A model generated the notes under the pieces. It ran no database searches and was not told where the DNA came from. It was given only the letters and a program-made list of their open reading frames with translations. Both the position numbers and the translations under genes were made by a program. Shown here one piece after another: positions 1 through 64,000 of a stretch of DNA of 64,000 bases (position 1 is the stretch's first letter; the number at the start of each line of letters is the position of its first letter). Origin of the DNA: Deltaproteobacteria bacterium (lineage in GTDB: Bacteria; Desulfobacterota; GWC2-55-46); the NCBI GenBank assembly GCA_015075075.1, contig JABTVA010000002.1, positions 129,985 through 193,984 of the forward strand, read 5' to 3'.

Positions 1-16
1 AGAGGTCTCTCCCCGC

Positions 17-1248
17 TTGAAGGCGAGGCGCCGGATATTGTACGTCGAGCAGAACACCGACGGCACGGTCGGCGGCTCCCATTTCAGCCTCCTCTACCTC
101 GTGGAGGGCCTCGACAAGGCCCTCTTCGAGCCGACGGTGGTATTCTACCAGGAGCACCGGCTGATACCGGCATACAGGCAGGCAGGCTGCGAGGTGGTGG
201 TCCTCAAAAAGCCGGCCCCTCTGGATTTCAAGAGGCTTTTCCCGGCATTGGCGGCTCTCTCGAAAAACCCGATTTCCAACGCCCTGGCGGTTATGCCCGC
301 GCTGGCGCTGCAAAAGGCCTTGAACTACCTGAGGGGGTTCGTGCTGCCGTCTTTCGAGTGCTGGCAATTCCTCCTCAAGGGCAGGTTCGACCTTCTCCAC
401 CTTAATAATACGGTGCTCAGGCCGCAGCAATGGATATTAGCGTCGCTATTCGCCCGGACGCGGGCGGTGGCCCATGAAAGGGGCATTAACAAGTCCTTCC
501 CGGCGCTTGCCTTTATCCTGGCGAGGGCACTGGGTGCATAATCTGCATATCAGAGGCCGTGAGGACGAACCTTCTGCGGAACGGCTTCCCCGAGAGGAAG
601 CTCCACCTGATATACAACGGCCTCGACCCGGACAGGTTCAAGCCGCTCCGGACGAGGGAACAGGTCCTTGCTGAACTCGGCATCGGGAAGGCCGCCCCGC
701 TCGCGGGCATAGTAGGCAACATAAAGAAGTGGAAGGGGCAAGAGGTGGTCATAAAGGCCATGCGCCGCGTGATTGACAGGTTCCCCGGTGCCAGGTGCCT
801 CGTCATAGGCGACGCCTCCGAAAACGACCGTGAATACATGGAGCACGTAACGGGGCTCATCGCGAGCGAGGGGCTTGGCGGCTCCGTAATAATAACCGGG
901 TACAGGAAGGACGTGCCTGACCTCGTAAACTGCCTGGACGTCCTCGTGCACGCCTCGGTCGAGCCGGAGCCGTTCGGCAGGGTGCTCCTGGAGGGCATGG
1001 CCCTTGGTAAGCCGGTCATATCGAACACCATCGGCTCAGGGCCGGAAATAGTGATCGACGGCGTAACCGGCCTCCTGGTCGAGCCGGGAGACGAGAAAAG
1101 CCTTGCCGAGGCGATCATCCGGGTCTTCGGCGACCCGGAGAGGTCGCGCGAGATGGGCAGGGCCGGGCGCAAACGGCTTGAGGAGCTCTTCCCCGTCTCG
1201 GAAAACGTAAAAAAGACAGAGGAGCTTTATTTAAGGATGCTCCCTTGA
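17..1248 (+). CDS. GT4-type glycosyltransferase (split by a frameshift)
   Basis: Predicted GT-B fold glycosyltransferase adding one sugar during assembly of an exported polysaccharide. The N-terminal domain (17-541) has the glycine-rich loop in TDGTVGGSHFS. A second frame from about 535 carries IICISEAVRTNLL, then the donor domain with LIYNGLDPDRF and the E-x7-E motif in EPFGRVLLEGMALGKP. One base change near 535-541 joins both into about 410 residues, the usual family length. TTG at 17 is the first visible start; the window edge prevents checking for an earlier one. It is the first of a long same-strand run of sugar genes. Confidence 0.8.
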
Positions 1249-1297
1249 GCGGCCCTGTTTTCCCGGGCCGCTGACAAAAGCTCTCCGGCGCGCGGAT

Positions 1298-2422
1298 ATG
1301 CGGCTTCCAATAAACATACTCCACCTCAGGGACACTTACGAAATCGGCGGGCCGGGGAAGACCATCCTGGAGACGGCGGCTTATATCGACAAAGGCTTCC
1401 GCATGCAGATCGCGGTCTTCAAGACAAGAAAAGAGCCTTATGATTCGCCTTTTACAAACGAAGCCCGGAGGAGAGGCCTTCCCGTCCATTTTATCGAGGG
1501 GTTCAACCAATACGACCCCTTGATGATACGCAGGCTCGTAGGACTGGTCCGGAAGCTCGATATCGACATACTGCACGCCCACGAGACGAAATCCGACATA
1601 ATAGGCTACCTGGCGTCCAGGTTCAGCGACGTGCGCCTGGTTACCACGTCCCACGGCTGGATAAGCAACAGCCTTAAGCAGCGCGTAATGACGAGGCTCG
1701 ACAAGCTGGCGCTCCGGTCGTATGACAGGGTAATCGCAGTTTCCGATGAGATAAGGAAGGAGCTGAGCGCCTCCGGATGCAAAAACCTCACCCTCCTGCA
1801 TAACGGCATCGTGGTGGAGAACTACAGGAACACCGGGAAGCGCGGGTATTTGAGAAAGCTCGCCGGCATCGAAAAAAACGCCCCTGTAATCGGCTCCATC
1901 GGAAGGTTGAGCGCGGAAAAGGGCCATAAGGACCTGGTGCTGGCAGTCTCCGAGGTCGTCAAGGCGGGGCATGACGTGTCGTGCTTCCTGGTCGGGGACG
2001 GGCCCGAGAGGGGCGGCATAGAAAGCCTTATTAATGAACTTTCGCTCGGGTCGCACGTTTTCCTGACCGGCTATATCAGGACCCCGCAGCCGGCCCTGGA
2101 GGACTTCGACCTGATGGTGCTCCCTTCGTACACCGAGGGCCTGCCGAACGCTGTCCTCGAGTCCCTGCTCATGGATGTCCCCGTTATCGCCACCGCGGTC
2201 GGCGGGACCCCCGAGATAATCGAAAGCGGCGTAAACGGGGTGACCGTAAACCCCGCCAGGCCCGACGAGATCGCCGGGAGGATAATCGAGTTCCTTAACG
2301 ACAGGGGGCGTTACAGGGAAATGGCGAAGAGAGGGAAAAGAGACGTCATCGAAAGATTCAACTTCGCCGGCAGGACCAGGTCGCTCGAGAAAATCTACAG
2401 TGAAGTCATGCTGCGGAACTGA
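1298..2422 (+). CDS. GT4-type glycosyltransferase
   Basis: 374-residue GT-B glycosyltransferase. The acceptor-side domain opens with HLRDTYEIGGPGKTILE. The donor domain starts at about residue 190 with GSIGRLSAEKGHKDLVLA and ends with EGLPNAVLESLLMDVPVIA, which contains the E-x7-E motif. It lacks a signal peptide or membrane segment, so it should act on the cytoplasmic face of the membrane on a lipid-linked glycan. It starts 49 bp after the previous gene and lies 20 bp before the ligase-like gene. The exact sugar cannot be read from sequence. Confidence 0.88.
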   Translation: MRLPINILHLRDTYEIGGPGKTILETAAYIDKGFRMQIAVFKTRKEPYDSPFTNEARRRGLPVHFIEGFNQYDPLMIRRLVGLVRKLDIDILHAHETKSDIIGYLASRFSDVRLVTTSHGWISNSLKQRVMTRLDKLALRSYDRVIAVSDEIRKELSASGCKNLTLLHNGIVVENYRNTGKRGYLRKLAGIEKNAPVIGSIGRLSAEKGHKDLVLAVSEVVKAGHDVSCFLVGDGPERGGIESLINELSLGSHVFLTGYIRTPQPALEDFDLMVLPSYTEGLPNAVLESLLMDVPVIATAVGGTPEIIESGVNGVTVNPARPDEIAGRIIEFLNDRGRYREMAKRGKRDVIERFNFAGRTRSLEKIYSEVMLRN

Positions 2423-2442
2423 GGCCCGGAGAGGCGCAACGG

Positions 2443-3762
2443 ATGAGCAAGATGAAGACAGCGACACTTAACATTCCCCGGGAGACAACCGCGCCGTTCA
2501 CGGGGAAGATACAGTATTACGGGCTGATGCTCTTTTTCGTCCTGGAGTACGTCAGGCCCAACAATTACCTGCCGCAGCTGAACGCGCTGCATCTCAACTC
2601 GTTGGTGCCTGCCGTCGTCATAGCCGTGACGATTTTTTCCAGCGCCAGCCCCGGCAACCTCGCGGTCCTCAGGTACAGGAACACGAAGCTTATCCTCTTT
2701 TTTGTCCTCCTGATAGTCGGGTCGGTGATTACCGCGGACGTAACGCTGTACGCGTTCGACAAGTTCAAGACCATCATCGGGTACGTCCTCATGTATTTCG
2801 TGATCTGCAGGGCCGCAAGGACCGAAGACCGGCTCAAGGGGCTTTTGAAGACGCTGATATTCGTCCACGTGGCCGTGCTGCTCCTCAATACCCAGCTCTT
2901 CCTCAACCCGGAGGTCAGGAGCTATATCGCTTCCGGGGCTTTTCTGGGAGACGGGAACGACCTCTCGCTATCCATCGCGATAGCGATACCCTTTTGCGTA
3001 TTCTTCATCCGTGAGGAGAAAAAGCCGTACATGAAGGCCTTTTATATCCTGGTCCTCCTTGTACTCGTGGCGGGAATAATCGGGACGTCCTCTCGCGGGG
3101 GCACGCTCGCGCTCGTCTCAAGCGTCCTTTATCTCTGGACGAAGAGCGACAGGAAGCTCGTGCTCGCCGGCGCGCTGGTCGTGCTCGCGGGCCTGGTGGT
3201 CTCATTGGCCCCCTCCTCCTATACGGAAAGGATCAAGACCATAAAGAATTACGAAAGCGACGGCTCTGCCCAGGGAAGGCTCCTGGCGTGGGAATCAGGG
3301 GTCAGGATGGCGATCGACCATCCGCTCCTCGGGGTGGGCGCCGGCCACTTCCCGGTCAAGTACGGAGTGGAATACCGCCCGCCGGGGTACGGGCGGGCGG
3401 AGTTCCCCTGGTCTACGGCCCATTCGATCTACTTCGTGATACTCGGAGAGCTCGGCTTCCCGGCCTTCTTCCTTCTCTACATCATGGCCTACAATTTCAT
3501 GCGGAACGGCAGGATAATACAGGGGCTCCGGCCCCCCCGGGCCCCGGAGGACCCGTCCGCCAGGAACCTATTCGTCTCGCTGAACGCAAGCCTCGTCTCT
3601 TTTGCGGTCGGAGGGGCTTTCCTGACCGCCATATACTACCCGCACCTGTACATACTGGCCGCCATACTCAGCTCCGCCAGGTTCGTCTTCAGGAAGCCTC
3701 CGGAGGCGCAGCCTGAAAGATCGCGCGCCCTCAGGCCGGGGTACGGGGCCGCGGGCGCATAG
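2443..3762 (+). CDS. O-antigen ligase/polymerase-like membrane protein (XrtA-associated type)
   Basis: 439-residue polytopic protein with about ten hydrophobic segments. A large periplasmic loop near residues 280-335 includes GRLLAWESG, HPLLGVGAGHF and STAHSIYFVILGELG. These are the hallmarks of the Wzy/WaaL O-antigen ligase superfamily. The opening LEYVRPNNYLP resembles the putative O-glycosylation ligases found in exosortase A loci. The likely role is to polymerise the glycan or transfer it to a lipid or protein acceptor in the periplasm. An ATG at 2452 is an alternative start. It sits between two glycosyltransferases with 2-20 bp gaps, so co-expression is likely. Confidence 0.85.
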   Translation: MSKMKTATLNIPRETTAPFTGKIQYYGLMLFFVLEYVRPNNYLPQLNALHLNSLVPAVVIAVTIFSSASPGNLAVLRYRNTKLILFFVLLIVGSVITADVTLYAFDKFKTIIGYVLMYFVICRAARTEDRLKGLLKTLIFVHVAVLLLNTQLFLNPEVRSYIASGAFLGDGNDLSLSIAIAIPFCVFFIREEKKPYMKAFYILVLLVLVAGIIGTSSRGGTLALVSSVLYLWTKSDRKLVLAGALVVLAGLVVSLAPSSYTERIKTIKNYESDGSAQGRLLAWESGVRMAIDHPLLGVGAGHFPVKYGVEYRPPGYGRAEFPWSTAHSIYFVILGELGFPAFFLLYIMAYNFMRNGRIIQGLRPPRAPEDPSARNLFVSLNASLVSFAVGGAFLTAIYYPHLYILAAILSSARFVFRKPPEAQPERSRALRPGYGAAGA

Positions 3763-3764
3763 CG

Positions 3765-4889
3765 ATGGCGGAAAGACGCGTAAACCTCATGGTCCTTACC
3801 TCTTCGCTATGCATCGGCGGCGCAGAGGCCGTAATCCAGAGCCTATGCAGGAACCTCTGCGCTTCAAGGTTCAACGTGCTCGTATGCTGCCTAAAGGAGC
3901 GCGGAGAAATCGGCGAGGACCTTCAAAGGTCCGGGTTCGACGTGCTGGAGGTCCCGAAGCCGAGGCGCGCTAAAATCGACTACTTTACCTCCCTCAAGGT
4001 CGCCGGCATACTGTCCAGGCACAAGGTCGACATCATCCACTCCCACACGACCCACGCGCTGTCGGACTCCGCGATATGCACGCTCCTAAGGCCGGGCACG
4101 AAGCTGGTCCACACCTTCCATTTCGGGAACTATCCGCACGACAAAAAGAGCAGGATGATGCTGGAGCGCGCATCCTGGAGGTTCTCGGACAAGCTGGTCG
4201 CGGTCGGCGAGGCACAGAGGAAATCGATCCAGGGCGCGTACGGGATACCCGATAACAGGATAGTCACGATAAGGAACGGCATAGACATGAGGGAAAGGCC
4301 GGGCGACCCGGATTTCAGGAAGAGGCACGGGCTCGGGGGAAAGGTCGTCATCGGCTCGGTGGGGACGCTCTACGAACAGAAAGGCTTTACCTACCTGCTG
4401 GACGTCGCCCTGAGGCTCAAGGGGTCCTCGCGCGACTTCGTATTCATAGTAGCGGGAGAGGGGCCGCTCAGAAAAGAGCTTGAGTCAAAGGCCAGGGGCC
4501 TCGGCCTGCAGGAAAACGTGCGGTTCCTGGGGTGGGTAAAGGACGCGGATGCGAACCTGCTGCCCCATGTCGATATCTTTTTCCAGCCGTCGCTCTGGGA
4601 GGCCATGTCAGTCGTCGTACTTGAGGCGATGGGCGCGGCCAGGCTGGTGGTCGCTACGTCTGTCGGTGAGAACCCCTACATTATCGAGGACGGCAGGGAC
4701 GGCTTCCTGGTCGCGCCGAGGGACGTCGATGCCATGGCCTCGAAGCTGGCCATGCTGATAGAAGACGGCCCGCTCCGGGAGAGGGTCGGCGGATGCGCCG
4801 CCGCTAAGATAAAGGCCCGTTTCGGCGCAAGGCAGATGGCGGCCGCGTACGAGGAGCTGTTCGAGAAAGTCCTTACGGGCAGGGGATGA
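3765..4889 (+). CDS. GT4-type glycosyltransferase
   Basis: 374-residue GT-B glycosyltransferase. Visible landmarks are the N-terminal SLCIGGAEAVIQSLCRNL loop, HSHTTHALSD at about residue 90, GSVGTLYEQKGFTYLLD opening the donor domain and EAMSVVVLEAMGAARLVVA, the E-x7-E segment. It starts 2 bp after the ligase-like gene, which implies tight coupling. The nearest relatives by motif are the PEP-CTERM/XrtA-locus sugar transferases, but the acceptor and donor are unknown. Confidence 0.87.
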   Translation: MAERRVNLMVLTSSLCIGGAEAVIQSLCRNLCASRFNVLVCCLKERGEIGEDLQRSGFDVLEVPKPRRAKIDYFTSLKVAGILSRHKVDIIHSHTTHALSDSAICTLLRPGTKLVHTFHFGNYPHDKKSRMMLERASWRFSDKLVAVGEAQRKSIQGAYGIPDNRIVTIRNGIDMRERPGDPDFRKRHGLGGKVVIGSVGTLYEQKGFTYLLDVALRLKGSSRDFVFIVAGEGPLRKELESKARGLGLQENVRFLGWVKDADANLLPHVDIFFQPSLWEAMSVVVLEAMGAARLVVATSVGENPYIIEDGRDGFLVAPRDVDAMASKLAMLIEDGPLRERVGGCAAAKIKARFGARQMAAAYEELFEKVLTGRG

Positions 4890-4901
4890 AAAACTGACGA
4901 C

Positions 4902-6125
4902 ATGAACGTACTCTTTCTTTCGCAGATAGTGCCGTATCCGCCCCACGGGGGCGTGCTGCAGCGGGGCTACAACCTTCTTCGGATGAGCGCCAGGCGCAAC
5001 AAGATCCACCTGCTGGCGTTCGTGCACCCCGATGTGCTCGGAACCGAGCCCCTGCTGGAAGAGAGCCGGCGCGAGCTCGGCAAATTCTGCTCCAGCGTCG
5101 AGTTTTTCACTCTGTGGCCGAAAAAGTCGAAGTTCCACAAGTTCGCAGGGTTCGCGCTCTCCTGCTGTTCGACCCTGCCCTTCAGCGTGCTCGCCCACTC
5201 GTCGCGCCCATTCAGGGCCAGGTTTGAGGAACTGGCCTCCTCGGACGATATAGACCTCATACATTTCGACACGATAGCGCTTGCCGAGGTGGACTGTCCC
5301 GGGATAAGGAAACCGAAGGTCCTCACGCACCACAATATAGAGTCCGTCCTCATGGCAAGGAGGGCGGCGGTCGAGAAAAACCCCGTCCTGAGGGCGTATT
5401 TACGGCGGCAGGCGCGGAGGCTCGAGGCATACGAAAAGGAGAAGTCTCCCCTGTTCGCGTGCAATATCCTCGTTTCAGGGGAGGACGAATCCAAGCTGAG
5501 GGCCGCAGTCCCCGGCATAACTACGGCAATAGTCCCGAACGGCGTCGATACCGATTACTTCCGCCCTGTCCTGACGGACGAGCGCCCAGCCGTGGTCTAT
5601 GCAGGGGGCATGAACATGTTCGCGAACAAGGACGCGGTCCTTTTTTTCCTGAAGGAGATATGGCCGCTTATCAAGAGATCGAGGCCGGAGAGCGAGTTCT
5701 ACGCGATAGGACAGTGCCCGCCCGCCGAGCTGCTCGAATACGCGAAGGGCGACTCCTCGGTAACGGCGCCGGGCTATGTCGATGACGTGAGGCCCTTCAT
5801 ATCCCGGGCCGCCGTTTACGTCATTCCCTTGCGCATAGGCGGCGGGACCCGCCTGAAGCTCCTGGACGCGATGGCTATGGGAAAGGCGATCGTCTCCACG
5901 AGCATCGGCTGCGAGGGCATTGAGGCCGCTGACGGCAAGGAGCTCCTTGTAGCCGACTCGCCCGCCGATTTCGCCGCAAGGGTGCTCGACCTCCTTAAGG
6001 ACGAACCCAAGAGGCGCGCGCTCGGGAGCGCGGCAAGGAGGGCCGCGGAGGCCAAATACTCGTGGGAAAGCATAGGCCTGCGTCTCCAGGAAGCCTACGA
6101 GGACGCGCAGAGGCGAATAGGATGA
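4902..6125 (+). CDS. Glycosyltransferase, XrtA-locus type (GT4-like)
   Basis: 407-residue GT-B protein. It begins with LFLSQIVPYPPHGGVLQRGY, the start typical of the sugar transferases that travel with exosortase systems. A His-rich acceptor motif (VLTHHNIESVLMARRA) lies at about residue 145. The donor domain has YAGGMNMFANKDAVLFF and GGGTRLKLLDAMAMGKA. The second Glu of the usual E-x7-E pair is replaced by Asp in this last motif, as in related XrtA-associated enzymes. Its last codons overlap the next gene by the four bases ATGA. Confidence 0.85.
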   Translation: MNVLFLSQIVPYPPHGGVLQRGYNLLRMSARRNKIHLLAFVHPDVLGTEPLLEESRRELGKFCSSVEFFTLWPKKSKFHKFAGFALSCCSTLPFSVLAHSSRPFRARFEELASSDDIDLIHFDTIALAEVDCPGIRKPKVLTHHNIESVLMARRAAVEKNPVLRAYLRRQARRLEAYEKEKSPLFACNILVSGEDESKLRAAVPGITTAIVPNGVDTDYFRPVLTDERPAVVYAGGMNMFANKDAVLFFLKEIWPLIKRSRPESEFYAIGQCPPAELLEYAKGDSSVTAPGYVDDVRPFISRAAVYVIPLRIGGGTRLKLLDAMAMGKAIVSTSIGCEGIEAADGKELLVADSPADFAARVLDLLKDEPKRRALGSAARRAAEAKYSWESIGLRLQEAYEDAQRRIG

Positions 6126-7525
6126 GCACAGGCAAGAGCATCTACGACAAGGCCCCTGTATTCCTGCAGAACCTTTTGCTTACGGGTTACAGCGCCCTCC
6201 TCGACAGGAAAAGGTACGGCAGGCAGTTCAGCGAATATGCGGCCCTGCTCGAAAGGTCCCAGTGGCTTTCCGGGCCGGAGCTCGCTTCCTACCAGGAAGA
6301 GCGGCTCAGGCTGCTTATAGGCCGCGCTTACGACACGGTACCGTACTACAGGCGCGTATTCGATGAAAGGGGGCTTAAGCCCGGCGACATAAGGACCCCC
6401 GCCGACCTTCCGAAACTCCCGGTGCTCACGCGCCAGGACATAAAGGACAATTTCAAGGACCTCCTTTCCACGGGCCTGAATGTCAAGACGGTGCCCAAAG
6501 GGCACACGAGCGGCACGACCGGCTCCCCGCTGGAGGTCTGCTATGACCGGTCCGTCATACAGTTCACGTACGCGGCCCTGGACCGCCACTACCGCTGGGC
6601 AGGGTGCGAGCTTTCGCGCGCCGGGGACAGGATAGCCGTGGCGAGGGGGAACGTCATAGTCCCGCTCGGACAGGAGTCCCCGCCTTTCTGGAGGTACAAC
6701 CGTGTCCACAACCAGATACTCCTCTCCTCTTTCCACCTTTCGCGGAAGAACCTCGGCCATTACTTCAGGGAACTGGAAAGGTACCGGCCGGCGGTCTTTG
6801 ACGGATACCCGTCGACGCTCTACGTGCTTGCGAAATACCTGCACGACAACGGAAGGACCTTCCCGGCCAAGGCGGTCATAACCTCGTCCGAGACGCTTTA
6901 CGATTTCCAGCGCGAGCTCATAGAGAAGTCTTTCGGATGCCGCGTCTTCGACTACTACGCCCTTGCCGAGCGGACGGTGTTCGCCTCCGAATGCTCCGCC
7001 CACTGCGGCAACCACCTGTACCCCGAGTACGGCATAACCGAGGTCCTGGACCGTAACGGAGAGGCCTGCGCTCCAGGCGAAGCCGGCCTCCTGGTAACGA
7101 CCGGGCTCCATAACCTCGCGATGCCCCTTATCCGGTACGCGACGAGCGACATGACGAGCATAAGGCCCGCCGGGTGCGCATGCGGCCGAAGGCTCCCGGT
7201 CATCGAGCCGGTGACAACGAAGGCCGAGGACATGCTGACCCTTGAGGATGGGAGGGTGATATCGCCTTCGGTGCTTACCCACCCCTTCAAGCCGCTCGAC
7301 TCAGTGGCCGCCTCGCAGATCGTGCAGGAAGGCCTTAACGACATCCTCGTAAGGATTGTGCCTAACTCGAACTTCACCCCTGAGGAGCGCGACCACCTCG
7401 TCAAGGAGCTTAAGGCCAGGCTCGGGGAGCGGGTCAACGTGAATATCGAGCTGGTGAACGAGGTCCCGAGGTCCAGGTCGGGCAAATTCCGGTGGGTCAT
7501 CTCAAACGTCAAGCTGGGGATCTGA
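6122..7525 (+). CDS. PaaK/CapK-like adenylate-forming enzyme
   Basis: 467-residue member of the ANL superfamily, of the phenylacetate-CoA ligase-like branch found in capsule and exopolysaccharide clusters. The ATP-binding P-loop-like motif is HTSGTTGSPLEV at about residue 127. YYALAERTVFASEC near 280 matches the adenine-binding/aromatic motif, and the C-terminal ends with NEVPRSRSGKFRWV, which carries the invariant Lys. It probably activates a carboxylic acid for transfer to the glycan or a peptide stem; the acid is unknown. ATG at 6122 is chosen because it overlaps the previous stop (ATGA). Upstream in-frame codons from 6062 would lie inside the previous gene. Confidence 0.82.
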   Translation: MSTGKSIYDKAPVFLQNLLLTGYSALLDRKRYGRQFSEYAALLERSQWLSGPELASYQEERLRLLIGRAYDTVPYYRRVFDERGLKPGDIRTPADLPKLPVLTRQDIKDNFKDLLSTGLNVKTVPKGHTSGTTGSPLEVCYDRSVIQFTYAALDRHYRWAGCELSRAGDRIAVARGNVIVPLGQESPPFWRYNRVHNQILLSSFHLSRKNLGHYFRELERYRPAVFDGYPSTLYVLAKYLHDNGRTFPAKAVITSSETLYDFQRELIEKSFGCRVFDYYALAERTVFASECSAHCGNHLYPEYGITEVLDRNGEACAPGEAGLLVTTGLHNLAMPLIRYATSDMTSIRPAGCACGRRLPVIEPVTTKAEDMLTLEDGRVISPSVLTHPFKPLDSVAASQIVQEGLNDILVRIVPNSNFTPEERDHLVKELKARLGERVNVNIELVNEVPRSRSGKFRWVISNVKLGI

Positions 7526-7528
7526 AAA

Positions 7529-9433
7529 ATGTGCGGTATAGCGGGCATATTGATGCATGAGCGCGGCGCGGCCTGTCCGGCCGACGCCGTTGTAGCCATG
7601 CGGGACGCGGTCAGGCACCGCGGACCGGACGAGGAAGGGCTGTTCGCCGACGGCGGCGTGGCCCTCGGGCACAGGAGGCTCAGCATAATAGACCTGACCG
7701 ACGGACGCCAGCCGCTGTCAAACGAGGACGGCTCCCTCTGGATCGTGTTCAACGGCGAGATATTCAATTATAAAAGCCTGCGGCAGGAGCTTGCCGGCAA
7801 AGGCCACCGCTTCCGGACCGGGAGCGATACGGAGACGATCCTGCACCTTTACGAGGAGGCGGGGGCTGATTGCGTGGACCGACTGAACGGCATGTTCGCG
7901 TTCGCCATATGGGACGGCAGAGCGCAGTCGCTTTTCCTGGCAAGGGACCGCATGGGGATAAAGCCCCTCTATTATTCCATGTCCCCTTCTTTCTTCGCCT
8001 TCTCCTCGGAAATAAAGTCCCTTTTCCAGGGCGGGCTCATACAGGCCGGGTGCGATGAGCAGTCCGTGCCGGAGTACATGCTCTTCAGGTACGTTTCAGG
8101 CGAAAACACGCTCTTCAGGGGGGTCAAATCGCTCCTCCCCGGCCATACGGCGACCGTAAGGGACGGAAGGCTCTCGACTCGGAGGTACTGGTCTCCGGTC
8201 CCGCGCCAGATCGATTCCGGCATGAAGTACGCGGTGGCGATGGAGGAGGCCTCGGCGCTCATCGAGGACTCCGTGAGGATAAGGCTCATGAGCGACGTCC
8301 CGCTCGGCACCTTCTGCAGCGGCGGGGTCGACTCGAGCCTCGTAACCTCCTTTGCGGCGCGCCTGGTCGGGAAGCCGGTAAACACCTTTTCCGTCGGATT
8401 CTTCGAGAATGACTACGACGAGACGGAATACGCGGAGGAGGTCTCGCGCCTGTACGGCACCTTGCACCACGAGATACGCCTCAATAACGAGGAATTCGCC
8501 GAACTCCTCCCCGCGATGATATGGCATAACGACGAGCCGCTCAACTTCCCCAACTCGGTCCTTATATACGCGATAAGCAGGCTCGCGAAAAAACATGTGA
8601 CGGTCGTCCTGACCGGCGAGGGCGCCGACGAGCTCTTCGCCGGGTATCCCAGGTACCAGGTGCCCCGGTTCCTCGGCGCTTTCAAGTCCCTGCCGGCCTT
8701 TGCCCGGAGGGCGCTGCTTGCAGCCGCCCGGCTTTCGAACGACCACAGGGTCGCGAGGCTCAGGTCGGATTCAGGGCTGCCGATGAGGGACCTTCTCATC
8801 GATAATGCCGTCCCGCTGAGGAGAGACGTCCTGGAATCCCGCCTTCCGGTCTTAAGGGGCCGCGCCTTCCCGTACAGGGACGAGGTACTGGGCCTGCTTG
8901 AAAGGCCCGGCCTGGACGCCGGTATGAAGGCGGCGCTCCTCGACCAGCACACCTATCTCGTTTCGATACTCAACCGGCAGGACAAGATGAGCATGGCCGC
9001 CAGCGTCGAGGCCAGGGTCCCTTTCCTGGACTACAGGATCGTGGAATTCGCAAACAGGCTCCCGTCTGATTTCAAGATTTCAGGCATGACCGGTAAGAGG
9101 ATAATCAAGGACATAGCCCTAAAGCACCTGCCACAGCGCGTAATCAAGAGGAGGAAGTCCGGTTTCGGCGTCCCGCTCCGCGAATGGTTCCGCTCAAGCA
9201 CTGGCCTCGGCTCCATGCTGGAAACTCTGGCCGACTGCCCTCGCCTTTCCGCGTATATGGATAAGGCCGCGCTCCGGAGGGTCGTCTCCGAGCACCGCAT
9301 AGGAGCCGTTGACCATTCAGAGTTCCTCTGGACTGCGCTGAACCTGAGCCTCTGGCACAGAATGATCGGGGAAAAATTCATATCGAACAGGAGTCCATAT
9401 TGGAAAGAGCAGACAGCACCCAGCTTAAGGTAG
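7529..9433 (+). CDS. Asparagine-synthase-type amidotransferase (XrtA-associated)
   Basis: 634-residue two-domain amidotransferase. Cys2 of MCGIAGILMHE is the class II glutaminase nucleophile, with HRGPDEEG and FNGEIFNY following. The synthase domain contains the pyrophosphate loop SGGVDSSLVTSFAARL at about residue 265 and VVLTGEGADELFAGYPRY near 365. The likely reaction is glutamine-dependent amidation of a carboxyl group, either Asp to Asn or, in exosortase loci, probably a uronic acid on the polysaccharide (inference). It starts 3 bp after the PaaK-like gene and overlaps the next gene by 34 bp. Confidence 0.87.
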   Translation: MCGIAGILMHERGAACPADAVVAMRDAVRHRGPDEEGLFADGGVALGHRRLSIIDLTDGRQPLSNEDGSLWIVFNGEIFNYKSLRQELAGKGHRFRTGSDTETILHLYEEAGADCVDRLNGMFAFAIWDGRAQSLFLARDRMGIKPLYYSMSPSFFAFSSEIKSLFQGGLIQAGCDEQSVPEYMLFRYVSGENTLFRGVKSLLPGHTATVRDGRLSTRRYWSPVPRQIDSGMKYAVAMEEASALIEDSVRIRLMSDVPLGTFCSGGVDSSLVTSFAARLVGKPVNTFSVGFFENDYDETEYAEEVSRLYGTLHHEIRLNNEEFAELLPAMIWHNDEPLNFPNSVLIYAISRLAKKHVTVVLTGEGADELFAGYPRYQVPRFLGAFKSLPAFARRALLAAARLSNDHRVARLRSDSGLPMRDLLIDNAVPLRRDVLESRLPVLRGRAFPYRDEVLGLLERPGLDAGMKAALLDQHTYLVSILNRQDKMSMAASVEARVPFLDYRIVEFANRLPSDFKISGMTGKRIIKDIALKHLPQRVIKRRKSGFGVPLREWFRSSTGLGSMLETLADCPRLSAYMDKAALRRVVSEHRIGAVDHSEFLWTALNLSLWHRMIGEKFISNRSPYWKEQTAPSLR

Positions 9434-11463
9434 CCCTCTTCGGGGCCGGGAAGATGGGCGTTAAGCATGCCCAGGCGATCGCCCGGATAAAGGGGGCCCG
9501 CGTAGTGGCAATAGCCGACCTCCTGCCGCCCGGCGGAGAATTGAAGGCGGCGCTGGGCGACGGCTTCAAAGCATACCGGGACGCGAAGACACTTCTGGCC
9601 GAGGCAAGCCCGGACGTCGTGCATATCGTCACCCCGCCTGAGACGCATTTCGAGCTGGCGCGGCTGGCGCTTGAACACGGCGCCAGCGTGTACATCGAGA
9701 AGCCTTTCACCATGCGCCGCTCCGAGGCCGCCGAGCTCGTAAGGCTCGCCGGCCAGAAAGGGCTGCGGCTCTGCGCCGGGCACCAGATATTATACAACGA
9801 CTGCACCAGGGAGGCGGAGAGGCTCCTGCCCCTTATCGGCAGGGTCGTCCACATCGAGAGCTACTTCTCCTTCCGGACGGTCAGAAGGAACATCACCCCT
9901 GCGGGCCAGATGACCGACATACTGCCACATCCGGTATATCTCCTGCTGAACTTCATGGAGCTTGCCGAACGCGGCGCGCATGAACCCGTCCTCGCTGCCC
10001 TGGAGGTCAGGCACGAGGGCGAGGTAAGGGCGCTCGTCAACTACGGCGGCCTGACCGGCATGCTCGCCGTGACCCTTACCGGCCGCCCGGTCGAGTCGTA
10101 CCTCCGCATCATAGGCACGAACGGGATGCTCCACGTGGATTTCGTAAGGGGCACCGTTGTCAAGCTGGTAGGCCCCGGCGACAACGCTATCGCGATCATC
10201 CTCAACCCCTACATGCAGTCGGCGCAGGCCCTATGGAAAACGACCAGGTCCTTCGCGAGGCTCTTCATGAAAAAGCAAAAGAGCTACCCGGGGCTCCTCG
10301 AGCTGACCGAGGCCTTCTACGCGAGCGTGAGGGGCGCGGCGCCCCCGCCGCTCTCATACGGGTCGATAACCTCGACCGTGGCGCTTTGCGAGAGCATAAA
10401 CGAACGTCTCGGGGAGAGCGAGGCGGTGGCCGAGGACAAGGCCCAAAGGGAGCTCGCGGCCACCGAGGCCTCCATGCCGCCCGTGAACGCGTCCAGGCGC
10501 ACCGTCGTGGTAACCGGGGGCACGGGTTTCCTGGGCAGGAAGGTGGCCTCGGTACTTAGGGAACAGGGCTGGCCGGTCCGTGTCCTGGCGCGGAGCATCC
10601 CCCCGTACTCGAAGCGGCTCCCAGGAGTGCAGTATGTCGCGGCAGAGCTTGCGGAGGAGCTGCACCCGGGAGTTCTAAAGGACGCCGAGGCGGTCGTGCA
10701 CTGCGCCGCAGAGACGAGCGGCGGGGCCGATGCGCATAAGAGGAACTCCATAACGGCGACCCGGAACGTCATAAAGGCGGCCGCTGACGCCTCGGTAGGG
10801 AAGGTCATACACATAAGCAGCATAGCCGTCATCAAGAACGGCTGGCGCGTAAAACGGCCCCTCAGCGAGAGCACCCCACTCGATTCAGGCAACCCGGGGC
10901 GCGGCCCCTACGTATGGGGCAAGGCCGAGTCAGAGGCGCTGGCAATCGAATATGGCGCCGAGATGGGCATACCCGTAAAGGTCCTGAGGGCCGGGCCGCT
11001 CGTGGATTTCAAGGCCCTGAAGGCCCCGGGCCGGCTCGGGAGGGAAGTAGGCCCGCTCTTCGTCGCGGTGGGGGGGCGGAGAAGCAAGATAAGCCTTTGC
11101 GACATAGAAACCGCCGCGCTGGTAATCGCGTCATACCTCAATGATTACGGCGCTGCCCCGAAGATATTGAACCTTGTCGACCCGGCTTCCCCTACGAGGG
11201 AGGAGCTTCTGAAAAGAATACTTGACGGGCGTCCGGGACTCAGGCCGCTCTGGATACCGTACGGCTTGATATCGGCCGCGTCCCTTTGCGCCAGGGCCCT
11301 GATGAGAATAGCGAGCCCCGGGAAAAAACCCATGGACATAGCATCCGCATTCGCCTCCGAAAGGTATGATACTTCCCTCGCCGGACGGGTAATAAGAAAG
11401 GCCAAAGAGGACCTCAAGCCCGGCATGCCCGCTTCGGTTCGCGAAAAGGAAGCGCGCGTATGA
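9400..11463 (+). CDS. Gfo/Idh/MocA oxidoreductase fused to an extended SDR epimerase/dehydratase
   Basis: 687-residue fusion of two Rossmann enzymes. Residues 10-350 are a Gfo/Idh/MocA NAD(P)-dependent sugar oxidoreductase (VALFGAGKMGVKHAQ, EKPFTMRRSEAAELV). From about residue 365 there is an extended SDR domain with VVVTGGTGFLGRKVA and the catalytic YVWGK (Y-x3-K). Together they could oxidise and then epimerise, dehydrate or reduce one nucleotide sugar. TTG at 9400 is taken as the start because AGGAG lies 6 bp upstream and any later start would delete the nucleotide-binding loop. It overlaps asparagine synthase by 34 bp and the next gene by ATGA. Confidence 0.83.
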   Translation: MERADSTQLKVALFGAGKMGVKHAQAIARIKGARVVAIADLLPPGGELKAALGDGFKAYRDAKTLLAEASPDVVHIVTPPETHFELARLALEHGASVYIEKPFTMRRSEAAELVRLAGQKGLRLCAGHQILYNDCTREAERLLPLIGRVVHIESYFSFRTVRRNITPAGQMTDILPHPVYLLLNFMELAERGAHEPVLAALEVRHEGEVRALVNYGGLTGMLAVTLTGRPVESYLRIIGTNGMLHVDFVRGTVVKLVGPGDNAIAIILNPYMQSAQALWKTTRSFARLFMKKQKSYPGLLELTEAFYASVRGAAPPPLSYGSITSTVALCESINERLGESEAVAEDKAQRELAATEASMPPVNASRRTVVVTGGTGFLGRKVASVLREQGWPVRVLARSIPPYSKRLPGVQYVAAELAEELHPGVLKDAEAVVHCAAETSGGADAHKRNSITATRNVIKAAADASVGKVIHISSIAVIKNGWRVKRPLSESTPLDSGNPGRGPYVWGKAESEALAIEYGAEMGIPVKVLRAGPLVDFKALKAPGRLGREVGPLFVAVGGRRSKISLCDIETAALVIASYLNDYGAAPKILNLVDPASPTREELLKRILDGRPGLRPLWIPYGLISAASLCARALMRIASPGKKPMDIASAFASERYDTSLAGRVIRKAKEDLKPGMPASVREKEARV

Positions 11464-12842
11464 GCCTTGTACGCACCCTTTTTGATTTCAAGCCCTTGAG
11501 GTCCGCGATAGCAGCCGGAGCGCTCCTGAGGGGGGGCATTTACCTCCTACTGGGGAGCAGATACAGGGGCATCAAGGACCTCTGCTGGGTCTACAGGGTC
11601 GCCGGCATAGGCCTCTACAGGCGCATCGCCATCCGCGCAATCAAAAAAAGCGCCCTTTCCGCGTCCGCGGCTGGCTCCAATGAGATCCTGGACTCCTTTC
11701 TACGGAGCAGGTTCGCATCGAGCGCGGCCAGGAAATACGTCCAGAGCGGAAACGGCGGCTCCAACGACCTCTTCAGGGACGTAATGGTCCTTAAAAAGCA
11801 GGACAAGGCCGAAAAGGGCGTTATCATAATCAAATACGCAAAGACCTTCGAGGCCTTCCTCTCCTTTTTCGACATGGACAGGGTATCCGAAAGGTTCTTC
11901 ATTGTCCTGGAGCCCTGCTGGGCCGGATACTGCGACCCGAGCATCCTCATGTTCGTCTCCCCGGGCCGCAGGGTCTTCGTGCAATGCTTTACCGACGACG
12001 ACTTCGATTTCATATCGGGCTTCAGTCCTTCCCTGGTGCCCATAAGGATGGGCCCGGCGGACTGGGTCGACTCGGACCTCTTTAAGCCCCTTCCGGTCCT
12101 CGAGAAGGACTACGACTTCGTCATGGTGGCGAACTGGGCCAGGCACAAGCGCCACGACGCCCTTTTCAAGGCGCTTAAAAGGATAAAGGACCGCCGCATG
12201 AAGGTATTGCTCATCGGGTTCAACTGGGGGGGGAGGACGACCGCGGACATGGAGCGCCTCGCAAGCGGCGTAAACAACCGCTTCGTCGAGATCGAGATAA
12301 AGGAGAACCTCAAGCAAAGCGAGATATGCGAATACCTGAGCAGGTCCAAGGCGTACGTCTTCCTGTCATGGAAGGAAGGCGACAATAAGGCGCTCGTGGA
12401 AGCGATGTTCGCCGGCCTGCCGGCAATCGTCTACAGGCATTCCATAGGCGGGGCGGTAAACAGGATAAACTCCCGGACCGGAATACTCACCACTTACGAG
12501 GAGCTTGACAGGAACCTGCTCTACATGCTGGACAATTACAGGCGGTTTACGCCGAGGGAGTGGGCTGTCGCGAACACCGGGAGCCGCATATCGACCGGCA
12601 GGCTCGACGGGCTTATAAGGAAGACCGCGCTGGAATGCGGCGAGCGTTACGAGAAGGCTATCGCGGAAAAGACCAACTCTCCCAACCTCGCGTACAGAGA
12701 CCCGGGCATGCTGGGGCATTTCGCGGACGAATACGCTTTCCTCAGGCGGAGCTTCCGCGATAGATGGAGCGGCCGCTCGCCTAATTCACGGTCAGGCTCG
12801 CGGGGGCGGACGGAACAGGGGCGTTCAGCGGAACCGACCTGA
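11460..12842 (+). CDS. Glycosyltransferase, GT4-like
   Basis: Up to 460 residues. The donor-binding half is recognisable: FVMVANWARHKRHDALFKALKRI near residue 220 and FLSWKEGDNKALVEAMFAGL near 300, which corresponds to the E-x7-E segment (EGDNKALVE). The N-terminal half is divergent and lacks the glycine-rich loop. The last 20 or so codons run into the convergent beta-helix gene, are Ser/Arg/Gly-rich and do not look like protein. The true stop may be the TAA in another frame near 12782, reached by an indel. It is the last gene of the left-hand operon. Confidence 0.75.
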   Translation: MSLVRTLFDFKPLRSAIAAGALLRGGIYLLLGSRYRGIKDLCWVYRVAGIGLYRRIAIRAIKKSALSASAAGSNEILDSFLRSRFASSAARKYVQSGNGGSNDLFRDVMVLKKQDKAEKGVIIIKYAKTFEAFLSFFDMDRVSERFFIVLEPCWAGYCDPSILMFVSPGRRVFVQCFTDDDFDFISGFSPSLVPIRMGPADWVDSDLFKPLPVLEKDYDFVMVANWARHKRHDALFKALKRIKDRRMKVLLIGFNWGGRTTADMERLASGVNNRFVEIEIKENLKQSEICEYLSRSKAYVFLSWKEGDNKALVEAMFAGLPAIVYRHSIGGAVNRINSRTGILTTYEELDRNLLYMLDNYRRFTPREWAVANTGSRISTGRLDGLIRKTALECGERYEKAIAEKTNSPNLAYRDPGMLGHFADEYAFLRRSFRDRWSGRSPNSRSGSRGRTEQGRSAEPT

Positions 12843-14336
12843 GATGCCCGTGCGTCCCTATGTACGAGAGATATCCGGAGGTCAGGTTGCAACCGCTTCC
12901 CAGGATATTGTCGGCAGGGTAGCCGACAAGGTTATCGGAGCGCACGACCCTCGACGGGTCCGACACGCTGAGGTGATAGATATGGCTTCCGGCTGGCGTC
13001 CCGGAATCCCTGTTCACGATAACGTTGTTGCTGAAGTAGAAGGGGCCGTCGGATGAGTCCGTGTTTCTCACCTGGACCGTTCCGGAGAAGGTGTTCCTGT
13101 ATATGTGGATTACACCGGCCATCCCGTCCTGGTTTATGTCAATTGCGGTAATGGATGCGTTATAGACGCAATTGTAGAGTATCTCCATCTCCCTGGTGGT
13201 GGTATCGTGCATGTTCCCGCCTATGCCCTTCTGGGGGACGTCATAGATGGTATTTCCCCTGACAGTGGTCCGGCGGACGTCTCCCTTCAGGGCGATCCCC
13301 TCGATGTTCGTGACGGTGTTCGTGTCCTTGAAGTGGGCCAATACGTTGTCCTCTATGAGGAGCTTGTTCTTGGCGTAAATCTTTATGCCGGCCCCGAGGT
13401 CGAGGTTGTGGAAGAACGAGTCCTGAATGATCATGTAGTCGCTCGCGGTCCCCGTGCCGGCCAGGATAAAGGACTGGTTGTACCCGCCGGTCTGGGTCGG
13501 GCCGAGCGGCCCCATGTCGAGCCTCCTGAACGTCTGGTAATCCCCTGACGGGTCCAGCTCAAAACCCTTGTACCGCATGTTCTTGACCCTGAAGCCGTCG
13601 ATATAGACGTTCTCGCTCGTGCATAGAAAACGATATGGGGCCGGTGGTCGGCTGGCCGGAAACGTACTGCATATCTATCACGGGGTCTCCTGGGGTATGC
13701 CATCCAGACGACCGGCTTATAGGTGCTCAGTACAGGCATCCTCCCGGGCAGGGTAGAGGTCGAGTCCTCGATGTATGCGTCGAGGTAGTATGTCCCGGCC
13801 CTGAAATAGAGGAACTCGTTCACATATGAATTCCTCGTCTTGGACGCGTAATCATTGCCCTCGTACCAGTCGCGCATGCTCCTCCAGGGGTTGGAGAGCG
13901 TGCCTGTGCCGCCGTTCGCAACGGACCTGCCGTTTACCGCATCTATGAACCTGAAGCCGGAGGTCGTGACCGTGATAGTCCATGAGGAGGACACGCTGGT
14001 GCCCTCGGAATCCACGACCGTTATGGTCGGTGTCGCCCCGCTCTGGGCCGTTTGGGGGCTTGCCCAGCTTATCTCGCCCGTACTGCTGTTTATGGTCATG
14101 CCTGACGGCGCGCTCGAGAGCGAAAACGTATACGGGTATAAACCGCCTATGACGCCGGCCCGTATGTTGTACTCTATCCCCGGGTAGGCCCTGAATATCC
14201 TGTTATTGGCCGTCATCCCTCCGGTGCCGGCCGGCTTTATATTGACGATCTCAAGAGGGTAGTTCGCGGCGAAGGCCGGACCGGAGGATAAGAAAAAGAA
14301 AACGGCTAAGGATAGGATTGAGACCATGTAACGCAT
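12781..14336 (-). CDS. Secreted right-handed beta-helix protein with an Ig-like (PIG) domain, frameshifted
   Basis: Signal peptide (about 24 residues ending GPAFA-ANYP), then a putative-Ig (He_PIG) domain with SSAPSGMTINSSTGEISW near residue 85, then a parallel beta-helix rich in N/D turns, as in IQDSFFHNLDLGAGIKIY and RGNTIYDVPQ. Two shifts near 13630-13690 break the frame between the halves. Restoring them gives PTTGPISF and SENVYIDGFRVKNM joining into MRYKGFELDP. The fold is that of pectate lyase-like polysaccharide lyases and modifiers, so it may trim or bind the glycan made by the flanking genes. It has no PEP-CTERM or other C-terminal anchor. It converges on and overlaps the upstream glycosyltransferase. 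Confidence 0.75.
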
Positions 14337-14430
14337 AACACCTCCGGAAGGCTACCCGATTTTTATTGAAGCTCCTGGCTGATATCTATATACCATATTC
14401 GAACGTAAATGGAAGCCGTTCAGGATGCCG

Positions 14431-14802
14431 CTAATACTGAAAGACCATCTCATCCGAGTAGTCGCTCGCGGCCATATTCCCGTCATAGGCGACCACGACG
14501 GCATAGTAGGTTACGCCGCTCGTCAAATCCTCAAACGTATACTCTGTCTCATTTCCGACATCCACCGTGCTGGTGTAAATACCGGAAGCGGTCCCGTAAA
14601 GCAGTCTGTACCCCTTTATCTCGGAGGCGTCGACCGGGCTTCCGTCGACCCTGGTCGACGGAGCGGACCACGTAAGGGTCCTCGAGGAATCCCCGCCGTC
14701 ATCGCCGGAGGAGCCGCTTGTACCGGTAGCGCCGCCTCCGCCTCCGCAACCGGCCAGCGCGACCATTGACAAAAGAGCTATCATACACAGGCTTTTTTTC
14801 AT
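14431..14802 (-). CDS. Small lipoprotein with a fibronectin type III domain
   Basis: 123 residues. The signal peptide ends in a clear lipobox (MVALAGC), so Cys19 should be lipidated. A short poly-Gly/Ser/Asp linker follows. The rest is one fibronectin type III repeat: LTWSAPSTRVDG at the start, KGYRLLYGTASG in the middle and VTYYAVVVAYDG near the end. It is probably an outer-membrane or periplasmic adhesion or scaffold module. It is transcribed with the secreted beta-helix gene 94 bp downstream or from its own promoter. The 5' region is AT-rich, with a T-run before the start and no obvious sigma-54 site. Confidence 0.8.
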   Translation of the reverse strand: MKKSLCMIALLSMVALAGCGGGGGATGTSGSSGDDGGDSSRTLTWSAPSTRVDGSPVDASEIKGYRLLYGTASGIYTSTVDVGNETEYTFEDLTSGVTYYAVVVAYDGNMAASDYSDEMVFQY

Positions 14803-14999
14803 TTTTTTCCTTCTTTTTACTTATATCCTGATTCCATGTTAATATGCATTTGAAAACGAATAAGTGATTGGCATCACACTTAGGACCCTTATCTATCAAT
14901 TTCGGTCCGGGCATGAAATTCTTTAATGCTATCCGGGTGAATCAGAGGCATTCTCCGCCGCCGTGGCCCACTCAAACCGCGATAGGACAGGCTTGTGAC

Positions 15000-16013
15000 A
15001 TGAAATCCGTTGTGCTCACGATAGGGCCGCCGCAACAAAAGCCATGGTGGTGGCAGCATGTCCCCGCCGCGGGAAGGACGAGCGGGCTCGAATACAAGCG
15101 CGTCCCCGGCGTGAGGGCGGGGACTACTATGCAACTGCTCCTTCTCACGCTCAAGCTCGCGCCGTTCATGCTCGGCGCGAGCAGGAAATATGACTACATA
15201 TTCACCTTCGAGTGCGGGAAGGCGTCTTTCATCGTATCGCTCCTCCAGACCATTACCCTCTCCAGAAAACCCAGGCACATTATATTACAATTCATCATGC
15301 GGGAAAAGGGGCGGGGGATGAAATCGCGCCTCAAGTACCTTTTCATGCGTTTTTGCTTCTCTTCCACCTACAAGGCGGTCTGTTCCTCACGGGAAGAGGC
15401 AAGATACTACGTTGATGCGTTCGGCTGGGCTCCTGACAGGGCCTGTTTCGCTCCGTTGCACACCGACCCGGCCTTACTCGACGTATGCCGGCCGGTCGAG
15501 GACAGGCTGATACTGTCGGCCGGGAGGACCTTCAGGGATTACAAGACCCTGCTCTCGGCAATCGAGGGTCTCGATGCCAGGGCGGTCATAGTGGCCTCGC
15601 CGGGATGCATTGCCGGTTTGAATGTCCCGGAAAACGTCGAATGCCTTTTCGACATAAGACCCGCCGAGCTCACGGACATTATGGCCAGGAGCGAAATCTT
15701 AGTCGTCCCGCTCGAAGGCAGGCGCATCTCGACCGGACAAAGCGTGCTATTGCAGGCCATGGCCATGGGAAAGGCCGTCATCGCCACGCGGACGAGCGGG
15801 ACGATAGATTACATAGTCCATATGGAAAACGGCATGTTTGTAGAACCCGCAGACCCGGCCGGGCTCAAGGAGGCGATAGACATGCTGCTGAAGGACGCAG
15901 GCCTCAGGAAGCGGCTTGGTGAAAATGCGAGGGAATCCGTAAGGAAGATGTTCCTCCCGGAACACTACTATAATAACGTAAAAGACATAGTGAAAACCGC
16001 AAAAGGGCTGTAA
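15000..16013 (+). CDS. Glycosyltransferase, GT4-like
   Basis: 337 residues from ATG 15000. An open frame extends back to a TTG at 14868, but that stretch has no family similarity. The donor domain is clear: LSAGRTFRDYKTLLSAIEGL near residue 165, then TGQSVLLQAMAMGKAVIATR and GTIDYIVHMENGMFVEP. The acceptor domain is short and divergent. It is the first gene of a second same-strand run leading to PrsK/PrsR and is separated from the minus-strand lipoprotein by about 200 bp of divergent intergenic DNA that should hold both promoters. Confidence 0.8.
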   Translation: MKSVVLTIGPPQQKPWWWQHVPAAGRTSGLEYKRVPGVRAGTTMQLLLLTLKLAPFMLGASRKYDYIFTFECGKASFIVSLLQTITLSRKPRHIILQFIMREKGRGMKSRLKYLFMRFCFSSTYKAVCSSREEARYYVDAFGWAPDRACFAPLHTDPALLDVCRPVEDRLILSAGRTFRDYKTLLSAIEGLDARAVIVASPGCIAGLNVPENVECLFDIRPAELTDIMARSEILVVPLEGRRISTGQSVLLQAMAMGKAVIATRTSGTIDYIVHMENGMFVEPADPAGLKEAIDMLLKDAGLRKRLGENARESVRKMFLPEHYYNNVKDIVKTAKGL

Positions 16014-16122
16014 AGAGGAGACCGGTGCGGATTACAAGGGAAAAAGCGGCCCGGACGGGCGCAAACCGCGCATGGCGGACGGGAAGGGCCTCTCTTTAAA
16101 GGGACCGTAAGCGGCCGGCTGC

Positions 16123-16854
16123 GTGGCGAACCTGTTCGAAAACCTGGTGCTTCCATCCAATATAATACTTGTCTTCCTGGCCGGAGGCGCGCTCCTCTTC
16201 ATATTCAGGCTGAAGAAGGCAGCGGCAGGCCTTTTTGCCTTTTCTTTATGCCTGTATATTTTCTTCGCTTTCGGCCCGACATCGTATCTCCTCCTCGGGA
16301 GCCTCGAATACAGGTATCCGCCGATGCAGGAGCCTCCCGAAGGCGTGAAAAAGATCGTCGTCCTCACGGGATACGCCGAGAACGATACCAGGGTCCCCAT
16401 AAGCAGCCGGGTGAACAGCTCCTCAGCTTTCCGCATACTCGAGGCTGCGAGGCTTTTCAAAGCCGGGGACTTTGAGGAGATAATCATAACCGGCTCGGAT
16501 GAGGTCCCGCTGGTCATGAAGGAGCTCATGGTCTCCATCGGCGTGCCGGAGGCCGGAATAGCCGTTGAAAACGGGTCGGGAAACACCTTCGAGAGCGCGG
16601 AAAACGTACGCGCGATGGCGGGGGCGTCTCCGTTTGTCCTGGTCACCTCGGCGGGGCACATGCCCAGGTCCGTCATGGCTTTCAAGAGGCTCGGCATGGC
16701 CCCCCTGCCCGCTCCAACAGACTACCTTTCCAGCGAGAACTTCCTCGAGGCGAGCCTCCGCCTGTCGCCATTTCATCTGGGCTGCTCGGACCATGCGATG
16801 CATGAATACGCCTCTATGCTATACTATCGCATTTTCTACGGTATTAAAAAGTGA
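16123..16854 (+). CDS. YdcF/ElyC-type DUF218 membrane protein
   Basis: 243 residues with two N-terminal membrane helices (residues 10-27 and 35-55), then the DUF218 domain. Landmarks are KKIVVLTGYAENDTRVP, EEIIITGSDEVP, GSGNTFESAENVRAM and LVTSAGHMPRSVMAFKRLG. Family members (ElyC, SanA, YdcF) act at the periplasmic side in envelope or lipid-carrier metabolism; the exact reaction is unsettled. GTG at 16123 is the start that retains the first helix. The setting among glycan genes fits a role in polysaccharide or lipid-carrier homeostasis. Confidence 0.82.
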   Translation: MANLFENLVLPSNIILVFLAGGALLFIFRLKKAAAGLFAFSLCLYIFFAFGPTSYLLLGSLEYRYPPMQEPPEGVKKIVVLTGYAENDTRVPISSRVNSSSAFRILEAARLFKAGDFEEIIITGSDEVPLVMKELMVSIGVPEAGIAVENGSGNTFESAENVRAMAGASPFVLVTSAGHMPRSVMAFKRLGMAPLPAPTDYLSSENFLEASLRLSPFHLGCSDHAMHEYASMLYYRIFYGIKK

Positions 16855-16921
16855 GCTGCCGTTTCCCTATGTCGCCTCATTGCTTGCATTTTCAGGTAAC
16901 GCATAAACCCGGGGGGACCGC

Positions 16922-19012
16922 CTGATTATCGCGCCGCTCATAACAGCCGTCCTGTGCGCCGGGCTGGGCGTTTTCACCCTTTTAAGAAACCCGCGCCGCC
17001 TGGCAAACATAGGGTTCGCTTCGGGCATGGCCTGCCTTGCCATCATCGAGGCCGGGATCGCGCTTGCCCTGCTATTCCCCGGCGCCTGGAACGCGGGCAT
17101 GCGCATCAACCTTGCAGGCCAGGCTATGCTTCCGGCTTCCTGGCTCCTCTTCTCTATAGTATTCGCCAGGGCCGGCCATAAGGAAATCTTCAGGAAATGG
17201 CTGCCGGCTTTCGCCATATTCTTTTTAATTTCTGTTGTTTTCGCTTATTTGACGGGGCTTTCCAGCTTTATAGAATACCACCCGGCAGCTGCCGGCCAGG
17301 AGGCCTTCTTTTCTTCGGCCCCGCTTTATTCGCTCGGTCCCGCAGGCAAATACTTCTACATCTTCATGCTCCTCGGGCTCGTGCTTAACCTCGTGCACCT
17401 TGAGAACACCCTCAAGTCCTCGTCCGGCCAGAAGAGATGGCAGATAAAATACATAATTTTCGGCGTGGGCGGGACACTGGCGTTCTATGTCTTTCTTTCG
17501 AGCCAGGCCCTCCTTTTTTCGGCCATAAACGCGGAAATGCTTGTCCTGGCCTCGGTCATCACCCTCATAACCGTTTCCATGACCGCGGTCTTCATAGTAA
17601 GGCACAGGCAGCTCGAAGTCGACATATTCGTGTCGAGGTACGTGGTATACGGCTCGTTCACCGTCCTCGTCGTCGGCCTGTACCTCATAGGCATGGGTGT
17701 GGTAATAAGGGTGATACGCCACCTGGACATCCCCCTCGGCTTTTTCTTCACCGCGCTCTTCATATTCGTGTCGCTCCTCTTCCTTGCGCTCCTCCTTTTC
17801 ACGTCCTTTCTGCGGAGGAAGGTACAGCTCTTCATAAACAGGCACTTCTACAGCCACAAGTACGAGTTCCGGGACAAGTGGATGGAGACCATCGAAAAAA
17901 TCAGCTCGAAAAGGAGCGTCGGCGAGATAACATCCACGCTTACCGAGCTCATATCAGAGACGACCGGCGCCAGGGGCGTTCATCTCTGGCTTCTCGACCC
18001 GGTCACCGGCAAATATGTGAATACCGCGCCCGGCCAGGAAAAAGGCCCGGGGCAGATAGGGTACGATCACCCCATACCGAGGCGCATAAAAACCGATAAA
18101 GACCCCTTCTTTTTATCCGAAATACCTGATATGGGGCCGAGCCTCGCTGCCTGGCCCGAGGCGGTCCTTTGCGCGCCGCTTGTCGCGCACGAAGAGCCCG
18201 TCGGGTTCGCCCTCCTGGGGAGCGATATCTCCGGGGAAAAATACCGGCAGGACGATTTCGACATACTAAAGGCCATGACCACGCAGGCGGCGGTCCAGAT
18301 AAAGAACATACGCCTCGACCAGGACGTCATGGGCCTTAAGGCGATGGAGGGGTTCAGCAAGGCATCGGCCTTCATAATGCACGACCTTAAAAACCTCACG
18401 AACACCCTTTCCCTGGTCAGCCAGAACGCCAGGCACAACATGAACGACCCCTCGTTCCAGAAGGACGCGATTAACACCATAGACGCCACGGTCGGAAGGA
18501 TGAAGACCGTCATAGAGCGGCTTTCAGCCTCCGACGGCGGACTGGTCATAAGGCCGAGGGATACGGACCTGCGTACCGTCGTAAACGGCGCGCTTGGGAA
18601 GCTCTCCCTCGCGGAGAAAAAAGACGTCAGGCTGAGTATAAACCTCGAGAAAGCTCCGGTCGTTACGATTGACCCGGAAGTGATGGAAATGGTATTCCTG
18701 AACCTCCTCTCTAACGCGTTTGACTCGATAGAAGGGAAAGGCGAGATCTCCATAAGCTCAGAACCCGTAAAGGGCGGCGTACTCATAACGGTCTCTGATA
18801 CCGGGAGAGGCATGCGGCCGGAGTTCGTAAGGGAATCGCTCTTCAGGCCGTTCATGACCACGAAAAGGAACGGTTTCGGAATAGGCCTGTACCAGTGCAA
18901 GAACATAATCGAGGCCCACGGCGGGACCATCGACGTGGAGAGCGCCCCCGGCGCGGGTACCGCCTTCAGGATACTCTTCCCGGGCGGGACTGAAGCGCTG
19001 ACGCCGGCCTGA
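16922..19012 (+). CDS. prsK: PEP-CTERM system sensor histidine kinase PrsK
   Basis: About 696 residues. The N-terminal half has seven or eight membrane helices. A GAF domain follows at about 300-450. The phosphoacceptor motif is SAFIMHDLKNLTNTLSLVSQ, and the ATPase domain shows NLLSNAFDSIEG, DTGRGM and GFGIGLYQCKNIIEAHGG. This architecture is that of PrsK, partner of PrsR in exosortase systems. The first canonical start is ATG 17027, but that would delete the first helix. The reading frame is open from the in-frame stop at 16904 and offers only CTG 16922 or ATT 16925 behind a G-rich ribosome-binding-like run, so a miscalled base at the start is possible. Confidence 0.87.
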   Translation: MIIAPLITAVLCAGLGVFTLLRNPRRLANIGFASGMACLAIIEAGIALALLFPGAWNAGMRINLAGQAMLPASWLLFSIVFARAGHKEIFRKWLPAFAIFFLISVVFAYLTGLSSFIEYHPAAAGQEAFFSSAPLYSLGPAGKYFYIFMLLGLVLNLVHLENTLKSSSGQKRWQIKYIIFGVGGTLAFYVFLSSQALLFSAINAEMLVLASVITLITVSMTAVFIVRHRQLEVDIFVSRYVVYGSFTVLVVGLYLIGMGVVIRVIRHLDIPLGFFFTALFIFVSLLFLALLLFTSFLRRKVQLFINRHFYSHKYEFRDKWMETIEKISSKRSVGEITSTLTELISETTGARGVHLWLLDPVTGKYVNTAPGQEKGPGQIGYDHPIPRRIKTDKDPFFLSEIPDMGPSLAAWPEAVLCAPLVAHEEPVGFALLGSDISGEKYRQDDFDILKAMTTQAAVQIKNIRLDQDVMGLKAMEGFSKASAFIMHDLKNLTNTLSLVSQNARHNMNDPSFQKDAINTIDATVGRMKTVIERLSASDGGLVIRPRDTDLRTVVNGALGKLSLAEKKDVRLSINLEKAPVVTIDPEVMEMVFLNLLSNAFDSIEGKGEISISSEPVKGGVLITVSDTGRGMRPEFVRESLFRPFMTTKRNGFGIGLYQCKNIIEAHGGTIDVESAPGAGTAFRILFPGGTEALTPA

Positions 19013-19026
19013 GGCCTTCTTATTAA

Positions 19027-20384
19027 ATGGGAAATCCGAGATTACTGATAATAGACGATGACGAGCACATCCGGACCCAGATGAAATGGGCCCTTGTGCA
19101 GTACTATGACGTCTGCCTTGCAAAGGACGGCGAGCAGGCGATGGAGGCCCTCCAGGGCGGGGAATTCCCGCTCATACTGCTGGACCTGGGCCTCCCCCCG
19201 GACCCGGAAGGCACCTCCGAGGGGCTCCGCCTCCTCGGAAGCATACTGGGCCAGGACCCGGCTTCGAAGGTAATAGTGCTCACCGGCAACCCCGACCGCT
19301 CTGCCGCGCTCTCGGCAGTGTCCCTGGGCGCACGACTTCTTCACCAAGCCGCAGACCTCGATGAGCTTAAGCACACACTCAGGCGGGCCCATTACGTACA
19401 CACCCTTGAGGGCCGAATACAGGGCCCTCCAGACGCAGCCCGCGTCCCATGTTTTCATCGGCGGGATCACCGGGACGAGCGGCAGGATGCGGGAGATATT
19501 CTCGACCATAAAAAAAGTGGCCGGCAAGGACGTACCCGTGCTCATTACGGGAGAGAGCGGCACCGGAAAAGAGCTCATAGCGCGCGCGATACACAGCCAC
19601 AGCTCGCGTTCGGGCATGCCCTTGTTGCAATAAACTGCAGGGGCCATACCCGAAAACCTCATGGAGACCGAGCTTTTCCGGGCACGAAAGGGGCCTTTAC
19701 CGGCGCGCACGCGAAAAGGCGGGCAGGATAGAGCTCGCGCAGGGCGGCACCCTCTTCCTGGACGAAATAGGGAAATTGCCGCTCCAGCTCCAGGTGAAGC
19801 TCTTGAGGTTCCTGCAGGACCACAGCATAGAGAAGGTCGGCGGAGGCGAGCCCGTTCAAATGGACTTGCGGGTCATGGCGGCCACGAACAGGGACCTCAC
19901 GGCCCTCATAAAGGAGGGCCGGTTCAGGGAAGACCTCTACCACAGGCTCGCGGTCGTGTCAGTCGAGTCCCGCCGCTAGGGAGCGCGGCGAGGACATAGT
20001 GCTACTTACGAGACCTTCCTTAGAAGTATTCGGAACAATCTGCCGAGCGAAACTCCTCAGCAGGACGCCCTCGACGCCATCCTTGGTCATGACTGGCCAG
20101 GGAACGTAAGGGAGATGGAAAACAGGGTGCGGAGGGCCCTTGCGCTCTCCGAAGGCCCGGTCGTAACCTCCTCGGACCTCGGGTTTGCGGAAAAGGAGCA
20201 GCCGCAGACCCTCGATTTAAGGAAAGCCAGGGAAAACCTCGACGTAAGACTCATATGCACCGCCATATCCATGCACAACGGCAATATAAGCAAGGCTGCA
20301 GAGGAGCTGGGCCTCAGCAGGCCCACCCTCCACCAGCTTGTAAAGAAATACAATATTACTACGAAGCTTGAAAGGAGCAATTGA
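19027..20384 (+). CDS. prsR: PEP-CTERM system sigma-54 response regulator PrsR (several frameshifts)
   Basis: NtrC-type activator. The receiver domain comes first ([11 protein letters not shown], phospho-acceptor Asp in [10 protein letters not shown]). The AAA+ domain has Walker [16 protein letters not shown], the sigma-54-contacting [10 protein letters not shown] loop, and TLFLDEIG with [13 protein letters not shown]. The Fis-type helix-turn-helix is at the end ([20 protein letters not shown]). These parts lie in different frames, broken at about 19330, 19400-19420, 19625-19690, 19720 and 19975-20010. All domains remain recognisable, which argues for sequence errors. It starts 14 bp after prsK; its TGA overlaps the next ATG (TGATG). 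It should drive the sigma-54 promoters at 25228 and 29115. Confidence 0.8.
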
Positions 20385-21706
20385 TGTCGCGAAATTTCAC
20401 TAAGCTCGCAGGCCTGATAAAAGACAAGAAGGCCCGCGTAGGGATAATCGGGCTGGGCTACGTGGGGCTCCCGATAGTGCTCCGCTTCTGCGACGTGGGG
20501 TACAGGGTCACCGGCTTCGACGTCGACCCTGAAAAGGTCCGGCTTTTGAGAAAAGGCAAGTCTTATATAAAGCACATCCCTTCGGGCCTCATATCCAGGC
20601 TGGTCAAGGGCAGGAATCCCTCCTTCAAGGCCACGACCGACATGTCGGAGCTTGCCGGGATGGACGCCGTCATAATATGCGTGCCCACCCCGCTTTCGGA
20701 CAAGCGCGAGCCCGACCTCTCATATGTCGAATCCACTGGCGCCGAAATCGCGAAATTTCTCAGGCCGGGCACTCTCGTCTCCCTCGAATCGACTACCTAT
20801 CCGGGGACTACCAGCGAACTCCTCCTTCCCATGCTCGAGGCCGGCGGGCTAAGGGCGGGCAAGGACTTTTTCCTCGTCTTCTCCCCCGAAAGGGAGGACC
20901 CAGGCAGGGTGGACTTCAGCATAAAGACCACCCCCAAGATAGTCGGCGGCATAACCGCGGAATGCTCGGAGTTAGGCTCCGCCCTGTACTCAAAGATAGT
21001 CGACAGGGTCGTGCCCGTCTCCTCCACCCAGGTCGCGGAGATGACGAAGCTCCTCGAGAACATCTACAGGAGCGTCAATATAGCGATGGTGAACGAACTC
21101 AAGATGCTCTGCCACAGGATGGATATCAACATCTGGGAGGTAATAGAGGCTTCCAAGACCAAACCCTTCGGCTTCCAGGCCTTTTACCCGGGCCCGGGCC
21201 TGGGCGGGCACTGCATACCCATAGACCCGTTCTATCTCACCTGGAAGGCCAGGGAGTACGACTTCTCGACCAGGTTCATAGAGCTTGCCGGGGAGATTAA
21301 CTCCAACATGCCCTATTACGTAGTCACCAGGGTAATGGAGGCGCTTAACGAGCGCGGCAAGAGCCTCAAGGGCTCGAAAATTCTCGTCCTCGGCATCGCA
21401 TACAAGAAGGACGTGGACGACTTGAGGGAATCGCCGTCTTTAGAGCTCATCAGGATACTCAGGGAGAAAGGGGCGGAGGTCGACTATAACGACCCGTACC
21501 TCCCGCTGGCGATCAGCCACAGAAGGCACTTCAGGATGCGTTCTACCCCGCTTACGGAGGCGAATATCGGCAAGTATGACTGCGTGCTCATCGCGACCGA
21601 CCATTCGTGCTACGATTACAAGTGGATAGCGAAAAACAGCAGGCTCGTGGTTGATACCAGAAATGCTACGGCCGGCCTTAAGAGGCGGAATATCGTAAAG
21701 GCCTAG
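20384..21706 (+). CDS. UDP-N-acetylglucosamine 6-dehydrogenase-type nucleotide-sugar dehydrogenase
   Basis: 440 residues of the UDP-Glc/GDP-Man dehydrogenase family, closest in pattern to WbpA/VipA enzymes that oxidise UDP-GlcNAc to the uronic acid. NAD binds at GIIGLGYVGLPIV. The catalytic Cys is in GPGLGGHCIPIDPFYL, and the C-terminal domain begins with GSKILVLGIAYKKDVDDLRE. Its ATG overlaps the prsR stop by one base, so expression of the precursor enzyme is coupled to the regulator. With the epimerase downstream it would supply an acidic N-acetylated sugar, a plausible substrate for the amidotransferase at 7529 (inference). Confidence 0.88.
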   Translation: MSRNFTKLAGLIKDKKARVGIIGLGYVGLPIVLRFCDVGYRVTGFDVDPEKVRLLRKGKSYIKHIPSGLISRLVKGRNPSFKATTDMSELAGMDAVIICVPTPLSDKREPDLSYVESTGAEIAKFLRPGTLVSLESTTYPGTTSELLLPMLEAGGLRAGKDFFLVFSPEREDPGRVDFSIKTTPKIVGGITAECSELGSALYSKIVDRVVPVSSTQVAEMTKLLENIYRSVNIAMVNELKMLCHRMDINIWEVIEASKTKPFGFQAFYPGPGLGGHCIPIDPFYLTWKAREYDFSTRFIELAGEINSNMPYYVVTRVMEALNERGKSLKGSKILVLGIAYKKDVDDLRESPSLELIRILREKGAEVDYNDPYLPLAISHRRHFRMRSTPLTEANIGKYDCVLIATDHSCYDYKWIAKNSRLVVDTRNATAGLKRRNIVKA

Positions 21707-21707
21707 G

Positions 21708-21855
21708 AGGGTGTTGAAAAGCACCTTGTTAAGCAATCCACGGATGGACTGCCAAATTGCGAAGACTATCCAAGTCGGGCAATGTAAGGCTTGGTCGTAT
21801 TCATTCCGGCCAAGCCGTGGTTGAAAAAGTCCAGGAAGGACTTTTTCAACATCCT
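21708..21855. repeat. Dispersed palindromic repeat R1, copy A
   Basis: 148-bp element bounded by AGG-G-TGTTGAAAA and its inverted form ending TTTTTCAACATCCT. It is the reverse complement of copies at 31306-31454 and 32983-33133. Inside are sequences able to form hairpins: GGACTTTTTCAAC with its mate, and the CTTGGTCG/CGGCCAAG pair. It starts 2 bp after the dehydrogenase stop and ends 23 bp before the epimerase start, so it sits inside a transcript. No transposase frame is present, as expected of a MITE-like or REP-like element. Confidence 0.85.
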
Positions 21856-21878
21856 GATAGGCCTGGAAAGGGACTTTG

Positions 21879-22835
21879 ATGCTCAGGTTCATGGTAACAG
21901 GCGGTGCGGGCTTCATAGGCTCGAACCTCTCGGAGGCGCTCCTCGATAAGGGCCACTCAGTGACCGTTTTCGACAACCTCGCGACAGGCCGGGAGGAAAA
22001 CCTCTCCGGCATCATGGGCCGGCTGGATTTCATACGGGGGGACATACGCGATTTTGCCGAGCTTGAGGCCGCCATGAAAGGAATGGATTACGTCATCCAC
22101 CTTGCTGCCCTCGGCTCCGTGCCCCGGTCCATAGAGGACCCGGCCACCACGCACGAGGTAAACGCCACGGGGACGCTGAACGTCCTTAACGCCGCGAGGG
22201 CGGCCAGGGTAAAACGGGTCGTATGCGCCTCTTCCTCCTCGGTTTACGGCGATACCGCCGTGCTCCCGAAGGAGGAAGGGATGACCCCCTCGCCCCTTTC
22301 GCCCTATGCCGTCTCGAAGATAACCGGGGAGTACTACTGCAAGGCCTTCCACAGGGTATACGGCCTCGAGACGGTGGCCCTCAGGTACTTTAACGTATAC
22401 GGCAGGAGGCAGGACCCGAATTCGCAGTACGCCGCAGTCATACCGAGGTTCGTGGACGCGATGCTCCGCGGCAAAAGCCCGGTAATCTACGGCGACGGCG
22501 GGCAGTCAAGGGACTTCACGTTCGTGGACGACTGCAACCAGGCCAACATAAAGGCCTGCTTCGCCAGCGGCGCCGAGGGCATGCACTTCAACGTTGGCTA
22601 CGGGAACAAGACGAGCATAAACGACCTTTTCAGGAAGATACGCGACTCGCTGGGCTCAACGGTGGAGCCAACCTACGCCCCGCCCAGGAAGGGAGACGTA
22701 AAGGACTCGCTTGCCGCCATTTCAAGGGCCAGAGCGGTCCTCAGGTATGAGCCGGAAAACGGCATAGACGAAGGAATCAGGAAGACCGTGGGATGGTATC
22801 TTGAGACCTACGGGAAGACTGTTGATCCGAAATGA
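21879..22835 (+). CDS. UDP-N-acetylglucosamine 4-epimerase-like SDR
   Basis: 318-residue extended SDR. NAD-binding motif VTGGAGFIGSNL, Ser in CASSSSVYGD and catalytic Y-x3-K in SPYAVSKITGEYY. RYFNVYGRRQDPNSQYAAVI is typical of WbpP/GalE-type C4 epimerases that accept N-acetylated sugars. ATG 21879 is preferred; a TTG sits directly before it at 21876, and GGAAAGGG lies 7-14 bp upstream. It pairs with the dehydrogenase at 20384 to make UDP-GalNAcA-type precursors (inference). Confidence 0.88.
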   Translation: MLRFMVTGGAGFIGSNLSEALLDKGHSVTVFDNLATGREENLSGIMGRLDFIRGDIRDFAELEAAMKGMDYVIHLAALGSVPRSIEDPATTHEVNATGTLNVLNAARAARVKRVVCASSSSVYGDTAVLPKEEGMTPSPLSPYAVSKITGEYYCKAFHRVYGLETVALRYFNVYGRRQDPNSQYAAVIPRFVDAMLRGKSPVIYGDGGQSRDFTFVDDCNQANIKACFASGAEGMHFNVGYGNKTSINDLFRKIRDSLGSTVEPTYAPPRKGDVKDSLAAISRARAVLRYEPENGIDEGIRKTVGWYLETYGKTVDPK

Positions 22836-23019
22836 CCCAGCATGATTGTCCCTTTCGGATTTCCAAATCGTTCAGTGTAAATAAATTCTACCGGAGAGCT
22901 TATATCATCCGAACGGGGACGGCTCTATTCCCCGTCTCCGCCGCCCTGCTTCCTGCTTACGGCTGCCCGAATCCAGCGATGTGCTTAACTTGGGATAAAC
23001 TCCATGTCGGATAAAATCC

Positions 23020-24123
23020 ATGTCGCCTGTTTTTTCCGTCTACCTTGACCTGCTCCGCCTGCTCTCCGCGCTGGCGGTTTTCATAGCCCATCTGAAATAC
23101 GAGAGGTTCACCAACGGATGGCTGGGTTTTTTCGGGGACGGCAACTATGCCGTGATGGTGTTTTTCGTCCTTTCCGGTTATGTCATATGCTATGTAGCCA
23201 ATGAGAAGGAGGCCACCCCATACGACTTCACGGTGAGCAGGCTGGCCAGGCTCTATTCGGTAGTGATACCAGCCATCCTGCTGACGGCTTTCTTCGACCT
23301 TGTCGGACCCAGGTTCGACAGGGAGCTTTACGACGGCTGGTGGTATCAGGACAGCCATCTGTTGGTGCGTCTTTTCGCGAATTCGTTTTTCATACAGGAG
23401 CTCTGGTTTTTTTCCATAAGGCCCCTCAGTAACGGCCCTTTCTGGTCGCTTGGATATGAATTCTGGTACTACTTCATCTTTGCCATTCTTTTCTACAGGC
23501 CGGGCAGGTCATGGTGGCTTTGGACGCTCCTTGTCTGCCTGATTGCCGGGCCGAAGATACTGCTTCTCGCGCCTGTCTGGCTCATGGGTGTCGGGGCCTA
23601 TTATTTCAACAGAAAGGTCAAGCTAAGCTGGGGATACGGCCTGGCGTTTTTTTTCATGCCGCTTCTCGGATACCTGCTTTACCTGCATCTGGATGCCCCG
23701 CTCCATCTTAATTCTCTGACCCATTCCATCCTCGGCGAGAGTGTCTCTCAATTGCAGTGGTCGAAGCGCTTTTTAGAGAACTACATAATAGGCGCGCTGG
23801 TTACCCTGAATGTAATCGGTTTTTACGCTTACGCAGAAAAGCTGAAAGGAGCAGCTCGCCTTTTTGGAAACCCGGTAAGGTTTCTGGCCTCATACACATT
23901 TACCCTGTACCTCGTGCATTATCCGGCGCTCCACTTTTTTGCGGCTGTCACATCCCACGATCCCCGGGATTTTCTCGACCAGGCGCTCCTTATAACCTCC
24001 ACTCTGCTGCTTTGTTTCCTTGTGGGGACATATACCGAGAAAAGGAAGCATGTACTGAAGACCGCCCTGAATAGCTGTTTTCATCGCTTCCCTGCCTTAA
24101 AGCAAGGCAATGCGGCAAGGTGA
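23020..24123 (+). CDS. Acyltransferase family 3 (OafA/YrhL-like) membrane protein
   Basis: 367 residues, about ten membrane helices, starting with YLDLLRLLSALAVFIAHL, which carries the catalytic-type His of acyltransferase 3 proteins. FFVLSGYVICYVA and SLGYEFWYYFIFAI are family landmarks. It most likely O-acetylates the exported polysaccharide. The gene and the 180 bp before it are visibly less GC-rich than the flanking sugar genes, hinting at separate acquisition. A strong two-way hairpin terminator follows at 24161. Confidence 0.85.
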   Translation: MSPVFSVYLDLLRLLSALAVFIAHLKYERFTNGWLGFFGDGNYAVMVFFVLSGYVICYVANEKEATPYDFTVSRLARLYSVVIPAILLTAFFDLVGPRFDRELYDGWWYQDSHLLVRLFANSFFIQELWFFSIRPLSNGPFWSLGYEFWYYFIFAILFYRPGRSWWLWTLLVCLIAGPKILLLAPVWLMGVGAYYFNRKVKLSWGYGLAFFFMPLLGYLLYLHLDAPLHLNSLTHSILGESVSQLQWSKRFLENYIIGALVTLNVIGFYAYAEKLKGAARLFGNPVRFLASYTFTLYLVHYPALHFFAAVTSHDPRDFLDQALLITSTLLLCFLVGTYTEKRKHVLKTALNSCFHRFPALKQGNAAR

Positions 24124-24160
24124 ACAGAAGGCCGGGGAGGAGGGAGAGATAGACGGAAAA

Positions 24161-24217
24161 AAAACAACCGGCTAAAGTCGCCCTGCATGTTCTTCGGGTC
24201 CTTTAGCCGGTTGTTTT
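24161..24217. terminator. Bidirectional hairpin terminator
   Basis: A perfect 17-bp inverted repeat (24161-24177 pairs with 24201-24217), containing ACAACCGGCTAAAG on the left, around a 23-base loop. An A-run precedes the left arm and a T-run ends the right arm, so it can stop transcription both from the acyltransferase and from the minus-strand PEP-CTERM gene. Confidence 0.8.
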
Positions 24218-24220
24218 CTC

Positions 24221-24373
24221 TAACAGGCTGCTGAAAAAGTCCATCTGCGTCGTTATCTTCGTCGCTCGTCACTGCGGCGTACACGAAAGTACGCCTCATT
24301 CCTCGCTCCTCGACGCCTCGCATCTGGAACTTTTGAGCAGCCTGAATAAAACGGGTTTTCAGCAAGCTGCTAA
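24221..24373. repeat. Dispersed palindromic repeat R2, copy 1
   Basis: About 153 bp, starting TAACAGGCTGCTGAAAAAG and ending with the inverted GCAAGCTGCTAA. The centre holds GGCGTACACGAAAGTACGCC, a hairpin. It is the reverse complement of the copy at 55451-55609 along its whole length, with scattered changes. No coding capacity. Confidence 0.85.
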
Positions 24374-24424
24374 ATCTGACAGGGGCTCCGGGAATCTGTC
24401 GGACAGCCGATCTTTGCTATCTGA

Positions 24425-25175
24425 CTAAGCTCTTTTCCTTCTGAGCCAGCGTGCAAATATATGCCGACCAGCCCGCCTTCCGAGGTATAAGGGTGCCAGC
24501 TCAGGCACGCGCCTGGATTCGGCGTCATGCGAGCAGGGCGAACATGGTTATATCGTAGTCTTCGCCGCTTCCGAGCTTGGCGTTGTAAAGGTCGAAATGG
24601 ATGACATGCTCCGGGTCCAGGAGGCTTGTGTCGATCGTGAACGCGGCATAGTACATGAGGCCGTCCTGTATGAGTCTTTCCCCGTCGATGGCCCTGTACA
24701 TGGTGTCGTATCTCTCGGTCATGTCGTTTTCGTTGAAGTGAACCCGTACTCGTAGAAATAGGTCGGGAATACGCCATGCGGCTCAAGGTCTCCGGTATCC
24801 CAGTCGTTCGTTTCAGAGGCCGGTATAGATCTCATCAACCGGCGGGTCCCGTAGGTCATGTCCGAGGTGACGTTAATGGTCGTCCCGTTGATAGTGAAGA
24901 CCCGAGCCTGCCGCCTCCGCGGAGTATTCAAGCGCGGGCAGGACGGCAATCGAAAGATAGAACATGTCCGAGATGTTATTATACTTGCTCGGGTTCAGAA
25001 AGGCATACAGCGTGAAAGCGTCGTCCCTGGCCACGATAGTCTGGGTGTTTAAATCATATCCTCCGTCCTCGATATCGAGCTGAAGGGCCGGAAGGGCCTG
25101 GCTCGCGGAGGGCGTAAGCGCCACGACTGAAGCTGCCAGCACGGCTATGGCGATATACTTGAGCTTGGTAAACAT
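24425..25175 (-). pseudogene. PEP-CTERM protein, paralog of 28319-29062, frame broken in several places
   Basis: Secreted protein with a signal peptide (ending SASQA-LPALQLDI) and the same body as the paralog at 28319: GGYDLNTQTIVARDDAFTLY, FYLSIAVLPALEYS, then in other frames FPTYFYEYGF, LIQDGLMYYAAFTIDTSLLD and VIHFDLYNAK. Shifts lie near 24903, 24738, 24533 and in the C-terminal tag, where GTGCCTGAG (VPE) is followed by disrupted codons before a basic tail. The tag may be decayed or miscalled. Its sigma-54 promoter and upstream sites are intact, which argues that the gene is or recently was functional. It resembles the choice-of-anchor-type PEP-CTERM families; function unknown. Confidence 0.7.
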
Positions 25176-25227
25176 GGGGTATCGGCTCCATTTCAGGTAC
25201 TTATGATGATATGCCTATATAGCAACA

Positions 25228-25247
25228 TAGCAACAGTTGTGCCAAAA
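25228..25247 (-). promoter_or_regulatory. Sigma-54 promoter of the PEP-CTERM paralog
   Basis: On the minus strand TTGGCAC-AACTG-TTGCTA, with GG (25243-25242) and GC (25231-25230) exactly ten bases apart: a full match to the -24/-12 consensus. Transcription would start near 25218 and read into the gene starting at 25175. The 317-bp gap between this gene and prsT contains this promoter, two dyads and the prsT ribosome-binding site. Confidence 0.87.
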
Positions 25248-25315
25248 CCATTCACAGCAAAAAAAGCCTGTGCGTTCAGGGCCTTAGTGAATCCGTGCAT
25301 CGCAATTACGGAAAG

Positions 25316-25334
25316 ATGTAAAGCAACCTGACAG
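25316..25334. promoter_or_regulatory. Upstream dyad II, candidate PrsR site
   Basis: ATGTAA-N7-TGACAG, centred about 95 bp upstream of the -12 GC of the sigma-54 promoter. The same half-sites and the same 7-bp spacer occur at 29204-29222 before the other PEP-CTERM gene, at the same distance. Confidence 0.6.
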
Positions 25335-25414
25335 GTTCGGGGTAATCTCGGCGTAGCGTGCCTTCTCCTGTTCTTCTGTCTTTTCAGCAACTTAAACGTC
25401 ATCAGCCTGAACGG

Positions 25415-25433
25415 CTGTAAGGAAATTTTACAG
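25415..25433. promoter_or_regulatory. Upstream dyad I, candidate PrsR site
   Basis: Perfect palindrome CTGTAA-N7-TTACAG, centred about 194 bp upstream of the -12 GC and about 99 bp beyond dyad II. The counterpart before the other PEP-CTERM gene is at 29301-29319 (CTGTAA-N7-TTACAC). It lies 60 bp before the prsT start and could also influence prsT. Confidence 0.65.
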
Positions 25434-25492
25434 TGAAGCGTGTACTGGTCGCGAGAGCTTCAGCTAAACTTCACCATCCAAGGAGGATTCAG

Positions 25493-27766
25493 ATGCTATC
25501 CGCTCTCAGGTTTGTTTTCCCGCTCCTTTTGGCTTTTTCGGTCCTGTCTTGCGGGCTCGGAGCTGACAGGAAATTCGAAAGCCACATGCGGAAGGGAAAG
25601 GCGCACATGGAGGCCGCAAAATACAGGGAAGCCGTCCTTGAATTCAAGAACGCCTCAAAGGCAGACCCTGATAGCGCGGAGGCGCGCTACCTCCTGGGAA
25701 CGGCCCTCATGTCCTCCGGCGGGGTCCCTAACATGCAGCTCGCGTACAGGGAGTTCAGCGCGGCGGCAGACCTGGACCCGGGGCTCATGGATGCGCAGCT
25801 GAAAGTAGGGGAGTTCCTGCTGCTATTACGGGATTTCGACGGCGCCAGGGAGAAGGCCCGGCTCGTCCTCGGAGCGGAACCTGAAAGGTTCGAGGCGAAG
25901 TTGCTCCTTTCCGGCGCGCTGGCGGCAGGCGGCGACCATGCAGCGGCGCTCTCCATACTCGACGGGCTTATCGCGTCGAGGCCGGACGAGATGAAACCGT
26001 ACATGGCCGCGGCATCCATCCATCTGTCAAGAAAGGACTTGAGGAGGGCGGAGACGGCACTGAGGAGAGCGGTCGAGGCCGATTCCGGTTCCCTGGAGGC
26101 CCGCGTCGCCCTGGCCGAAATTTACCTCGGCCAGGGAAAGAAGGGCGAAGCCCAGGATGAAATGGAAAAAGCGGTGGAACTCAACAAGGAGAGCCAGGAC
26201 GCGCTTCTGGCCCTCGGCTCGTTCTACCACGCGACTGGCAGGCCTGGGGAGGCGGAAAAAACATTCATTTCCGCCATTGACCTCAAGCCTGAAAGCCCGA
26301 AAGGCTACATCGCGCTTTCGGATTTCCTGGCCGCTTCAGGAAGGAAACCGGAAGAGGCGGCCGAGGTCCTGGGAAAAGGCATAGAAAAGAGCGGCGACCT
26401 GGCCCTGAGGAAAAAGCTCTCGGCCCTTAGAATAGATACTGGCGCCCTCAAGGAGGCTCTTGAGGAGATCAAAACCATCCTTGAAAAGAGCCCGAAGGAC
26501 CCCGAAGGGCTATATCTAAGGGGCAAGCTCCTTCTGGCCAAGAGGGACTTCCAGGGCGCGATAGGCGACCTCAAGGCCTCCTTGAAGGCAAACCCCCTCT
26601 CCGCTGAGGCCCATTTCGCCCTGGGGCTCGCGTATCAGGCGGACGGGAACGCGCAAATGGCCAAAACCGAGTTCCTCGAGGCGCTCAGGATTTCCCCGGG
26701 GCTCTCCGCCGCGCGGCTTGCGCTCGCAGCAGCCTATCTGGGCTCCGACGAGCTTCGCCTTGCCTCCGAGGAGGCTAAAAAAGTCCTTACGAAGAGCCCC
26801 GACCACCCCGGTGCAAACCTCCTCATGGGGGACATATCGCTAAAGGAGAGGAAGTATAAAGAGGCCGCGGTCTTTTTCAGGAAGACCATCAAATCGGCAC
26901 CGGCGGACGCAAGGGGTTACGTCCGCCTCGGCACGGCGCTTGAGCTTCTGGGCGAGCACAGGGCAGCGCTCGATGTTTTCGAACGCGCCTACGCGAAAGA
27001 CCCGAGACTGCTGAATGTGCTATCGATGATAGCCTCTATCCATATCGCCGACAAGAACGCGGGCAAGGCCCTGGCCAGGGTCGGCTCGGAGCTTGAGAGG
27101 TCTCCGGACAACCCCCACTTGCACCATCTGCTTGGCCGCCTTTACATGCTCACGAAGGACCTAAACAAAGCGGAAGACCTGTTCAAAAAAGCGCTCCGGC
27201 TCAAAAACGACCTTACGGCGGCTTACCTGGACCTGGGAGGCCTGTATGCGCTCAGGGGTGCGCTGGACGAGGCTGTCCAGGCAATACAATGAGGCCGTAC
27301 AGCTGGGCCCAGACATCATCTCCGGGCACATGATGCTGGCGGTGCTCCATGAAAAGAAGGGCGGAAAAAGAAGCGGTCGAGAGCTATAAAAGGCCCTCGA
27401 AATCAACCCGTCCTTCGTGCCCGCGGCAAATGACCTGGCATGGCTCTATGCCGAGGGAGGAATATCGACGTAGCCATGTCGCTGGCCGAAACGGCGAAAT
27501 CGCTGGCGCCCGAAGACCCTAACGTGTCAGACACCCTGGGCTGGATATATTATAAGAAGGGGGTCTACATGAAGGCCATTTCGCTTCTCAGGGAAAGCGT
27601 GGAAAAAGAGCCGGATAATCCCGTGATACGATATCACCTCGGCATGGCGTACTACAGGAAAGGCGATGCCGCGCTTGCTGAAAGGGAATTGAAGAAGGCC
27701 CTCGGCCTTAAAGGCGATTTCCAGGGCTCGAAGGAAGCCAGAGAGGCGCTTGGGAGCCTCAAATGA
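25493..27766 (+). CDS. prsT: PEP-CTERM system TPR lipoprotein PrsT (frameshifted near its end)
   Basis: About 757 residues of tandem tetratricopeptide repeats after a lipoprotein signal (FSVLSC lipobox). Repeats such as AAKYREAVLEFKNASKADPD and VEADSGSLEARVALAEIYLG run to the end. This is the long TPR protein that accompanies PrsK/PrsR in exosortase A systems. ATG 25493 follows AAGGAGG at 25479. The frame is lost at about 27285-27465 by three or four one-base shifts; restored reading gives GPDIISGHMMLAVLHEKKGG and continuous TPRs to 27766. It lies between the two PEP-CTERM paralogs, divergent from the first. Confidence 0.83.
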
Positions 27767-27836
27767 AAGATACCCGGAGTTCGAGACCCTTGAGGAAATC
27801 CCGAGAATAAGGCCCCGGGATTCCGGAAAAGCAGAC

Positions 27837-27870
27837 AAAAAAACCGGCCAGTTTGCGGGCCGGTTTTTTT
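27837..27870. terminator. Rho-independent terminator, probably bidirectional
   Basis: AAACCGGCC (27841-27849) pairs with GGCCGGTTT (27858-27866) around an eight-base loop, with an A-run before and a T-run after. It closes prsT on the plus strand and the PilZ gene on the minus strand. Confidence 0.85.
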
Positions 27871-27923
27871 AATTTAGATGCAGGAGAGGCCGGCTTATTG
27901 GTAGAAACATCGCCGCCCTTATT

Positions 27924-28280
27924 TTAGACAAATTTCAGCCCGGCCCTCGCAGGCCCCGCTCCGAAGCTGGTCTTCCAGACTATTATTGCGTTTGCCTGCA
28001 GGTCGAAATCCTCGACCACTACCCTGAAGGTATCTCCCTCCGGTATACCATCCATTGCGAGGACGCCTATCCCGCGCTCGCATATGTCAATTACCTTCGC
28101 CCTTATGCTTCCCTCTTCGGCCGTGAGGACGCATTCCTTGGCCACCCTTGCCCTGATATCCTTCCTTTTTTCCCGCCCCTCGGATTTTCCTTCGAAGCCG
28201 CAGTAAGGACATCTGGCGGCATTTGAATACAAGGCCGTATAGAAGGCGCTCCTGCACCTGGGACAATCATGTAATTTCAT
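27924..28280 (-). CDS. Zinc-ribbon plus PilZ domain protein
   Basis: 118 residues. The N-terminus is a compact zinc ribbon, C-P-R-C near residue 6 and C-P-Y-C near 24. The remainder is PilZ-like: REKRKDIRARVAKECVL supplies the basic R-x3-R segment, and VIDICERGIGVLA matches the second motif except that the usual Ser is Cys. PilZ domains bind cyclic di-GMP, though the substitution makes binding here uncertain. It is located between prsT and a PEP-CTERM gene and could link matrix production to second-messenger state (inference). It has its own ATG, about 40 bp downstream of the convergent-side gene boundary. Confidence 0.78.
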   Translation of the reverse strand: MKLHDCPRCRSAFYTALYSNAARCPYCGFEGKSEGREKRKDIRARVAKECVLTAEEGSIRAKVIDICERGIGVLAMDGIPEGDTFRVVVEDFDLQANAIIVWKTSFGAGPARAGLKFV

Positions 28281-28318
28281 TATTACCCGAGGCCGAAATT
28301 ATTGCACCCTGGAGCCTG

Positions 28319-29062
28319 TCAGCTCCTCTTTCTTCTCATGCGGCCGTGCACATAGAAGCCTACCAGGCCGCTTCCGAGGAGTATGAGCGTGCCTGGCTCA
28401 GGCACCTTCCTTGATTCCGCGTCATGCGAGAAGGGGGCGAACATGGAGATATCGATATCTCCGCCTCTTGCTACTTTCGTGTTGTAAAGGTCGAAATGGA
28501 GGACATAGTCAGAGGCAAGCCGGGTGGTATCCAGTGAGAACGAAACGTAGTACATGAGGCCGTTTTCAGTCTCGACGGTCCCGGTAATCGCCCGGTCCTG
28601 GGTATTGTACGTGGCGGTCGTGTCGTTCTCGTTGAACTGGAACTCGTGCTCGTAGAAGTAGGTCGGGTAGACGTCATGAGGGGCGAGGTCGCCTCCGTCA
28701 AAGGTGCTATAGTACCCTTCGACGGGCGGGGTACCGTAATACATCTCCGAGGTGACATTGAAGCTTGTTCCGTTGAGGCTGAAAGACCCCAGGTCCAGGC
28801 CCTCTATGGAATACTCGAGCGATGGCAGGACAGCGATCGAGAGATAGAACGAATCGCTCAGGAGGTTATAGTCGTTCGTTTTCAGGAACGCGTAAAGCGT
28901 AAAGGGATCGGAATTGGCAACGATCGTCTCTGTTGTGAAATCATAGGTTCCGCCTTCTATGTCGAGCTGCAGGGCGGGAACGGCATGGCTTACGGTCGGC
29001 TTAAACCCCAGCATCAGAACGGCGGCCACGGCCAGCATGGAATATTTTATCTTGGCGAGCAT
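28319..29062 (-). CDS. PEP-CTERM sorted surface protein (intact paralog)
   Basis: 247 residues. Signal peptide (LMLGFKPTVSHA-VPALQLDI), an acidic, beta-rich body of about 195 residues, and a canonical PEP-CTERM tag: VPEPGTLILLGSG, a hydrophobic helix and the basic tail RMRRKRS. Exosortase is expected to cut at the PEP motif and release or anchor the protein at the outer surface. ATG 29062 is chosen because AAGGGGGGAAG lies just upstream; the open frame extends nine codons further. The body resembles choice-of-anchor PEP-CTERM families with unknown ligand. Driven by the sigma-54 promoter at 29115. Confidence 0.88.
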   Translation of the reverse strand: MLAKIKYSMLAVAAVLMLGFKPTVSHAVPALQLDIEGGTYDFTTETIVANSDPFTLYAFLKTNDYNLLSDSFYLSIAVLPSLEYSIEGLDLGSFSLNGTSFNVTSEMYYGTPPVEGYYSTFDGGDLAPHDVYPTYFYEHEFQFNENDTTATYNTQDRAITGTVETENGLMYYVSFSLDTTRLASDYVLHFDLYNTKVARGGDIDISMFAPFSHDAESRKVPEPGTLILLGSGLVGFYVHGRMRRKRS

Positions 29063-29114
29063 GTTCTTCCCCCCTTTAGAAGACTCCACCTTGCTTTAAG
29101 TCATACATAAGCAT

Positions 29115-29132
29115 AAGCAACCGCCGTGCCAA
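29115..29132 (-). promoter_or_regulatory. Sigma-54 promoter of the PEP-CTERM gene
   Basis: Minus-strand TTGGCAC-GGCGG-TTGCTT, with GG (29130-29129) and GC (29118-29117) ten bases apart, a full -24/-12 match. Predicted start near 29105, about 43 bp before the ATG. The 370-bp gap up to gspM contains this promoter, the two dyads and otherwise AT-rich DNA without a gene. Confidence 0.88.
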
Positions 29133-29203
29133 TCCGCTCATTTCTACTAAAAACAAACCATTTCGAGCAGTTACAAAAAACCCGGCGTTTTCATATGGCA
29201 GGC

Positions 29204-29222
29204 ATGTAAAATAAGCTGACAG
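29204..29222. promoter_or_regulatory. Upstream dyad II, candidate PrsR site
   Basis: ATGTAA-N7-TGACAG, identical in both half-sites and spacing to 25316-25334, centred about 96 bp upstream of the -12 GC. Confidence 0.6.
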
Positions 29223-29300
29223 AAGCGCAGGGTCGAATAAGATCCTTTGCAAAATTTTTCGTTTTGATTTCAGGGTGTTACGAATGAAACACCGCCGCAA

Positions 29301-29319
29301 CTGTAAAAAAAACTTACAC
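29301..29319. promoter_or_regulatory. Upstream dyad I, candidate PrsR site
   Basis: CTGTAA-N7-TTACAC, one base short of a perfect palindrome, centred about 97 bp beyond dyad II. Counterpart of 25415-25433. Confidence 0.62.
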
Positions 29320-29432
29320 GGCATAAAAAACGGAATAGGGACAGTGCGGGTCGCATACCTTTTTAAGAAATATAAAGCGTTTCCATTATCCAGATAGATG
29401 CGAAGTAAGAGCGCGGCTTCGATAAGCGACGG

Positions 29433-29969
29433 CTACGTACCAGGCTTCTTCCTGACATGAGAAAGTCTCATATCGACGTCATAAAGGTCCGGGGAGTCGA
29501 ACCTCGTCTTCATCGAGAACTCCCTCGTTACGACGAGCGCGCCCCCCCTCTCAAATTGATGCAGGAGGTTCACCAGCTGGTTCAGGCCCACCCTTTCGAG
29601 TTTGACCTCGACCGCCGCTTCGGTGTAGCCGAGTGTTTCTTTCTCTCCGGCCTGCCTTATGGAGACTATCGAAGACCTTGCCCCGACCGCGTCAGCGGCG
29701 CGCTCTATAACGGCTATGGCCGGCTGGTCTCCTTTTGCATGGGCCTTTCTCAAGGCCTCCTCTATCCCGGCCTTCTTTTCGAGATACGCGGCCTCGATCG
29801 CCCGGAAGCTCGAAAGCTCCACCTTCTTCAAGGCCGCCTGCCTCTTTACTGCCGAATACCTCCAGATAGTGGCAAGCGCGCCGCCCAATGCGGCCACGAG
29901 GACCAGCACCGCGAGCGCGAGAGCGGGCCTTTGCCTGAGCCGCATGACTATATCCGCCGTCCTTGTCAT
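29433..29969 (-). CDS. gspM: Type II secretion inner-membrane protein GspM
   Basis: 178 residues: short cytoplasmic N-terminus, one membrane helix (ALAVLVLVAALGGALATIW), a coiled-coil stretch rich in Lys, Glu and Ala, and a small ferredoxin-like periplasmic domain (VGLNQLVNLLHQFERGGALV). It partners GspL in the inner-membrane platform of the secretion machine. The start overlaps the gspL stop by four bases (ATGA type). It is the last gene of the block; no gspN, gspC or gspD follows. Confidence 0.82.
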   Translation of the reverse strand: MTRTADIVMRLRQRPALALAVLVLVAALGGALATIWRYSAVKRQAALKKVELSSFRAIEAAYLEKKAGIEEALRKAHAKGDQPAIAVIERAADAVGARSSIVSIRQAGEKETLGYTEAAVEVKLERVGLNQLVNLLHQFERGGALVVTREFSMKTRFDSPDLYDVDMRLSHVRKKPGT

Positions 29970-31288
29970 TCGACGCCCTCCTTCAGGGAGAGTGTGAAGA
30001 CGGCCCCTCCGCCGGCCTTTGCCTTGAGGTCCGTAACGAGCACCTCATTGAACGCGCCGCTCCTTGAGAGCGCGTCCTTAAGCCCGTTCGCCGCCTCGAA
30101 CGAGGCCGCCTCCCCCTTTGCGCTTATCCTCTCCTCACCGACATGGAGCTCGTTTATGACTATCCCCGCCTCCTTCGGCGCAGTGGCGGCGAGCTTCCTC
30201 ATTACCTCAGCGGGCCGCACGCCCCCGAGGACGCGGGCCTCGTCGTGAAGGAGCTTCATTTTTACCTCCATCTGGTAGAGCTCGTCAGGTGCGCCGCCCT
30301 CCCCGGGGAAAAGGCCCAGATACGCCGACCTGAGGGCGCTTCTGTATGAAGCGAGCTCGTCCGACGCGGCAAGGTATCTCATATAGAGGTCCGATATTCC
30401 CAGAATGGAAATGAGCGCGCACAGGAAAATGGTGGTCTTGAGCTTCTTTCTTGCGGCGCTTTTCTCCTTCGTGTATTCGAATTCCCCGCGCCTTAAGTCC
30501 GGGGCAGACCCCGGAAGCCGCCTCCCCCTCACCTTCAAAGAGAGGGCGTAGATTGCCGCCATCTCCTCCATGCCTTCGGGCAGGTTTCCTTCCCGTATTT
30601 CGATATCGGGCATCGCTGGCGCTGTCGCGCCAAGGCCGAACCCTATCGGATAGGCCCTGTCTATCGTAACCCCGCCGGAGCTCAATAGCTCGATGTTGAG
30701 CCTCAGGGAATCGGCCCCGTTATAGGCATTGAGAAAAACGAGCCTGCCCCCTTCGGATACGGAAAAAAACTCGGGGGTCACAAGGGCGGCGTACCCGCCC
30801 TCCTTCGAGAGCCTTTCCACGAGGGCCGGGGCCGCAAAGGCCGCGGGGCCGGCCCAGCGCGGGTCCAGGCCAAGGCCGTTGAGCTCGGAAAGGCACTCCC
30901 TTAGAAACGCCTTCTCGATACAAACGGCAATGGCCCGACCATTTCCGAGCGGCAGGTTGTCGAATACGAAATCCTCCGCATCCGAGGGCAGAGAGCCCGC
31001 AAGCTCGAAGGGCAGTATCCCGTTTATCTTCTCGCGGTCCTCGAGCGGTACATCTACGACCCGAATGCTTAAGAGCGCGGGGGAAAAGCTCAGGAAGAGC
31101 GCCTCCTTCAAGGCCCCTCCACCAGGGCCTCCCTGGAGGGCCGATACAAGGCGCGAGAGCGCGTCTTTCCTGCCGCCCGCCTGGGGAAAATGCTCGGCAG
31201 CCGAGGCTGCCCTCTCGCCAGGCGCGTTAAATACGGAGCCCCTTACAGCTCCGGGCGCGATCTCGATTATCGCGAACTGCTCTTTCAT
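29966..31288 (-). CDS. gspL: Type II secretion protein GspL
   Basis: 440 residues. The cytoplasmic actin-like domain occupies about 1-300 (FAIIEIAPGAVRGSVF, GILPFELAGSLPSDAEDFVF). One membrane helix lies near 315-330 (TTIFLCALISILGISDLYM), then a periplasmic ferredoxin-like domain near 375-440. GspL recruits the GspE ATPase and anchors GspM. The start at 31288 lies 18 bp downstream of repeat R1 copy B, so the repeat forms the gspK-gspL spacer and would be part of the message. Confidence 0.84.
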   Translation of the reverse strand: MKEQFAIIEIAPGAVRGSVFNAPGERAASAAEHFPQAGGRKDALSRLVSALQGGPGGGALKEALFLSFSPALLSIRVVDVPLEDREKINGILPFELAGSLPSDAEDFVFDNLPLGNGRAIAVCIEKAFLRECLSELNGLGLDPRWAGPAAFAAPALVERLSKEGGYAALVTPEFFSVSEGGRLVFLNAYNGADSLRLNIELLSSGGVTIDRAYPIGFGLGATAPAMPDIEIREGNLPEGMEEMAAIYALSLKVRGRRLPGSAPDLRRGEFEYTKEKSAARKKLKTTIFLCALISILGISDLYMRYLAASDELASYRSALRSAYLGLFPGEGGAPDELYQMEVKMKLLHDEARVLGGVRPAEVMRKLAATAPKEAGIVINELHVGEERISAKGEAASFEAANGLKDALSRSGAFNEVLVTDLKAKAGGGAVFTLSLKEGVE

Positions 31289-31305
31289 CTATGGCCCTCT
31301 CTATC

Positions 31306-31454
31306 AGGTGTTGAAAAAGCCATTCCTGGGCTTTTTCAACCACGGCTTGGCCGGAATGAATACGACCAAGCCTCACAAATTGCTCGACCTGGATAGTCTT
31401 CGCAATTCGGCAATCCATCCGCGGATTGCCTGGCAGGGTGTTTTTCAATACCCT
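31306..31454. repeat. Dispersed palindromic repeat R1, copy B
   Basis: 149 bp between gspK and gspL. Ends: AGGTGTTGAAAAAG at 31306 and TTTTTCAATACCCT at 31454. Same orientation as copy C and opposite to copy A. Internal hairpin GTTGAAAAAGCC with GGCTTTTTCAAC. It abuts the gspK stop within 3 bp. Confidence 0.86.
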
Positions 31455-31456
31455 CT

Positions 31457-32410
31457 CTAAAGCCTTCTCCAATAGAGGACGCCCTTCCCTGCCTCGAAGA
31501 CCGCCTCTATCTCCCGTGAGACCTCGCCTGATGCGGCGTTCGAATGGACGCTGAATATGCGGCTCTCCACCCTTATGCCGTCCATGAGCCCGTAGCCTGC
31601 ATCCTCGAAACCAGGCACCTTCATTATCTCGGACCTGTCCCTGAAGGGCCTCTCCATCCTCCGCGTTATGAGGTTCGAGGCGAGCTCTTCTGTCATCTCT
31701 TCCGAAAGGGCGAGGAGCACCTCCATTGTGGCGGTATTCACGTTCACCAGCCCGTCAGTGTTATAGGGCGAGATAAAGGGCTTTAGAGTTGCAAGCACCT
31801 CGGGCGTGAAGCCCCTTATCATCAGGAGCTCTCCCAGCGAGCCAGGATACCCGTTCCGAGCCTCATAGGGCGATTTGAGCCTCAAATAGTGCTCCGGGCC
31901 CTCTGCCCCGTATGCCCTCGGCTGGTCGTCGCCGTCGATCCAGTCGGCCAGGGCGTCCTCAAGGCCCTCGCGGCCCTTTATACGCAGCCCTTCAAGGAGC
32001 CTTGATAATACCGGGTGCGTCCTGCCGTTTTCGACCCCGTTGGGGTAGACGGTCCGTAACGAGGCCTTGCCAAGCTCGTCATGCACCCTCACGACCACCG
32101 ACGCCCCCCCTTCCGACGCGGTGAAGATTAGCCCGTCCTTATCAATCGCGATATTAGGCCCGGACTTGAGCATCTCTTTAACGGCCTCCTGGGCGAGCTC
32201 GACACCCTTGCCGGCCAGGAGAGCGGCCTTCTGCCCGTCCGCGAAATTCGAGGCCCTGGAAGTGGAGACGTGCACCCGGTAGACGAACTCCGTCACGATA
32301 GCCGCGAGGACCGCGAGAATAACGAGCGCGGCTATAAGGACAAAGCCGCCCTCCCCCGAACTCCTCAGCCCGCTCAAGGCTACGCCCCTCTCCTTCGAGT
32401 GGGCCCTCAT
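31457..32410 (-). CDS. gspK: Type II secretion minor pseudopilin GspK
   Basis: 317 residues. The prepilin signal is GEGGFVLIAALVILAVLAAI: the cleavage Gly-Phe pair, with a hydrophobic helix, but Val rather than Glu near +5, normal for GspK. The large alpha-helical domain inserted in GspK proteins is visible (ALADWIDGDDQPRAYGAE, RSPYEARNGYPGSLGELLMI-like segment). It caps the pseudopilus tip with GspI and GspJ. Its start overlaps the gspJ stop by four bases. Confidence 0.84.
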   Translation of the reverse strand: MRAHSKERGVALSGLRSSGEGGFVLIAALVILAVLAAIVTEFVYRVHVSTSRASNFADGQKAALLAGKGVELAQEAVKEMLKSGPNIAIDKDGLIFTASEGGASVVVRVHDELGKASLRTVYPNGVENGRTHPVLSRLLEGLRIKGREGLEDALADWIDGDDQPRAYGAEGPEHYLRLKSPYEARNGYPGSLGELLMIRGFTPEVLATLKPFISPYNTDGLVNVNTATMEVLLALSEEMTEELASNLITRRMERPFRDRSEIMKVPGFEDAGYGLMDGIRVESRIFSVHSNAASGEVSREIEAVFEAGKGVLYWRRL

Positions 32411-33021
32411 CTTATCATGGTCCTCGAAAGCGCCGTAAATTCCCTTCCGTCCCTTAAGACCACCCTGGCCCTTACGGCCAGGGGGAGCTTCTTTTCAAGG
32501 GACGCCTCCCATGCGTTGGCCCAGGCCGTGCCGTTACTGTAGCTCAACTCGAAGGCCTCGATGCCGGAGAGCGCCTCCGAGACGAACCTTTCGCCTATAT
32601 GGGGGTTCCACGTCTCCCTGTAAAGTGTAAGCCCCCCGTCTTCATGCTTCGCGAAGTAGCCTATGGCCATGAGGTCCGTGGAAGGGGCTCCCTCCCGCTG
32701 GGGCTCCGCTGAATACGATGTAAACTCCAGGGCCGAAGCCCCTGCCCTCGTCTTTCCGGAAAAGGCGGTACGGGGCTCTTCGGGGCTGAAGTACGCGGAG
32801 TTGACCTCGCCCGAAAGCCTATCGAGGAACATCCCGGCCTCCAGGTCCCTCTCGAGCGAACCACCGGTCCTTTCTCCCGCGCCGAGCACGCTCATGAGGA
32901 CGCCGTAAAACGAAAGGAGCGCAATAGAGCCGACCGCGAGCGCAACGAGCACCTCTATGAACGTAAACCCGCTATTCCTAACAGGATGTTGAAAAAGTCC
33001 TTCCTGGACTTTTTCAACCAA
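32407..33021 (-). CDS. gspJ: Type II secretion minor pseudopilin GspJ, leader encoded by repeat R1
   Basis: About 205 residues with the prepilin helix SGFTFIEVLVALAVGSIALL (Phe +1, Glu +5) and a GspJ C-terminal domain (FAKHEDGGLTLYRETWNPHI). The native leader is missing: the codons before the NSGF cleavage site run directly into repeat R1 copy C. The nearest in-frame start is TTG 33021, giving an 18-residue leader read from the repeat; GTG 33054 and TTG 33084 are alternatives. Whether this leader is translated and cut by PilD is untested. No gspI, gspH or gspG lies upstream. Confidence 0.75.
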   Translation of the reverse strand: MVEKVQEGLFQHPVRNSGFTFIEVLVALAVGSIALLSFYGVLMSVLGAGERTGGSLERDLEAGMFLDRLSGEVNSAYFSPEEPRTAFSGKTRAGASALEFTSYSAEPQREGAPSTDLMAIGYFAKHEDGGLTLYRETWNPHIGERFVSEALSGIEAFELSYSNGTAWANAWEASLEKKLPLAVRARVVLRDGREFTALSRTMIR

Positions 33022-33133
33022 GGCTTGGCCGGATTCATTCCGGCCAAGCCTCACAAATTTGCCCGACTTGGATAGTCTTCGCAATTTGGCAATCCGTCCG
33101 TGGATTGCCTGGCAGGGTGTTTTTCAACAACCT
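32983..33133. repeat. Dispersed palindromic repeat R1, copy C
   Basis: 151 bp, ends AGGATGTTGAAAAAG and TTTTTCAACAACCT. Shows the family structure most clearly, as three consecutive hairpins: a 13-bp stem (GTTGAAAAAGTCC), a 12-bp stem (AGGCTTGGCCGG) and an 8-bp stem (GGCAATCC). It overlaps the 5' end of gspJ. Confidence 0.87.
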
Positions 33134-33711
33134 GCTGGCTGCGGGGCGGCTGGTGAACTGATGTTTAGCGCTGTTCGACTCTATCTCTCGTGGATTTTAT
33201 AATACCTTTTTAAACAGGGCAACAAAAACCGGGCTTGTTTTCACAGAAATCGTATCTGGCGAATATCAGCATTATCTCCCGCCCCGGTTCTCTCCCGGCA
33301 AACCCGAATCATTTTTTTACGTGCTCCCTCTATTCAATTCAGCTCACAGATGGATTCGAGATGAATGTGTTCGGGCCGGTGGCCAGGCATTTCTTTATTT
33401 CAGATAAGTATCGGACAGGTTACTTGTTAAAAGATATCTTTCGACGCGGCTTTGGATGAAAAGGAATGTACTTCGGGAGGACGGAGGAGAAGACAAAAAA
33501 TAGTCTGGTGTAATAAACTACCCCGCCGCAAGCAGCGTGGTATCTACAAACCTCCCCTCCCTTGATGGGAGGGAATAAGAGGGGAGGGTGAAATTTCTTT
33601 ACCCCATCACAGCTTCCCCCATCAAGGGGAAGAGTCAAAAAACGCGCCGCAAGCGGTAGGAATTCAACCCCTAAGGATTAAAAGAATCTAAATGAGCTTT
33701 GTCTTTTTTAA
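33134..33711. other. Gene-poor stretch containing repeat R3
   Basis: 578 bp without a convincing gene. It is AT-richer than its surroundings. Short open frames on both strands have no recognisable domains and no ribosome-binding sites. Its only clear structure is repeat R3 copy 1 at 33521-33660. This is where gspG-I would be expected if the secretion operon were complete. Confidence 0.7.
33521..33660. repeat. Dispersed palindromic repeat R3, copy 1
   Basis: About 140 bp built from runs such as CCTCCCCTCCCTTGATGGG and their complements. Its reverse complement aligns with 39910-40036, sharing TTTCACCCTCCCCTCTTAT in the centre. Flanked by CCGCCGCAAGC-like ends. Confidence 0.8.
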
Positions 33712-34095
33712 TTATCCTTTTTCGTACTTTTCGATCTCTTCATCGCTCAGACCGAAATAATGGCCTATCTCGTGGAGGACGGTCAGGCGTATCTCCTCTA
33801 CAAGCTCCTCTTCTGTGGAGCAGATGGCCTCGATGTTACTCTTGTAAAGCACGATCCTTTCCGGAAGCTGGCCGGACGCGCCGCCGCACCACTCCTGCTC
33901 AAAACGGGATATGCCGTGAAAAAGTCCTAAAAGCTCTTCGCGCAGCACCCCCGCGCTCTCTGCGTCCTCTTCGGAAGGGTAGTCCTCCACGACCACGACG
34001 ACGTTTTCCATTCGCTTCCTGAACTCGTCGGGGAGGCTATCGAGCACGTGAGCTGCAATCGTCCTGAAGCCAGTCTCGTTTACAAAGTAAGCCAT
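33712..34095 (-). CDS. Minimal zincin-like metallopeptidase (PF06262 type)
   Basis: 127 residues. The C-terminal HExxH zinc motif is VLHEIGHYFGLSDEEIEKYE, with the third ligand Asp/Glu following as in this family. The N-terminal part is the usual small alpha/beta fold (VLDSLPDEFRKRMENVVVVV). These single-domain proteins are widespread and of unknown substrate. The start at 34095 keeps MAYFVNETGF; an ATG at 34104 is the alternative. Monocistronic, with about 50 bp to the upstream lipoprotein gene. Confidence 0.8.
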   Translation of the reverse strand: MAYFVNETGFRTIAAHVLDSLPDEFRKRMENVVVVVEDYPSEEDAESAGVLREELLGLFHGISRFEQEWCGGASGQLPERIVLYKSNIEAICSTEEELVEEIRLTVLHEIGHYFGLSDEEIEKYEKG

Positions 34096-34147
34096 GACGT
34101 TCAACTTTAATATTCTTCGGCGCGGAATTCAAGCCGCACGAGTTGCT

Positions 34148-35617
34148 TCAATCCGGCGTCTTGAAACGGAAGTAGTTCGGGCTCGGAATGAAATCCAGCG
34201 TGCAGGTCTCCCTCACGGGGCCGCCTACGGCCGGCACTCCGCCGGCAGCCCCTGCGCCGGCTGCAAGCGGCACGAGAAGCGCCATCTTTTCCCGCGACAT
34301 GTATGGTTTGACGGCGCTGTCGTTTTTAGTTTTGTAGACCGGGGCCCGGGAATAGGACCAGCGTGTCGCTGCGGGCATGCCGTCAATAGAAAAGCGCGCC
34401 CACACGCTCCAGAAATATTTCGTCCCCGGGGTAAGCTCCTCCTCGACCCTGTGCTGGGGCCCTGCAATCCCTCTCCGCTCGTAAACGAGAGCTCCTATAA
34501 GGTCGTCTGCCGCAACGCCCCATATCTTCAGGTCGTAGGATATGTCGCTTACGCGCTTGAGGCTGCCGGACCTGTCGGCCTTCGCGTGCTTGGGCATGGG
34601 AAAGGCCGACCACCTGAGCTCGGGCCGCAGCGATTCAGCCGCTCCGAATTCCGGAGTTACCCATAGGAACCTGAATTCCATTGCAGGCTTCTCAGGCTTA
34701 AGGCCGCAGGCCTGGTATATCTCCCACTCGATACCGAGGCTTTCGTAGCCCTCGCGGCCGAATTCAGGGATCAAAAAGACCTCTTCGAGCGCCCTTTCCG
34801 CGAGCGTCTCATATGCGCGGGCGGATTCTTTTACGAAACGTCCCGAGCCATCCGCCGTCCATTCGTTGAACTTCAACCTATCGCTTTTATAGGCGTACTC
34901 CCTCAGGTGAAGCTCTTTGTTGTCGCCGGTGCCGACGACGCGTGTTTTGAGGGTCATGAATACGGCTGTCGCCGGGTCCTTGCCTTTGCCGTCCTCGAAC
35001 CCCGCGCGCATTACGCTAATTTCGACGACCGTATCCACGCCCTTTTCCTTCAGGGGCCGGTAGTCCGGCCTTTCGCCTGAGGCGCCGGGCCCGGCGCCTT
35101 CTATAAGCTCAAGCTCCCTTCCGGCAAACTCCCTTGCATGCTTTATGAAGGCCTCGGCAACCATCATCTGAGACTTCGATGAAAAGGCGTCCTCCGCCGC
35201 CCTCTCGATTTCGGCCGAAGCCGTTTCGTCAGCCGAGTATACGGCGCCGCCCACGCTCCCCGCGACGACGCCGACCGCCGCGCCTATGCCGGCGGCCGGA
35301 AGAAGCAGCCAGGCCGGCGGAAAGACAAGGGCTCCTGCCCCTCCGGCGGCCAGGATGAAAGCGAGCGTAGCCCCTGTGAAGGCCCCTCCCCCGGCGCCGA
35401 TGAGGGCCCCTTTGCCGGTGCCCTCGGCCGTGCCTTTCGCGAATGTACGGAAGTCCGTTTCAGGCGCGTAGGACGCGGGCACGACGGCAATGCTGCCCAG
35501 GCTTGCCCTCACCGCTTCGGTAGGCGGCCTATTGAGCGCAACATGAGCGCAGCCGGTTTGTGCGAGGAAAAGCGCCAGGACGAGGAAGCGCTTCGCGAGC
35601 ACGGAGAGTTGGGGCAT
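34148..35617 (-). CDS. Large lipoprotein with a glycine-zipper segment
   Basis: 489 residues. Lipoprotein signal (FLAQTGC, Cys23). Residues about 65-130 form a Gly/Ala-rich double glycine-zipper with membrane-like helices (GKGALIGAGGGAFTGATLAF, GIGAAVGVVAGSVGGAVYSA). The rest is a soluble domain that includes RPELRWSAFPMPKHAKA and TPGTKYFWSVWARFSIDG, a fibronectin-like strand pattern. Glycine-zipper lipoproteins often sit in the outer membrane. No specific function is recognisable. Confidence 0.75.
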   Translation of the reverse strand: MPQLSVLAKRFLVLALFLAQTGCAHVALNRPPTEAVRASLGSIAVVPASYAPETDFRTFAKGTAEGTGKGALIGAGGGAFTGATLAFILAAGGAGALVFPPAWLLLPAAGIGAAVGVVAGSVGGAVYSADETASAEIERAAEDAFSSKSQMMVAEAFIKHAREFAGRELELIEGAGPGASGERPDYRPLKEKGVDTVVEISVMRAGFEDGKGKDPATAVFMTLKTRVVGTGDNKELHLREYAYKSDRLKFNEWTADGSGRFVKESARAYETLAERALEEVFLIPEFGREGYESLGIEWEIYQACGLKPEKPAMEFRFLWVTPEFGAAESLRPELRWSAFPMPKHAKADRSGSLKRVSDISYDLKIWGVAADDLIGALVYERRGIAGPQHRVEEELTPGTKYFWSVWARFSIDGMPAATRWSYSRAPVYKTKNDSAVKPYMSREKMALLVPLAAGAGAAGGVPAVGGPVRETCTLDFIPSPNYFRFKTPD

Positions 35618-35917
35618 ACGGTATGCCGTCCGCTTGATGGCCCGAGTCCGAAAAAGCCTCGGGGGTGATTTTCATGGTGCCTGATGATGCCAGAATAGCA
35701 CGATTTCAAATTTTTATAAAGCGGTCGATAGACCTTGGCTATGGTCCTTTTCCAAAGACGCTAATGGAGATAGGCGTAGGCGGGTATTCCTGCGAGGACG
35801 GCGGAGAAGATAAAGGGGGCGGAGTGAGTGCGTTAAAATGAATGGTGGGCCGAGCACACCCGGCTATGTGCTGATTGAATTTCTATTCCATTCCATTTTT
35901 CATGAAGAAGACCTTTT
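35618..35917. other. Intergenic stretch, no gene seen
   Basis: 300 bp between the lipoprotein start and the end of the TPR-DUF483 gene. It should hold the lipoprotein promoter, but no strong -35/-10 pair or terminator hairpin is evident. The base composition falls towards AT at the right side. Confidence 0.6.
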
Positions 35918-37078
35918 TTATCCCTCTCCTTCTTCCTTATCATCGGATGAACTGCCTTCTATAGCACTGTAATACTCTGAATTAAAATTTTTCAAAAAAT
36001 ATCTATAATTACTGGTCGGAACATCGTAAATTTTTGCATGGTTCAGCCTGAGAATATAGTGACGGTAGATCTCAGAAAATGCAGGATCGACCTTCTGGTA
36101 TATTGCAAAACTATGCCTTCCTATGTTCTCTGCCTCAGCACATCTGGCCTTACAAGGATAAAACTCGAACCCGAAATACACAAACTCGGGTCTTGGTTTG
36201 CTTGGTCCTTCCATAGAACAGGCGTATTCTTCCGCGATGAGGTCTGCCAGGGCTTCCACCTCAATCGATTGGCCTGCACGTCTTAAATCACCGGCCCATT
36301 TTACACAGCAGTTCGGGTATCCAAGCAGCACCCCTTCTTTTTCTCTCTGGCAAGCTGAAGGTTTATTTTCGTCAGAGCTTTCTTCGAATTCCTTCCATCC
36401 TATTTCCTCGAGCTCGCATACTTCCTGTAACAAGGTCGGTCGGAACGAAAAATATACTTTGCAAAATCCAAAAGAATCTTGCGCAAATCTTAAAAAAGCA
36501 GTGTATATGCCAAAGCGTTTGAAAAGCATTTCTGCCGCAACCAGGAAGGTATTGTGCGAGAATGCAAAAAGCGCTTCGTCCATCTGGTCAAGAAAGCAAC
36601 ATGTTACCTGTCGGGTTTCGTGTAGCAGAGGGGCTATGCAATCGAAAAGCACATGCAGGGTCAAGCCTGCAGATGGAAGCTCTTCGAGAAGCCTATCTAT
36701 GCTTGAGCGTTCGGAACCTGGAGTTAATTTCTTCAGACGGTCTGCGATCTGTTCGTTAGAAGGCAAAAAAGAAAAATCTTTCAGAAAATACTCTTTTGCG
36801 AGATTTTTTTCTCCTTCGTGAGAATACGCGGTCCCAAGATACCCCATTATGTCATATGTCGAGGACTCGCCTTTTGTATCCTTGCTCAATAGTTCCTCGC
36901 CACGGCGTATCACATTCCTGAAATCACTCATTCTGTAATAGGCTTGGACGAGTTTTTCAGTGGCTTCAAAATAATGCGCATCGCTCTCCGGTATTCGAGT
37001 CAAAACTCGAACGGCAGGCTCGAACAGATTCTTTGAAAGATAAATTCCTCCGAGTTTTAGAAGAAATGTATTGTCCAT
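35918..37078 (-). CDS. TPR plus DUF483 protein
   Basis: 386 residues. Residues 1-125 contain TPR-like helix pairs (LLKLGGIYLSKNLFEPAVRV, LGTAYSHEGEKNLAKEYF). Residues 240-340 match DUF483: GVLLGYPNCCVKWAGDL, FGFEFYPCKARCAEAENIGR and SEIYRHYILRLNH. The conserved Cys pairs (YPNCC, YPCKARC) suggest metal or redox chemistry. DUF483 is known mainly from archaea and scattered bacteria; function unknown. The gene is markedly AT-rich compared with the rest of the window. It starts 13 bp after the small gene at 37092, so the two form one transcript. Confidence 0.72.
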   Translation of the reverse strand: MDNTFLLKLGGIYLSKNLFEPAVRVLTRIPESDAHYFEATEKLVQAYYRMSDFRNVIRRGEELLSKDTKGESSTYDIMGYLGTAYSHEGEKNLAKEYFLKDFSFLPSNEQIADRLKKLTPGSERSSIDRLLEELPSAGLTLHVLFDCIAPLLHETRQVTCCFLDQMDEALFAFSHNTFLVAAEMLFKRFGIYTAFLRFAQDSFGFCKVYFSFRPTLLQEVCELEEIGWKEFEESSDENKPSACQREKEGVLLGYPNCCVKWAGDLRRAGQSIEVEALADLIAEEYACSMEGPSKPRPEFVYFGFEFYPCKARCAEAENIGRHSFAIYQKVDPAFSEIYRHYILRLNHAKIYDVPTSNYRYFLKNFNSEYYSAIEGSSSDDKEEGEG

Positions 37079-37091
37079 ATCACTGTTATAG

Positions 37092-37346
37092 TCACTCAGA
37101 GCCTTTATATTCTTCTCTTATGCGATATAGTCCATCTCCGATTGATTCAAAATATTTCTTGAAATTAAGGCTATGGCTCTCATTTGAAGCATTGGCTAAG
37201 CAAACGAGCAGGTAATTTTCCGGGACTTCCCAGTTTTTACTCTTGGCAAACGCGCGCACTAAAGCTACGTTGAAGGGTTCTTTAAGATCTCCCCTGTTCA
37301 CAGCCCCGACAATTTCACGGCCTAAGCCTCTTCCATATTTTGGCAT
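37092..37346 (-). CDS. Small conserved-looking protein upstream of TPR-DUF483
   Basis: 84 residues, no recognised domain. It begins MPKYGRGLGREIVGAVNRGD and ends with KYFESIGDGLYRIREEYKG, a helix-rich, basic protein with the look of a small winged-helix or nucleic-acid-associated fold (inference). A strong ribosome-binding site (GGGAGGT) lies seven bases before the ATG. It leads a two-gene AT-rich unit placed 148 bp downstream of the 3' end of tRNA-Ser. Confidence 0.65.
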   Translation of the reverse strand: MPKYGRGLGREIVGAVNRGDLKEPFNVALVRAFAKSKNWEVPENYLLVCLANASNESHSLNFKKYFESIGDGLYRIREEYKGSE

Positions 37347-37493
37347 CTATTACCTCCCGGGAAAGTTTACGGACAACTATAATCCCATTTTCACTAGCTT
37401 CCCCGACCCCCTCTGGGGACAGTCTGGGGACACAACTTTAGTGATATCTCAAGACTTAACTGCTTGATTTAATCGAATTCTATTTAAACAAAA

Positions 37494-37578
37494 TGGCGGA
37501 GGGTGAGGGACTCGAACCCCCAAGGGCGTTAGCCCGCCGGTTTTCAAGACCGGTGACTTACCATTAGCCTAACCCTCC
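37494..37578 (-). tRNA. tRNA-Ser (anticodon UGA)
   Basis: Minus-strand sequence folds as a class II tRNA: acceptor stem GGAGGGT with ACCCTCC, discriminator G and an encoded CCA (37496-37494). The anticodon stem CCGGT/ACCGG encloses loop CTTGAAA, giving anticodon TGA. The long variable arm GCGGGCTAACGCCC is typical of serine tRNAs, and the T-loop GGTTCGAGTCC is present. Same orientation as serS, 200 bp downstream of it. Confidence 0.95.
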
Positions 37579-37780
37579 GGATATGTTGGCAGGGTGGTGC
37601 TGGAAAGGTACGGTTTTTCCTGCTGTGTCCTTAAAAGCAATCTCTAAAATTAGAGATTTTTCCTGCAATCAAGGAAGGCCGGGAATAAAAAGCGGAGCAT
37701 ATAGGCAATATGTGAGCATTTTTATTCACGGCCTGATAGAGTCCAGGGAAAAGATCAATTTTAGAGGTTGCCTGAATAAA

Positions 37781-39112
<1,332 letters not shown>

Positions 39113-39231
39113 TCAAGGTTCGTGCGGCTTGCAGGGGCCGAAGTTCGCTTCGCTCAGAATGGCGGCGAAAATTCTTCGGACACAATCCGGAAAAAGCCCA
39201 TCGCCTTGCAGCCGGAAGCGGCGATTATAAG

Positions 39232-39846
39232 CTAATCCCCTTCCTTTTTCCACCTTTTGAAGAGATTGTTCTCAATGCCGAGGACGTCCAGCACCTTTCC
39301 CGCGACGAAATCGACTATCCCATCGATGCTGTCAGGCTTGTGATAGAAGGCGGGCATGGCAGGGAGTATTATCGCCCCGGCTTCCGAGAGCCCGAGCATA
39401 TTACGTAGATGTATGGTGCTCAAGGGCGTCTCCCTGGGGACGAGCACGAGGGGCCGCCTCTCCTTAAGCATGCAGTCCGCGGCCCGCTCGATTATATTGC
39501 CGGAGATGCCGGCGGCTATCCTTCCGAGGGTGCCCATCGAGCACGGGCAGACTATCATGGCCTTTACGAGGGATGAGCCGCTCGCGGCAGAGGCGGCAAG
39601 GTCTTTATGGGAGACGAGCCTCAGGCGCCCCCTGAGGGGCCGCCCGTACCTTTTAAGGAAATCGCCTATCCGCTCCGGCGCGTCCGCTTCACCGCATTCT
39701 ATCCCCAGCTCCTCCTTGAGGATAATAAAACCCGAAGGGGAGATGACGAGTTCCACGTCATCTCCCCTCGAAAGAAGCTCGCCCGCTATCCTAAGCCCGT
39801 ACGCGGCGCCGCTTGCCCCTGTAAGGGCCAACAGATATCCAGCCAA
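39232..39846 (-). CDS. ubiX: Flavin prenyltransferase UbiX
   Basis: 204 residues. FMN/DMAP-binding flavoprotein fold: LTGASGAAYGLRIAGELL at the N-terminus, SGSSLVKAMIVCPCSMGTL with GISGNIIERAADCMLKE, and the phosphate-binding RETPLSTIHLRNML. It makes prenylated FMN for UbiD-type decarboxylases in ubiquinone or aromatic metabolism. No ubiD is in the window. Located between serS and the degP-like gene, upstream of repeat R3 copy 2. Confidence 0.9.
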   Translation of the reverse strand: MAGYLLALTGASGAAYGLRIAGELLSRGDDVELVISPSGFIILKEELGIECGEADAPERIGDFLKRYGRPLRGRLRLVSHKDLAASAASGSSLVKAMIVCPCSMGTLGRIAAGISGNIIERAADCMLKERRPLVLVPRETPLSTIHLRNMLGLSEAGAIILPAMPAFYHKPDSIDGIVDFVAGKVLDVLGIENNLFKRWKKEGD

Positions 39847-39909
39847 TCTCTTATTCCCTTCGTCGCCGCTCGCTTAATCTCGACCTTGAATTCCCGCTGC
39901 AGCTTTTAT

Positions 39910-40036
39910 CACTCCTCCCCCTTGATGGGGGAGGCCGGGAGAGGGTGAGGATATTTCACCCTCCCCTCTTATCCCCTCCCGCCCTGATTAAATTTGGGGA
40001 GGGGAGGTCTAAGATAACCCGCAGTTTGCGGTGGTG
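39910..40036. repeat. Dispersed palindromic repeat R3, copy 2
   Basis: About 127 bp between ubiX and the degP-like gene, reverse complement of 33521-33660. Starts CTCCTCCCCCTTGATGGGG; centre TTTCACCCTCCCCTCTTAT. It ends four bases from the protease stop, so it may also shape the 3' end of that message. Confidence 0.8.
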
Positions 40037-40040
40037 TCGT

Positions 40041-41555
40041 TTATTTTCGCGGCTTCACAATCACGTAAATCGTATTCCCGCCCCTCTCGACGAGGAAGAG
40101 GACTATGTCGTTCTTCTCAGCCTCGTTAAGCGCCCTGCTGTAATCCGCCATGCCCCTTATGGGCTTCCTGTCGATTTCCTTTACGAGGTCTCCCCTCTTG
40201 AGGCCAGCATCGGCTGCCGCGCTGTCGGGCTTTACCGAGCTTATAATGACCCCCGTCCGTCTCCTTCTTTGCCGAGGGCGCTTGGCTGGCTTCGGGGTTA
40301 TGGGCTGCGCGGATATCCCGAGTCTCTTGTCGGGAGCGCCGTTATCCTGGTTTGCCGCTGGCTCCGCGACCTCCTCGTCCGCCTTGACCCCCACCTTGAC
40401 GAAAAAAACCCGCTCCTTGCCGTCCCGGAGCACCTTCACTTCCGCGTTCTTGCCCGGAGGCGTGGTCGCGACGACCCTCGGCAGGTCGCTAAGTTCGTTC
40501 ACCTGCCTGCCGTCAAAGGATATGATTATGTCCCCGGCCTTCAAGCCCGCCTGGTCCGCCGGCTCGTTGGGGTTTACCGACGAGATGAGCACGCCCCTGG
40601 CCTCCTTGACCCCGAAGGACCTGGCAAGCTCGGGCGTAAGCTCCTGTATGCTCACGCCTATCCAGCCCCTGGTCACCTTGCCTGTTTCCTTGAGCTGCAG
40701 GAGCACTTCCTTCACCATGTTTATGGGTGTCGCGAAGCCGATGCCCTGGCCGCCCGCGACTATCGCGGTATTTACGCCCACGACCTCGCCCTTCACGTTA
40801 AAGAGCGGGCCGCCGGAGTTGCCCGGGTTTATGGACGCGTCCGTCTGGAGGAAGTTGTCGTACGGGCCCGCGCCGATTACCCTCCCCTTCTGGCTCACTA
40901 TGCCGGCCGTCACCGTGCCGCCGAGGCCGAAGGGGTTGCCGATGGCGAGCACCCACTCCCCTATCTGGAGCCTGTCCGAATCGCCCATGACCGCGATGGG
41001 GAGGCTCTCCTCGGGCTTTATCTTTATGAGGGCTATGTCGAGCTTCTGGTCCTGCCCCACCACCGTCGCCTTGTATTCCTTCTTGTCCTCGGAGAGCGTG
41101 ACGATTATCTCGGTCGCGTTCTCTATGACGTGGAAGTTCGTGAGTATGTAGCCTTCCGCGTTGAGTATGAAACCCGAGCCCAGGCTCTGGCGCTTCATCT
41201 CCCCTCCGGGCGGCTCATCGAAGAACTTCCTGAAGTCGTCGCCGAAGAATTCCTCGAAGGGGCCCCTGAACTCGGGAAAGGGCATCGTGGGCCTCTCCTG
41301 CATAACCTGGGTCGTGGATATGTTCACGACCACGGGAGAAAGCTTTCTTGCGAGCTCAACGAAATTGCTGGGCACGGCCCCGGACACCTGCGGGCTCGAA
41401 TTCGCGTCCTGCCAGAAGTTCTGGGCCGTGGTGGTGTTCGTCATATCGAAACGGGCCGTGATCATCACGCCCGCGACTACCGAGATAATCGCCACAAGCA
41501 CGATGGTCTTGAGCCCGAAGCCTTTTCTTTTCTGGTTCATTGTGCTCCTGTTCAA
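40041..41555 (-). CDS. DegP/HtrA-type periplasmic serine protease
   Basis: 504 residues. One N-terminal membrane or signal segment (TIVLVAIISVVAGVMI), then a trypsin-like domain with catalytic His in TNFHVIENA, Asp in KLDIALIKI and Ser in NPGNSGGPLF. Two PDZ domains follow at about 290-380 and 410-500. In the second PDZ, ITPKPAKRPRQRRRRTG reads oddly basic; the +1 frame gives a more normal TPEASQAPSAKKETDG, so two compensating indels near 40255-40310 are possible. Co-oriented with DUF1844 and hsp20 with gaps of 15-50 bp, a stress-response group. Confidence 0.88.
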   Translation of the reverse strand: MNRSTMNQKRKGFGLKTIVLVAIISVVAGVMITARFDMTNTTTAQNFWQDANSSPQVSGAVPSNFVELARKLSPVVVNISTTQVMQERPTMPFPEFRGPFEEFFGDDFRKFFDEPPGGEMKRQSLGSGFILNAEGYILTNFHVIENATEIIVTLSEDKKEYKATVVGQDQKLDIALIKIKPEESLPIAVMGDSDRLQIGEWVLAIGNPFGLGGTVTAGIVSQKGRVIGAGPYDNFLQTDASINPGNSGGPLFNVKGEVVGVNTAIVAGGQGIGFATPINMVKEVLLQLKETGKVTRGWIGVSIQELTPELARSFGVKEARGVLISSVNPNEPADQAGLKAGDIIISFDGRQVNELSDLPRVVATTPPGKNAEVKVLRDGKERVFFVKVGVKADEEVAEPAANQDNGAPDKRLGISAQPITPKPAKRPRQRRRRTGVIISSVKPDSAAADAGLKRGDLVKEIDRKPIRGMADYSRALNEAEKNDIVLFLVERGGNTIYVIVKPRK

Positions 41556-41602
41556 AATATTAAGTTTCTTATCGGTTCCGGGAAAAACTGCAACGCCCGG
41601 GG

Positions 41603-41920
41603 CTATGACGCCAGCTTCACATACCAGAGGCGGAGCTCGTGGAGGACCTCGTCAACGAGCTTCGCTTCTTCCTCGGTGAGATTTCCGTTAGTCTTTTCCT
41701 TAAGGAGCGCGATAAGCTCGATCGTCTGCTTCGCCACTTCCGGCTCTTTCTCCGTCTTCTTTGTCACCGGGTTTTCGACAAGGCCGAGGTTCATGAGGGC
41801 AGAGGTCGAAAGCGAGAGTATGAAAGCGGAGAAATCCAGGGCCGGGAGCGCGCCGGCCTTTTTCCCGCCGCCCTCCTGTCCTTCTTTCCTGTTTTCTTCG
41901 TCTTTTTCGTTCCGTTCCAT
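41603..41920 (-). CDS. DUF1844 family protein
   Basis: 105 residues. A charged, disordered first 30 residues (Glu, Lys, Gly) precede the conserved core FSAFILSLSTSALMNLGLVE, with EVAKQTIELIALLKEKTNGN and LVDEVLHELRLWYVKL. This matches DUF1844, a small protein common in delta-type bacteria; function unknown. Lies between hsp20 and the protease, in one likely operon. Confidence 0.85.
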   Translation of the reverse strand: MERNEKDEENRKEGQEGGGKKAGALPALDFSAFILSLSTSALMNLGLVENPVTKKTEKEPEVAKQTIELIALLKEKTNGNLTEEEAKLVDEVLHELRLWYVKLAS

Positions 41921-41935
41921 TTTAGCAGCCCTTTT

Positions 41936-42373
41936 TTACTGCACTTTTATCCTGATGTTCCCGGGTCCGGCCTCTTTCGGCTTGGGGACGGTTATCTTCA
42001 GTATGCCGTCCTGGAAACTCGCCTTTATATCCTTGCTGTCCTCCGTGTAGGGGAGGCTGAAGGCCCGCTGGAAGGTGCCGTAAAACCTTTCCATCCTGAA
42101 GTAGTTCTCCTCCTTCAGGTTCTTCTCGAACTTCCTTTCCCCCTTGAGCGAGAGCGTATTCTCGCTCACCTCGACGCTTACGCTTTCGGACTCCACCCCC
42201 GGAAGCTCGGCCTTCAGCACCAGGAAGTCCTCGGTCTCGTATATGTCCACGGGGGGGTACCAGTGGTTACCCCCGGAAGTCTTGTATTTGAGGAGCGTTT
42301 CGTCGAATATGCGGCTCATCCTCTCCTGGAGGAAGAGGAGGTCCTTGAAGGGGTCTTTCTTCTTAAGGGCCAC
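41936..42373 (-). CDS. Small heat-shock protein, Hsp20 family
   Basis: 145 residues with the alpha-crystallin domain at 38-138: WYPPVDIYETEDFLVLKAEL, VEVSENTLSLKGERKF and the A-x-x-x-n-G-v-L analogue ASFQDGILKITVPK. The C-terminal I-x-I motif is IRIKV. Acts as an ATP-independent holdase. First gene of the hsp20-DUF1844-protease group, with a strong promoter at 42430. Confidence 0.92.
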   Translation of the reverse strand: MALKKKDPFKDLLFLQERMSRIFDETLLKYKTSGGNHWYPPVDIYETEDFLVLKAELPGVESESVSVEVSENTLSLKGERKFEKNLKEENYFRMERFYGTFQRAFSLPYTEDSKDIKASFQDGILKITVPKPKEAGPGNIRIKVQ

Positions 42374-42429
42374 GGAAGCACCTCGGTTAGAGCCCGGAGC
42401 TGACCGGCAAGAAAAAACTCGTAAATCTT

Positions 42430-42458
42430 AATTTATTTTATAATCAAGCATTTGTCAA
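42430..42458 (-). promoter_or_regulatory. Sigma-70-type promoter of the hsp20 operon
   Basis: Minus strand: perfect -35 TTGACA (42458-42453), 17-bp spacer and -10 TAAATT (42435-42430) in an AT-rich patch about 57 bp before the hsp20 ATG. The same CTTGACAAAT start is found in the clpB promoter. Confidence 0.7.
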
Positions 42459-42505
42459 GGATACAGACGGGCTGAAAACCGCTTCAGGAGCGCCCTGCCG
42501 CGCCC

Positions 42506-45123
42506 TTAGGGCCTCTGCTTAACGGCCCCGGAGACGGTGCCTTCCTTTTTAAGTATGAGCCTATTGTCTCGGTAGTCTATCAAGACCCTGTCGCCCTCGC
42601 CGAACTCGCCTTCGAGAAACTTAAGGGCAAGCGCGTCCTGGACCTCCTTCTGGAGGAGCCTTTTAAGCGACCTTGCCCCGTAGACCGGGTCGTAGCCCTT
42701 GTCCGCGAAGTATTCCCTGGCCGCCGGGGTAAGCTCAAGCCCTATGTTCTTGTCCCGGAGTATCCTCTGGAGGGACAGTATCTGTATCTCGACTATGGAC
42801 TTCATGTGCTCCCTGGTAAGGGGGTGGAATATGACGATGTCGTCTATCCTGTTCAGGAACTCGGGCTTGAAGGTCACACGGAGCACCTCCATGACCCTCT
42901 TCCGTATCTCCTCGTACTCGGACTCCCCGAGCTCGGTTATGTACTGGCTCCGATGTTGGGGGTCATTATTATGACCGTGTTCTTGAAGTCCACGGTCCTG
43001 CCGTGCCCGTCCGTAAGCCTGCCGTCGTCGAGTATCTGGAGCAGGAGGTTAAATACCTCGGGGTGCGCCTTCTCTATCTCGTCGAAGAGTATGACCGAAT
43101 AGGGCCTCCTCCTTACGGCCTCGGTAAGGTATCCGCCTTCTTCGTAGCCCACGTAGCCCGGGGGCGCCCCTATGAGCCTCGCGATGGAGTGCTTCTCCAT
43201 GAACTCGCTCATGTCTATCCGTATCATGGCCCGCTCGTCATCGAAGAGGAACTCCGCGAGCGCCCTTGCCGTCTCGGTCTTGCCGACTCCCGTGGGCCCG
43301 AGGAATATGAAGGAGCCTATGGGCCTCATTACGTCCTGCAGGCCCGCCCTGGCCCTCCTTACCGCGTCGGATACGGACTTCAGGGCCGCGTCCTGGCCTA
43401 CGACCCTTCTTCTCAGCCCCTCCTCCATCTTGAGGAGCTTCTCCTTCTCGGCCTCCATCATCCGGGCAACCGGTATGCCAGTCCACCTGGAGACTACTTC
43501 GGCTATGTCCTCGGCGCCGACCTCCTCCTTCAGCATCTTCTGGCCGTCCTGCAGATTCGATAGCTCCTCCTGGTCGGTTTCGAGCTGCCGCTGAAGCTCG
43601 GAGAGCCTGCCGTACTTGAGCTCCGCGGCCTTTCCGAGCTCCCCCGTCCTCTCGGCCTGGGCTGCCTGTATCTTCACTTCCTCTATCTTCTTCCTCGTCT
43701 CGCGGATGCGGCCTATCATATCTTTTTCGCGCTGCCAGTGGGCCTTGAGGATGGTGCTCTCCTCCTTGAGCCCCGATAGCTCCTTCTCTATCTTCTCAAG
43801 CCTTTCGAGGGAGGCCCTGTCGGTCTCCTTGGAAAGGGCCTGTTTCTCTATCTCGAGCTGGATCACCTTTCTCTGGATGGCGTCTATCTCCGTGGGCATG
43901 GAGTCTATCTCTATCCTCAAGCGGGAGGCGGCCTCGTCAACGAGGTCTATTGCCTTGTCCGGCAGGAACCTTTCGGTTATATACCTGTTCGAAAGTACCG
44001 CGGCCGCTATTATGGCAGGGTCCGCTATCCTTACGCCGTGATGTATCTCATAGCGCTCCTTGAGCCCCCTGAGTATGGCTATCGTGTCCTCTACGGTAGG
44101 CTCCTTTACCTGAACGGGCTGGAACCGCCTCTCCAAAGCCGCGTCCTTCTCTATGTACTTCCTGTACTCGTCAAGGGTGGTCGCGCCCACGCACCTAAGC
44201 TCGCCCCTGGCAAGCGCGGGTTTGAGCATATTGGACGCGTCCATGGCCCCCTCTGCCGCGCCCGCGCCGACGAGCGTGTGTAGCTCGTCGATAAAGAGTA
44301 TTATGTCGCCCTGGGACTCCGTAATCTCGCGGAGGAGCGCCTTTAACCTGTCCTCGAACTCGCCCCTGTACTTTGTCCCGGCTATGAGGGAGCCGAGGTC
44401 AAGGGCAAGGAGCCTCTTGTTCTTCAGGGTCTCCGGCACGTCCCCTGCCACTATCCTCTGCGCGAGCCCTTCGACTATGGCGGTCTTCCCCACCCCGGCC
44501 TCTCCAATGAGGACCGGGTTGTTCTTGGTCCTTCTCGATAGGACCTGGATGACGCGCCTTATCTCCTCGTCCCTGCCTATCACCGGGTCGAGCTTATTGG
44601 AGCGCGCAAGCTCGACAAGGTCCCTCGTGTATTTGGAGACGGACTGGTACTTCTCCTCGGGCATCTGGTCGGTTACGCGCTGGGTCCCCCTTACGGAACT
44701 GAGGGCCTTCATTATGGAGTCCCTGGTCGCCCCGTGGGAGGCGAGCATCCGGGCGGCCTCGCCGGTCTTCTCTCCTGCTATGGCCAGGAACATGTGCTCG
44801 ACGGAGACGAACTCGTCCTTCATCTCCCTCGCCTCTTTCGTGGCGTTGTCGATGACGGCCTTGAGCCTCTGCGAGAGATAGACCTCGCCGCCTGCGCCGT
44901 ATACCTTCGGGAAGCGCTTCATGGCGTCCTCGAGCTGGCCCTTAAGAAGCCTCGTGTTGACGCCTATCCTCTGGAGCAGTGGAGGCACGACGCCGCCCTC
45001 CTGCGAAAGGAGCGAGAGGAGAAGGTGCTCGGGGACCGCCTCCTGCTGCTCCATCGATTCAGCCAGCCTCTGCGCCTCCTGCAGCGCTTCCTGCGATTTT
45101 ATCGTGAACCTGTCGAGCCTCAT
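42506..45123 (-). CDS. clpB: ClpB disaggregase (one frameshift)
   Basis: About 870 residues. ATG 45123 gives the family start [18 protein letters not shown], with AGGAG upstream. Clp N-domain, first AAA+ (Walker [17 protein letters not shown]), coiled-coil middle domain ([15 protein letters not shown]) and second AAA+ (Walker [29 protein letters not shown]). The frame breaks at about 42935: adding one C to the CC run in GGAGCCAGT restores [10 protein letters not shown] and joins [13 protein letters not shown] to the end at 42506. Works with DnaK to rescue aggregates. Located near hsp20. Confidence 0.9.
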
Positions 45124-45201
45124 GGCCTCCGCTCCTTTTGCCACCCCCTCTCGGTCGGGGGAAGGCAGTCTACCCCGGGCCTGCCCGGTCAATTCCAATA
45201 T

Positions 45202-45230
45202 AATGTAGGCACGCCCCTCTGATTTGTCAA
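45202..45230 (-). promoter_or_regulatory. Sigma-70-type promoter of clpB
   Basis: Minus strand TTGACA (45230-45225), 17-bp spacer, TACATT (45207-45202), about 80 bp before the clpB start. No GC-rich sigma-32 -10 element is visible. Confidence 0.68.
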
Positions 45231-45330
45231 GAAAGAGGCGGGTTTACAGGTCCCCGCCGCTGCGGAGGGCTATTGCGTTTTTATTTGCGATGTCTTATCA
45301 TGGTCCAATCCCGATACCCCAAATCCCGTG

Positions 45331-48300
45331 ATGATAGACGAAATACTCAGCAAAGCGGAATCCGAGGCCTCTCTTATGCTCGCCGGGCTCGGCTATGCCG
45401 ACGGCAGAGGCGCTCTCAGAAACCTCAGGCTCCTTTCAGGGGGCCCGCTCTCGGCCCGCCTGGAGGCGGTCGTTAAGCTGTCCCTTGAGGCGCCCTCGCC
45501 TGACGCGGCCCTCAATAACCTCGAAAGCGTGGTCGAGGGCTCGGGAGAAAGCGTAAACGCGCTCCCGTACAAGGAGCTTGGGGAACTCCTCTTCATCTGC
45601 GGCTCGTCTTCGTTCCTGTCGGGCATCCTGGCCCGTAACCCGGGTTATACCGGATGGCTCTTCAGGGAAGCCCTGGCGCTTTCCCGGGAAGCGGAATCGC
45701 TCAAAATCGAAATAGGAGAGAGGACCCGCGGGCTTGAATCAATCGAAGAGGTCTCAAGGGAGATACGCCTTTTCAAGCAAAAGGAGTATCTCCGGATTGG
45801 CTCAAGGGACCTCTTGAGGGTTGCGGATTTAAAGGAGACCACAAGGGAGCTTTCCGACCTCGCTTCCGCGTGCCTCGAAGCGGCCGTAGCCTTCTCCGTG
45901 AGACACCACAAAAAGACCTACGGCGCCCCGCTATACGATGACGCCGAGGGCGGGAAGAAAGAGGCCGGGTTCGTCGTCATAGGCATGGGAACGTAGAAGC
46001 TCGGCGGGGCTCAACACTCATCCGACAGACGCAATCTGCCCAGCACTCATCCGACAAAGGCGAGACGCTGCAGGTCGAAAGGAGGCCAGCGCTCCGTCAT
46101 AAGCCTCCATGCCTTCTTCGTCAAGGTCTCGAGGCTCGTAACCAGGCTCATATCCAACGTAACGGACGAGGGGTTCGCCTTCAGGGTCGACCTCGACCTC
46201 CGGCCCGAGGGCCGGAGCGGCGACATCGCGAACTCGCTCCGGAGCGCCGAGGTCTACTACGAGTCCTGGGGACAGCCCTGGGAGCGCGCGGCCATGATAA
46301 AGGCAAGGCCCGTAGCCGGCTCTATAGGGCTCGGGGAAGAGTTCCTCTCCATGATACGGCCGTTCGTCTACAGGAAATACCTGGACTTCACGGCAATCGA
46401 TGAAATAAAGACCATGAAGGAGAAGATAGACTTAAGCCTCCTTCGAAGGAACCCGGACGCCGTGGACGTTAAGCTCGGGGCGGGCGGCATACGCGAGATT
46501 GAGTTCTTCTGCCAGGCCCTTCAGCTCATACACGCCGGAAAGGACCCGCTCGTAAGGGAAAGAAATACGCTCAAGGCCATTCTCAAGCTCAAGGAGCGCA
46601 ATTACATCAGGGACGATGAAGCGGAGCGCCTCTCGGCCGGGTACGCGTTCCTCCGGGACCTCGAGCACAGGATCCAGATAATCGAGGGCAGGCAGAGCCA
46701 GGCCATACCGGCGAGCGAGGCCGCCCTCTTGAGGCTCGCGAGGATGATGGGTTTCAGCGGCTCGAAAGAAGAAGCAGCCGGCCTTTTCTGGGACGAGTAC
46801 AGAAGAGTGACCTCGGGCGTGCACGATGTCTTCAGGTCCCTTTTCTACAGGTCCGGCGAGGCCCCGGAGGTCCCGGAGGAGGTAAGGCTCCTCTTTACGG
46901 CCGACCTCCCGGAGGAAGAGGCGAAATCAAGGCTCCGCGCCCTCGGCTTCGGCGACCCTTCTACGGCTTACGCCAACCTCAAGCTCCTCCGCGACGGCCC
47001 GCCCTTTGCCCGCCTGTCCTCCAAGGCGCGCCTGATGCTCCAAAGGCTCGCGCCCATGTTCCTCCAGAGGGCCGCGGATTCGCCCGACCCGGACAGGAGC
47101 CTCGCCCACCTCGAGAGGTTCATATCGTCCGTAGGCGCCCGCACGACCTTCTATTCGCTTCTTTACGAGAACCCCCGCGTTCTCGAGGAGCTCATGCGCC
47201 TTTTCGGCACGAGCGTTTTTCTTTCGCGGGACTTGATAGAGCACCCTGAAAGCCTGGACATCCTCCTGTCGAACGAGCTCTCCATAGCCTATAAAAGCCG
47301 GGAGGATGTAGCCGCCCCCTTCTTCTCGGAGGCGGCGTCAGGAAAGGAGTACGAGGACCTGCTCGACGGGCTCCGGAGGCTTAAGAGCCAGGAGCTTTTC
47401 AGGATCGGCCTTAACGACGTTGGCGGGGCTTTAACGCCGAGGCAGGTCTCCAGCCAGATATCGTTCGTGGCCGAGGCGGCTCTCGACGCGGCGCTTAAAA
47501 TCGCGGCGGACGGCTTGAGGGACCGCTACGGGGCCCCCCCTGCATCCGGCAGGTTCGCGGTCATCGGCATGGGGAAGCTCGGCGGCCGGGAGCTCATCTA
47601 CGGCTCTGACCTCGACATAGTCTTCGTGTACGCGGGAGATGCCCAGGACAGGACCGGCGGGCCCAGGGAATTATCCGTCCACGAATATTACGTGAAGCTC
47701 GGGCAAAGGATGATAAGCGCTCTCACTTTACGGACGAGAGAGGGCTTCGTCTTCAATGTTGACGCGAGGCTCCGGCCCTCGGGGAGCGCGGGGCCTCTCG
47801 TCGTTTCAGAGGAGGCGCTCTTCAAATACCACTCCGGCCCGACGCTCGTATGGGAGAGGCAGGCCCTTACCAGGGCCCGCGCCGTTGCCGGGGACATGGA
47901 ATTCGGACGCGGCATCGTATCCGGCCTCTGGGAGGTCCTCTATTCAAAGCCCGTCACTACGTCCGATATCGAGGAGATGCTCCGGATAAGGAAGAGGATG
48001 GAGGTTGAAATTGCCAAGGAGGATGCGGGAAGGTATAATATCAAGACCGGGGCAGGCGGCATAGTCGATATAGAATTCCTGGTGCAGGCGCTTCAACTCA
48101 GGTTCGGCTCTGATAACTCCGCCCTCAGGACCCCTTATACCCAAAAGGCGCTCCTCAGGCTCAAAAGAGCGGGGGTCGTGACGGAAGAGGACTTCCGTTT
48201 CCTTACCGGCGCCTGGTCTTTCATGCGGCTCATAGAGACGAGGCAGCGCATTGTCCACGACAGGCCGGAGGGCTACCTCGTGAGGGGCTCGGAGGAGCTT

Positions 48301-48465
48301 GCCACTCTTGCAAGGAGGACCGGCTACTCCGGTCCGGATGCCGCGGAAAGGCTCCTTAAGGATTACGCCCGCTTTGCCGAAAGGGTAAGGGATTCCTATT
48401 CAAAGGTCCTCGAAGGGCTCAAGACGCCCCCTCCCCCGCGGAGCGGGAAGGACGGTCAAGGATGA
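45331..48465 (+). CDS. glnE: Glutamine synthetase adenylyltransferase/deadenylase GlnE (frame broken near 46000-46290)
   Basis: About 1045 residues in two homologous nucleotidyltransferase halves. The N-terminal half is read to VVIGMG at 45990 and resumes at ISLHAFFVKVSRLVTRL and DEGFAFRVDLDLRPEGRSGD (another frame, about 46090-46220), then GGIREIEFFCQALQLIHAG. The C-terminal half has VIGMGKLGGRELIYGSDLDI and VDARLRPSGSAG. Several indels cluster at 45995-46090, a noisy stretch. GlnE controls glutamine synthetase by adenylylation; the second half adds AMP and the first removes it. GTG 45328 is an alternative start. It overlaps the next gene by ATGA. Confidence 0.85.
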
Positions 48466-50955
48466 AAAGCGAACTGGGAAATATAGGGCTGCCGAGGCTG
48501 CTTCACCTCATATATCTCAAGCAGGACGAGACGGCCGTCCTCGACATCATGAGGGAGCCCGTGAAGAAGCGCTTCTTCTTCAGGCGGGGCCTTCCGGTGG
48601 CGGCGAGCTCGAACGTGCTCGGAGAGGTGCTCGGAAGGCTCCTCATGCAGGAGGGGATAATCTCCGAAAAGGAGTACGAGGGCTCGCTCGAGGCCGTCCT
48701 CCGGGAACGGAAGCGCCATGGCGAGGTGCTCATATCCCTGGGGCTCCTTACGAAGGGGAAGCTGGAGGAGTTCCTGAGGCTTCAGCTCAAGAGGAGGCTC
48801 TTTAAGGTAGTCGACTGGGAAGAGGCTCCTACAGATACGTGAAGCGCCTATACCGGCGGGGCTTCCCGATACCCCGCTCCATCCGGCAGAGCTCATTCTG
48901 GAGGGCATAAGCCTCGGCTTCTACCCGGCATCGAACATCAAAAAAGAGCTCGGGCCCTTCATGGACAAGCGCCTTTCGCTCCATGAGGGAGAAGGCCCGT
49001 ACAGGCTTCAGGACTTCCGTTTCAACCTGCAGGAGATGCGGTTCATAGAGACTATCTCTGGCGGGGGCACGCTCGAGGACGCGCTCGGCTCCTCGGACCT
49101 GCTGCGCCACCGCGCCCTGTCCATCGCCCTCTCGCTTGTCATTACCGGGCTCCTCAAGGAAAGCGAGGGCGCTACGGATGCGCCTTTTGAACTCAGGGAA
49201 TCGGCCCCGGAGGCCCGCCCTCCAGAGGCGCAGGTGGATTCCCAATTGAATGCCGAGCTCCTTTTCATGCGCGCCAAGGCCGCCCTCCATAAAAAGGACT
49301 TCCGCACCGCCATCGGCATGCTCAAGGACATAACGACCATCTCGCCCGGCGAGGGCGAGTACTGGGCCGCCCTGGGCTGGGCCATTTATAACGACGACCC
49401 CGGAAGGATCGCCGAGGCCGAGAGGCTCCTCAAGGACTCCATAGACCTCAATAACGACCTGGACGGCGCGTGGCTCTACCTCGGAAAGGTCTTCCTCGCG
49501 CAGGGGCGCTCCGAAGAGGCCGAAAAGGCGTTCTCAAAGGCTTTCTCGAAAAATTTCTGGAATACCGAGGCGCTCTCCGAGCTTAAGAGGCTAACTCTGA
49601 ACAGCCGGGCACCCCGTGAGGCCGGGCCTTTCGCGGGCTTCCCGGCAGAGCCGCCCCTTTCAGGGGCAGAGGCAGGGGCTCTCGATGCGCTCGTAAAGGC
49701 CGTAAGGAAGCACTCGGGCCCGGTGCTCTTTGAGGGAGAGCCGGGGGCCGGGAAGACCACCGTGCTCCTTGAGCTACTTAAAAGGGTTTCCCAGGACAAG
49801 GTCCTTGCCGCGCTCATACTGAGGCCCCAGGCAAAGGAGCTCGATTTCGTCAGGGAGCTTAACTCCGAGCTGGGCGCGAGCAGCGATGCCCGGACCGTAA
49901 AGGACCAGCTCCTTAACCTCGGGATGCGGGTCTCCCAGAATAAGATACAGGGCGGCCAGAGCCTCATACTGATAGACGATGCCGACTCACTTTCTTCCGG
50001 CTGCCTCAAGCTCGTTCAGTATCTTACAAGGCTCAAGACCCTGCAGATCATCCTTTCTGCCGGGCCGGGCCTGGCGGAAAAGCTCAAGGACCCGGCCTTC
50101 AAGGAGCTCGATGATAGGCTCTCTACCCGGGTCTTGATGAGCGGGATGACCCCAGGCGAGACCGCCCTCCTTATCGGGTCCAGGGCGAAATCAGCAAAGG
50201 GGGAGGCCGCCGTGCGCGTCGCCCTCTCCGCGCCCGACCCGGGCGAGATATTCAAGAAGACCGGCGGCATTCCCGGGGCCGCTCTCAGAGAGGCGGCGGC
50301 CGTTTTCGGGAGGACCGTGCCCAAGCCCCTTGAAAAGACCGTGGCCCCGTTCACCGGGACGGTTGCGATTGAGCCGGGGCCCGGAGATACTGAAGCGGTT
50401 TTGCCTGAAGCGCCCGTTGAAAGCGAGCCCAGAGCGCATGAGAAAATAGAGCTCATGGAATACGAGCACGTACTTGAGCCGACGGCCCTGGAACCTTCAA
50501 CCGAGGCCCCGCCCAAAGCCACGCCGCCTGAAAAGGCAGCCGGGGTCCCGGAGACCCCTCCGCACGCCGTGCCGGAGGCAAAGCCAGCACACATTCCGGC
50601 TCAGGAGAAGCCACCTGCCCCAAAAGAGGCGACAGGCCAAAGAGAGGCACCTGTAAAGACCGGGCCCGCCAAAAAGAACGCATCATCAAGGGCTATCCTC
50701 TGGATAATGCTCCTCCTCGTTGCCGCGATCGCCGCAGGCTACTTCATATGGACCTTCTGGTCAGGCAATACGGCGAAAAAGCAGGAGCCGGTGGCAGTGC
50801 CGGCCCCGTTCGAGGAAAAATTCCCCGGGCCGCAGGGCGGGCCTGTTCAGGCCGATTTCGAAAATGCTGTCCCCGGGCAAAACACGGAGACAAGTCCAGT
50901 CAATGCAGAAGCCGCAGCCCCCTCCCTTGACACGGCGCCCCGGGGTAGTGAATAG
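48462..50955 (+). CDS. DUF4388-TPR-ExeA-like ATPase membrane protein (two frameshifts)
   Basis: About 830 residues. Order: a DUF4388-like domain (1-130, LGNIGLPRLLHLIYLKQDET), a TPR-like region (FRTAIGMLKDITTISPGEGE, about 280-360), an ExeA/GspA-type AAA ATPase (Walker A EGEPGAGKTTVLLELLKR, Walker B SLILIDDADSLSS), a Pro/Ala/Glu-rich linker and a membrane helix near the C-terminus (AILWIMLLLVAAIAAGYFIW). Two single-G losses near 48826 and 48840 break the frame; restoring them gives EAPIPAGLPDTPLHPAEL. ATP-driven peptidoglycan or secretion assembly is the ExeA paradigm; DUF4388 is often linked to signalling. Function here is unknown. Confidence 0.72.
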
Positions 50956-51016
50956 TTAAAGGGCGGGGCTTTTTCCTCTTTGAGCAGAAAAACTTTCGAA
51001 TATTCCAAGGGGGACC

Positions 51017-52263
51017 ATGGCTGAAAAGAGCGTTTTCGACGAGGTGCTTATGGCCCTTGAGAAGGCGAACAGGCATCTCAACCTCCCCAAATCAATATAT
51101 GAAAGGCTGAGGACCCCGAAGCGCTCCCTTATCGTCTCGGTCCCCGTGGAGATGGACGACGGCTCAATAGCGAACTACACGGGCTACAGGGTGCAGTATG
51201 ATTTCGCGAGGGGGCCGGCAAAAGGCGGGGTCCGTTACCACCCGAGGGTCAATCTTGACGAGATTACCGCGCTCGCGGCGCTCATGACATGGAAATGCGC
51301 CCTAGTCGATATACCCTTTGGCGGCGCAAAGGGCGGGGTGGCCTGCGACCCGACGGGCTTAAGCAAGCGCGAGCTCGAAAGGCTCACGAGGAGATACACC
51401 TATGAGATCAGCCTCCTCATCGGCCCGGAATCCGACATCCCCGCGCCGGACGTTTATACGGACGAGCAGGTAATGGCCTGGATGATGGACACCTATTCCA
51501 TGATAAAGGGGTACTCGGTCCCCGGAGTCGTGACAGGCAAACCGGTAAGCCTCGGCGGCTCGCTCGGCAGGAGCAAGGCGACCTCCTCGGGGCTGGTTAC
51601 GACGGTCCTCGAGGCCCTCAACCACCTGGGCATTGAGGCCGAGGGCCTGACCGCGACAGTGCTCGGCTTCGGGAAGGTAGGCTTGAACGCGGCCGCCATA
51701 CTCGAAGAGGCCGGCGCAAGGATAATCGGCGTGGCCGACTCAAAGGGCGCTGTCTACAACCCGCAGGGGCTCGACGTGAAGGGGCTCGTCAGGCATAAAC
51801 GCAACACCGACACCGTGCAGGGCTTCAAGGGTTCCGAGGACCTTACAATCGACGAGCTCATATCTATAGAAACCGACCTCCTCGTACCAGCTGCGCTCGA
51901 AGGGCAGATTAACGCCTCGAACGCGCACCTCGTAAAGGCCAGGGTCCTCGCGGAGGGCGCGAACAGCCCCCTTACCGCAGAAGCGGACGAGATCCTTGGC
52001 TCAAAGGGCGTCTTCATCATCCCCGACATACTCGCGAACGCGGGCGGCGTGGTGGTCTCTTATTTCGAATGGGTGCAGGGCCTTCAGAGGTTTTTCTGGA
52101 ACGAAGCGGAAGTGGAGTCACGCCTTTCCGCGGTCATGAAGAAGGCGTTCCACGAGGTCCTTTCCCTCTCAAGGGACAAGGGCCTTGACATGAGGACCGC
52201 CGCCATGGACCTGGGGGTCAAAAGCGTCTCAGACGCGGTCCGGATTAGGGGCTCTATCCCTGA
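51017..52263 (+). CDS. gdhA: Glutamate dehydrogenase (frameshift at the last codons)
   Basis: About 415 residues, NAD(P)-dependent. KGGVRYHPRVNLDEITALA, the catalytic-Lys region PFGGAKGGVACDPTGLSK, then the Rossmann segment TVLGFGKVGLNAAAILEEAG. The frame as read runs on to 52399 with a tail unlike the family. A one-base gain in the G run at 52248-52251 gives the normal ending RIRGLYP-stop at 52263. Adjacent to glnE: both act on the glutamate/glutamine node. Ribosome-binding site AAGGGGG 5 bp before ATG. Confidence 0.88.
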
Positions 52264-52447
52264 CCGGCCCGGAGTCTTAAAAGAGCCTTTTTGGGCGGAC
52301 CCGATGGGCGCGGCCCCTCTTTCCAGACTTAACTGCTTGATAAATTTTTGTTTTTTCTGCTACATAAATTTCTTTTCACCTGCCCTTCAAAACCCTTGAA
52401 ATCACCCTTCCACTCTGATAAATTGGCTCCCTACAAAAAGGCCCCAG

Positions 52448-52479
52448 TTATCAACATCTGTGAATAACCCTGTGAATAT
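52448..52479. promoter_or_regulatory. DnaA boxes upstream of dnaA
   Basis: TTATCAACA (52448-52456) on the plus strand and TGTGAATAA (52459-52467), the reverse of TTATTCACA, sit back to back; TGTGAATAT (52471-52479) is a weaker third. They are about 75 bp before the dnaA start and can serve in dnaA autoregulation or as one lobe of the origin. Confidence 0.65.
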
Positions 52480-52553
52480 CTTCCGGCAGTGAGCAATCGT
52501 TCTGGCCCTCGTTTGCCCCTCTTTCCCCAGAGCTGCCGGAACCCGTGGTGCAA

Positions 52554-53884
52554 ATGGATTCGAAGCTATCTGGAAAAACTGCCTCAAATCGATTGAGACC
52601 CATGTAAGCCCGCAGCACATCGCCACGTGGTTCAGGCCCATAAGGGTGCTGGGCGGGAGCTCCTCCCACATAGAGCTCGAGGTGCCGAACCGTTTCTTCC
52701 TCGAGTGGATAAAGGAGCACTATCTCGTCCTCCTGGAGGACGTCCTGAGGAAGGTGTCGAAGAAGGGCCTTGAGCTTGCCTGGTCCGTAAGCGACGAGCC
52801 ACAGGCCGTTGCCCCCAGGAAAAAGGAAAAGGAGAGCGGCAAGGCCCCCAGGCAGACGGGCTCGACCCTTAACGGCAAGTACACATTCGATAACTTCGTC
52901 GTCGGAAAGGCCAACGAGTTCGCGCACGCCGCGTGCTCGGCCGCCGCCGGGAACCTGGGGAGCAAGTACAACCCGCTTTTCATCTACGGCTGCGTCGGCC
53001 TCGGAAAGACCCACCTCCTTCAGGCGATAGGCCACAAGGTCCTCTCCCTCAACCCCGGCGCAAAGGTCTGCTATTACACCTCCGAGCGCTTCGTAAACGA
53101 CTTCATAAACTACGTAAGCCGCCAGAAGATGAGCGAGTTCAGGAGCAGGTTCAGGAACGTCGACGTCCTCCTCATCGACGACATCCAGTTCTGGGCCGGC
53201 AAGGAAGGCACGCAGGAGGAGTTCTTCCATACCTTCAACACCCTTTACGAGAACCACAAGCAGATAGTCGTGACAAGCGACAAGTTCCCCAAGGACCTGA
53301 ACGGCCTCGAGGAACGGCTCCGGTCGCGTTTCGAATGGGGGCTTGTCGCGGACATACAGCCGCCGGATACCGAGACCAAGATCGCGATACTCAGGAAAAA
53401 GGCTAAGGCCGAGGGAGTCAAGCTGCCGGACGACGTCGCCGGGTGGCTCTCCGAGGTAAGCGGCTCCAACGTACGCGAGCTCGAGGGGTTCCTTAACAGG
53501 ATAATCGCGGTATCGAGCCTTACGAACCGGGACATAGACCTCTTAATGGCCCGGGAGGCCCTCAAGAACCTCATAAAGGAAGCTGAGGAAAAGGTCTTCA
53601 CCATAGACGAAATCCAGAAGGCCGTCGCTTCTTTTTATGATATAAAGCCGTCGGAGCTCAAGAGCAAGAGAAGGCACCAGAACATAGCCCTCCCGAGGCA
53701 GATAGCCATGTTCCTCTCAAGGGAGTACGGCGGGTTTTCTTACCCTGAAATAGGCTCGTCTTTCGGCGGCAAGGACCACTCGACGGCCATACACGCCTGC
53801 AAGAAGATCGAAAAGGCGATAAAGGAGAACGGCGAGGTAAAGCAGGCCGTTCGGTCTTTGAAGCAGAACCTCGGCATAAGATAG
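52554..53884 (+). CDS. dnaA: Chromosomal replication initiator DnaA (5' end frameshifted)
   Basis: About 443 residues. Domain I is read as IWKNCLKSIETHVSPQHIAT and TWFRPIRVLGG. AAA+ domain III has Walker A GCVGLGKTHLLQAIGH and Walker B VLLIDDIQFW. Domain IV has the DnaA-box-binding signature GGKDHSTAIHACKKI. In the frame of domain I no ATG, GTG or TTG exists back to the stop at about 52482. ATG 52554 (MDSK) is one base out of phase, so one base appears to be missing between 52556 and 52571; the first in-frame GTG (52646) would delete most of domain I. Confidence 0.88.
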
Positions 53885-54084
53885 CGCGTTCAGGCCCTTG
53901 GGCATCGTCCCAACAGCTTTATAAACACCCCCGGGGTTTTTTGTTGGTATCCAAAAGCCGGGTGTTGGTAAGTGAGGGATCTCTGTTGATGGATTTGCGG
54001 GGGCGGCAGAAGGTTGGCGGCGGCGCCTCTTTTACGAACAGTTGAGCGCCGTAGATTCGCCTTTTCTTTCAGTGGCTTCGTCGC

Positions 54085-54165
54085 TTATCAACACATTAAC
54101 AGGGCCTACTACTATCTACTACTCTCTAAGAGATTATAGAGAGATAGAATACAAATCCAAAAACA
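54085..54165. other. oriC: Probable oriC unwinding region (DnaA box plus DnaA-trio)
   Basis: Located in the 291-bp dnaA-dnaN gap. TTATCAACA (54085-54093) is followed by a short GC clamp GGGCC (54102-54106), then TACTACTATCTACTACTC (54107-54124), which is a run of 3'-GAT-5' trinucleotides on the opposite strand, and then AT-rich DNA with an inverted repeat (CTCTCT/AGAGAG). This order, box-GC clamp-trios-AT, is the one known for the DnaA-trio unwinding element. The rest of the gap has no gene. Confidence 0.7.
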
Positions 54166-54175
54166 GGAGAACAGG

Positions 54176-55279
54176 ATGAAGTTCACTATCGGTAAGCCAG
54201 ACTACATAAAGGTGCTCCAGAGGATACAGGGCATCGTTGAGAAGAGGAACACCATGCCCATACTCGCGAACGTGCTCCTGGACGCCTCAAAGGGCAAGGT
54301 GACCATCATGGCTACCGACCTGGAGGTCTTCATAAGGGACTCGGCAGAGGCAGGGGTTTCCGAGGAAGGCTCCGTAACGGTGAACGCCCGGAAGGTCTTC
54401 GAGATAGTAAAGGAACTCCCCGGCGACCAGATAGACGTATCGACCGGCAAGGACGACAAGCTTACACTCAAGGCCGGAAAGGCAAGGTTCAACATCATGG
54501 GGCTCCCGGCAAAGGAGTTCCCGTCGTTCCCTGACCCGGAAGAGGGGTCGCTGCAGGCGATAGACGGCGAGACCATGAGGAACATGATAGACAAGACCTC
54601 GTTCGCGGTCTCGACCGACGAGACGAGGTACAACATAAACGGCTTCCTCCTTGAAAGGGAGGACGGCAGGATAAAGATGGTCGCAACCGACGGGCACAGG
54701 CTCGCCCTTATCGTGAGCGAAGGCGACAATATAGCAAAAGGCCAGAAGGAAGGTGTTCTACTTCCGAGAAAAGGCGTAATGGAGATGAAGAAGGTCCTCG
54801 ACGAGAAGGAAGGGGAGTTCTTCCTCGGCATAACACAGAAGAACGCGGTCATGAAGAGGGACAATACCGTAATCACGGTACGCCTCCTTGAAGGCGAGTT
54901 CCCGGACTACAGGAGGGTCATCCCCAAGGACAATGACAAGGTGGTCAGCGCGAAAAGGGAAGACCTCCTTTCGTCTCTTAAGAGGGTCTCAATACTCTCG
55001 ACCGACAAGATAAAGGGGGTCAAGTTCAACTTCTCGAACTCGAAGCTCGTATTGTCGTCCTCAAGCCCTGAGCTGGGGGAAGCCACCGAAGAGGTCGACA
55101 TAAACTATTCGGAAGGCGATATCGACATAGCCTTCAACGCACGCTATTTCATAGACGTGCTCGAGGCGCTCAAGGAAGAAGAGGTAAGGATTAACCTCAA
55201 GGACTCCCTTTCGCCGGGCATCATAAGGCCGGCCGGAGGAGAGGACTATACCTACATAATCATGCCCATGAGGCTTTGA
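54176..55279 (+). CDS. dnaN: DNA polymerase III beta sliding clamp
   Basis: 367 residues, three repeated clamp domains. ATG 54176 follows AGGAGAACAGG. Visible landmarks: VTIMATDLEVFIRDSAEAGV in domain 1, VATDGHRLALI in domain 2, and the C-terminal IIMPMRL that fits the hydrophobic cleft. Forms the homodimeric ring that tethers the replicative polymerase. Follows dnaA and the origin, the standard order. Confidence 0.94.
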   Translation: MKFTIGKPDYIKVLQRIQGIVEKRNTMPILANVLLDASKGKVTIMATDLEVFIRDSAEAGVSEEGSVTVNARKVFEIVKELPGDQIDVSTGKDDKLTLKAGKARFNIMGLPAKEFPSFPDPEEGSLQAIDGETMRNMIDKTSFAVSTDETRYNINGFLLEREDGRIKMVATDGHRLALIVSEGDNIAKGQKEGVLLPRKGVMEMKKVLDEKEGEFFLGITQKNAVMKRDNTVITVRLLEGEFPDYRRVIPKDNDKVVSAKREDLLSSLKRVSILSTDKIKGVKFNFSNSKLVLSSSSPELGEATEEVDINYSEGDIDIAFNARYFIDVLEALKEEEVRINLKDSLSPGIIRPAGGEDYTYIIMPMRL

Positions 55280-55369
55280 TGCGCGCGGCCGCCGGCGAGC
55301 CCGTTTTTTTACCGGAACGGACAAGCGCTGACGGGCGGGTTTTACGGAGAGCCCCTTAGCCGAAACCGC

Positions 55370-55398
55370 TTGACAATCAAGGACTCCCTGTGTCTAAA
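55370..55398 (+). promoter_or_regulatory. Candidate rpmH promoter
   Basis: Perfect -35 TTGACA and four of six -10 positions (TCTAAA) with a 17-bp spacer. It lies about 230 bp upstream of rpmH, the distance being increased by repeat R2. Confidence 0.5.
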
Positions 55399-55450
55399 TA
55401 GTGGTTTGACCAGGGCCCTGCCCCGCTATTTACAGCACACAGAAGGAACC

Positions 55451-55609
55451 AACAGGTTGCTGAAAAATTCAAAATAACATTCAGGCTGCTCAAAAAGCTC
55501 AAGATGCAAGGAGTCGAAAAGTGAGGAATGAGGCGTACTTTTGTAGTACGCCGGAGTGTCCAGCTTTGAAGACGACACAGCAGATCGGGCTTTTTCAGCA
55601 GCCTGCTAA
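55451..55609. repeat. Dispersed palindromic repeat R2, copy 2
   Basis: About 159 bp, ends AACAGGTTGCTGAAAAA and TTTTTCAGCAGCCTGCTAA, with the central hairpin GGCGTACTTTTGTAGTACGCC-like arms. Aligns along its length with the reverse complement of 24221-24373. Sits 18 bp before rpmH. Confidence 0.87.
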
Positions 55610-55627
55610 AAGGAAAAGGGACACGCC

Positions 55628-55783
55628 ATGCCGAAGAGGACATTTCAGCCGAGCAAAAAAAGAAGACTCAGGACCCACGGGTTCCTTACGAGGATGGCCA
55701 CAAAGGCCGGAAGGGCCGTAATAAAGAGGAGAAGGGCCAAGGGAAGGAAGCGCCTTTCAGTTACCGTAAGCTCAAGTAAGTAA
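55628..55783 (+). CDS. rpmH: Ribosomal protein bL34
   Basis: 51 residues, highly basic. [20 protein letters not shown] and [19 protein letters not shown] are the invariant family sequence. Small protein of the large ribosomal subunit. First of the conserved rpmH-rnpA-yidD-yidC-mnmE order. Confidence 0.96.
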
Positions 55784-55949
55784 GCCCCCGGCCGTTTCCA
55801 CCCCGGACCCCGGTTTGGGGTATCCGGAGAACCGGATACAAAGGAAATACGACCCCTGGTCGCTTGAAAAGCGGCAGGTGAAGGGCGCTCGTTCGTTCTT
55901 GGATGAAAGCCGTCGGCTTTCCGGCTGAATTAAAAAGGGAGCCGGGCGG

Positions 55950-56312
55950 ATGAAAGGAAAAGAAGGGTCTTCCTTTTCGAAGGAGGAGCGGCTTCTCCGG
56001 CCCGAAGACTTTACAAGGGTCCGGAAGAGCGGAAAAAGGCTCTCCACCAGGAGCTTTAACCTGTATCTTCTCCAGAACGGGCTCGGCACGAGGAGGCTCG
56101 GGATAGCTGTGAGCGCCAAGACCGGAGGCGCTGTCAAAAGGAACAGGATAAAGAGGCTCCTCCGTGAGTTCTTCAGGCAGAACAAGGCCCTCTTTCCGGA
56201 CTCGACCGACGTATTCATCTCGGTAAAGACCCTCGAGCACGCAGCCGGGCTCAAATGCGTGGAGGAGGAACTTAAAAAGGCGCTCGGCCCGCCGGGGCCG
56301 GCTTCCGGATAG
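55950..56312 (+). CDS. rnpA: Ribonuclease P protein component
   Basis: 120 residues. Family core LLRPEDFTRVRKSGKRLSTR, GIAVSAKTGGAVKRNRIKRL with the RNA-binding RNR motif. It binds the RNase P RNA and tRNA precursor leader. Follows rpmH after 166 bp and leads yidD by two bases, as in most bacteria. Confidence 0.93.
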   Translation: MKGKEGSSFSKEERLLRPEDFTRVRKSGKRLSTRSFNLYLLQNGLGTRRLGIAVSAKTGGAVKRNRIKRLLREFFRQNKALFPDSTDVFISVKTLEHAAGLKCVEEELKKALGPPGPASG

Positions 56313-56314
56313 AA

Positions 56315-56569
56315 ATGCTCAAGCAAGCCCTCATATTACTTATTTCCCTTTACAAGACCCTTATTTCTCCGGTCCTTCCGCCCTCCTGCAGGTTCTACCC
56401 GAGCTGCTCGGAATACGCCAGGGCCTCCATAGAAGCGCACGGCGCCCTCAAGGGGCTTTATCTCGGCACAAGAAGGCTTTTGAAGTGCCACCCTTATCAC
56501 GAGGGCGGACACGACCCGGTGCTTCCCGCGAGGGAAAAACAACTGAACAGGACGCCACAGCATGGATAA
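56315..56569 (+). CDS. yidD: YidD membrane-protein-insertion efficiency factor
   Basis: 84 residues. Short N-terminal hydrophobic stretch (ALILLISLYKTLISP), then the Cys-containing signature PPSCRFYPSCSEYARASIE and KCHPYHEGGHDPV. It assists YidC/Sec insertion at the inner membrane. Overlaps yidC by eight bases. Confidence 0.92.
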   Translation: MLKQALILLISLYKTLISPVLPPSCRFYPSCSEYARASIEAHGALKGLYLGTRRLLKCHPYHEGGHDPVLPAREKQLNRTPQHG

Positions 56570-58114
56570 GAAAGTCTGGATCGCCTTGATACTCTCGATG
56601 GCGGTGCTATTCCTCTACCCTTATTTCATACAGCAGTTCTACCCTGCCCAGGAAGCGCAAAAGACAGCGGAAGAGGCTGCCCCCGCGGAGCGGCAGGCCC
56701 GGGATGCGGCCCCGGCCGTGCCCGCGCCCCCGCCCGTAAAAGAGGTGCGTACGACCGTCGAGACCCCGCTCTTCAGCTCCGTACTTTCCAGCAACGGCGG
56801 CAGCGTAATTAGCTTTGAGCTCAAGAGATACAGCGAGGGGCTTGAGGACGAGCGCATAGTAAACGCCTCGGAGAAGGTCGGAAAGAGGGAATCCTTCGCC
56901 ACGCGCCTTGAGATAAACGGGACCGTAGAGAACATAAGCTTTTCGTCTTCGACAGAGTCGGTCACCATAGATGAGTCCCAGGAGGCCGAGCTCGTCTATA
57001 AAGGGACCTCCTCCACGGGCCTTATCATCGATAAGAGGTATCTCTTCTCAGGCGACACTTACCTCATGGACACCGGGCTGAAGGTCACGAACCCTACGGG
57101 AAATACGATCTCCGTAAGGGCCGAGACGGTCCTTTTTGCCGACGTCTCCGGCACCGACGACACGGGCTACCACCAGGGGCCCGTAATAAAGACCGTGGAC
57201 AAGCTCATAAGGCAGGACGAGGGCGACCCTGCCGCAGCCGGCACGGGGAGGCTTAAGTGGCTGGGCCTTGAGGACAAGTATTTCCTCTCGGCGCTCATAC
57301 CCCAGGCCGAGAAGCAGGTCGCGTGGACCGCGGAAGCGCCGGCGCCCGGCCAGTCAAGGGCCGCTCTCCAGCTCCCCATGACGCTCGCCCCGGGCGAGAC
57401 GGCCTCTTTCAGCTACGGCTCCTTCATAGGCCCAAAGGAGTACGACAGGCTCGTTAAGCAGGGCCTCGGCCTCGAGGAGTCGATAGAGTTCGGCTGGTTC
57501 GACTGGCTCGCCAAGCCCTCCCTGGTCATATTGAACTTCTTCAACAGGTTCCTCGGCACCATGGCTCGCGATAATAGTCCCCACGGTCATAATAAAGATA
57601 CTCTTCTACCCGCTTACGAAAAGAGCCTCAACTCCATGCGCGAGATGCAGAAGATGCAGCCCCAGCTCGCGGCCCTTACGAAAAGCACAAGAATGACAAG
57701 GAGAAGATGAACAAGGAGCTCATGGAGCTCTATAAGCGGAACAAGATAACCCTCCCGGCGGCTGCCTGCCGATGATGCTTCAGATACCCGTGTTTATCGC
57801 GGCTCTACGAGGTGCTCTACGGGCGATAGAGCTCCGGCACGCGCCATTCTTTCTCTGGATACAGGACCTTCGGCCAAGGACCTTATTACATAACGCCCAT
57901 ACTCATGGGCGCGACCATGTTCTTGCAGCAGAAGATGACGCCCACGGCCATGGACCCGGCGCAGCAGAAGATAATGATGTTCCTGCCGCTCATATTCACG
58001 TTCATGTTCCTTACTTTCCCCTCGGGGCTCGTGCTCTACTGGCTCGTGAATAACGTCCTTACCATAGGCCAGCAGTATTACATATACAAGACGCCGGTCA
58101 AGGCAAGGGCCTGA
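56562..58114 (+). CDS. yidC: Membrane protein insertase YidC (several frameshifts in the 3' half)
   Basis: About 515 residues. N-terminal helix ([20 protein letters not shown]), the large periplasmic beta-sandwich domain, then five transmembrane helices carrying the insertase core. The frame is lost at about 57565-57830: restored reading gives MARDNSPHG replaced by [18 protein letters not shown], then [32 protein letters not shown] and the final [20 protein letters not shown] (58020-58080). The gene is essential, so the shifts are probably sequence errors. It folds and inserts inner-membrane proteins. Terminator at 58171. Confidence 0.85.
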
Positions 58115-58170
58115 AAATATAGCAGGGACAAAAGGATTCCGGGGAGGTCCGGACCAAAGCCGAAGAGAAA

Positions 58171-58198
58171 CCCCGGCCCCCAAGGGCCGGGGTTTTTT
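58171..58198 (+). terminator. Rho-independent terminator after yidC
   Basis: CCCCGGCCC pairs with GGGCCGGGG around a short loop (CCAA), followed by six T residues. Compact and GC-rich, 57 bp after the yidC stop and 25 bp before mnmE, whose expression therefore probably needs its own promoter. Confidence 0.87.
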
Positions 58199-58222
58199 AT
58201 TAAGTGCGAATAATCGAAGGCC

Positions 58223-59602
58223 ATGAAAGAAGGAATAACCGACACCATAGCGGCCGTAGCGACCGCCCCGGGGCCGGGCGGCATAGGGGTCATAAGGATA
58301 AGCGGCCCGGACGCCCTCGCCGTTGGGCTTAAGCTATTCAAGCCCGGCATTGACGGCTTGAAAGAGAGATATTTTCATTTAGGCCGCATAACCTCGCCGG
58401 AGGGCGAGCTCCTGGACAGGGGCTTCCTGGTCTTTATGAAGGGGCCCGGTTCTTATACCGGCGAGGACGTGGTTGAACTCCACTGCCACGGCGGGCCGCT
58501 TCTTTTAAGGCAGGTCCTTTCAGCCGCGCTTTCAGCCGGCGCGCGGGCCGCGCTCCCCGGCGAGTTCACGAAGAGGGCCTTCCTCAACGGGAAGATGGAC
58601 CTTGCCGAGGCCGAGGCTGTCTCGGACATGATAACGGCCGAGACGGGGCTATCGCTGGCGGCAGCGCGCGGCAGGCTTGAGGGCGGGCTTTCGCGAAAAG
58701 CGGCTGCCATAAAAGACCCCCTCGTCCGCCTCCTGGCAAGGCTCGAAGCCGAGCTCGATTTCCCCGGCGAGGAGGTCGACAGCCTGCCGGACGAGGCGAT
58801 GAGCGCCTCGATTTCAGCCGCGATGGAATCAATTCTAATGATGCTCAAGACCTTCGACGAGGGTGCGGCGCTTCGCGAAGGCGTGAAGTCGATTATCCTC
58901 GGCAGGCCCAATGCGGGGAAATCGAGCCTGCTGAACGTGCTCCTTCAGGAGGAGCGGGCCATAGTGACGGAACTCCCCGGCACGACGAGGGACGTAATAG
59001 AGGCGGTCCTCGACATGAGAGGCATCCCCGTGAGGCTCATGGACACGGCCGGGCTCAGGGAGCCATGCGACCGCGCTGAGGCGATCGGCATAAAGCTCGC
59101 GAGGGAGAAGACCGCGGAGGCGGGGCTCGTCATATATGTTGCCGACCTCTCCGGCGTTTTTGATGAAGACCTCGCCGTGCTCGAAGGGCTCGCCGGGAAA
59201 AAGCTCGTTATCGCCGCGAACAAGAAAGACCTGCCGGGCGCAAGGACCGAAGAAGCGGAAAAGGCCTTTGCAGGAAGGCCGCTCGTCTTCATCTCCGCCC
59301 TCCAGGAGGAAGGGATCGAGGAGCTTAAGGACCTCGTTTACAGGGAGGTCGCCGGTCACCCGGCCGGCGCATACCCCGCAGCTCCGGGCGAGCTCATCGC
59401 CTCGGCCCGCCACAGGGACTGCCTTTCAGGCTCGCTGCGGGCGCTTGGCAGGGCCCTGGAGGCGGCCCGTTCCGGCCTTCCAAGGGAGTTTGTCGCGGCG
59501 GATATAAGGGAGGCCGTCGGTTCGCTCGGAGCGATAACAGGCGAGACCACGCCGGATGACGTGCTTGAGATCATCTTCAGCTCGTTCTGCATAGGAAAGT
59601 GA
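58223..59602 (+). CDS. mnmE: tRNA modification GTPase MnmE
   Basis: 459 residues. N-terminal folate-binding domain (TIAAVATAPGPGGIGVIRIS), helical domain (GEFTKRAFLNGKMDLAEAEA), G domain with G1 LGRPNAGKSSLLN, G3 DTAGLRE and G4 NKKD, and the catalytic C-terminal Cys in FCIGK. With MnmG it adds carboxymethylaminomethyl to wobble uridine. No mnmG follows; the next gene is an antiporter. Confidence 0.95.
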   Translation: MKEGITDTIAAVATAPGPGGIGVIRISGPDALAVGLKLFKPGIDGLKERYFHLGRITSPEGELLDRGFLVFMKGPGSYTGEDVVELHCHGGPLLLRQVLSAALSAGARAALPGEFTKRAFLNGKMDLAEAEAVSDMITAETGLSLAAARGRLEGGLSRKAAAIKDPLVRLLARLEAELDFPGEEVDSLPDEAMSASISAAMESILMMLKTFDEGAALREGVKSIILGRPNAGKSSLLNVLLQEERAIVTELPGTTRDVIEAVLDMRGIPVRLMDTAGLREPCDRAEAIGIKLAREKTAEAGLVIYVADLSGVFDEDLAVLEGLAGKKLVIAANKKDLPGARTEEAEKAFAGRPLVFISALQEEGIEELKDLVYREVAGHPAGAYPAAPGELIASARHRDCLSGSLRALGRALEAARSGLPREFVAADIREAVGSLGAITGETTPDDVLEIIFSSFCIGK

Positions 59603-59695
59603 ACATTCCAGTCGAAAAATATTAAAATAAATTTTTTGTTCGGGCCGCGTTAGCGTTCGAATGGCTGCAAAGATTGCCTTCAGCAGAAAAAACAT

Positions 59696-61133
59696 ATGCC
59701 GATAGAATACATCTTAATAGGCGTAACGCTCCTACTCATAATCTGCATATTCGCGAGCAAGGCCTCGAGCCTCCTCGGGGTGCCGTCGCTTCTGATATTC
59801 CTTTTGGTAGGGATGCTTGTAGGCTCGGACGGTCTCGGCATCCACTTCGACGACCCTGTGCTCACGCAGGCCATCGGGGTCGTGGCGCTCTCGTTCATAC
59901 TCTTCTCGGGCGGCCTTGATACCAACTGGGAGAGCATTCGTCCGGTCCTCTGGAAAGGTGTCGCCCTTTCAAGCGCCGGGGTGCTCGTAACCGCGCTCCT
60001 TGTGGGGTGGTTCGTCTCAGTTATCACGGATTTCAGCTTCCTTGAGGGGCTTCTCCTCGGCGCGATCGTCTCCTCTACCGACGCGGCCGCGGTCTTCTCC
60101 ATACTCCGCTCAAGAAATGTGAGCCTCAGAAAACCCCTTAAGCCGCTCCTTGAGCTCGAGTCGGGCTCCAACGACCCCATGGCGGTATTTCTTACAATAG
60201 GCGTCATCGGGCTCATCATGACCCGGGGTTTCAGGCTCGTGGACATGGTCCCGCTCTTTCTCCTGCAGGCGTCCATTGGCGCGGTCGCCGGATACGTGAT
60301 GGGCAGGGCCATGATCTATACAGTGAACAGGCTGCAGCTCGAATATGACGGGCTCTATCCGGTCCTCACCCTCTCCTTCGTACTCCTCATCTACGGGGTA
60401 TCGGCCGCGCTCGGAGGGAACGGCTTCCTTTCGGTCTACATAGCCGGGCTCGTCATGGGAAAGAGCGACTTCCTGAAGAGAAGGAGCATACTGGGCTTCC
60501 ACGACGGCCTCCTTGCCTCATGCAGATAGGCATGTTCCTTACGCTCAGGCCCTCGTATTCCCTTCGCGCCTCGTCCCGATAATCAGGGTGGGGCTTCTCA
60601 TCGGCCTTCCTCATAATCGTTGCGAGGCCGATAGCGTCTTCCTCACGCTCTACTTTTTCAAGGTGCCTTTCAGGGACAAGGCCCTGGTATCATGGGTGGG
60701 GCTTCGCGGCGCGGTGCCGATCATTCTCGCGACCTTCCCCTTTGTGGCCGGGGTGGAGGAGGCGGACCTCATTTTCAATATCGTCTTCTTCATAGTCCTC
60801 ACCTCGGCGCTCGTGCAGGGCACGACCATACCGACTATCTCGAAGCTTCTCCAAGTGACCGAGCCCTTCGCGCCCGAGGCCTTCCAGAAGATGGCCGAGC
60901 AGCTCAAGAGCGAGCTTACGCCCGTCGAGGTGCCGGAGAGCTCGGCTGTAATCGGAAAGAAGGTCGTTGACGCGGGCTTCCCGAAAGGCGTGCTCATTGT
61001 CTTCATATGGAGGGACGACAAGTTCATCGTGCCCGACGGAAGGACCGTGCTGGAGAAGAAAGATAAGCTCTTCGTTTTGACCGACAGGGGCTCTTTCGAC
61101 AGGATAAAGTCCGTGCTTTCGGAGAAGATGTAG
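59696..61133 (+). CDS. CPA1-type potassium/proton antiporter (CvrA/NhaP2-like), frameshifted
   Basis: About 480 residues. Twelve-helix antiporter core with the ion-site motif [26 protein letters not shown] and [16 protein letters not shown]. It is followed by a cytosolic TrkA-C domain ([20 protein letters not shown]) and a CorC-like end, as in NhaP2/CvrA K+/H+ antiporters. The frame shifts twice within about 60516-60570: HDGLLASCR is read where a helix (MQIGMFLTL and [11 protein letters not shown]) should continue. It begins 93 bp after mnmE. Confidence 0.8.
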
Positions 61134-61152
61134 GGCCGGGAAAGTTTTTATT

Positions 61153-62079
61153 TCAGGGCTGGACCGGCGAGACGAAGCCGTCGGGCTTTATGGCCAGGAC
61201 AGACGAGGTTATCTTTCCGAGTATTCTTTCCGCGGTATTGCCTATGAGTAGGCCCGGGAGGCCCGCCCTTCCGACGGTCCCCATCACGATGAGTCCGGCC
61301 TTCTTCTCCTTCTGCATGGCCGGGATTATGTCCCAGGGACTCCCCTTCACGAGATGCGTCTCGTGCCTAACGCCGCTCAGGTCAGCCCTGTTCACGATAT
61401 CCTTGAGCCACCGGTCGTGGAGCGAGTGGGTCTCCTTAAGGTAGGTTTCGAGGTCCTGGCTCGACAAGAGGCTCCTTACCCTGTAGAGGCTTTCGGAGAG
61501 GAGCTCCCAGGCGTGGATGATGTGGATGACGCCGCCCCAGGCCCTTGCAACCGCCGCGGCCGCGTCCAGTATCTTTACATTGAGCGCGTTCCTTTCCGGA
61601 TGGTACGGGTCCGGGTCCACTGCCGCCAGTATCCTTTCGAAATGACAGCCCTTCGACGGCTTTGTTATCAATACCGGGCAGGGGCATTTACGGAGGAGGT
61701 GCATGTCGTTGCTGCCCAGAAAGGCGCCCCTCAGGCGTCCGGTCTTTTCAGAGCCCTTTACGACAAGGTCGTGCCCGCCCCTTAATACCTCGCGTATTAT
61801 CTCGATGAACGGCGTCCCGATAAGGAGCTTCGCCTCGGCGTTTACTCCCTCCGTCGAGAGGGATTCGAGCGAGGATTCCATTTGCTCGCCGTCTTCTCTC
61901 GCGACCCTGTTCCAGAGCTCCATGAAGGAATCGTTGCCCTTGAGGTTCGCGGGCAGGTCCTCGATCGCGTCGGCGAGCACGAGAGAGGCCTTCGCGTGGC
62001 GTGCGAGCCTGGAGGCGCACTCGAGGGCGGCCTTTTGCCCCTCCCCTCCCCCTATCGCCAGTATGCTTTCGAGTTTCAT
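61153..62079 (-). CDS. Tandem universal stress protein (UspE-like)
   Basis: 308 residues from ATG 62079 (MKLESILAIGGGEGQ); the open frame reaches 14 codons further upstream. Two Usp domains: the first at 1-145 ends in MHLLRKCPCPVLITKP, the second at 155-305 contains VMGTVGRAGLPGLLIGNTAE, an ATP-binding-type G-x2-G-x9-G-N/S motif. The first domain lacks a clear copy. Probable nucleotide-binding stress protein. Converges with the antiporter gene, separated by 20 bp. Confidence 0.85.
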   Translation of the reverse strand: MKLESILAIGGGEGQKAALECASRLARHAKASLVLADAIEDLPANLKGNDSFMELWNRVAREDGEQMESSLESLSTEGVNAEAKLLIGTPFIEIIREVLRGGHDLVVKGSEKTGRLRGAFLGSNDMHLLRKCPCPVLITKPSKGCHFERILAAVDPDPYHPERNALNVKILDAAAAVARAWGGVIHIIHAWELLSESLYRVRSLLSSQDLETYLKETHSLHDRWLKDIVNRADLSGVRHETHLVKGSPWDIIPAMQKEKKAGLIVMGTVGRAGLPGLLIGNTAERILGKITSSVLAIKPDGFVSPVQP

Positions 62080-62183
62080 TATGAAATGGAGTATATCATT
62101 GCCCCGGCGGTGAGGCAACAAGGACCGGAAAAGCGGCTTTCAAAGGACCGGGGTGAAATGATATTATCGGGCCGGATTAACGG

Positions 62184-62588
62184 ATGAGGAGAAGGAATAT
62201 GCTCGCCAGGATTTCAGCCGCAGTGGTCTTGACCGTAGCCGTAGTCGCGGCCGTATTTTATTTCAACTCGCAAGCGGTGGAGGCGGGCCCGGAAAAAGCG
62301 GCTATCCCGCAGGTCGAGCCCTCAAGGGTCTGCATGGTGCAGGACCGGGTCTCGTTCATGGGGAACATCCCCGTGGAGATAGAGGGGAAGACGTATTTCG
62401 GCTGCTGCCCGAACTGCGTGGGAAGGCTAATGTCTGCCGGAGCGCTCCGCCATGCAATCGACCCGGCCACAGGGAACGTTGTCGATAAGGCCGAGTCCTT
62501 TATAGTTTCAAGGGAAGACGGCACGGTAATGTATTTCGAATCCGAGAAGACGGCCCGCGATTTTCATAAGGCCAAGGAAAGCGACTGA
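62184..62588 (+). CDS. Exported TRASH-like metal-binding protein
   Basis: 134 residues. N-terminal signal anchor or signal peptide (RISAAVVLTVAVVAAVFYF). The mature part has a Cys (SRVCMVQDR) and a CCPNC cluster (IEGKTYFGCCPNCVGRLMSA), the spacing of the TRASH/YHS treble-clef metal-binding families. The C-terminal half (VSREDGTVMYFESEKTARDF) resembles nitrous-oxide-reductase accessory or heavy-metal chaperone modules. Probable periplasmic copper or other metal binding; the partner is unknown. Divergent from the Usp gene with a 104-bp gap. Confidence 0.7.
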   Translation: MRRRNMLARISAAVVLTVAVVAAVFYFNSQAVEAGPEKAAIPQVEPSRVCMVQDRVSFMGNIPVEIEGKTYFGCCPNCVGRLMSAGALRHAIDPATGNVVDKAESFIVSREDGTVMYFESEKTARDFHKAKESD

Positions 62589-62631
62589 TACGGATTCACA
62601 CGAGTTCAGTCTTGCCGGGCCCGGCGCATGC

Positions 62632-63618
62632 TCAGGCGATGTGGGCCTTCCAGAACGACTCCGCCTCCTCGACATCCGCTTTGCTCCCGATAATGAGGGG
62701 CGTCCTCTGGTGGAGTTCCCCTGGCCGTATCTCCATTATCCTTTCGACGCCGTTGGATGAACGGCCTCCGGCCTGCTCGACTATGAAAGAGAGCGGGTTG
62801 GCCTCGTAGAGTAGGCGTAGCTTGCCGTTACGTGATTTCTTGTCCGCCGGGTAGAGGAAGATGCCGCCCTTAAGGAGGTTACGGTGGAAGTCCGAGACGA
62901 GGGAGCCCACGTACCGGGCGGTGTAGTCCTTGCCGTCCGACTTGAGCTTCTCTACATAAGCCCCTGTCCCCGGTAGCCAGTGCTTGCTGTTCCCCTCGTT
63001 TATGCTGAAGATCTTTCCCTTCTCCGGGATCCTGATATCCGGGTGCGAAAGGAGGAACTCCCCGACGCTCGGGTCGAGCGTGAAGCCGTGTACGCCGTGG
63101 CCTGTCGTGTAGACCATCATGGTGCTCGAACCGTAGAGGATGTAGCCTGCCGAGACCTGCTCGACACCGGGCTTGAGGAAGTCGGCGGTAGTGACCTTGC
63201 CGTCCTGGCACCTGAGTATGGAGAATATCGTGCCGACGCTTACGTTCACGTCTATGTTGGATGAGCCGTCGAGAGGGTCGAAAAGAAGGAGGTAGCAGCC
63301 CCTGGGGTACTTGCCGTCCACGTGGATGATATCGTCCATCTCCTCGGAGGCCATCGCGGAGAGATGCCCCCCGTGCTCCATGGCCCTGATGATGGTCTCG
63401 TTCGCGAGCTCGTCGAGCTTCTGGACCTCCTCGCCGTGGATGTTGCTGTTGCCCGACGCCCCGAGTATGTCGATGAGGCCCGCGCGCCTCACCTCCCTTG
63501 ATATGACCTTTGCGGCGGTTACGAGGTCGGAGAAAATCGCCGTGAAGTTTCCGGTAGAGCCCGGGTGCCGCCTCTGCTCTTCAAGAAGGAACTTGGTAAG
63601 GGTCATCCCGATGGACAC
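62632..63618 (-). CDS. fbp: Fructose-1,6-bisphosphatase, class I
   Basis: 328 residues. Metal and substrate motifs: MASEEMDDII, FDPLDGSSNIDVNVSVGTIF and GGIFLYPADKKSRNGKLRLL with YEANPLSFIVEQAGG. Gluconeogenic removal of the 1-phosphate from fructose-1,6-bisphosphate. An ATG at 63606 (MTLTKFLLEEQ) is an equally plausible start. Its promoter is at 63673-63700. Confidence 0.94.
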   Translation of the reverse strand: MSIGMTLTKFLLEEQRRHPGSTGNFTAIFSDLVTAAKVISREVRRAGLIDILGASGNSNIHGEEVQKLDELANETIIRAMEHGGHLSAMASEEMDDIIHVDGKYPRGCYLLLFDPLDGSSNIDVNVSVGTIFSILRCQDGKVTTADFLKPGVEQVSAGYILYGSSTMMVYTTGHGVHGFTLDPSVGEFLLSHPDIRIPEKGKIFSINEGNSKHWLPGTGAYVEKLKSDGKDYTARYVGSLVSDFHRNLLKGGIFLYPADKKSRNGKLRLLYEANPLSFIVEQAGGRSSNGVERIMEIRPGELHQRTPLIIGSKADVEEAESFWKAHIA

Positions 63619-63672
63619 GAAGGGCCCTCCTCTGGAGAATTTTAGAATGAACAGCGTGACCCTGGGCTATAG

Positions 63673-63700
63673 ATTATATACTGAAATCAGGGGATGGCAA
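63673..63700 (-). promoter_or_regulatory. Sigma-70-type promoter of fbp
   Basis: Minus strand: TTGCCA (63700-63695), 16-bp spacer, TATAAT (63678-63673), a perfect -10, about 55 bp before the fbp start. Confidence 0.72.
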
Positions 63701-63862
63701 CCTCAAAAAATTGACTCTTTTCCGGACTTCCTGGTGCGGGAATAAAATGTTACATATTGTCCATATGTCCGCTTTTATCCCGGCGCCTTGATTGCGGAAA
63801 ATCTTAATTTTTAGAAGTTGGATGTGAAGCCCCTTTCGTTCCTTTTGAAAGGAGGGGGCGGA

Positions 63863-64000
63863 GGCCTTTGGCAGCCTGTTAGTACGAGCCTGCCCTGAGG
63901 TCCGGGAATGCAAGCCTTCGAGCATGGACAGCTCGAAAGGCCGGGACTTATCATCCCTAAGGAGGATCTTTCGCTTGTTGCTGCCAAAGGCTGTAGAAGA
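63863..64000 (+). ncRNA. ssrS: Probable 6S RNA (possibly cut by the window end)
   Basis: Long imperfect hairpin closed by CCTTTGGCAGC (63865-63875) paired perfectly with GCTGCCAAAGG (63980-63990). A central internal bubble and an apical stem around CTTCGAGC...GCTCGAAAG follow. CCCTGAGG after the 5' arm and GAGCATG / TCGAAAGGCC near the apex resemble the conserved core of 6S RNA, which sequesters the housekeeping RNA polymerase. No open frame spans it. About 130 nt fits only the lower end of 6S size, and the 3' limit is uncertain; another structured RNA cannot be excluded. Confidence 0.6.

Follow-up and report, generated by a model that had tools for sequence, protein, structure and literature searches.

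The window analysed here, a 64,000-nt stretch of contig JABTVA010000002.1 (positions 129,985 to 193,984, forward strand), contains a PEP-CTERM gene cluster with its own regulatory genes. The histidine kinase gene prsK (17027..19012, plus strand) scored 401.4 bits with TIGR02916 (cut-off 300), and beside it lies prsR (19027..20365, plus strand), which encodes a sigma-54 response regulator. Two PEP-CTERM genes are located on the minus strand. The first (24428..25175) was assigned to the choice-of-anchor N family through its orthologue, and the second (28319..29062) encodes a choice-of-anchor N protein of 247 aa (NF038141, 151.7 bits) with the C-terminus VPEPGTLILLGSGLVGFYVHGRMRRKRS, which scored 21.5 bits with TIGR02595 (cut-off 16). 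The TPR protein gene prsT (25493..27766, plus strand) is divergent from the first PEP-CTERM gene; it scored 245 bits with TIGR02917 and its orthologue scored 353.7 bits (cut-off 312.2).

Three of these genes are broken in the assembly. prsR falls into three reading frames, and frameshifts interrupt the first PEP-CTERM gene as well as prsT, the latter near its 3' end (about 27277-27460), while all three are intact in the two congeneric genomes G197 and G283. The breaks coincide with patches of short indels at 19328-20088, 24428-24910 and 27277-27460, and these indels are patchy, mostly short deletions, several of them in homopolymers. We aligned prsR with its copy in G197, and the results showed 21 gap openings and 94 mismatches, 65 of them at third codon positions; neighbouring genes such as ugd contained no indel. 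The nonsynonymous/synonymous ratio of prsR was 0.41, compared with 0.29 between the two intact relatives, and that of the first PEP-CTERM gene was 0.55 in both comparisons. Because the mismatches in prsR are still mostly third-position and its copy is intact in both congeneric genomes, its breaks look like sequence errors, and the same reading probably holds for the first PEP-CTERM gene and prsT. The third-position bias in prsR and the indel-free ugd make a dying regulon the less likely explanation.

Two further elements were also observed in the cluster. Members of a repeat family, about 150-165 bp long and with ends that are complementary to each other (TTGAAAAA...TTTTTCAA), occur at 21698-21860, 31301-31452 and 32974-33139; both relatives carry the family at this cluster as well, and a search for it in Rfam gave no match. 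A hairpin-forming element with the ends CAGGCTGCTGAAAAAGTCC / TTTTGAGCAGCCTG lies at 24220-24346, directly past the 3' end of the first PEP-CTERM gene.

The first-pass annotation had claimed that both PEP-CTERM genes carry a full -24/-12 site, with two dyads at matching distances upstream. We located a perfect TGGCAC-N5-TTGCT on the minus strand before each gene, at 25229-25244 (TGGCACAACTGTTGCT) and 29116-29131 (TGGCACGGCGGTTGCT); these are the sole zero-mismatch sigma-54 sites within the window, and both are kept in G197 and G283. Sequence inspection and pattern scans placed two dyads of the form TGT(A/C)A-N7-TTACA before each gene, all on the minus strand. Dyad II, the proximal PrsR-type site, lies at 25316-25334 (ATGTAAAGCAACCTGACAG; CTGTCAGGTTGCTTTACAT toward the gene), 72 nt before the -24 element of the first gene, and at 29204-29222 (ATGTAAAATAAGCTGACAG), 73 nt before that of the second. 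Dyad I, the distal site, lies at 25415-25433 (CTGTAAGGAAATTTTACAG; CTGTAAAATTTCCTTACAG toward the gene), 171 nt before the -24 element of the first gene, and at 29301-29319 (CTGTAAAAAAAACTTACAC), 170 nt before that of the second. Measured from the -12 GC, the centres of dyad II are thus 95 and 96 bp away, and a further 99 and 97 bp separate dyad I from dyad II, in agreement with the distances claimed. Searches of the 2.6 Mb genome returned a single exact match to CTGTAA-N7-TTACAG, which is dyad I of the first gene, and two exact matches to ATGTAA-N7-TGACAG, which are the two copies of dyad II; since every exact match genome-wide is one of these dyads, they are not chance occurrences.

We then aligned both promoters across three congeneric species. 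The results showed that 45 of 50 motif positions were invariant in the first promoter, compared with 90 of 230 flanking positions (Fisher 1e-11), and 45 of 50 in the second, compared with 114 of 230 (Fisher 3e-8). Both dyads and the promoter are kept in G197 and G283 while the flanks drift, and the footprint includes both dyads of the first gene. Outside the motifs, the two paralogous upstream regions gave a local alignment score of 13, compared with 11.4 (SD 1.7) for shuffled sequence, indicating no excess likeness. The motif layout is therefore common to two otherwise unlike intergenic regions, as had been noted, and selection has maintained it, even if a gene duplication is how the two genes came to share it. 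A scan for the IHF consensus with at most one mismatch found no match in either upstream region.

To survey the genome, we used a composite pattern in which about 45-75 nt separate a single dyad from a sigma-54 site, with the reversed pattern as a control. The composite pattern matched three times, each time before a PEP-CTERM gene, and the control did not match at all; G197 and G283 likewise gave exactly three matches, at the same three genes. The third PEP-CTERM gene (contig C1, 132 aa) belongs to a different family and has a perfect sigma-54 site with one dyad 51 nt upstream. This module is conserved in three species, and a scaffold of UBA5799 ('Deltaproteobacteria bacterium', a close lineage) bears a clear relative of the gene together with its promoter. 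RpoN is encoded in the genome. A genome scan with GG-N10-GC alone was too unspecific to serve as a promoter finder. Two further dyad loci were rejected as regulon members: C34:27795/27908 has a one-mismatch sigma-54 site and precedes a broken non-PEP gene, and C12:65181/65282 has only weak sigma-54 matches, one of them overlapping a start codon. At the latter locus (C12:65181-65300), the two dyads are 101 bp apart, a spacing near that in the window, and are flanked by a glycosyltransferase-like gene and by a small secreted-protein gene.

The association extended to other genomes of the same phylum. Among the 27 PEP-CTERM loci that could be oriented, 16 had a dyad and a sigma-54 site upstream, compared with none of the 27 when the opposite strand was scanned (Fisher 1e-6). 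Enrichment of the dyads before other PEP-CTERM genes had been set beforehand as the test on which the proposal should stand or fall, and it was found both here and at the third gene. PrsR proteins above the TIGR02915 cut-off and PEP-CTERM proteins occurred together in 14 of 20 genomes and were both absent in the other 6. When a simple rule on the C-terminus was applied to 86 TGTC-type sites among the matches listed, 58 were scored as leading into a PEP-CTERM gene, 13 ran off the end of the locus and 15 were scored 'no', of which at least one resembles a missed PEP-CTERM variant.

A related arrangement was observed in Bacteroidales. Where the records among the matches listed are named as such (L122, L135, L175, L181, L201 and L205), pairs of TGTAAAG...CTTTACA-like dyads lie 52-54 and 74-76 nt before TGGCAC-N5-TTGC, about 22 bp or two turns apart and in the same helical phase, and they precede genes that are not PEP-CTERM genes. 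These pairs belong to another sigma-54 regulon whose dyad is almost the same, and the dyad alone is therefore not unique to PrsR.

The gap between dyad and -24 element was already clustered in our first collection of PEP-CTERM promoters. We examined it in 86 sites among the matches listed, with gaps left free between 30 and 120 nt. The results showed peaks at 42-43, 50-54, 60-65, 71-75 and 83-86 nt with almost nothing between them, and the best period was 10.65 bp (R = 0.78), a strength reached in none of 5000 gap-jittered controls. Among 398 genomes drawn at random from the phylum of Aquabacterium, only 5 matches were obtained, so the phasing data come mostly from genomes already known to carry the motif, and for this reason sites found with the 45-75 nt gap filter were separated from unselected ones. 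For the 39 sites that were neither gap-selected nor from this genus, the jittered controls likewise never reached the observed strength, proteobacterial sites alone gave a period of 10.85 bp, and one site per genome gave R = 0.80. In a separate relaxed scan, 16 of 16 sites from the window's own phylum fell within a quarter-turn of the proteobacterial phase (p = 1.5e-5), although relatives and paralogous promoters are not fully independent and the phasing p-values are therefore guides. In the scored set, no PEP-CTERM-associated TGTC/TGTA site was more than 3 bp off phase.

The distal dyads follow the same phase in this genus, lying within 2.3 bp of it at a period of 10.85 bp. The two dyads, for which the first-pass annotation suggested that binding may be cooperative, are 97-99 bp apart, which fits nine turns of about 10.85 bp, but in other genera the distance of the second dyad varies from 20 to 238 bp. 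The position of the distal dyad would allow a second PrsR unit to sit on the same helix face. The quantised gap (about 42, 52, 63, 74 or 85 nt) indicates that PrsR probably acts from one helix face by short looping. We consider it likely that PrsR obeys a stereospecific rule across Proteobacteria and the window's phylum, in which the proximal dyad stands whole turns of about 10.65-10.85 bp from the promoter, the distal dyad shares its face and the loop is short and rotationally fixed, and that this rule predicts the regulon better. It would serve as a better filter for regulon members and, if true, a 5-bp insertion should abolish activation and an 11-bp insertion should spare it, which makes for a sharp and cheap test of looping.

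Taken together, the region is very probably a PrsR-controlled sigma-54 promoter of the kind predicted in 2006. Sigma-54 RNA polymerase would wait at the -24/-12 site, and PrsR, thought to be phosphorylated by PrsK, would bind dyad II (TGTCAG-N5-TTTACA) with its near end 72-73 nt upstream of the -24 element. PrsR probably also binds dyad I, about nine turns further. From there it would reach the polymerase through a short DNA loop on a fixed helix face and open the promoter, so that PEP-CTERM proteins would be made together with exopolysaccharide. PEP-CTERM proteins and their exopolysaccharide help to build flocs and biofilms, and their on-switch is only partly known.

The dyads had been proposed as enhancers for the PrsR encoded 5 kb away. 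Their enhancer-like behaviour within a sigma-54 PEP-CTERM regulon bears out the first half of this proposal, but they cannot be assigned uniquely to that PrsR. The gene is present at the expected place, but it is frameshifted in the assembly, and a second, intact PrsR (about 560.5 bits) is encoded on contig C6 (L037 1103-6862) next to a PrsK-like kinase that scored 265 bits, below the cut-off of 300. The recognition helices of the two PrsR proteins, one of which is LSRPTVHHIIKKYN, are almost identical to each other and unlike those of the other readable sigma-54 activators. With two PrsK/PrsR pairs and near-identical helices, the adjacent PrsR need not be the acting one; either PrsR, or both, could act. 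That the enhancers are of the same kind but are served by the C6 PrsR, or by both proteins together, rather than specifically by the local one is a serious possibility, which we nevertheless hold to be somewhat less probable than not. It draws on the intact C6 gene beside its kinase, on the frameshifts in the window copy and on the shared helix, but the window prsR is intact in two congeneric genomes and its mismatches still fall mostly on third positions, so that its breaks look like sequence errors, and its placement in the PEP-CTERM cluster favours the local protein. The C6 locus also encodes a nucleotide-sugar dehydrogenase and a further sigma-54 response regulator. In two other genomes (G242 and G119), PrsR-family proteins above the TIGR02915 cut-off carry the helix SRQYLS... 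rather than SRPTL/V... and, judging from the helix, may read another site.

Two other explanations concern the dyads themselves. Dyad I might lie outside the PEP-CTERM enhancer and do something else, for instance regulate the divergent prsT. The first-gene dyad I is indeed about 60 bp from the prsT start, and a second dyad is absent at many PEP-CTERM promoters elsewhere. However, dyad I stands equally far upstream of the second PEP-CTERM gene, where no divergent gene follows immediately behind it, all three species retain both dyads, visual inspection showed no GG-N10-GC between dyad I and prsT, and prsT transcription in Aquincola is not rpoN1-dependent (PMC9850573), all of which leaves this explanation unlikely. 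We regard it as highly improbable that an NtrC-type activator other than PrsR occupies the dyads, or that the layout is a mere relic of the duplication of the PEP-CTERM paralogues. An unrelated PEP-CTERM gene, the third of the genome, carries the dyad and sigma-54 module too. Outside the motifs, no similarity was detectable between the upstream regions of the two paralogues, which points to selection. Across genomes, the sites go together with PrsR and PEP-CTERM, and PrsR of Desulfovibrio vulgaris binds PEP-CTERM targets (PMC3333781). These observations outweigh the many sigma-54 activators in the genome, the paralogy of the two window genes and the service of near-identical dyads to other genes in Bacteroidales. 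PrsR control of these promoters remains the preferred reading.

The dyad layout, which the first-pass annotation had offered as a new regulon code, is not new, because Haft et al. 2006 described the same motif pair with PrsR as its proposed reader (PMC1569441). In that study, a 17-nt motif 1 ending in TTTACA, sometimes repeated, was followed by the sigma-54 motif 2 after a spacer of 62.8 nt (SD 10.6, range 32-92), and the pair preceded 99 of 167 proteobacterial PEP-CTERM genes in a set that included Geobacter and Desulfovibrio (PMC1569441). Read toward the gene (form TGTCAGNNNNNTTTACA), dyad II is TGTCAGGTTGCTTTACA and TGTCAGCTTATTTTACA at the two window genes, with gaps of 72 and 73, and fits motif 1 by its text definition; a -24(GG)/-12(GC) site corresponding to motif 2 lies upstream of both. 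The downstream genes agree as well, the second by exceeding the TIGR02595 cut-off and the first through its intact orthologues, and the third is also a PEP-CTERM gene. PrsK, PrsR, PrsT and RpoN are all encoded in the genome; the cluster copy of prsR is frameshifted here, as is prsT near its 3' end, but both are intact in relatives. The two systems thus share motif 1 and the -24/-12 site, with spacers here of 72, 73 and 51, before single PEP-CTERM genes in the presence of PrsK, PrsR and PrsT. They differ in that both paralogues here have two copies of motif 1, 97-99 bp apart. In addition, the spacer was published as a mean and SD only, which is all that we found for PrsR, whereas here it is multimodal with the helical repeat; this quantisation goes beyond the published work that we found.

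Other systems provide further points of comparison. The helical sensitivity of sigma-54 enhancers is known in principle, for example for LuxO/NtrC-type regulators at Vibrio qrr and synthetic enhancers (PMC4740811); their loop lengths are bound to the helical repeat in the same way, but the regulators and sites are different and are not those of PEP-CTERM genes. In Aquincola tertiaricarbonis, the PEP-CTERM gene pepA is rpoN1-dependent, with a mapped -24/-12 site and a predicted upstream enhancer, and prsT transcription is independent of rpoN1 (PMC9850573). The arrangement resembles ours in having a PEP-CTERM gene beside prsT, a -24/-12 site and a predicted enhancer upstream, but it belongs to another lineage, and prsT is downstream of pepA there and divergent here. 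In D. vulgaris, DAP-chip showed that PrsR (DVUA0057) enriches its five predicted PEP-CTERM targets (Rajeev et al. 2011, PMC3333781); that is another organism, and the study validated no binding motif. Conservation, co-occurrence and the genome-wide count support the 2006 prediction for PrsR in a further deltaproteobacterial lineage, and the window promoters are a new instance of this known switch in another bacterial lineage.

Follow-up and report, generated by a model that had tools for sequence, protein, structure and literature searches.

Rickettsia palindromic elements (RPE) are palindromic MITEs of ~150 bp that carry an open frame and are found inserted in frame in protein genes (PMC10969869, review). 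The enterobacterial RU/ERIC repeats are likewise small and MITE-like, with a TA duplication, stem-loops and open frames, and have been described as fused to genes (Delihas 2007, PMC2759123). Prepilin leaders, which are removed on the cytoplasmic side, vary in length (PMC10191384), long ones being known from type IVb pilins and from PilE1 and PilE2 of Streptococcus sanguinis, in which 18 aa are called long (PMC4832360).

The stretch of DNA analysed here (64,000 nucleotides, hereafter the window; G000:C12:129985-193984, strand +) belongs to a draft genome, G000, of 2.6 Mb in 39 contigs that is 93% complete. The explanation that we favour, and consider probable as a whole, is that a MITE-like element was inserted into the leader of the pseudopilin gene gspJ, that it is read through from the native ATG and cleaved off with the leader, and that the join seen in the window is artefactual. 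The gspJ case is like that of the RPE in that a ~150-bp palindromic MITE is inserted in frame, a resemblance at the level of function only, but unlike the RPE, which occur in many unrelated genes, it concerns one gene among 69 copies examined and lies in a leader that is expected to be removed by cleavage. With RU/ERIC the gspJ element shares its nature of a small MITE-like repeat, the TA duplication, the stem-loops and the open frame, whereas the insert lies within the leader, downstream of the native start codon, and several RU/ERIC cases extend a C-terminus or form an N-terminus. Like the long prepilin leaders, that of gspJ is a hydrophilic class III signal peptide with Gly at its end; unlike them, it is predicted to comprise 68 residues, 52 of which come from a mobile element. 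A limited literature search turned up neither a prepilin leader this long nor one that a mobile element had supplied. In-frame insertion of a MITE is already known from RPE and RU/ERIC, and what is new here is another lineage and, as an unusual location, a class III leader that can be cleaved off.

The T2SS genes of the window and the repeat family

The ORF at 32407-33084 of the window (minus strand) encodes a minor pseudopilin of the GspJ type (Pfam T2SSJ, 3e-12; N_methyl, 1.4e-7), with a class III signal peptide and a T2SSJ domain. Mature gspJ (FTFIEVLVAL...) extends over 32407-32967 on the minus strand; its match to TIGR01711 (NCBIfam) is below the cutoff, and orthologues are present in G002, a sister species of the same genus available as one contig, and in the further relatives compared, G005 and G004. 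On the same strand lie gspK (31457-32410; NF037980, E 1.1e-48, above the cutoff), gspL (29966-31288; TIGR01709, above the cutoff) and a gspM-like gene (29433-29969) assigned from a weak NF040576 match and its position. The gene order in G002 is gspH-I-J-K-L-M, with gspI and gspK as the neighbours of gspJ.

Upstream of the NSG|F cleavage site, the gspJ frame of the window enters a dispersed repeat (match 32977-33137), as a previous reading of the window from its sequence alone had observed under the name R1 copy C. This repeat is a ~153-bp MITE-like element, the copy next to gspJ occupying 32982-33134 on the minus strand, and it has 67 matches in G000, about 35 of them near full length. A second copy (31301-31454, minus strand) lies at the TAG stop of gspK and separates this gene from gspL; the site is occupied in G002 and G005 and free in G004. 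A third copy is found at 21705-21861. The copies are short and dispersed (mostly 142-158 bp), with 42 matches in G002 and 19 in G005, and the element was detected in all six genus genomes examined. Its termini read CAGGGTGTTGAAAAAC...TTTTTCAACATCCTG and contain the terminal inverted repeats CAGGGTGTTGAAAAA / TTTTTCAACATCCTG; the flanks are TTAG/TTAG, ATAG/ATAG or CTAT/ATAG. Besides these properties, the element has a target site duplication, with a length between TA and TTAG, and empty sites in relatives, as expected of a MITE. Since the left-end trinucleotide and the inner arm of the first hairpin change together (TAGCAGG..CCTGCTA, TATCAGG..CCTGATA), the true duplication is perhaps just TA. 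No autonomous partner element was seen in a pattern search and a check of one locus.

Regarding target choice, 31 of the 69 copies from G000, G002 and G005 (45%) are positioned exactly at the stop codon of a long frame, compared to 31-33% of YTAR sites generally. Specific targeting of stop codons was rejected, as this mild excess is largely explained by the YTAR target preference. Among the same 69 copies no other convincing in-frame insertion was found, the open frames there resembling antisense or non-gene frames. A lone left-end hairpin of the element was also observed at a matching sequence in G000 (C3:60126-60176), where it adjoins heterodisulfide-reductase-like genes, and in G002 (C1:736923-736973); it may be the remnant of a decayed element or an independent terminator.

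The gspI/gspJ insertion site in the sister genomes

The insertion, the reading frame across it and the empty sites are all directly observed in the genomes compared. In G002 the locus is uninterrupted (gspH-gspI-element-gspJ-gspK-element-gspL-gspM), with gspI at 9644-9303 and the element and gspJ contiguous with it. The native ATG of gspJ is embedded in the 3' end of gspI and follows the ribosome-binding site AAGGA; the frame that it opens reads MNPRALRSIPFI-SRVLKNTLLGNPRMDCQIAKTIQVEQFVRLGRIHSGQAVVEKVQEGFFQHPV-RNSG|FTLIEV, with 68 residues before the cleavage site. The MITE and its duplication account for 156 bp of this frame, that is 52 inserted codons devoid of stops, and the gene is left intact, as in insertions of the RPE type. 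The same genes are found without the element in G005 and G004, where the empty sites are TTTTATCAGGAATAGCGGG and TTTTATCGGGAATAGCGGG and the 16-aa leaders MRPKALRSIPFIRNSG and MRPKVLRSIPFIGNSG, respectively. In the window, the leftover native leader codons RNSG (32968-32979, minus strand) precede the prepilin cleavage site at the same position as in G002 and G005, G004 having GNSG. They are joined by TTAG (CTAA on the plus strand, 32978-32981), the copy of the target duplication on the gspJ side, of which at least TA is duplicated; TTAG stands on both sides in G002, and the corresponding empty site of G005 is TTTTATCAGGAATAG.

In G000, gspI is carried by another contig, C21 (5,293 bp), the minus strand of which contains gspH, gspI, an element right at the gspI stop codon and then a ydcF-like gene. 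The native gspJ start, again with AAGGA, is present there (gspI, ATG-MRPRALRSIPFI, then the MITE). The sequence-only reading had concluded from the window that the native start is gone; it is present on contig C21 of G000, and in G002 it is contiguous with gspJ and in frame through the repeat. The two half-junctions of G000, gspI..TTAG|CAGG on C21 and CCTG|TTAGGAATAGCGGG in the window, fall at the same base and therefore correspond to the insertion of G002. The C21 element copy and the gspI/gspJ copy of G002 show 97.4% identity, gap-free. In both carriers the target copies flanking the element are TTAG, and gspI therefore probably already ended in TAG before the insertion. The comparison with close relatives that had been suggested does reveal the insertion boundary (element in G002, empty in G005 and G004), but no loss of the native leader start. 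When more carriers were sought in genome contigs, the only close relative was UBA5799 (the same contig as G004, without the insertion), the remaining matches of the scan being distant GspJ-like proteins.

These comparisons suggest that a non-autonomous element of ~153 bp was inserted in the common ancestor of the G000 species and G002, its target probably being the TAG stop codon of gspI (TTAG, of which TA or more was duplicated). As the two genes overlap, with the gspJ start nested in the end of gspI, such an insertion would be located inside the gspJ leader, and because the insert is a whole number of stop-free codons, gspJ would still be readable from its own ATG into RNSG|FTFIE. Provided that the native start is used, the leader is predicted to have grown from 16 to 68 residues. 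The lengthened leader has a net charge of +6 (7 R and 3 K vs 1 D and 3 E) and contains no hydrophobic 19-residue window (maximum 0.46 vs 2.41 in the pilin helix); being hydrophilic and basic, it should remain cytoplasmic. Prepilin peptidase should then cut after the same glycine, and the insertion was presumably tolerated because removal of the leader would leave mature GspJ unchanged. The earlier suggestion that a non-coding palindromic repeat had become a leader can be kept in part: the repeat contributes 52 in-frame codons to the GspJ leader (in G002, and in G000 by the half-junctions), but it supplied no new start, the native ATG being kept upstream. The locus would thus illustrate a route by which a mobile repeat enters a gene for secretion and does no evident damage: an element with a TA/YTAR target hits a stop codon, the gene overlap makes of this an in-frame leader insert, and the cleavable leader discards the product. 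It also offers a natural test of the tolerable length of a prepilin leader.

The chimeric join in the window

Where the repeat meets the DNA beyond 33137, gspJ is not in its native surroundings: the junction is a chimeric join. Positions 33135-33711 are the intergenic flank of a zincin-like metallopeptidase gene (33712-34104, minus strand), not that of gspI, and are conserved in G005 as far as the edge of the element; in G002, G005 and G004 the metallopeptidase gene is apart from gspJ. The DNA downstream of this gene (window 33135-33711) differs in all four sister genomes, with an antiporter in G005 and signalling kinases in G002 and G004, making this a variable junction zone. By its diagnostic bases the C21 element matches the gspI/gspJ copy of G002, yet the flank to its right belongs to ydcF. 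The window element is over most of its length another copy, frameshifted relative to the G002 gspI/gspJ copy, yet its right flank is gspJ, and its last ~43 bp, at the gspJ end, are indistinguishable from the gspI/gspJ copy. Both copy switches fall inside these ~43 bp, an identical tract (TGGTTGAAAAAGTCCAGGAAGGACTTTTTCAACATCCTGTTAG). In G002 the gsp locus and the hydrogenase-element-ydcF locus lie far from each other and from the metallopeptidase gene, as three separate loci, and the hydrogenase flank of ydcF is missing from the G000 assembly. The join, we infer, most likely arose because the incomplete draft was wrongly assembled at the repeat, and not by genuine recombination; the gspI side would thus have been swapped for an unrelated flank. 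Joins mediated by repeats in draft genomes can in this way mimic gene innovations.

The alternative that survives best, although we consider it rather unlikely, is a real rearrangement in which recombination between MITE copies cut gspJKLM off from gspI and the operon promoter; gspJ would then lack its native start and probably be silent. The element sequence is intact at the joins on both contigs, and the zone downstream of the metallopeptidase gene would be a natural breakpoint, since it varies among all four sister genomes. As the gspI and ydcF elements are oppositely oriented in G002, a single inversion could moreover yield C21. However, two successive exchanges would be needed, both within the same 43-bp tract, and their reciprocal partners (the hydrogenase flank and the left flank of locus L144) are absent from the assembly. 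C21 is, besides, a 5.3-kb contig bounded by repeats, and the window copy has no matching target duplications (CCAG vs TTAG).

It should also be noted that a second dispersed inverted repeat family flanks the region (window 33567-33632 and 39915-39980), and that the end of the C21 contig is a repeat too. A third flank swap specific to G000 was observed at C1:253745-253903 (L073), where flanks are joined that are separate loci in G002. The G002 order is backed by G004 and G005 for the right-flank locus and by G004 for the left-flank locus, and the 318-kb contig C1 of G000 may be chimeric at L073 too.

Constraint on gspJ and on the inserted segment

The dN/dS of mature gspJ is 0.21 between the two carriers (G000 and G002) and 0.20 between the non-carriers, and that of gspI is 0.08 between the carriers. 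As mature gspJ is still constrained, the G002-type gene is not decaying, and the view that gspJ is silenced, the other outcome considered by the sequence-only reading, would hold only if the window junction were real. The inserted segment itself differs between G000 and G002 by 4 substitutions and 0 indels. In seven other orthologous pairs of element copies, the substitutions number 13-27 and the indels 2-8; by a Poisson estimate, so few indels have a probability of about 0.006 and so few substitutions one of about 8e-5. The lack of indels is consistent with selection on the frame. The dS of the leader/element segment is 0.02 vs 0.2-0.3 in gspI/gspJ, and this slow divergence goes beyond protein-level selection alone because the synonymous positions are also nearly unchanged. 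That the MITE-coded leader is actively kept and not merely tolerated, with a role for example in setting GspJ translation or in membrane targeting, is a tentative idea that we think unlikely; the low divergence would equally follow from gene conversion or from a parallel insertion of recent date.

As RNA, the region forms hairpins of very high stability (z -9.6), and an effect on expression is therefore possible, through less translation or through transcription termination. It is nevertheless unlikely that the hairpins lower or abolish gspJ expression and that the T2SS is being lost in both species, given that mature GspJ and GspI are constrained between the carriers and that the frame has stayed intact and indel-free since the species split. 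Less likely still is translation from a start within the repeat, the original proposal by which the repeat would give both start and leader: TTG 33084, GTG 33054 and TTG 33021 are indeed the sole in-frame gspJ starts of the window contig, all of them inside the repeat, and the intact G002 copy also holds an in-frame ATG (MDCQIAK), but none of the three is preceded by a convincing Shine-Dalgarno sequence, the window copy is mostly a different, frameshifted one, and the native ATG with its AAGGA is retained in G002 and on C21.
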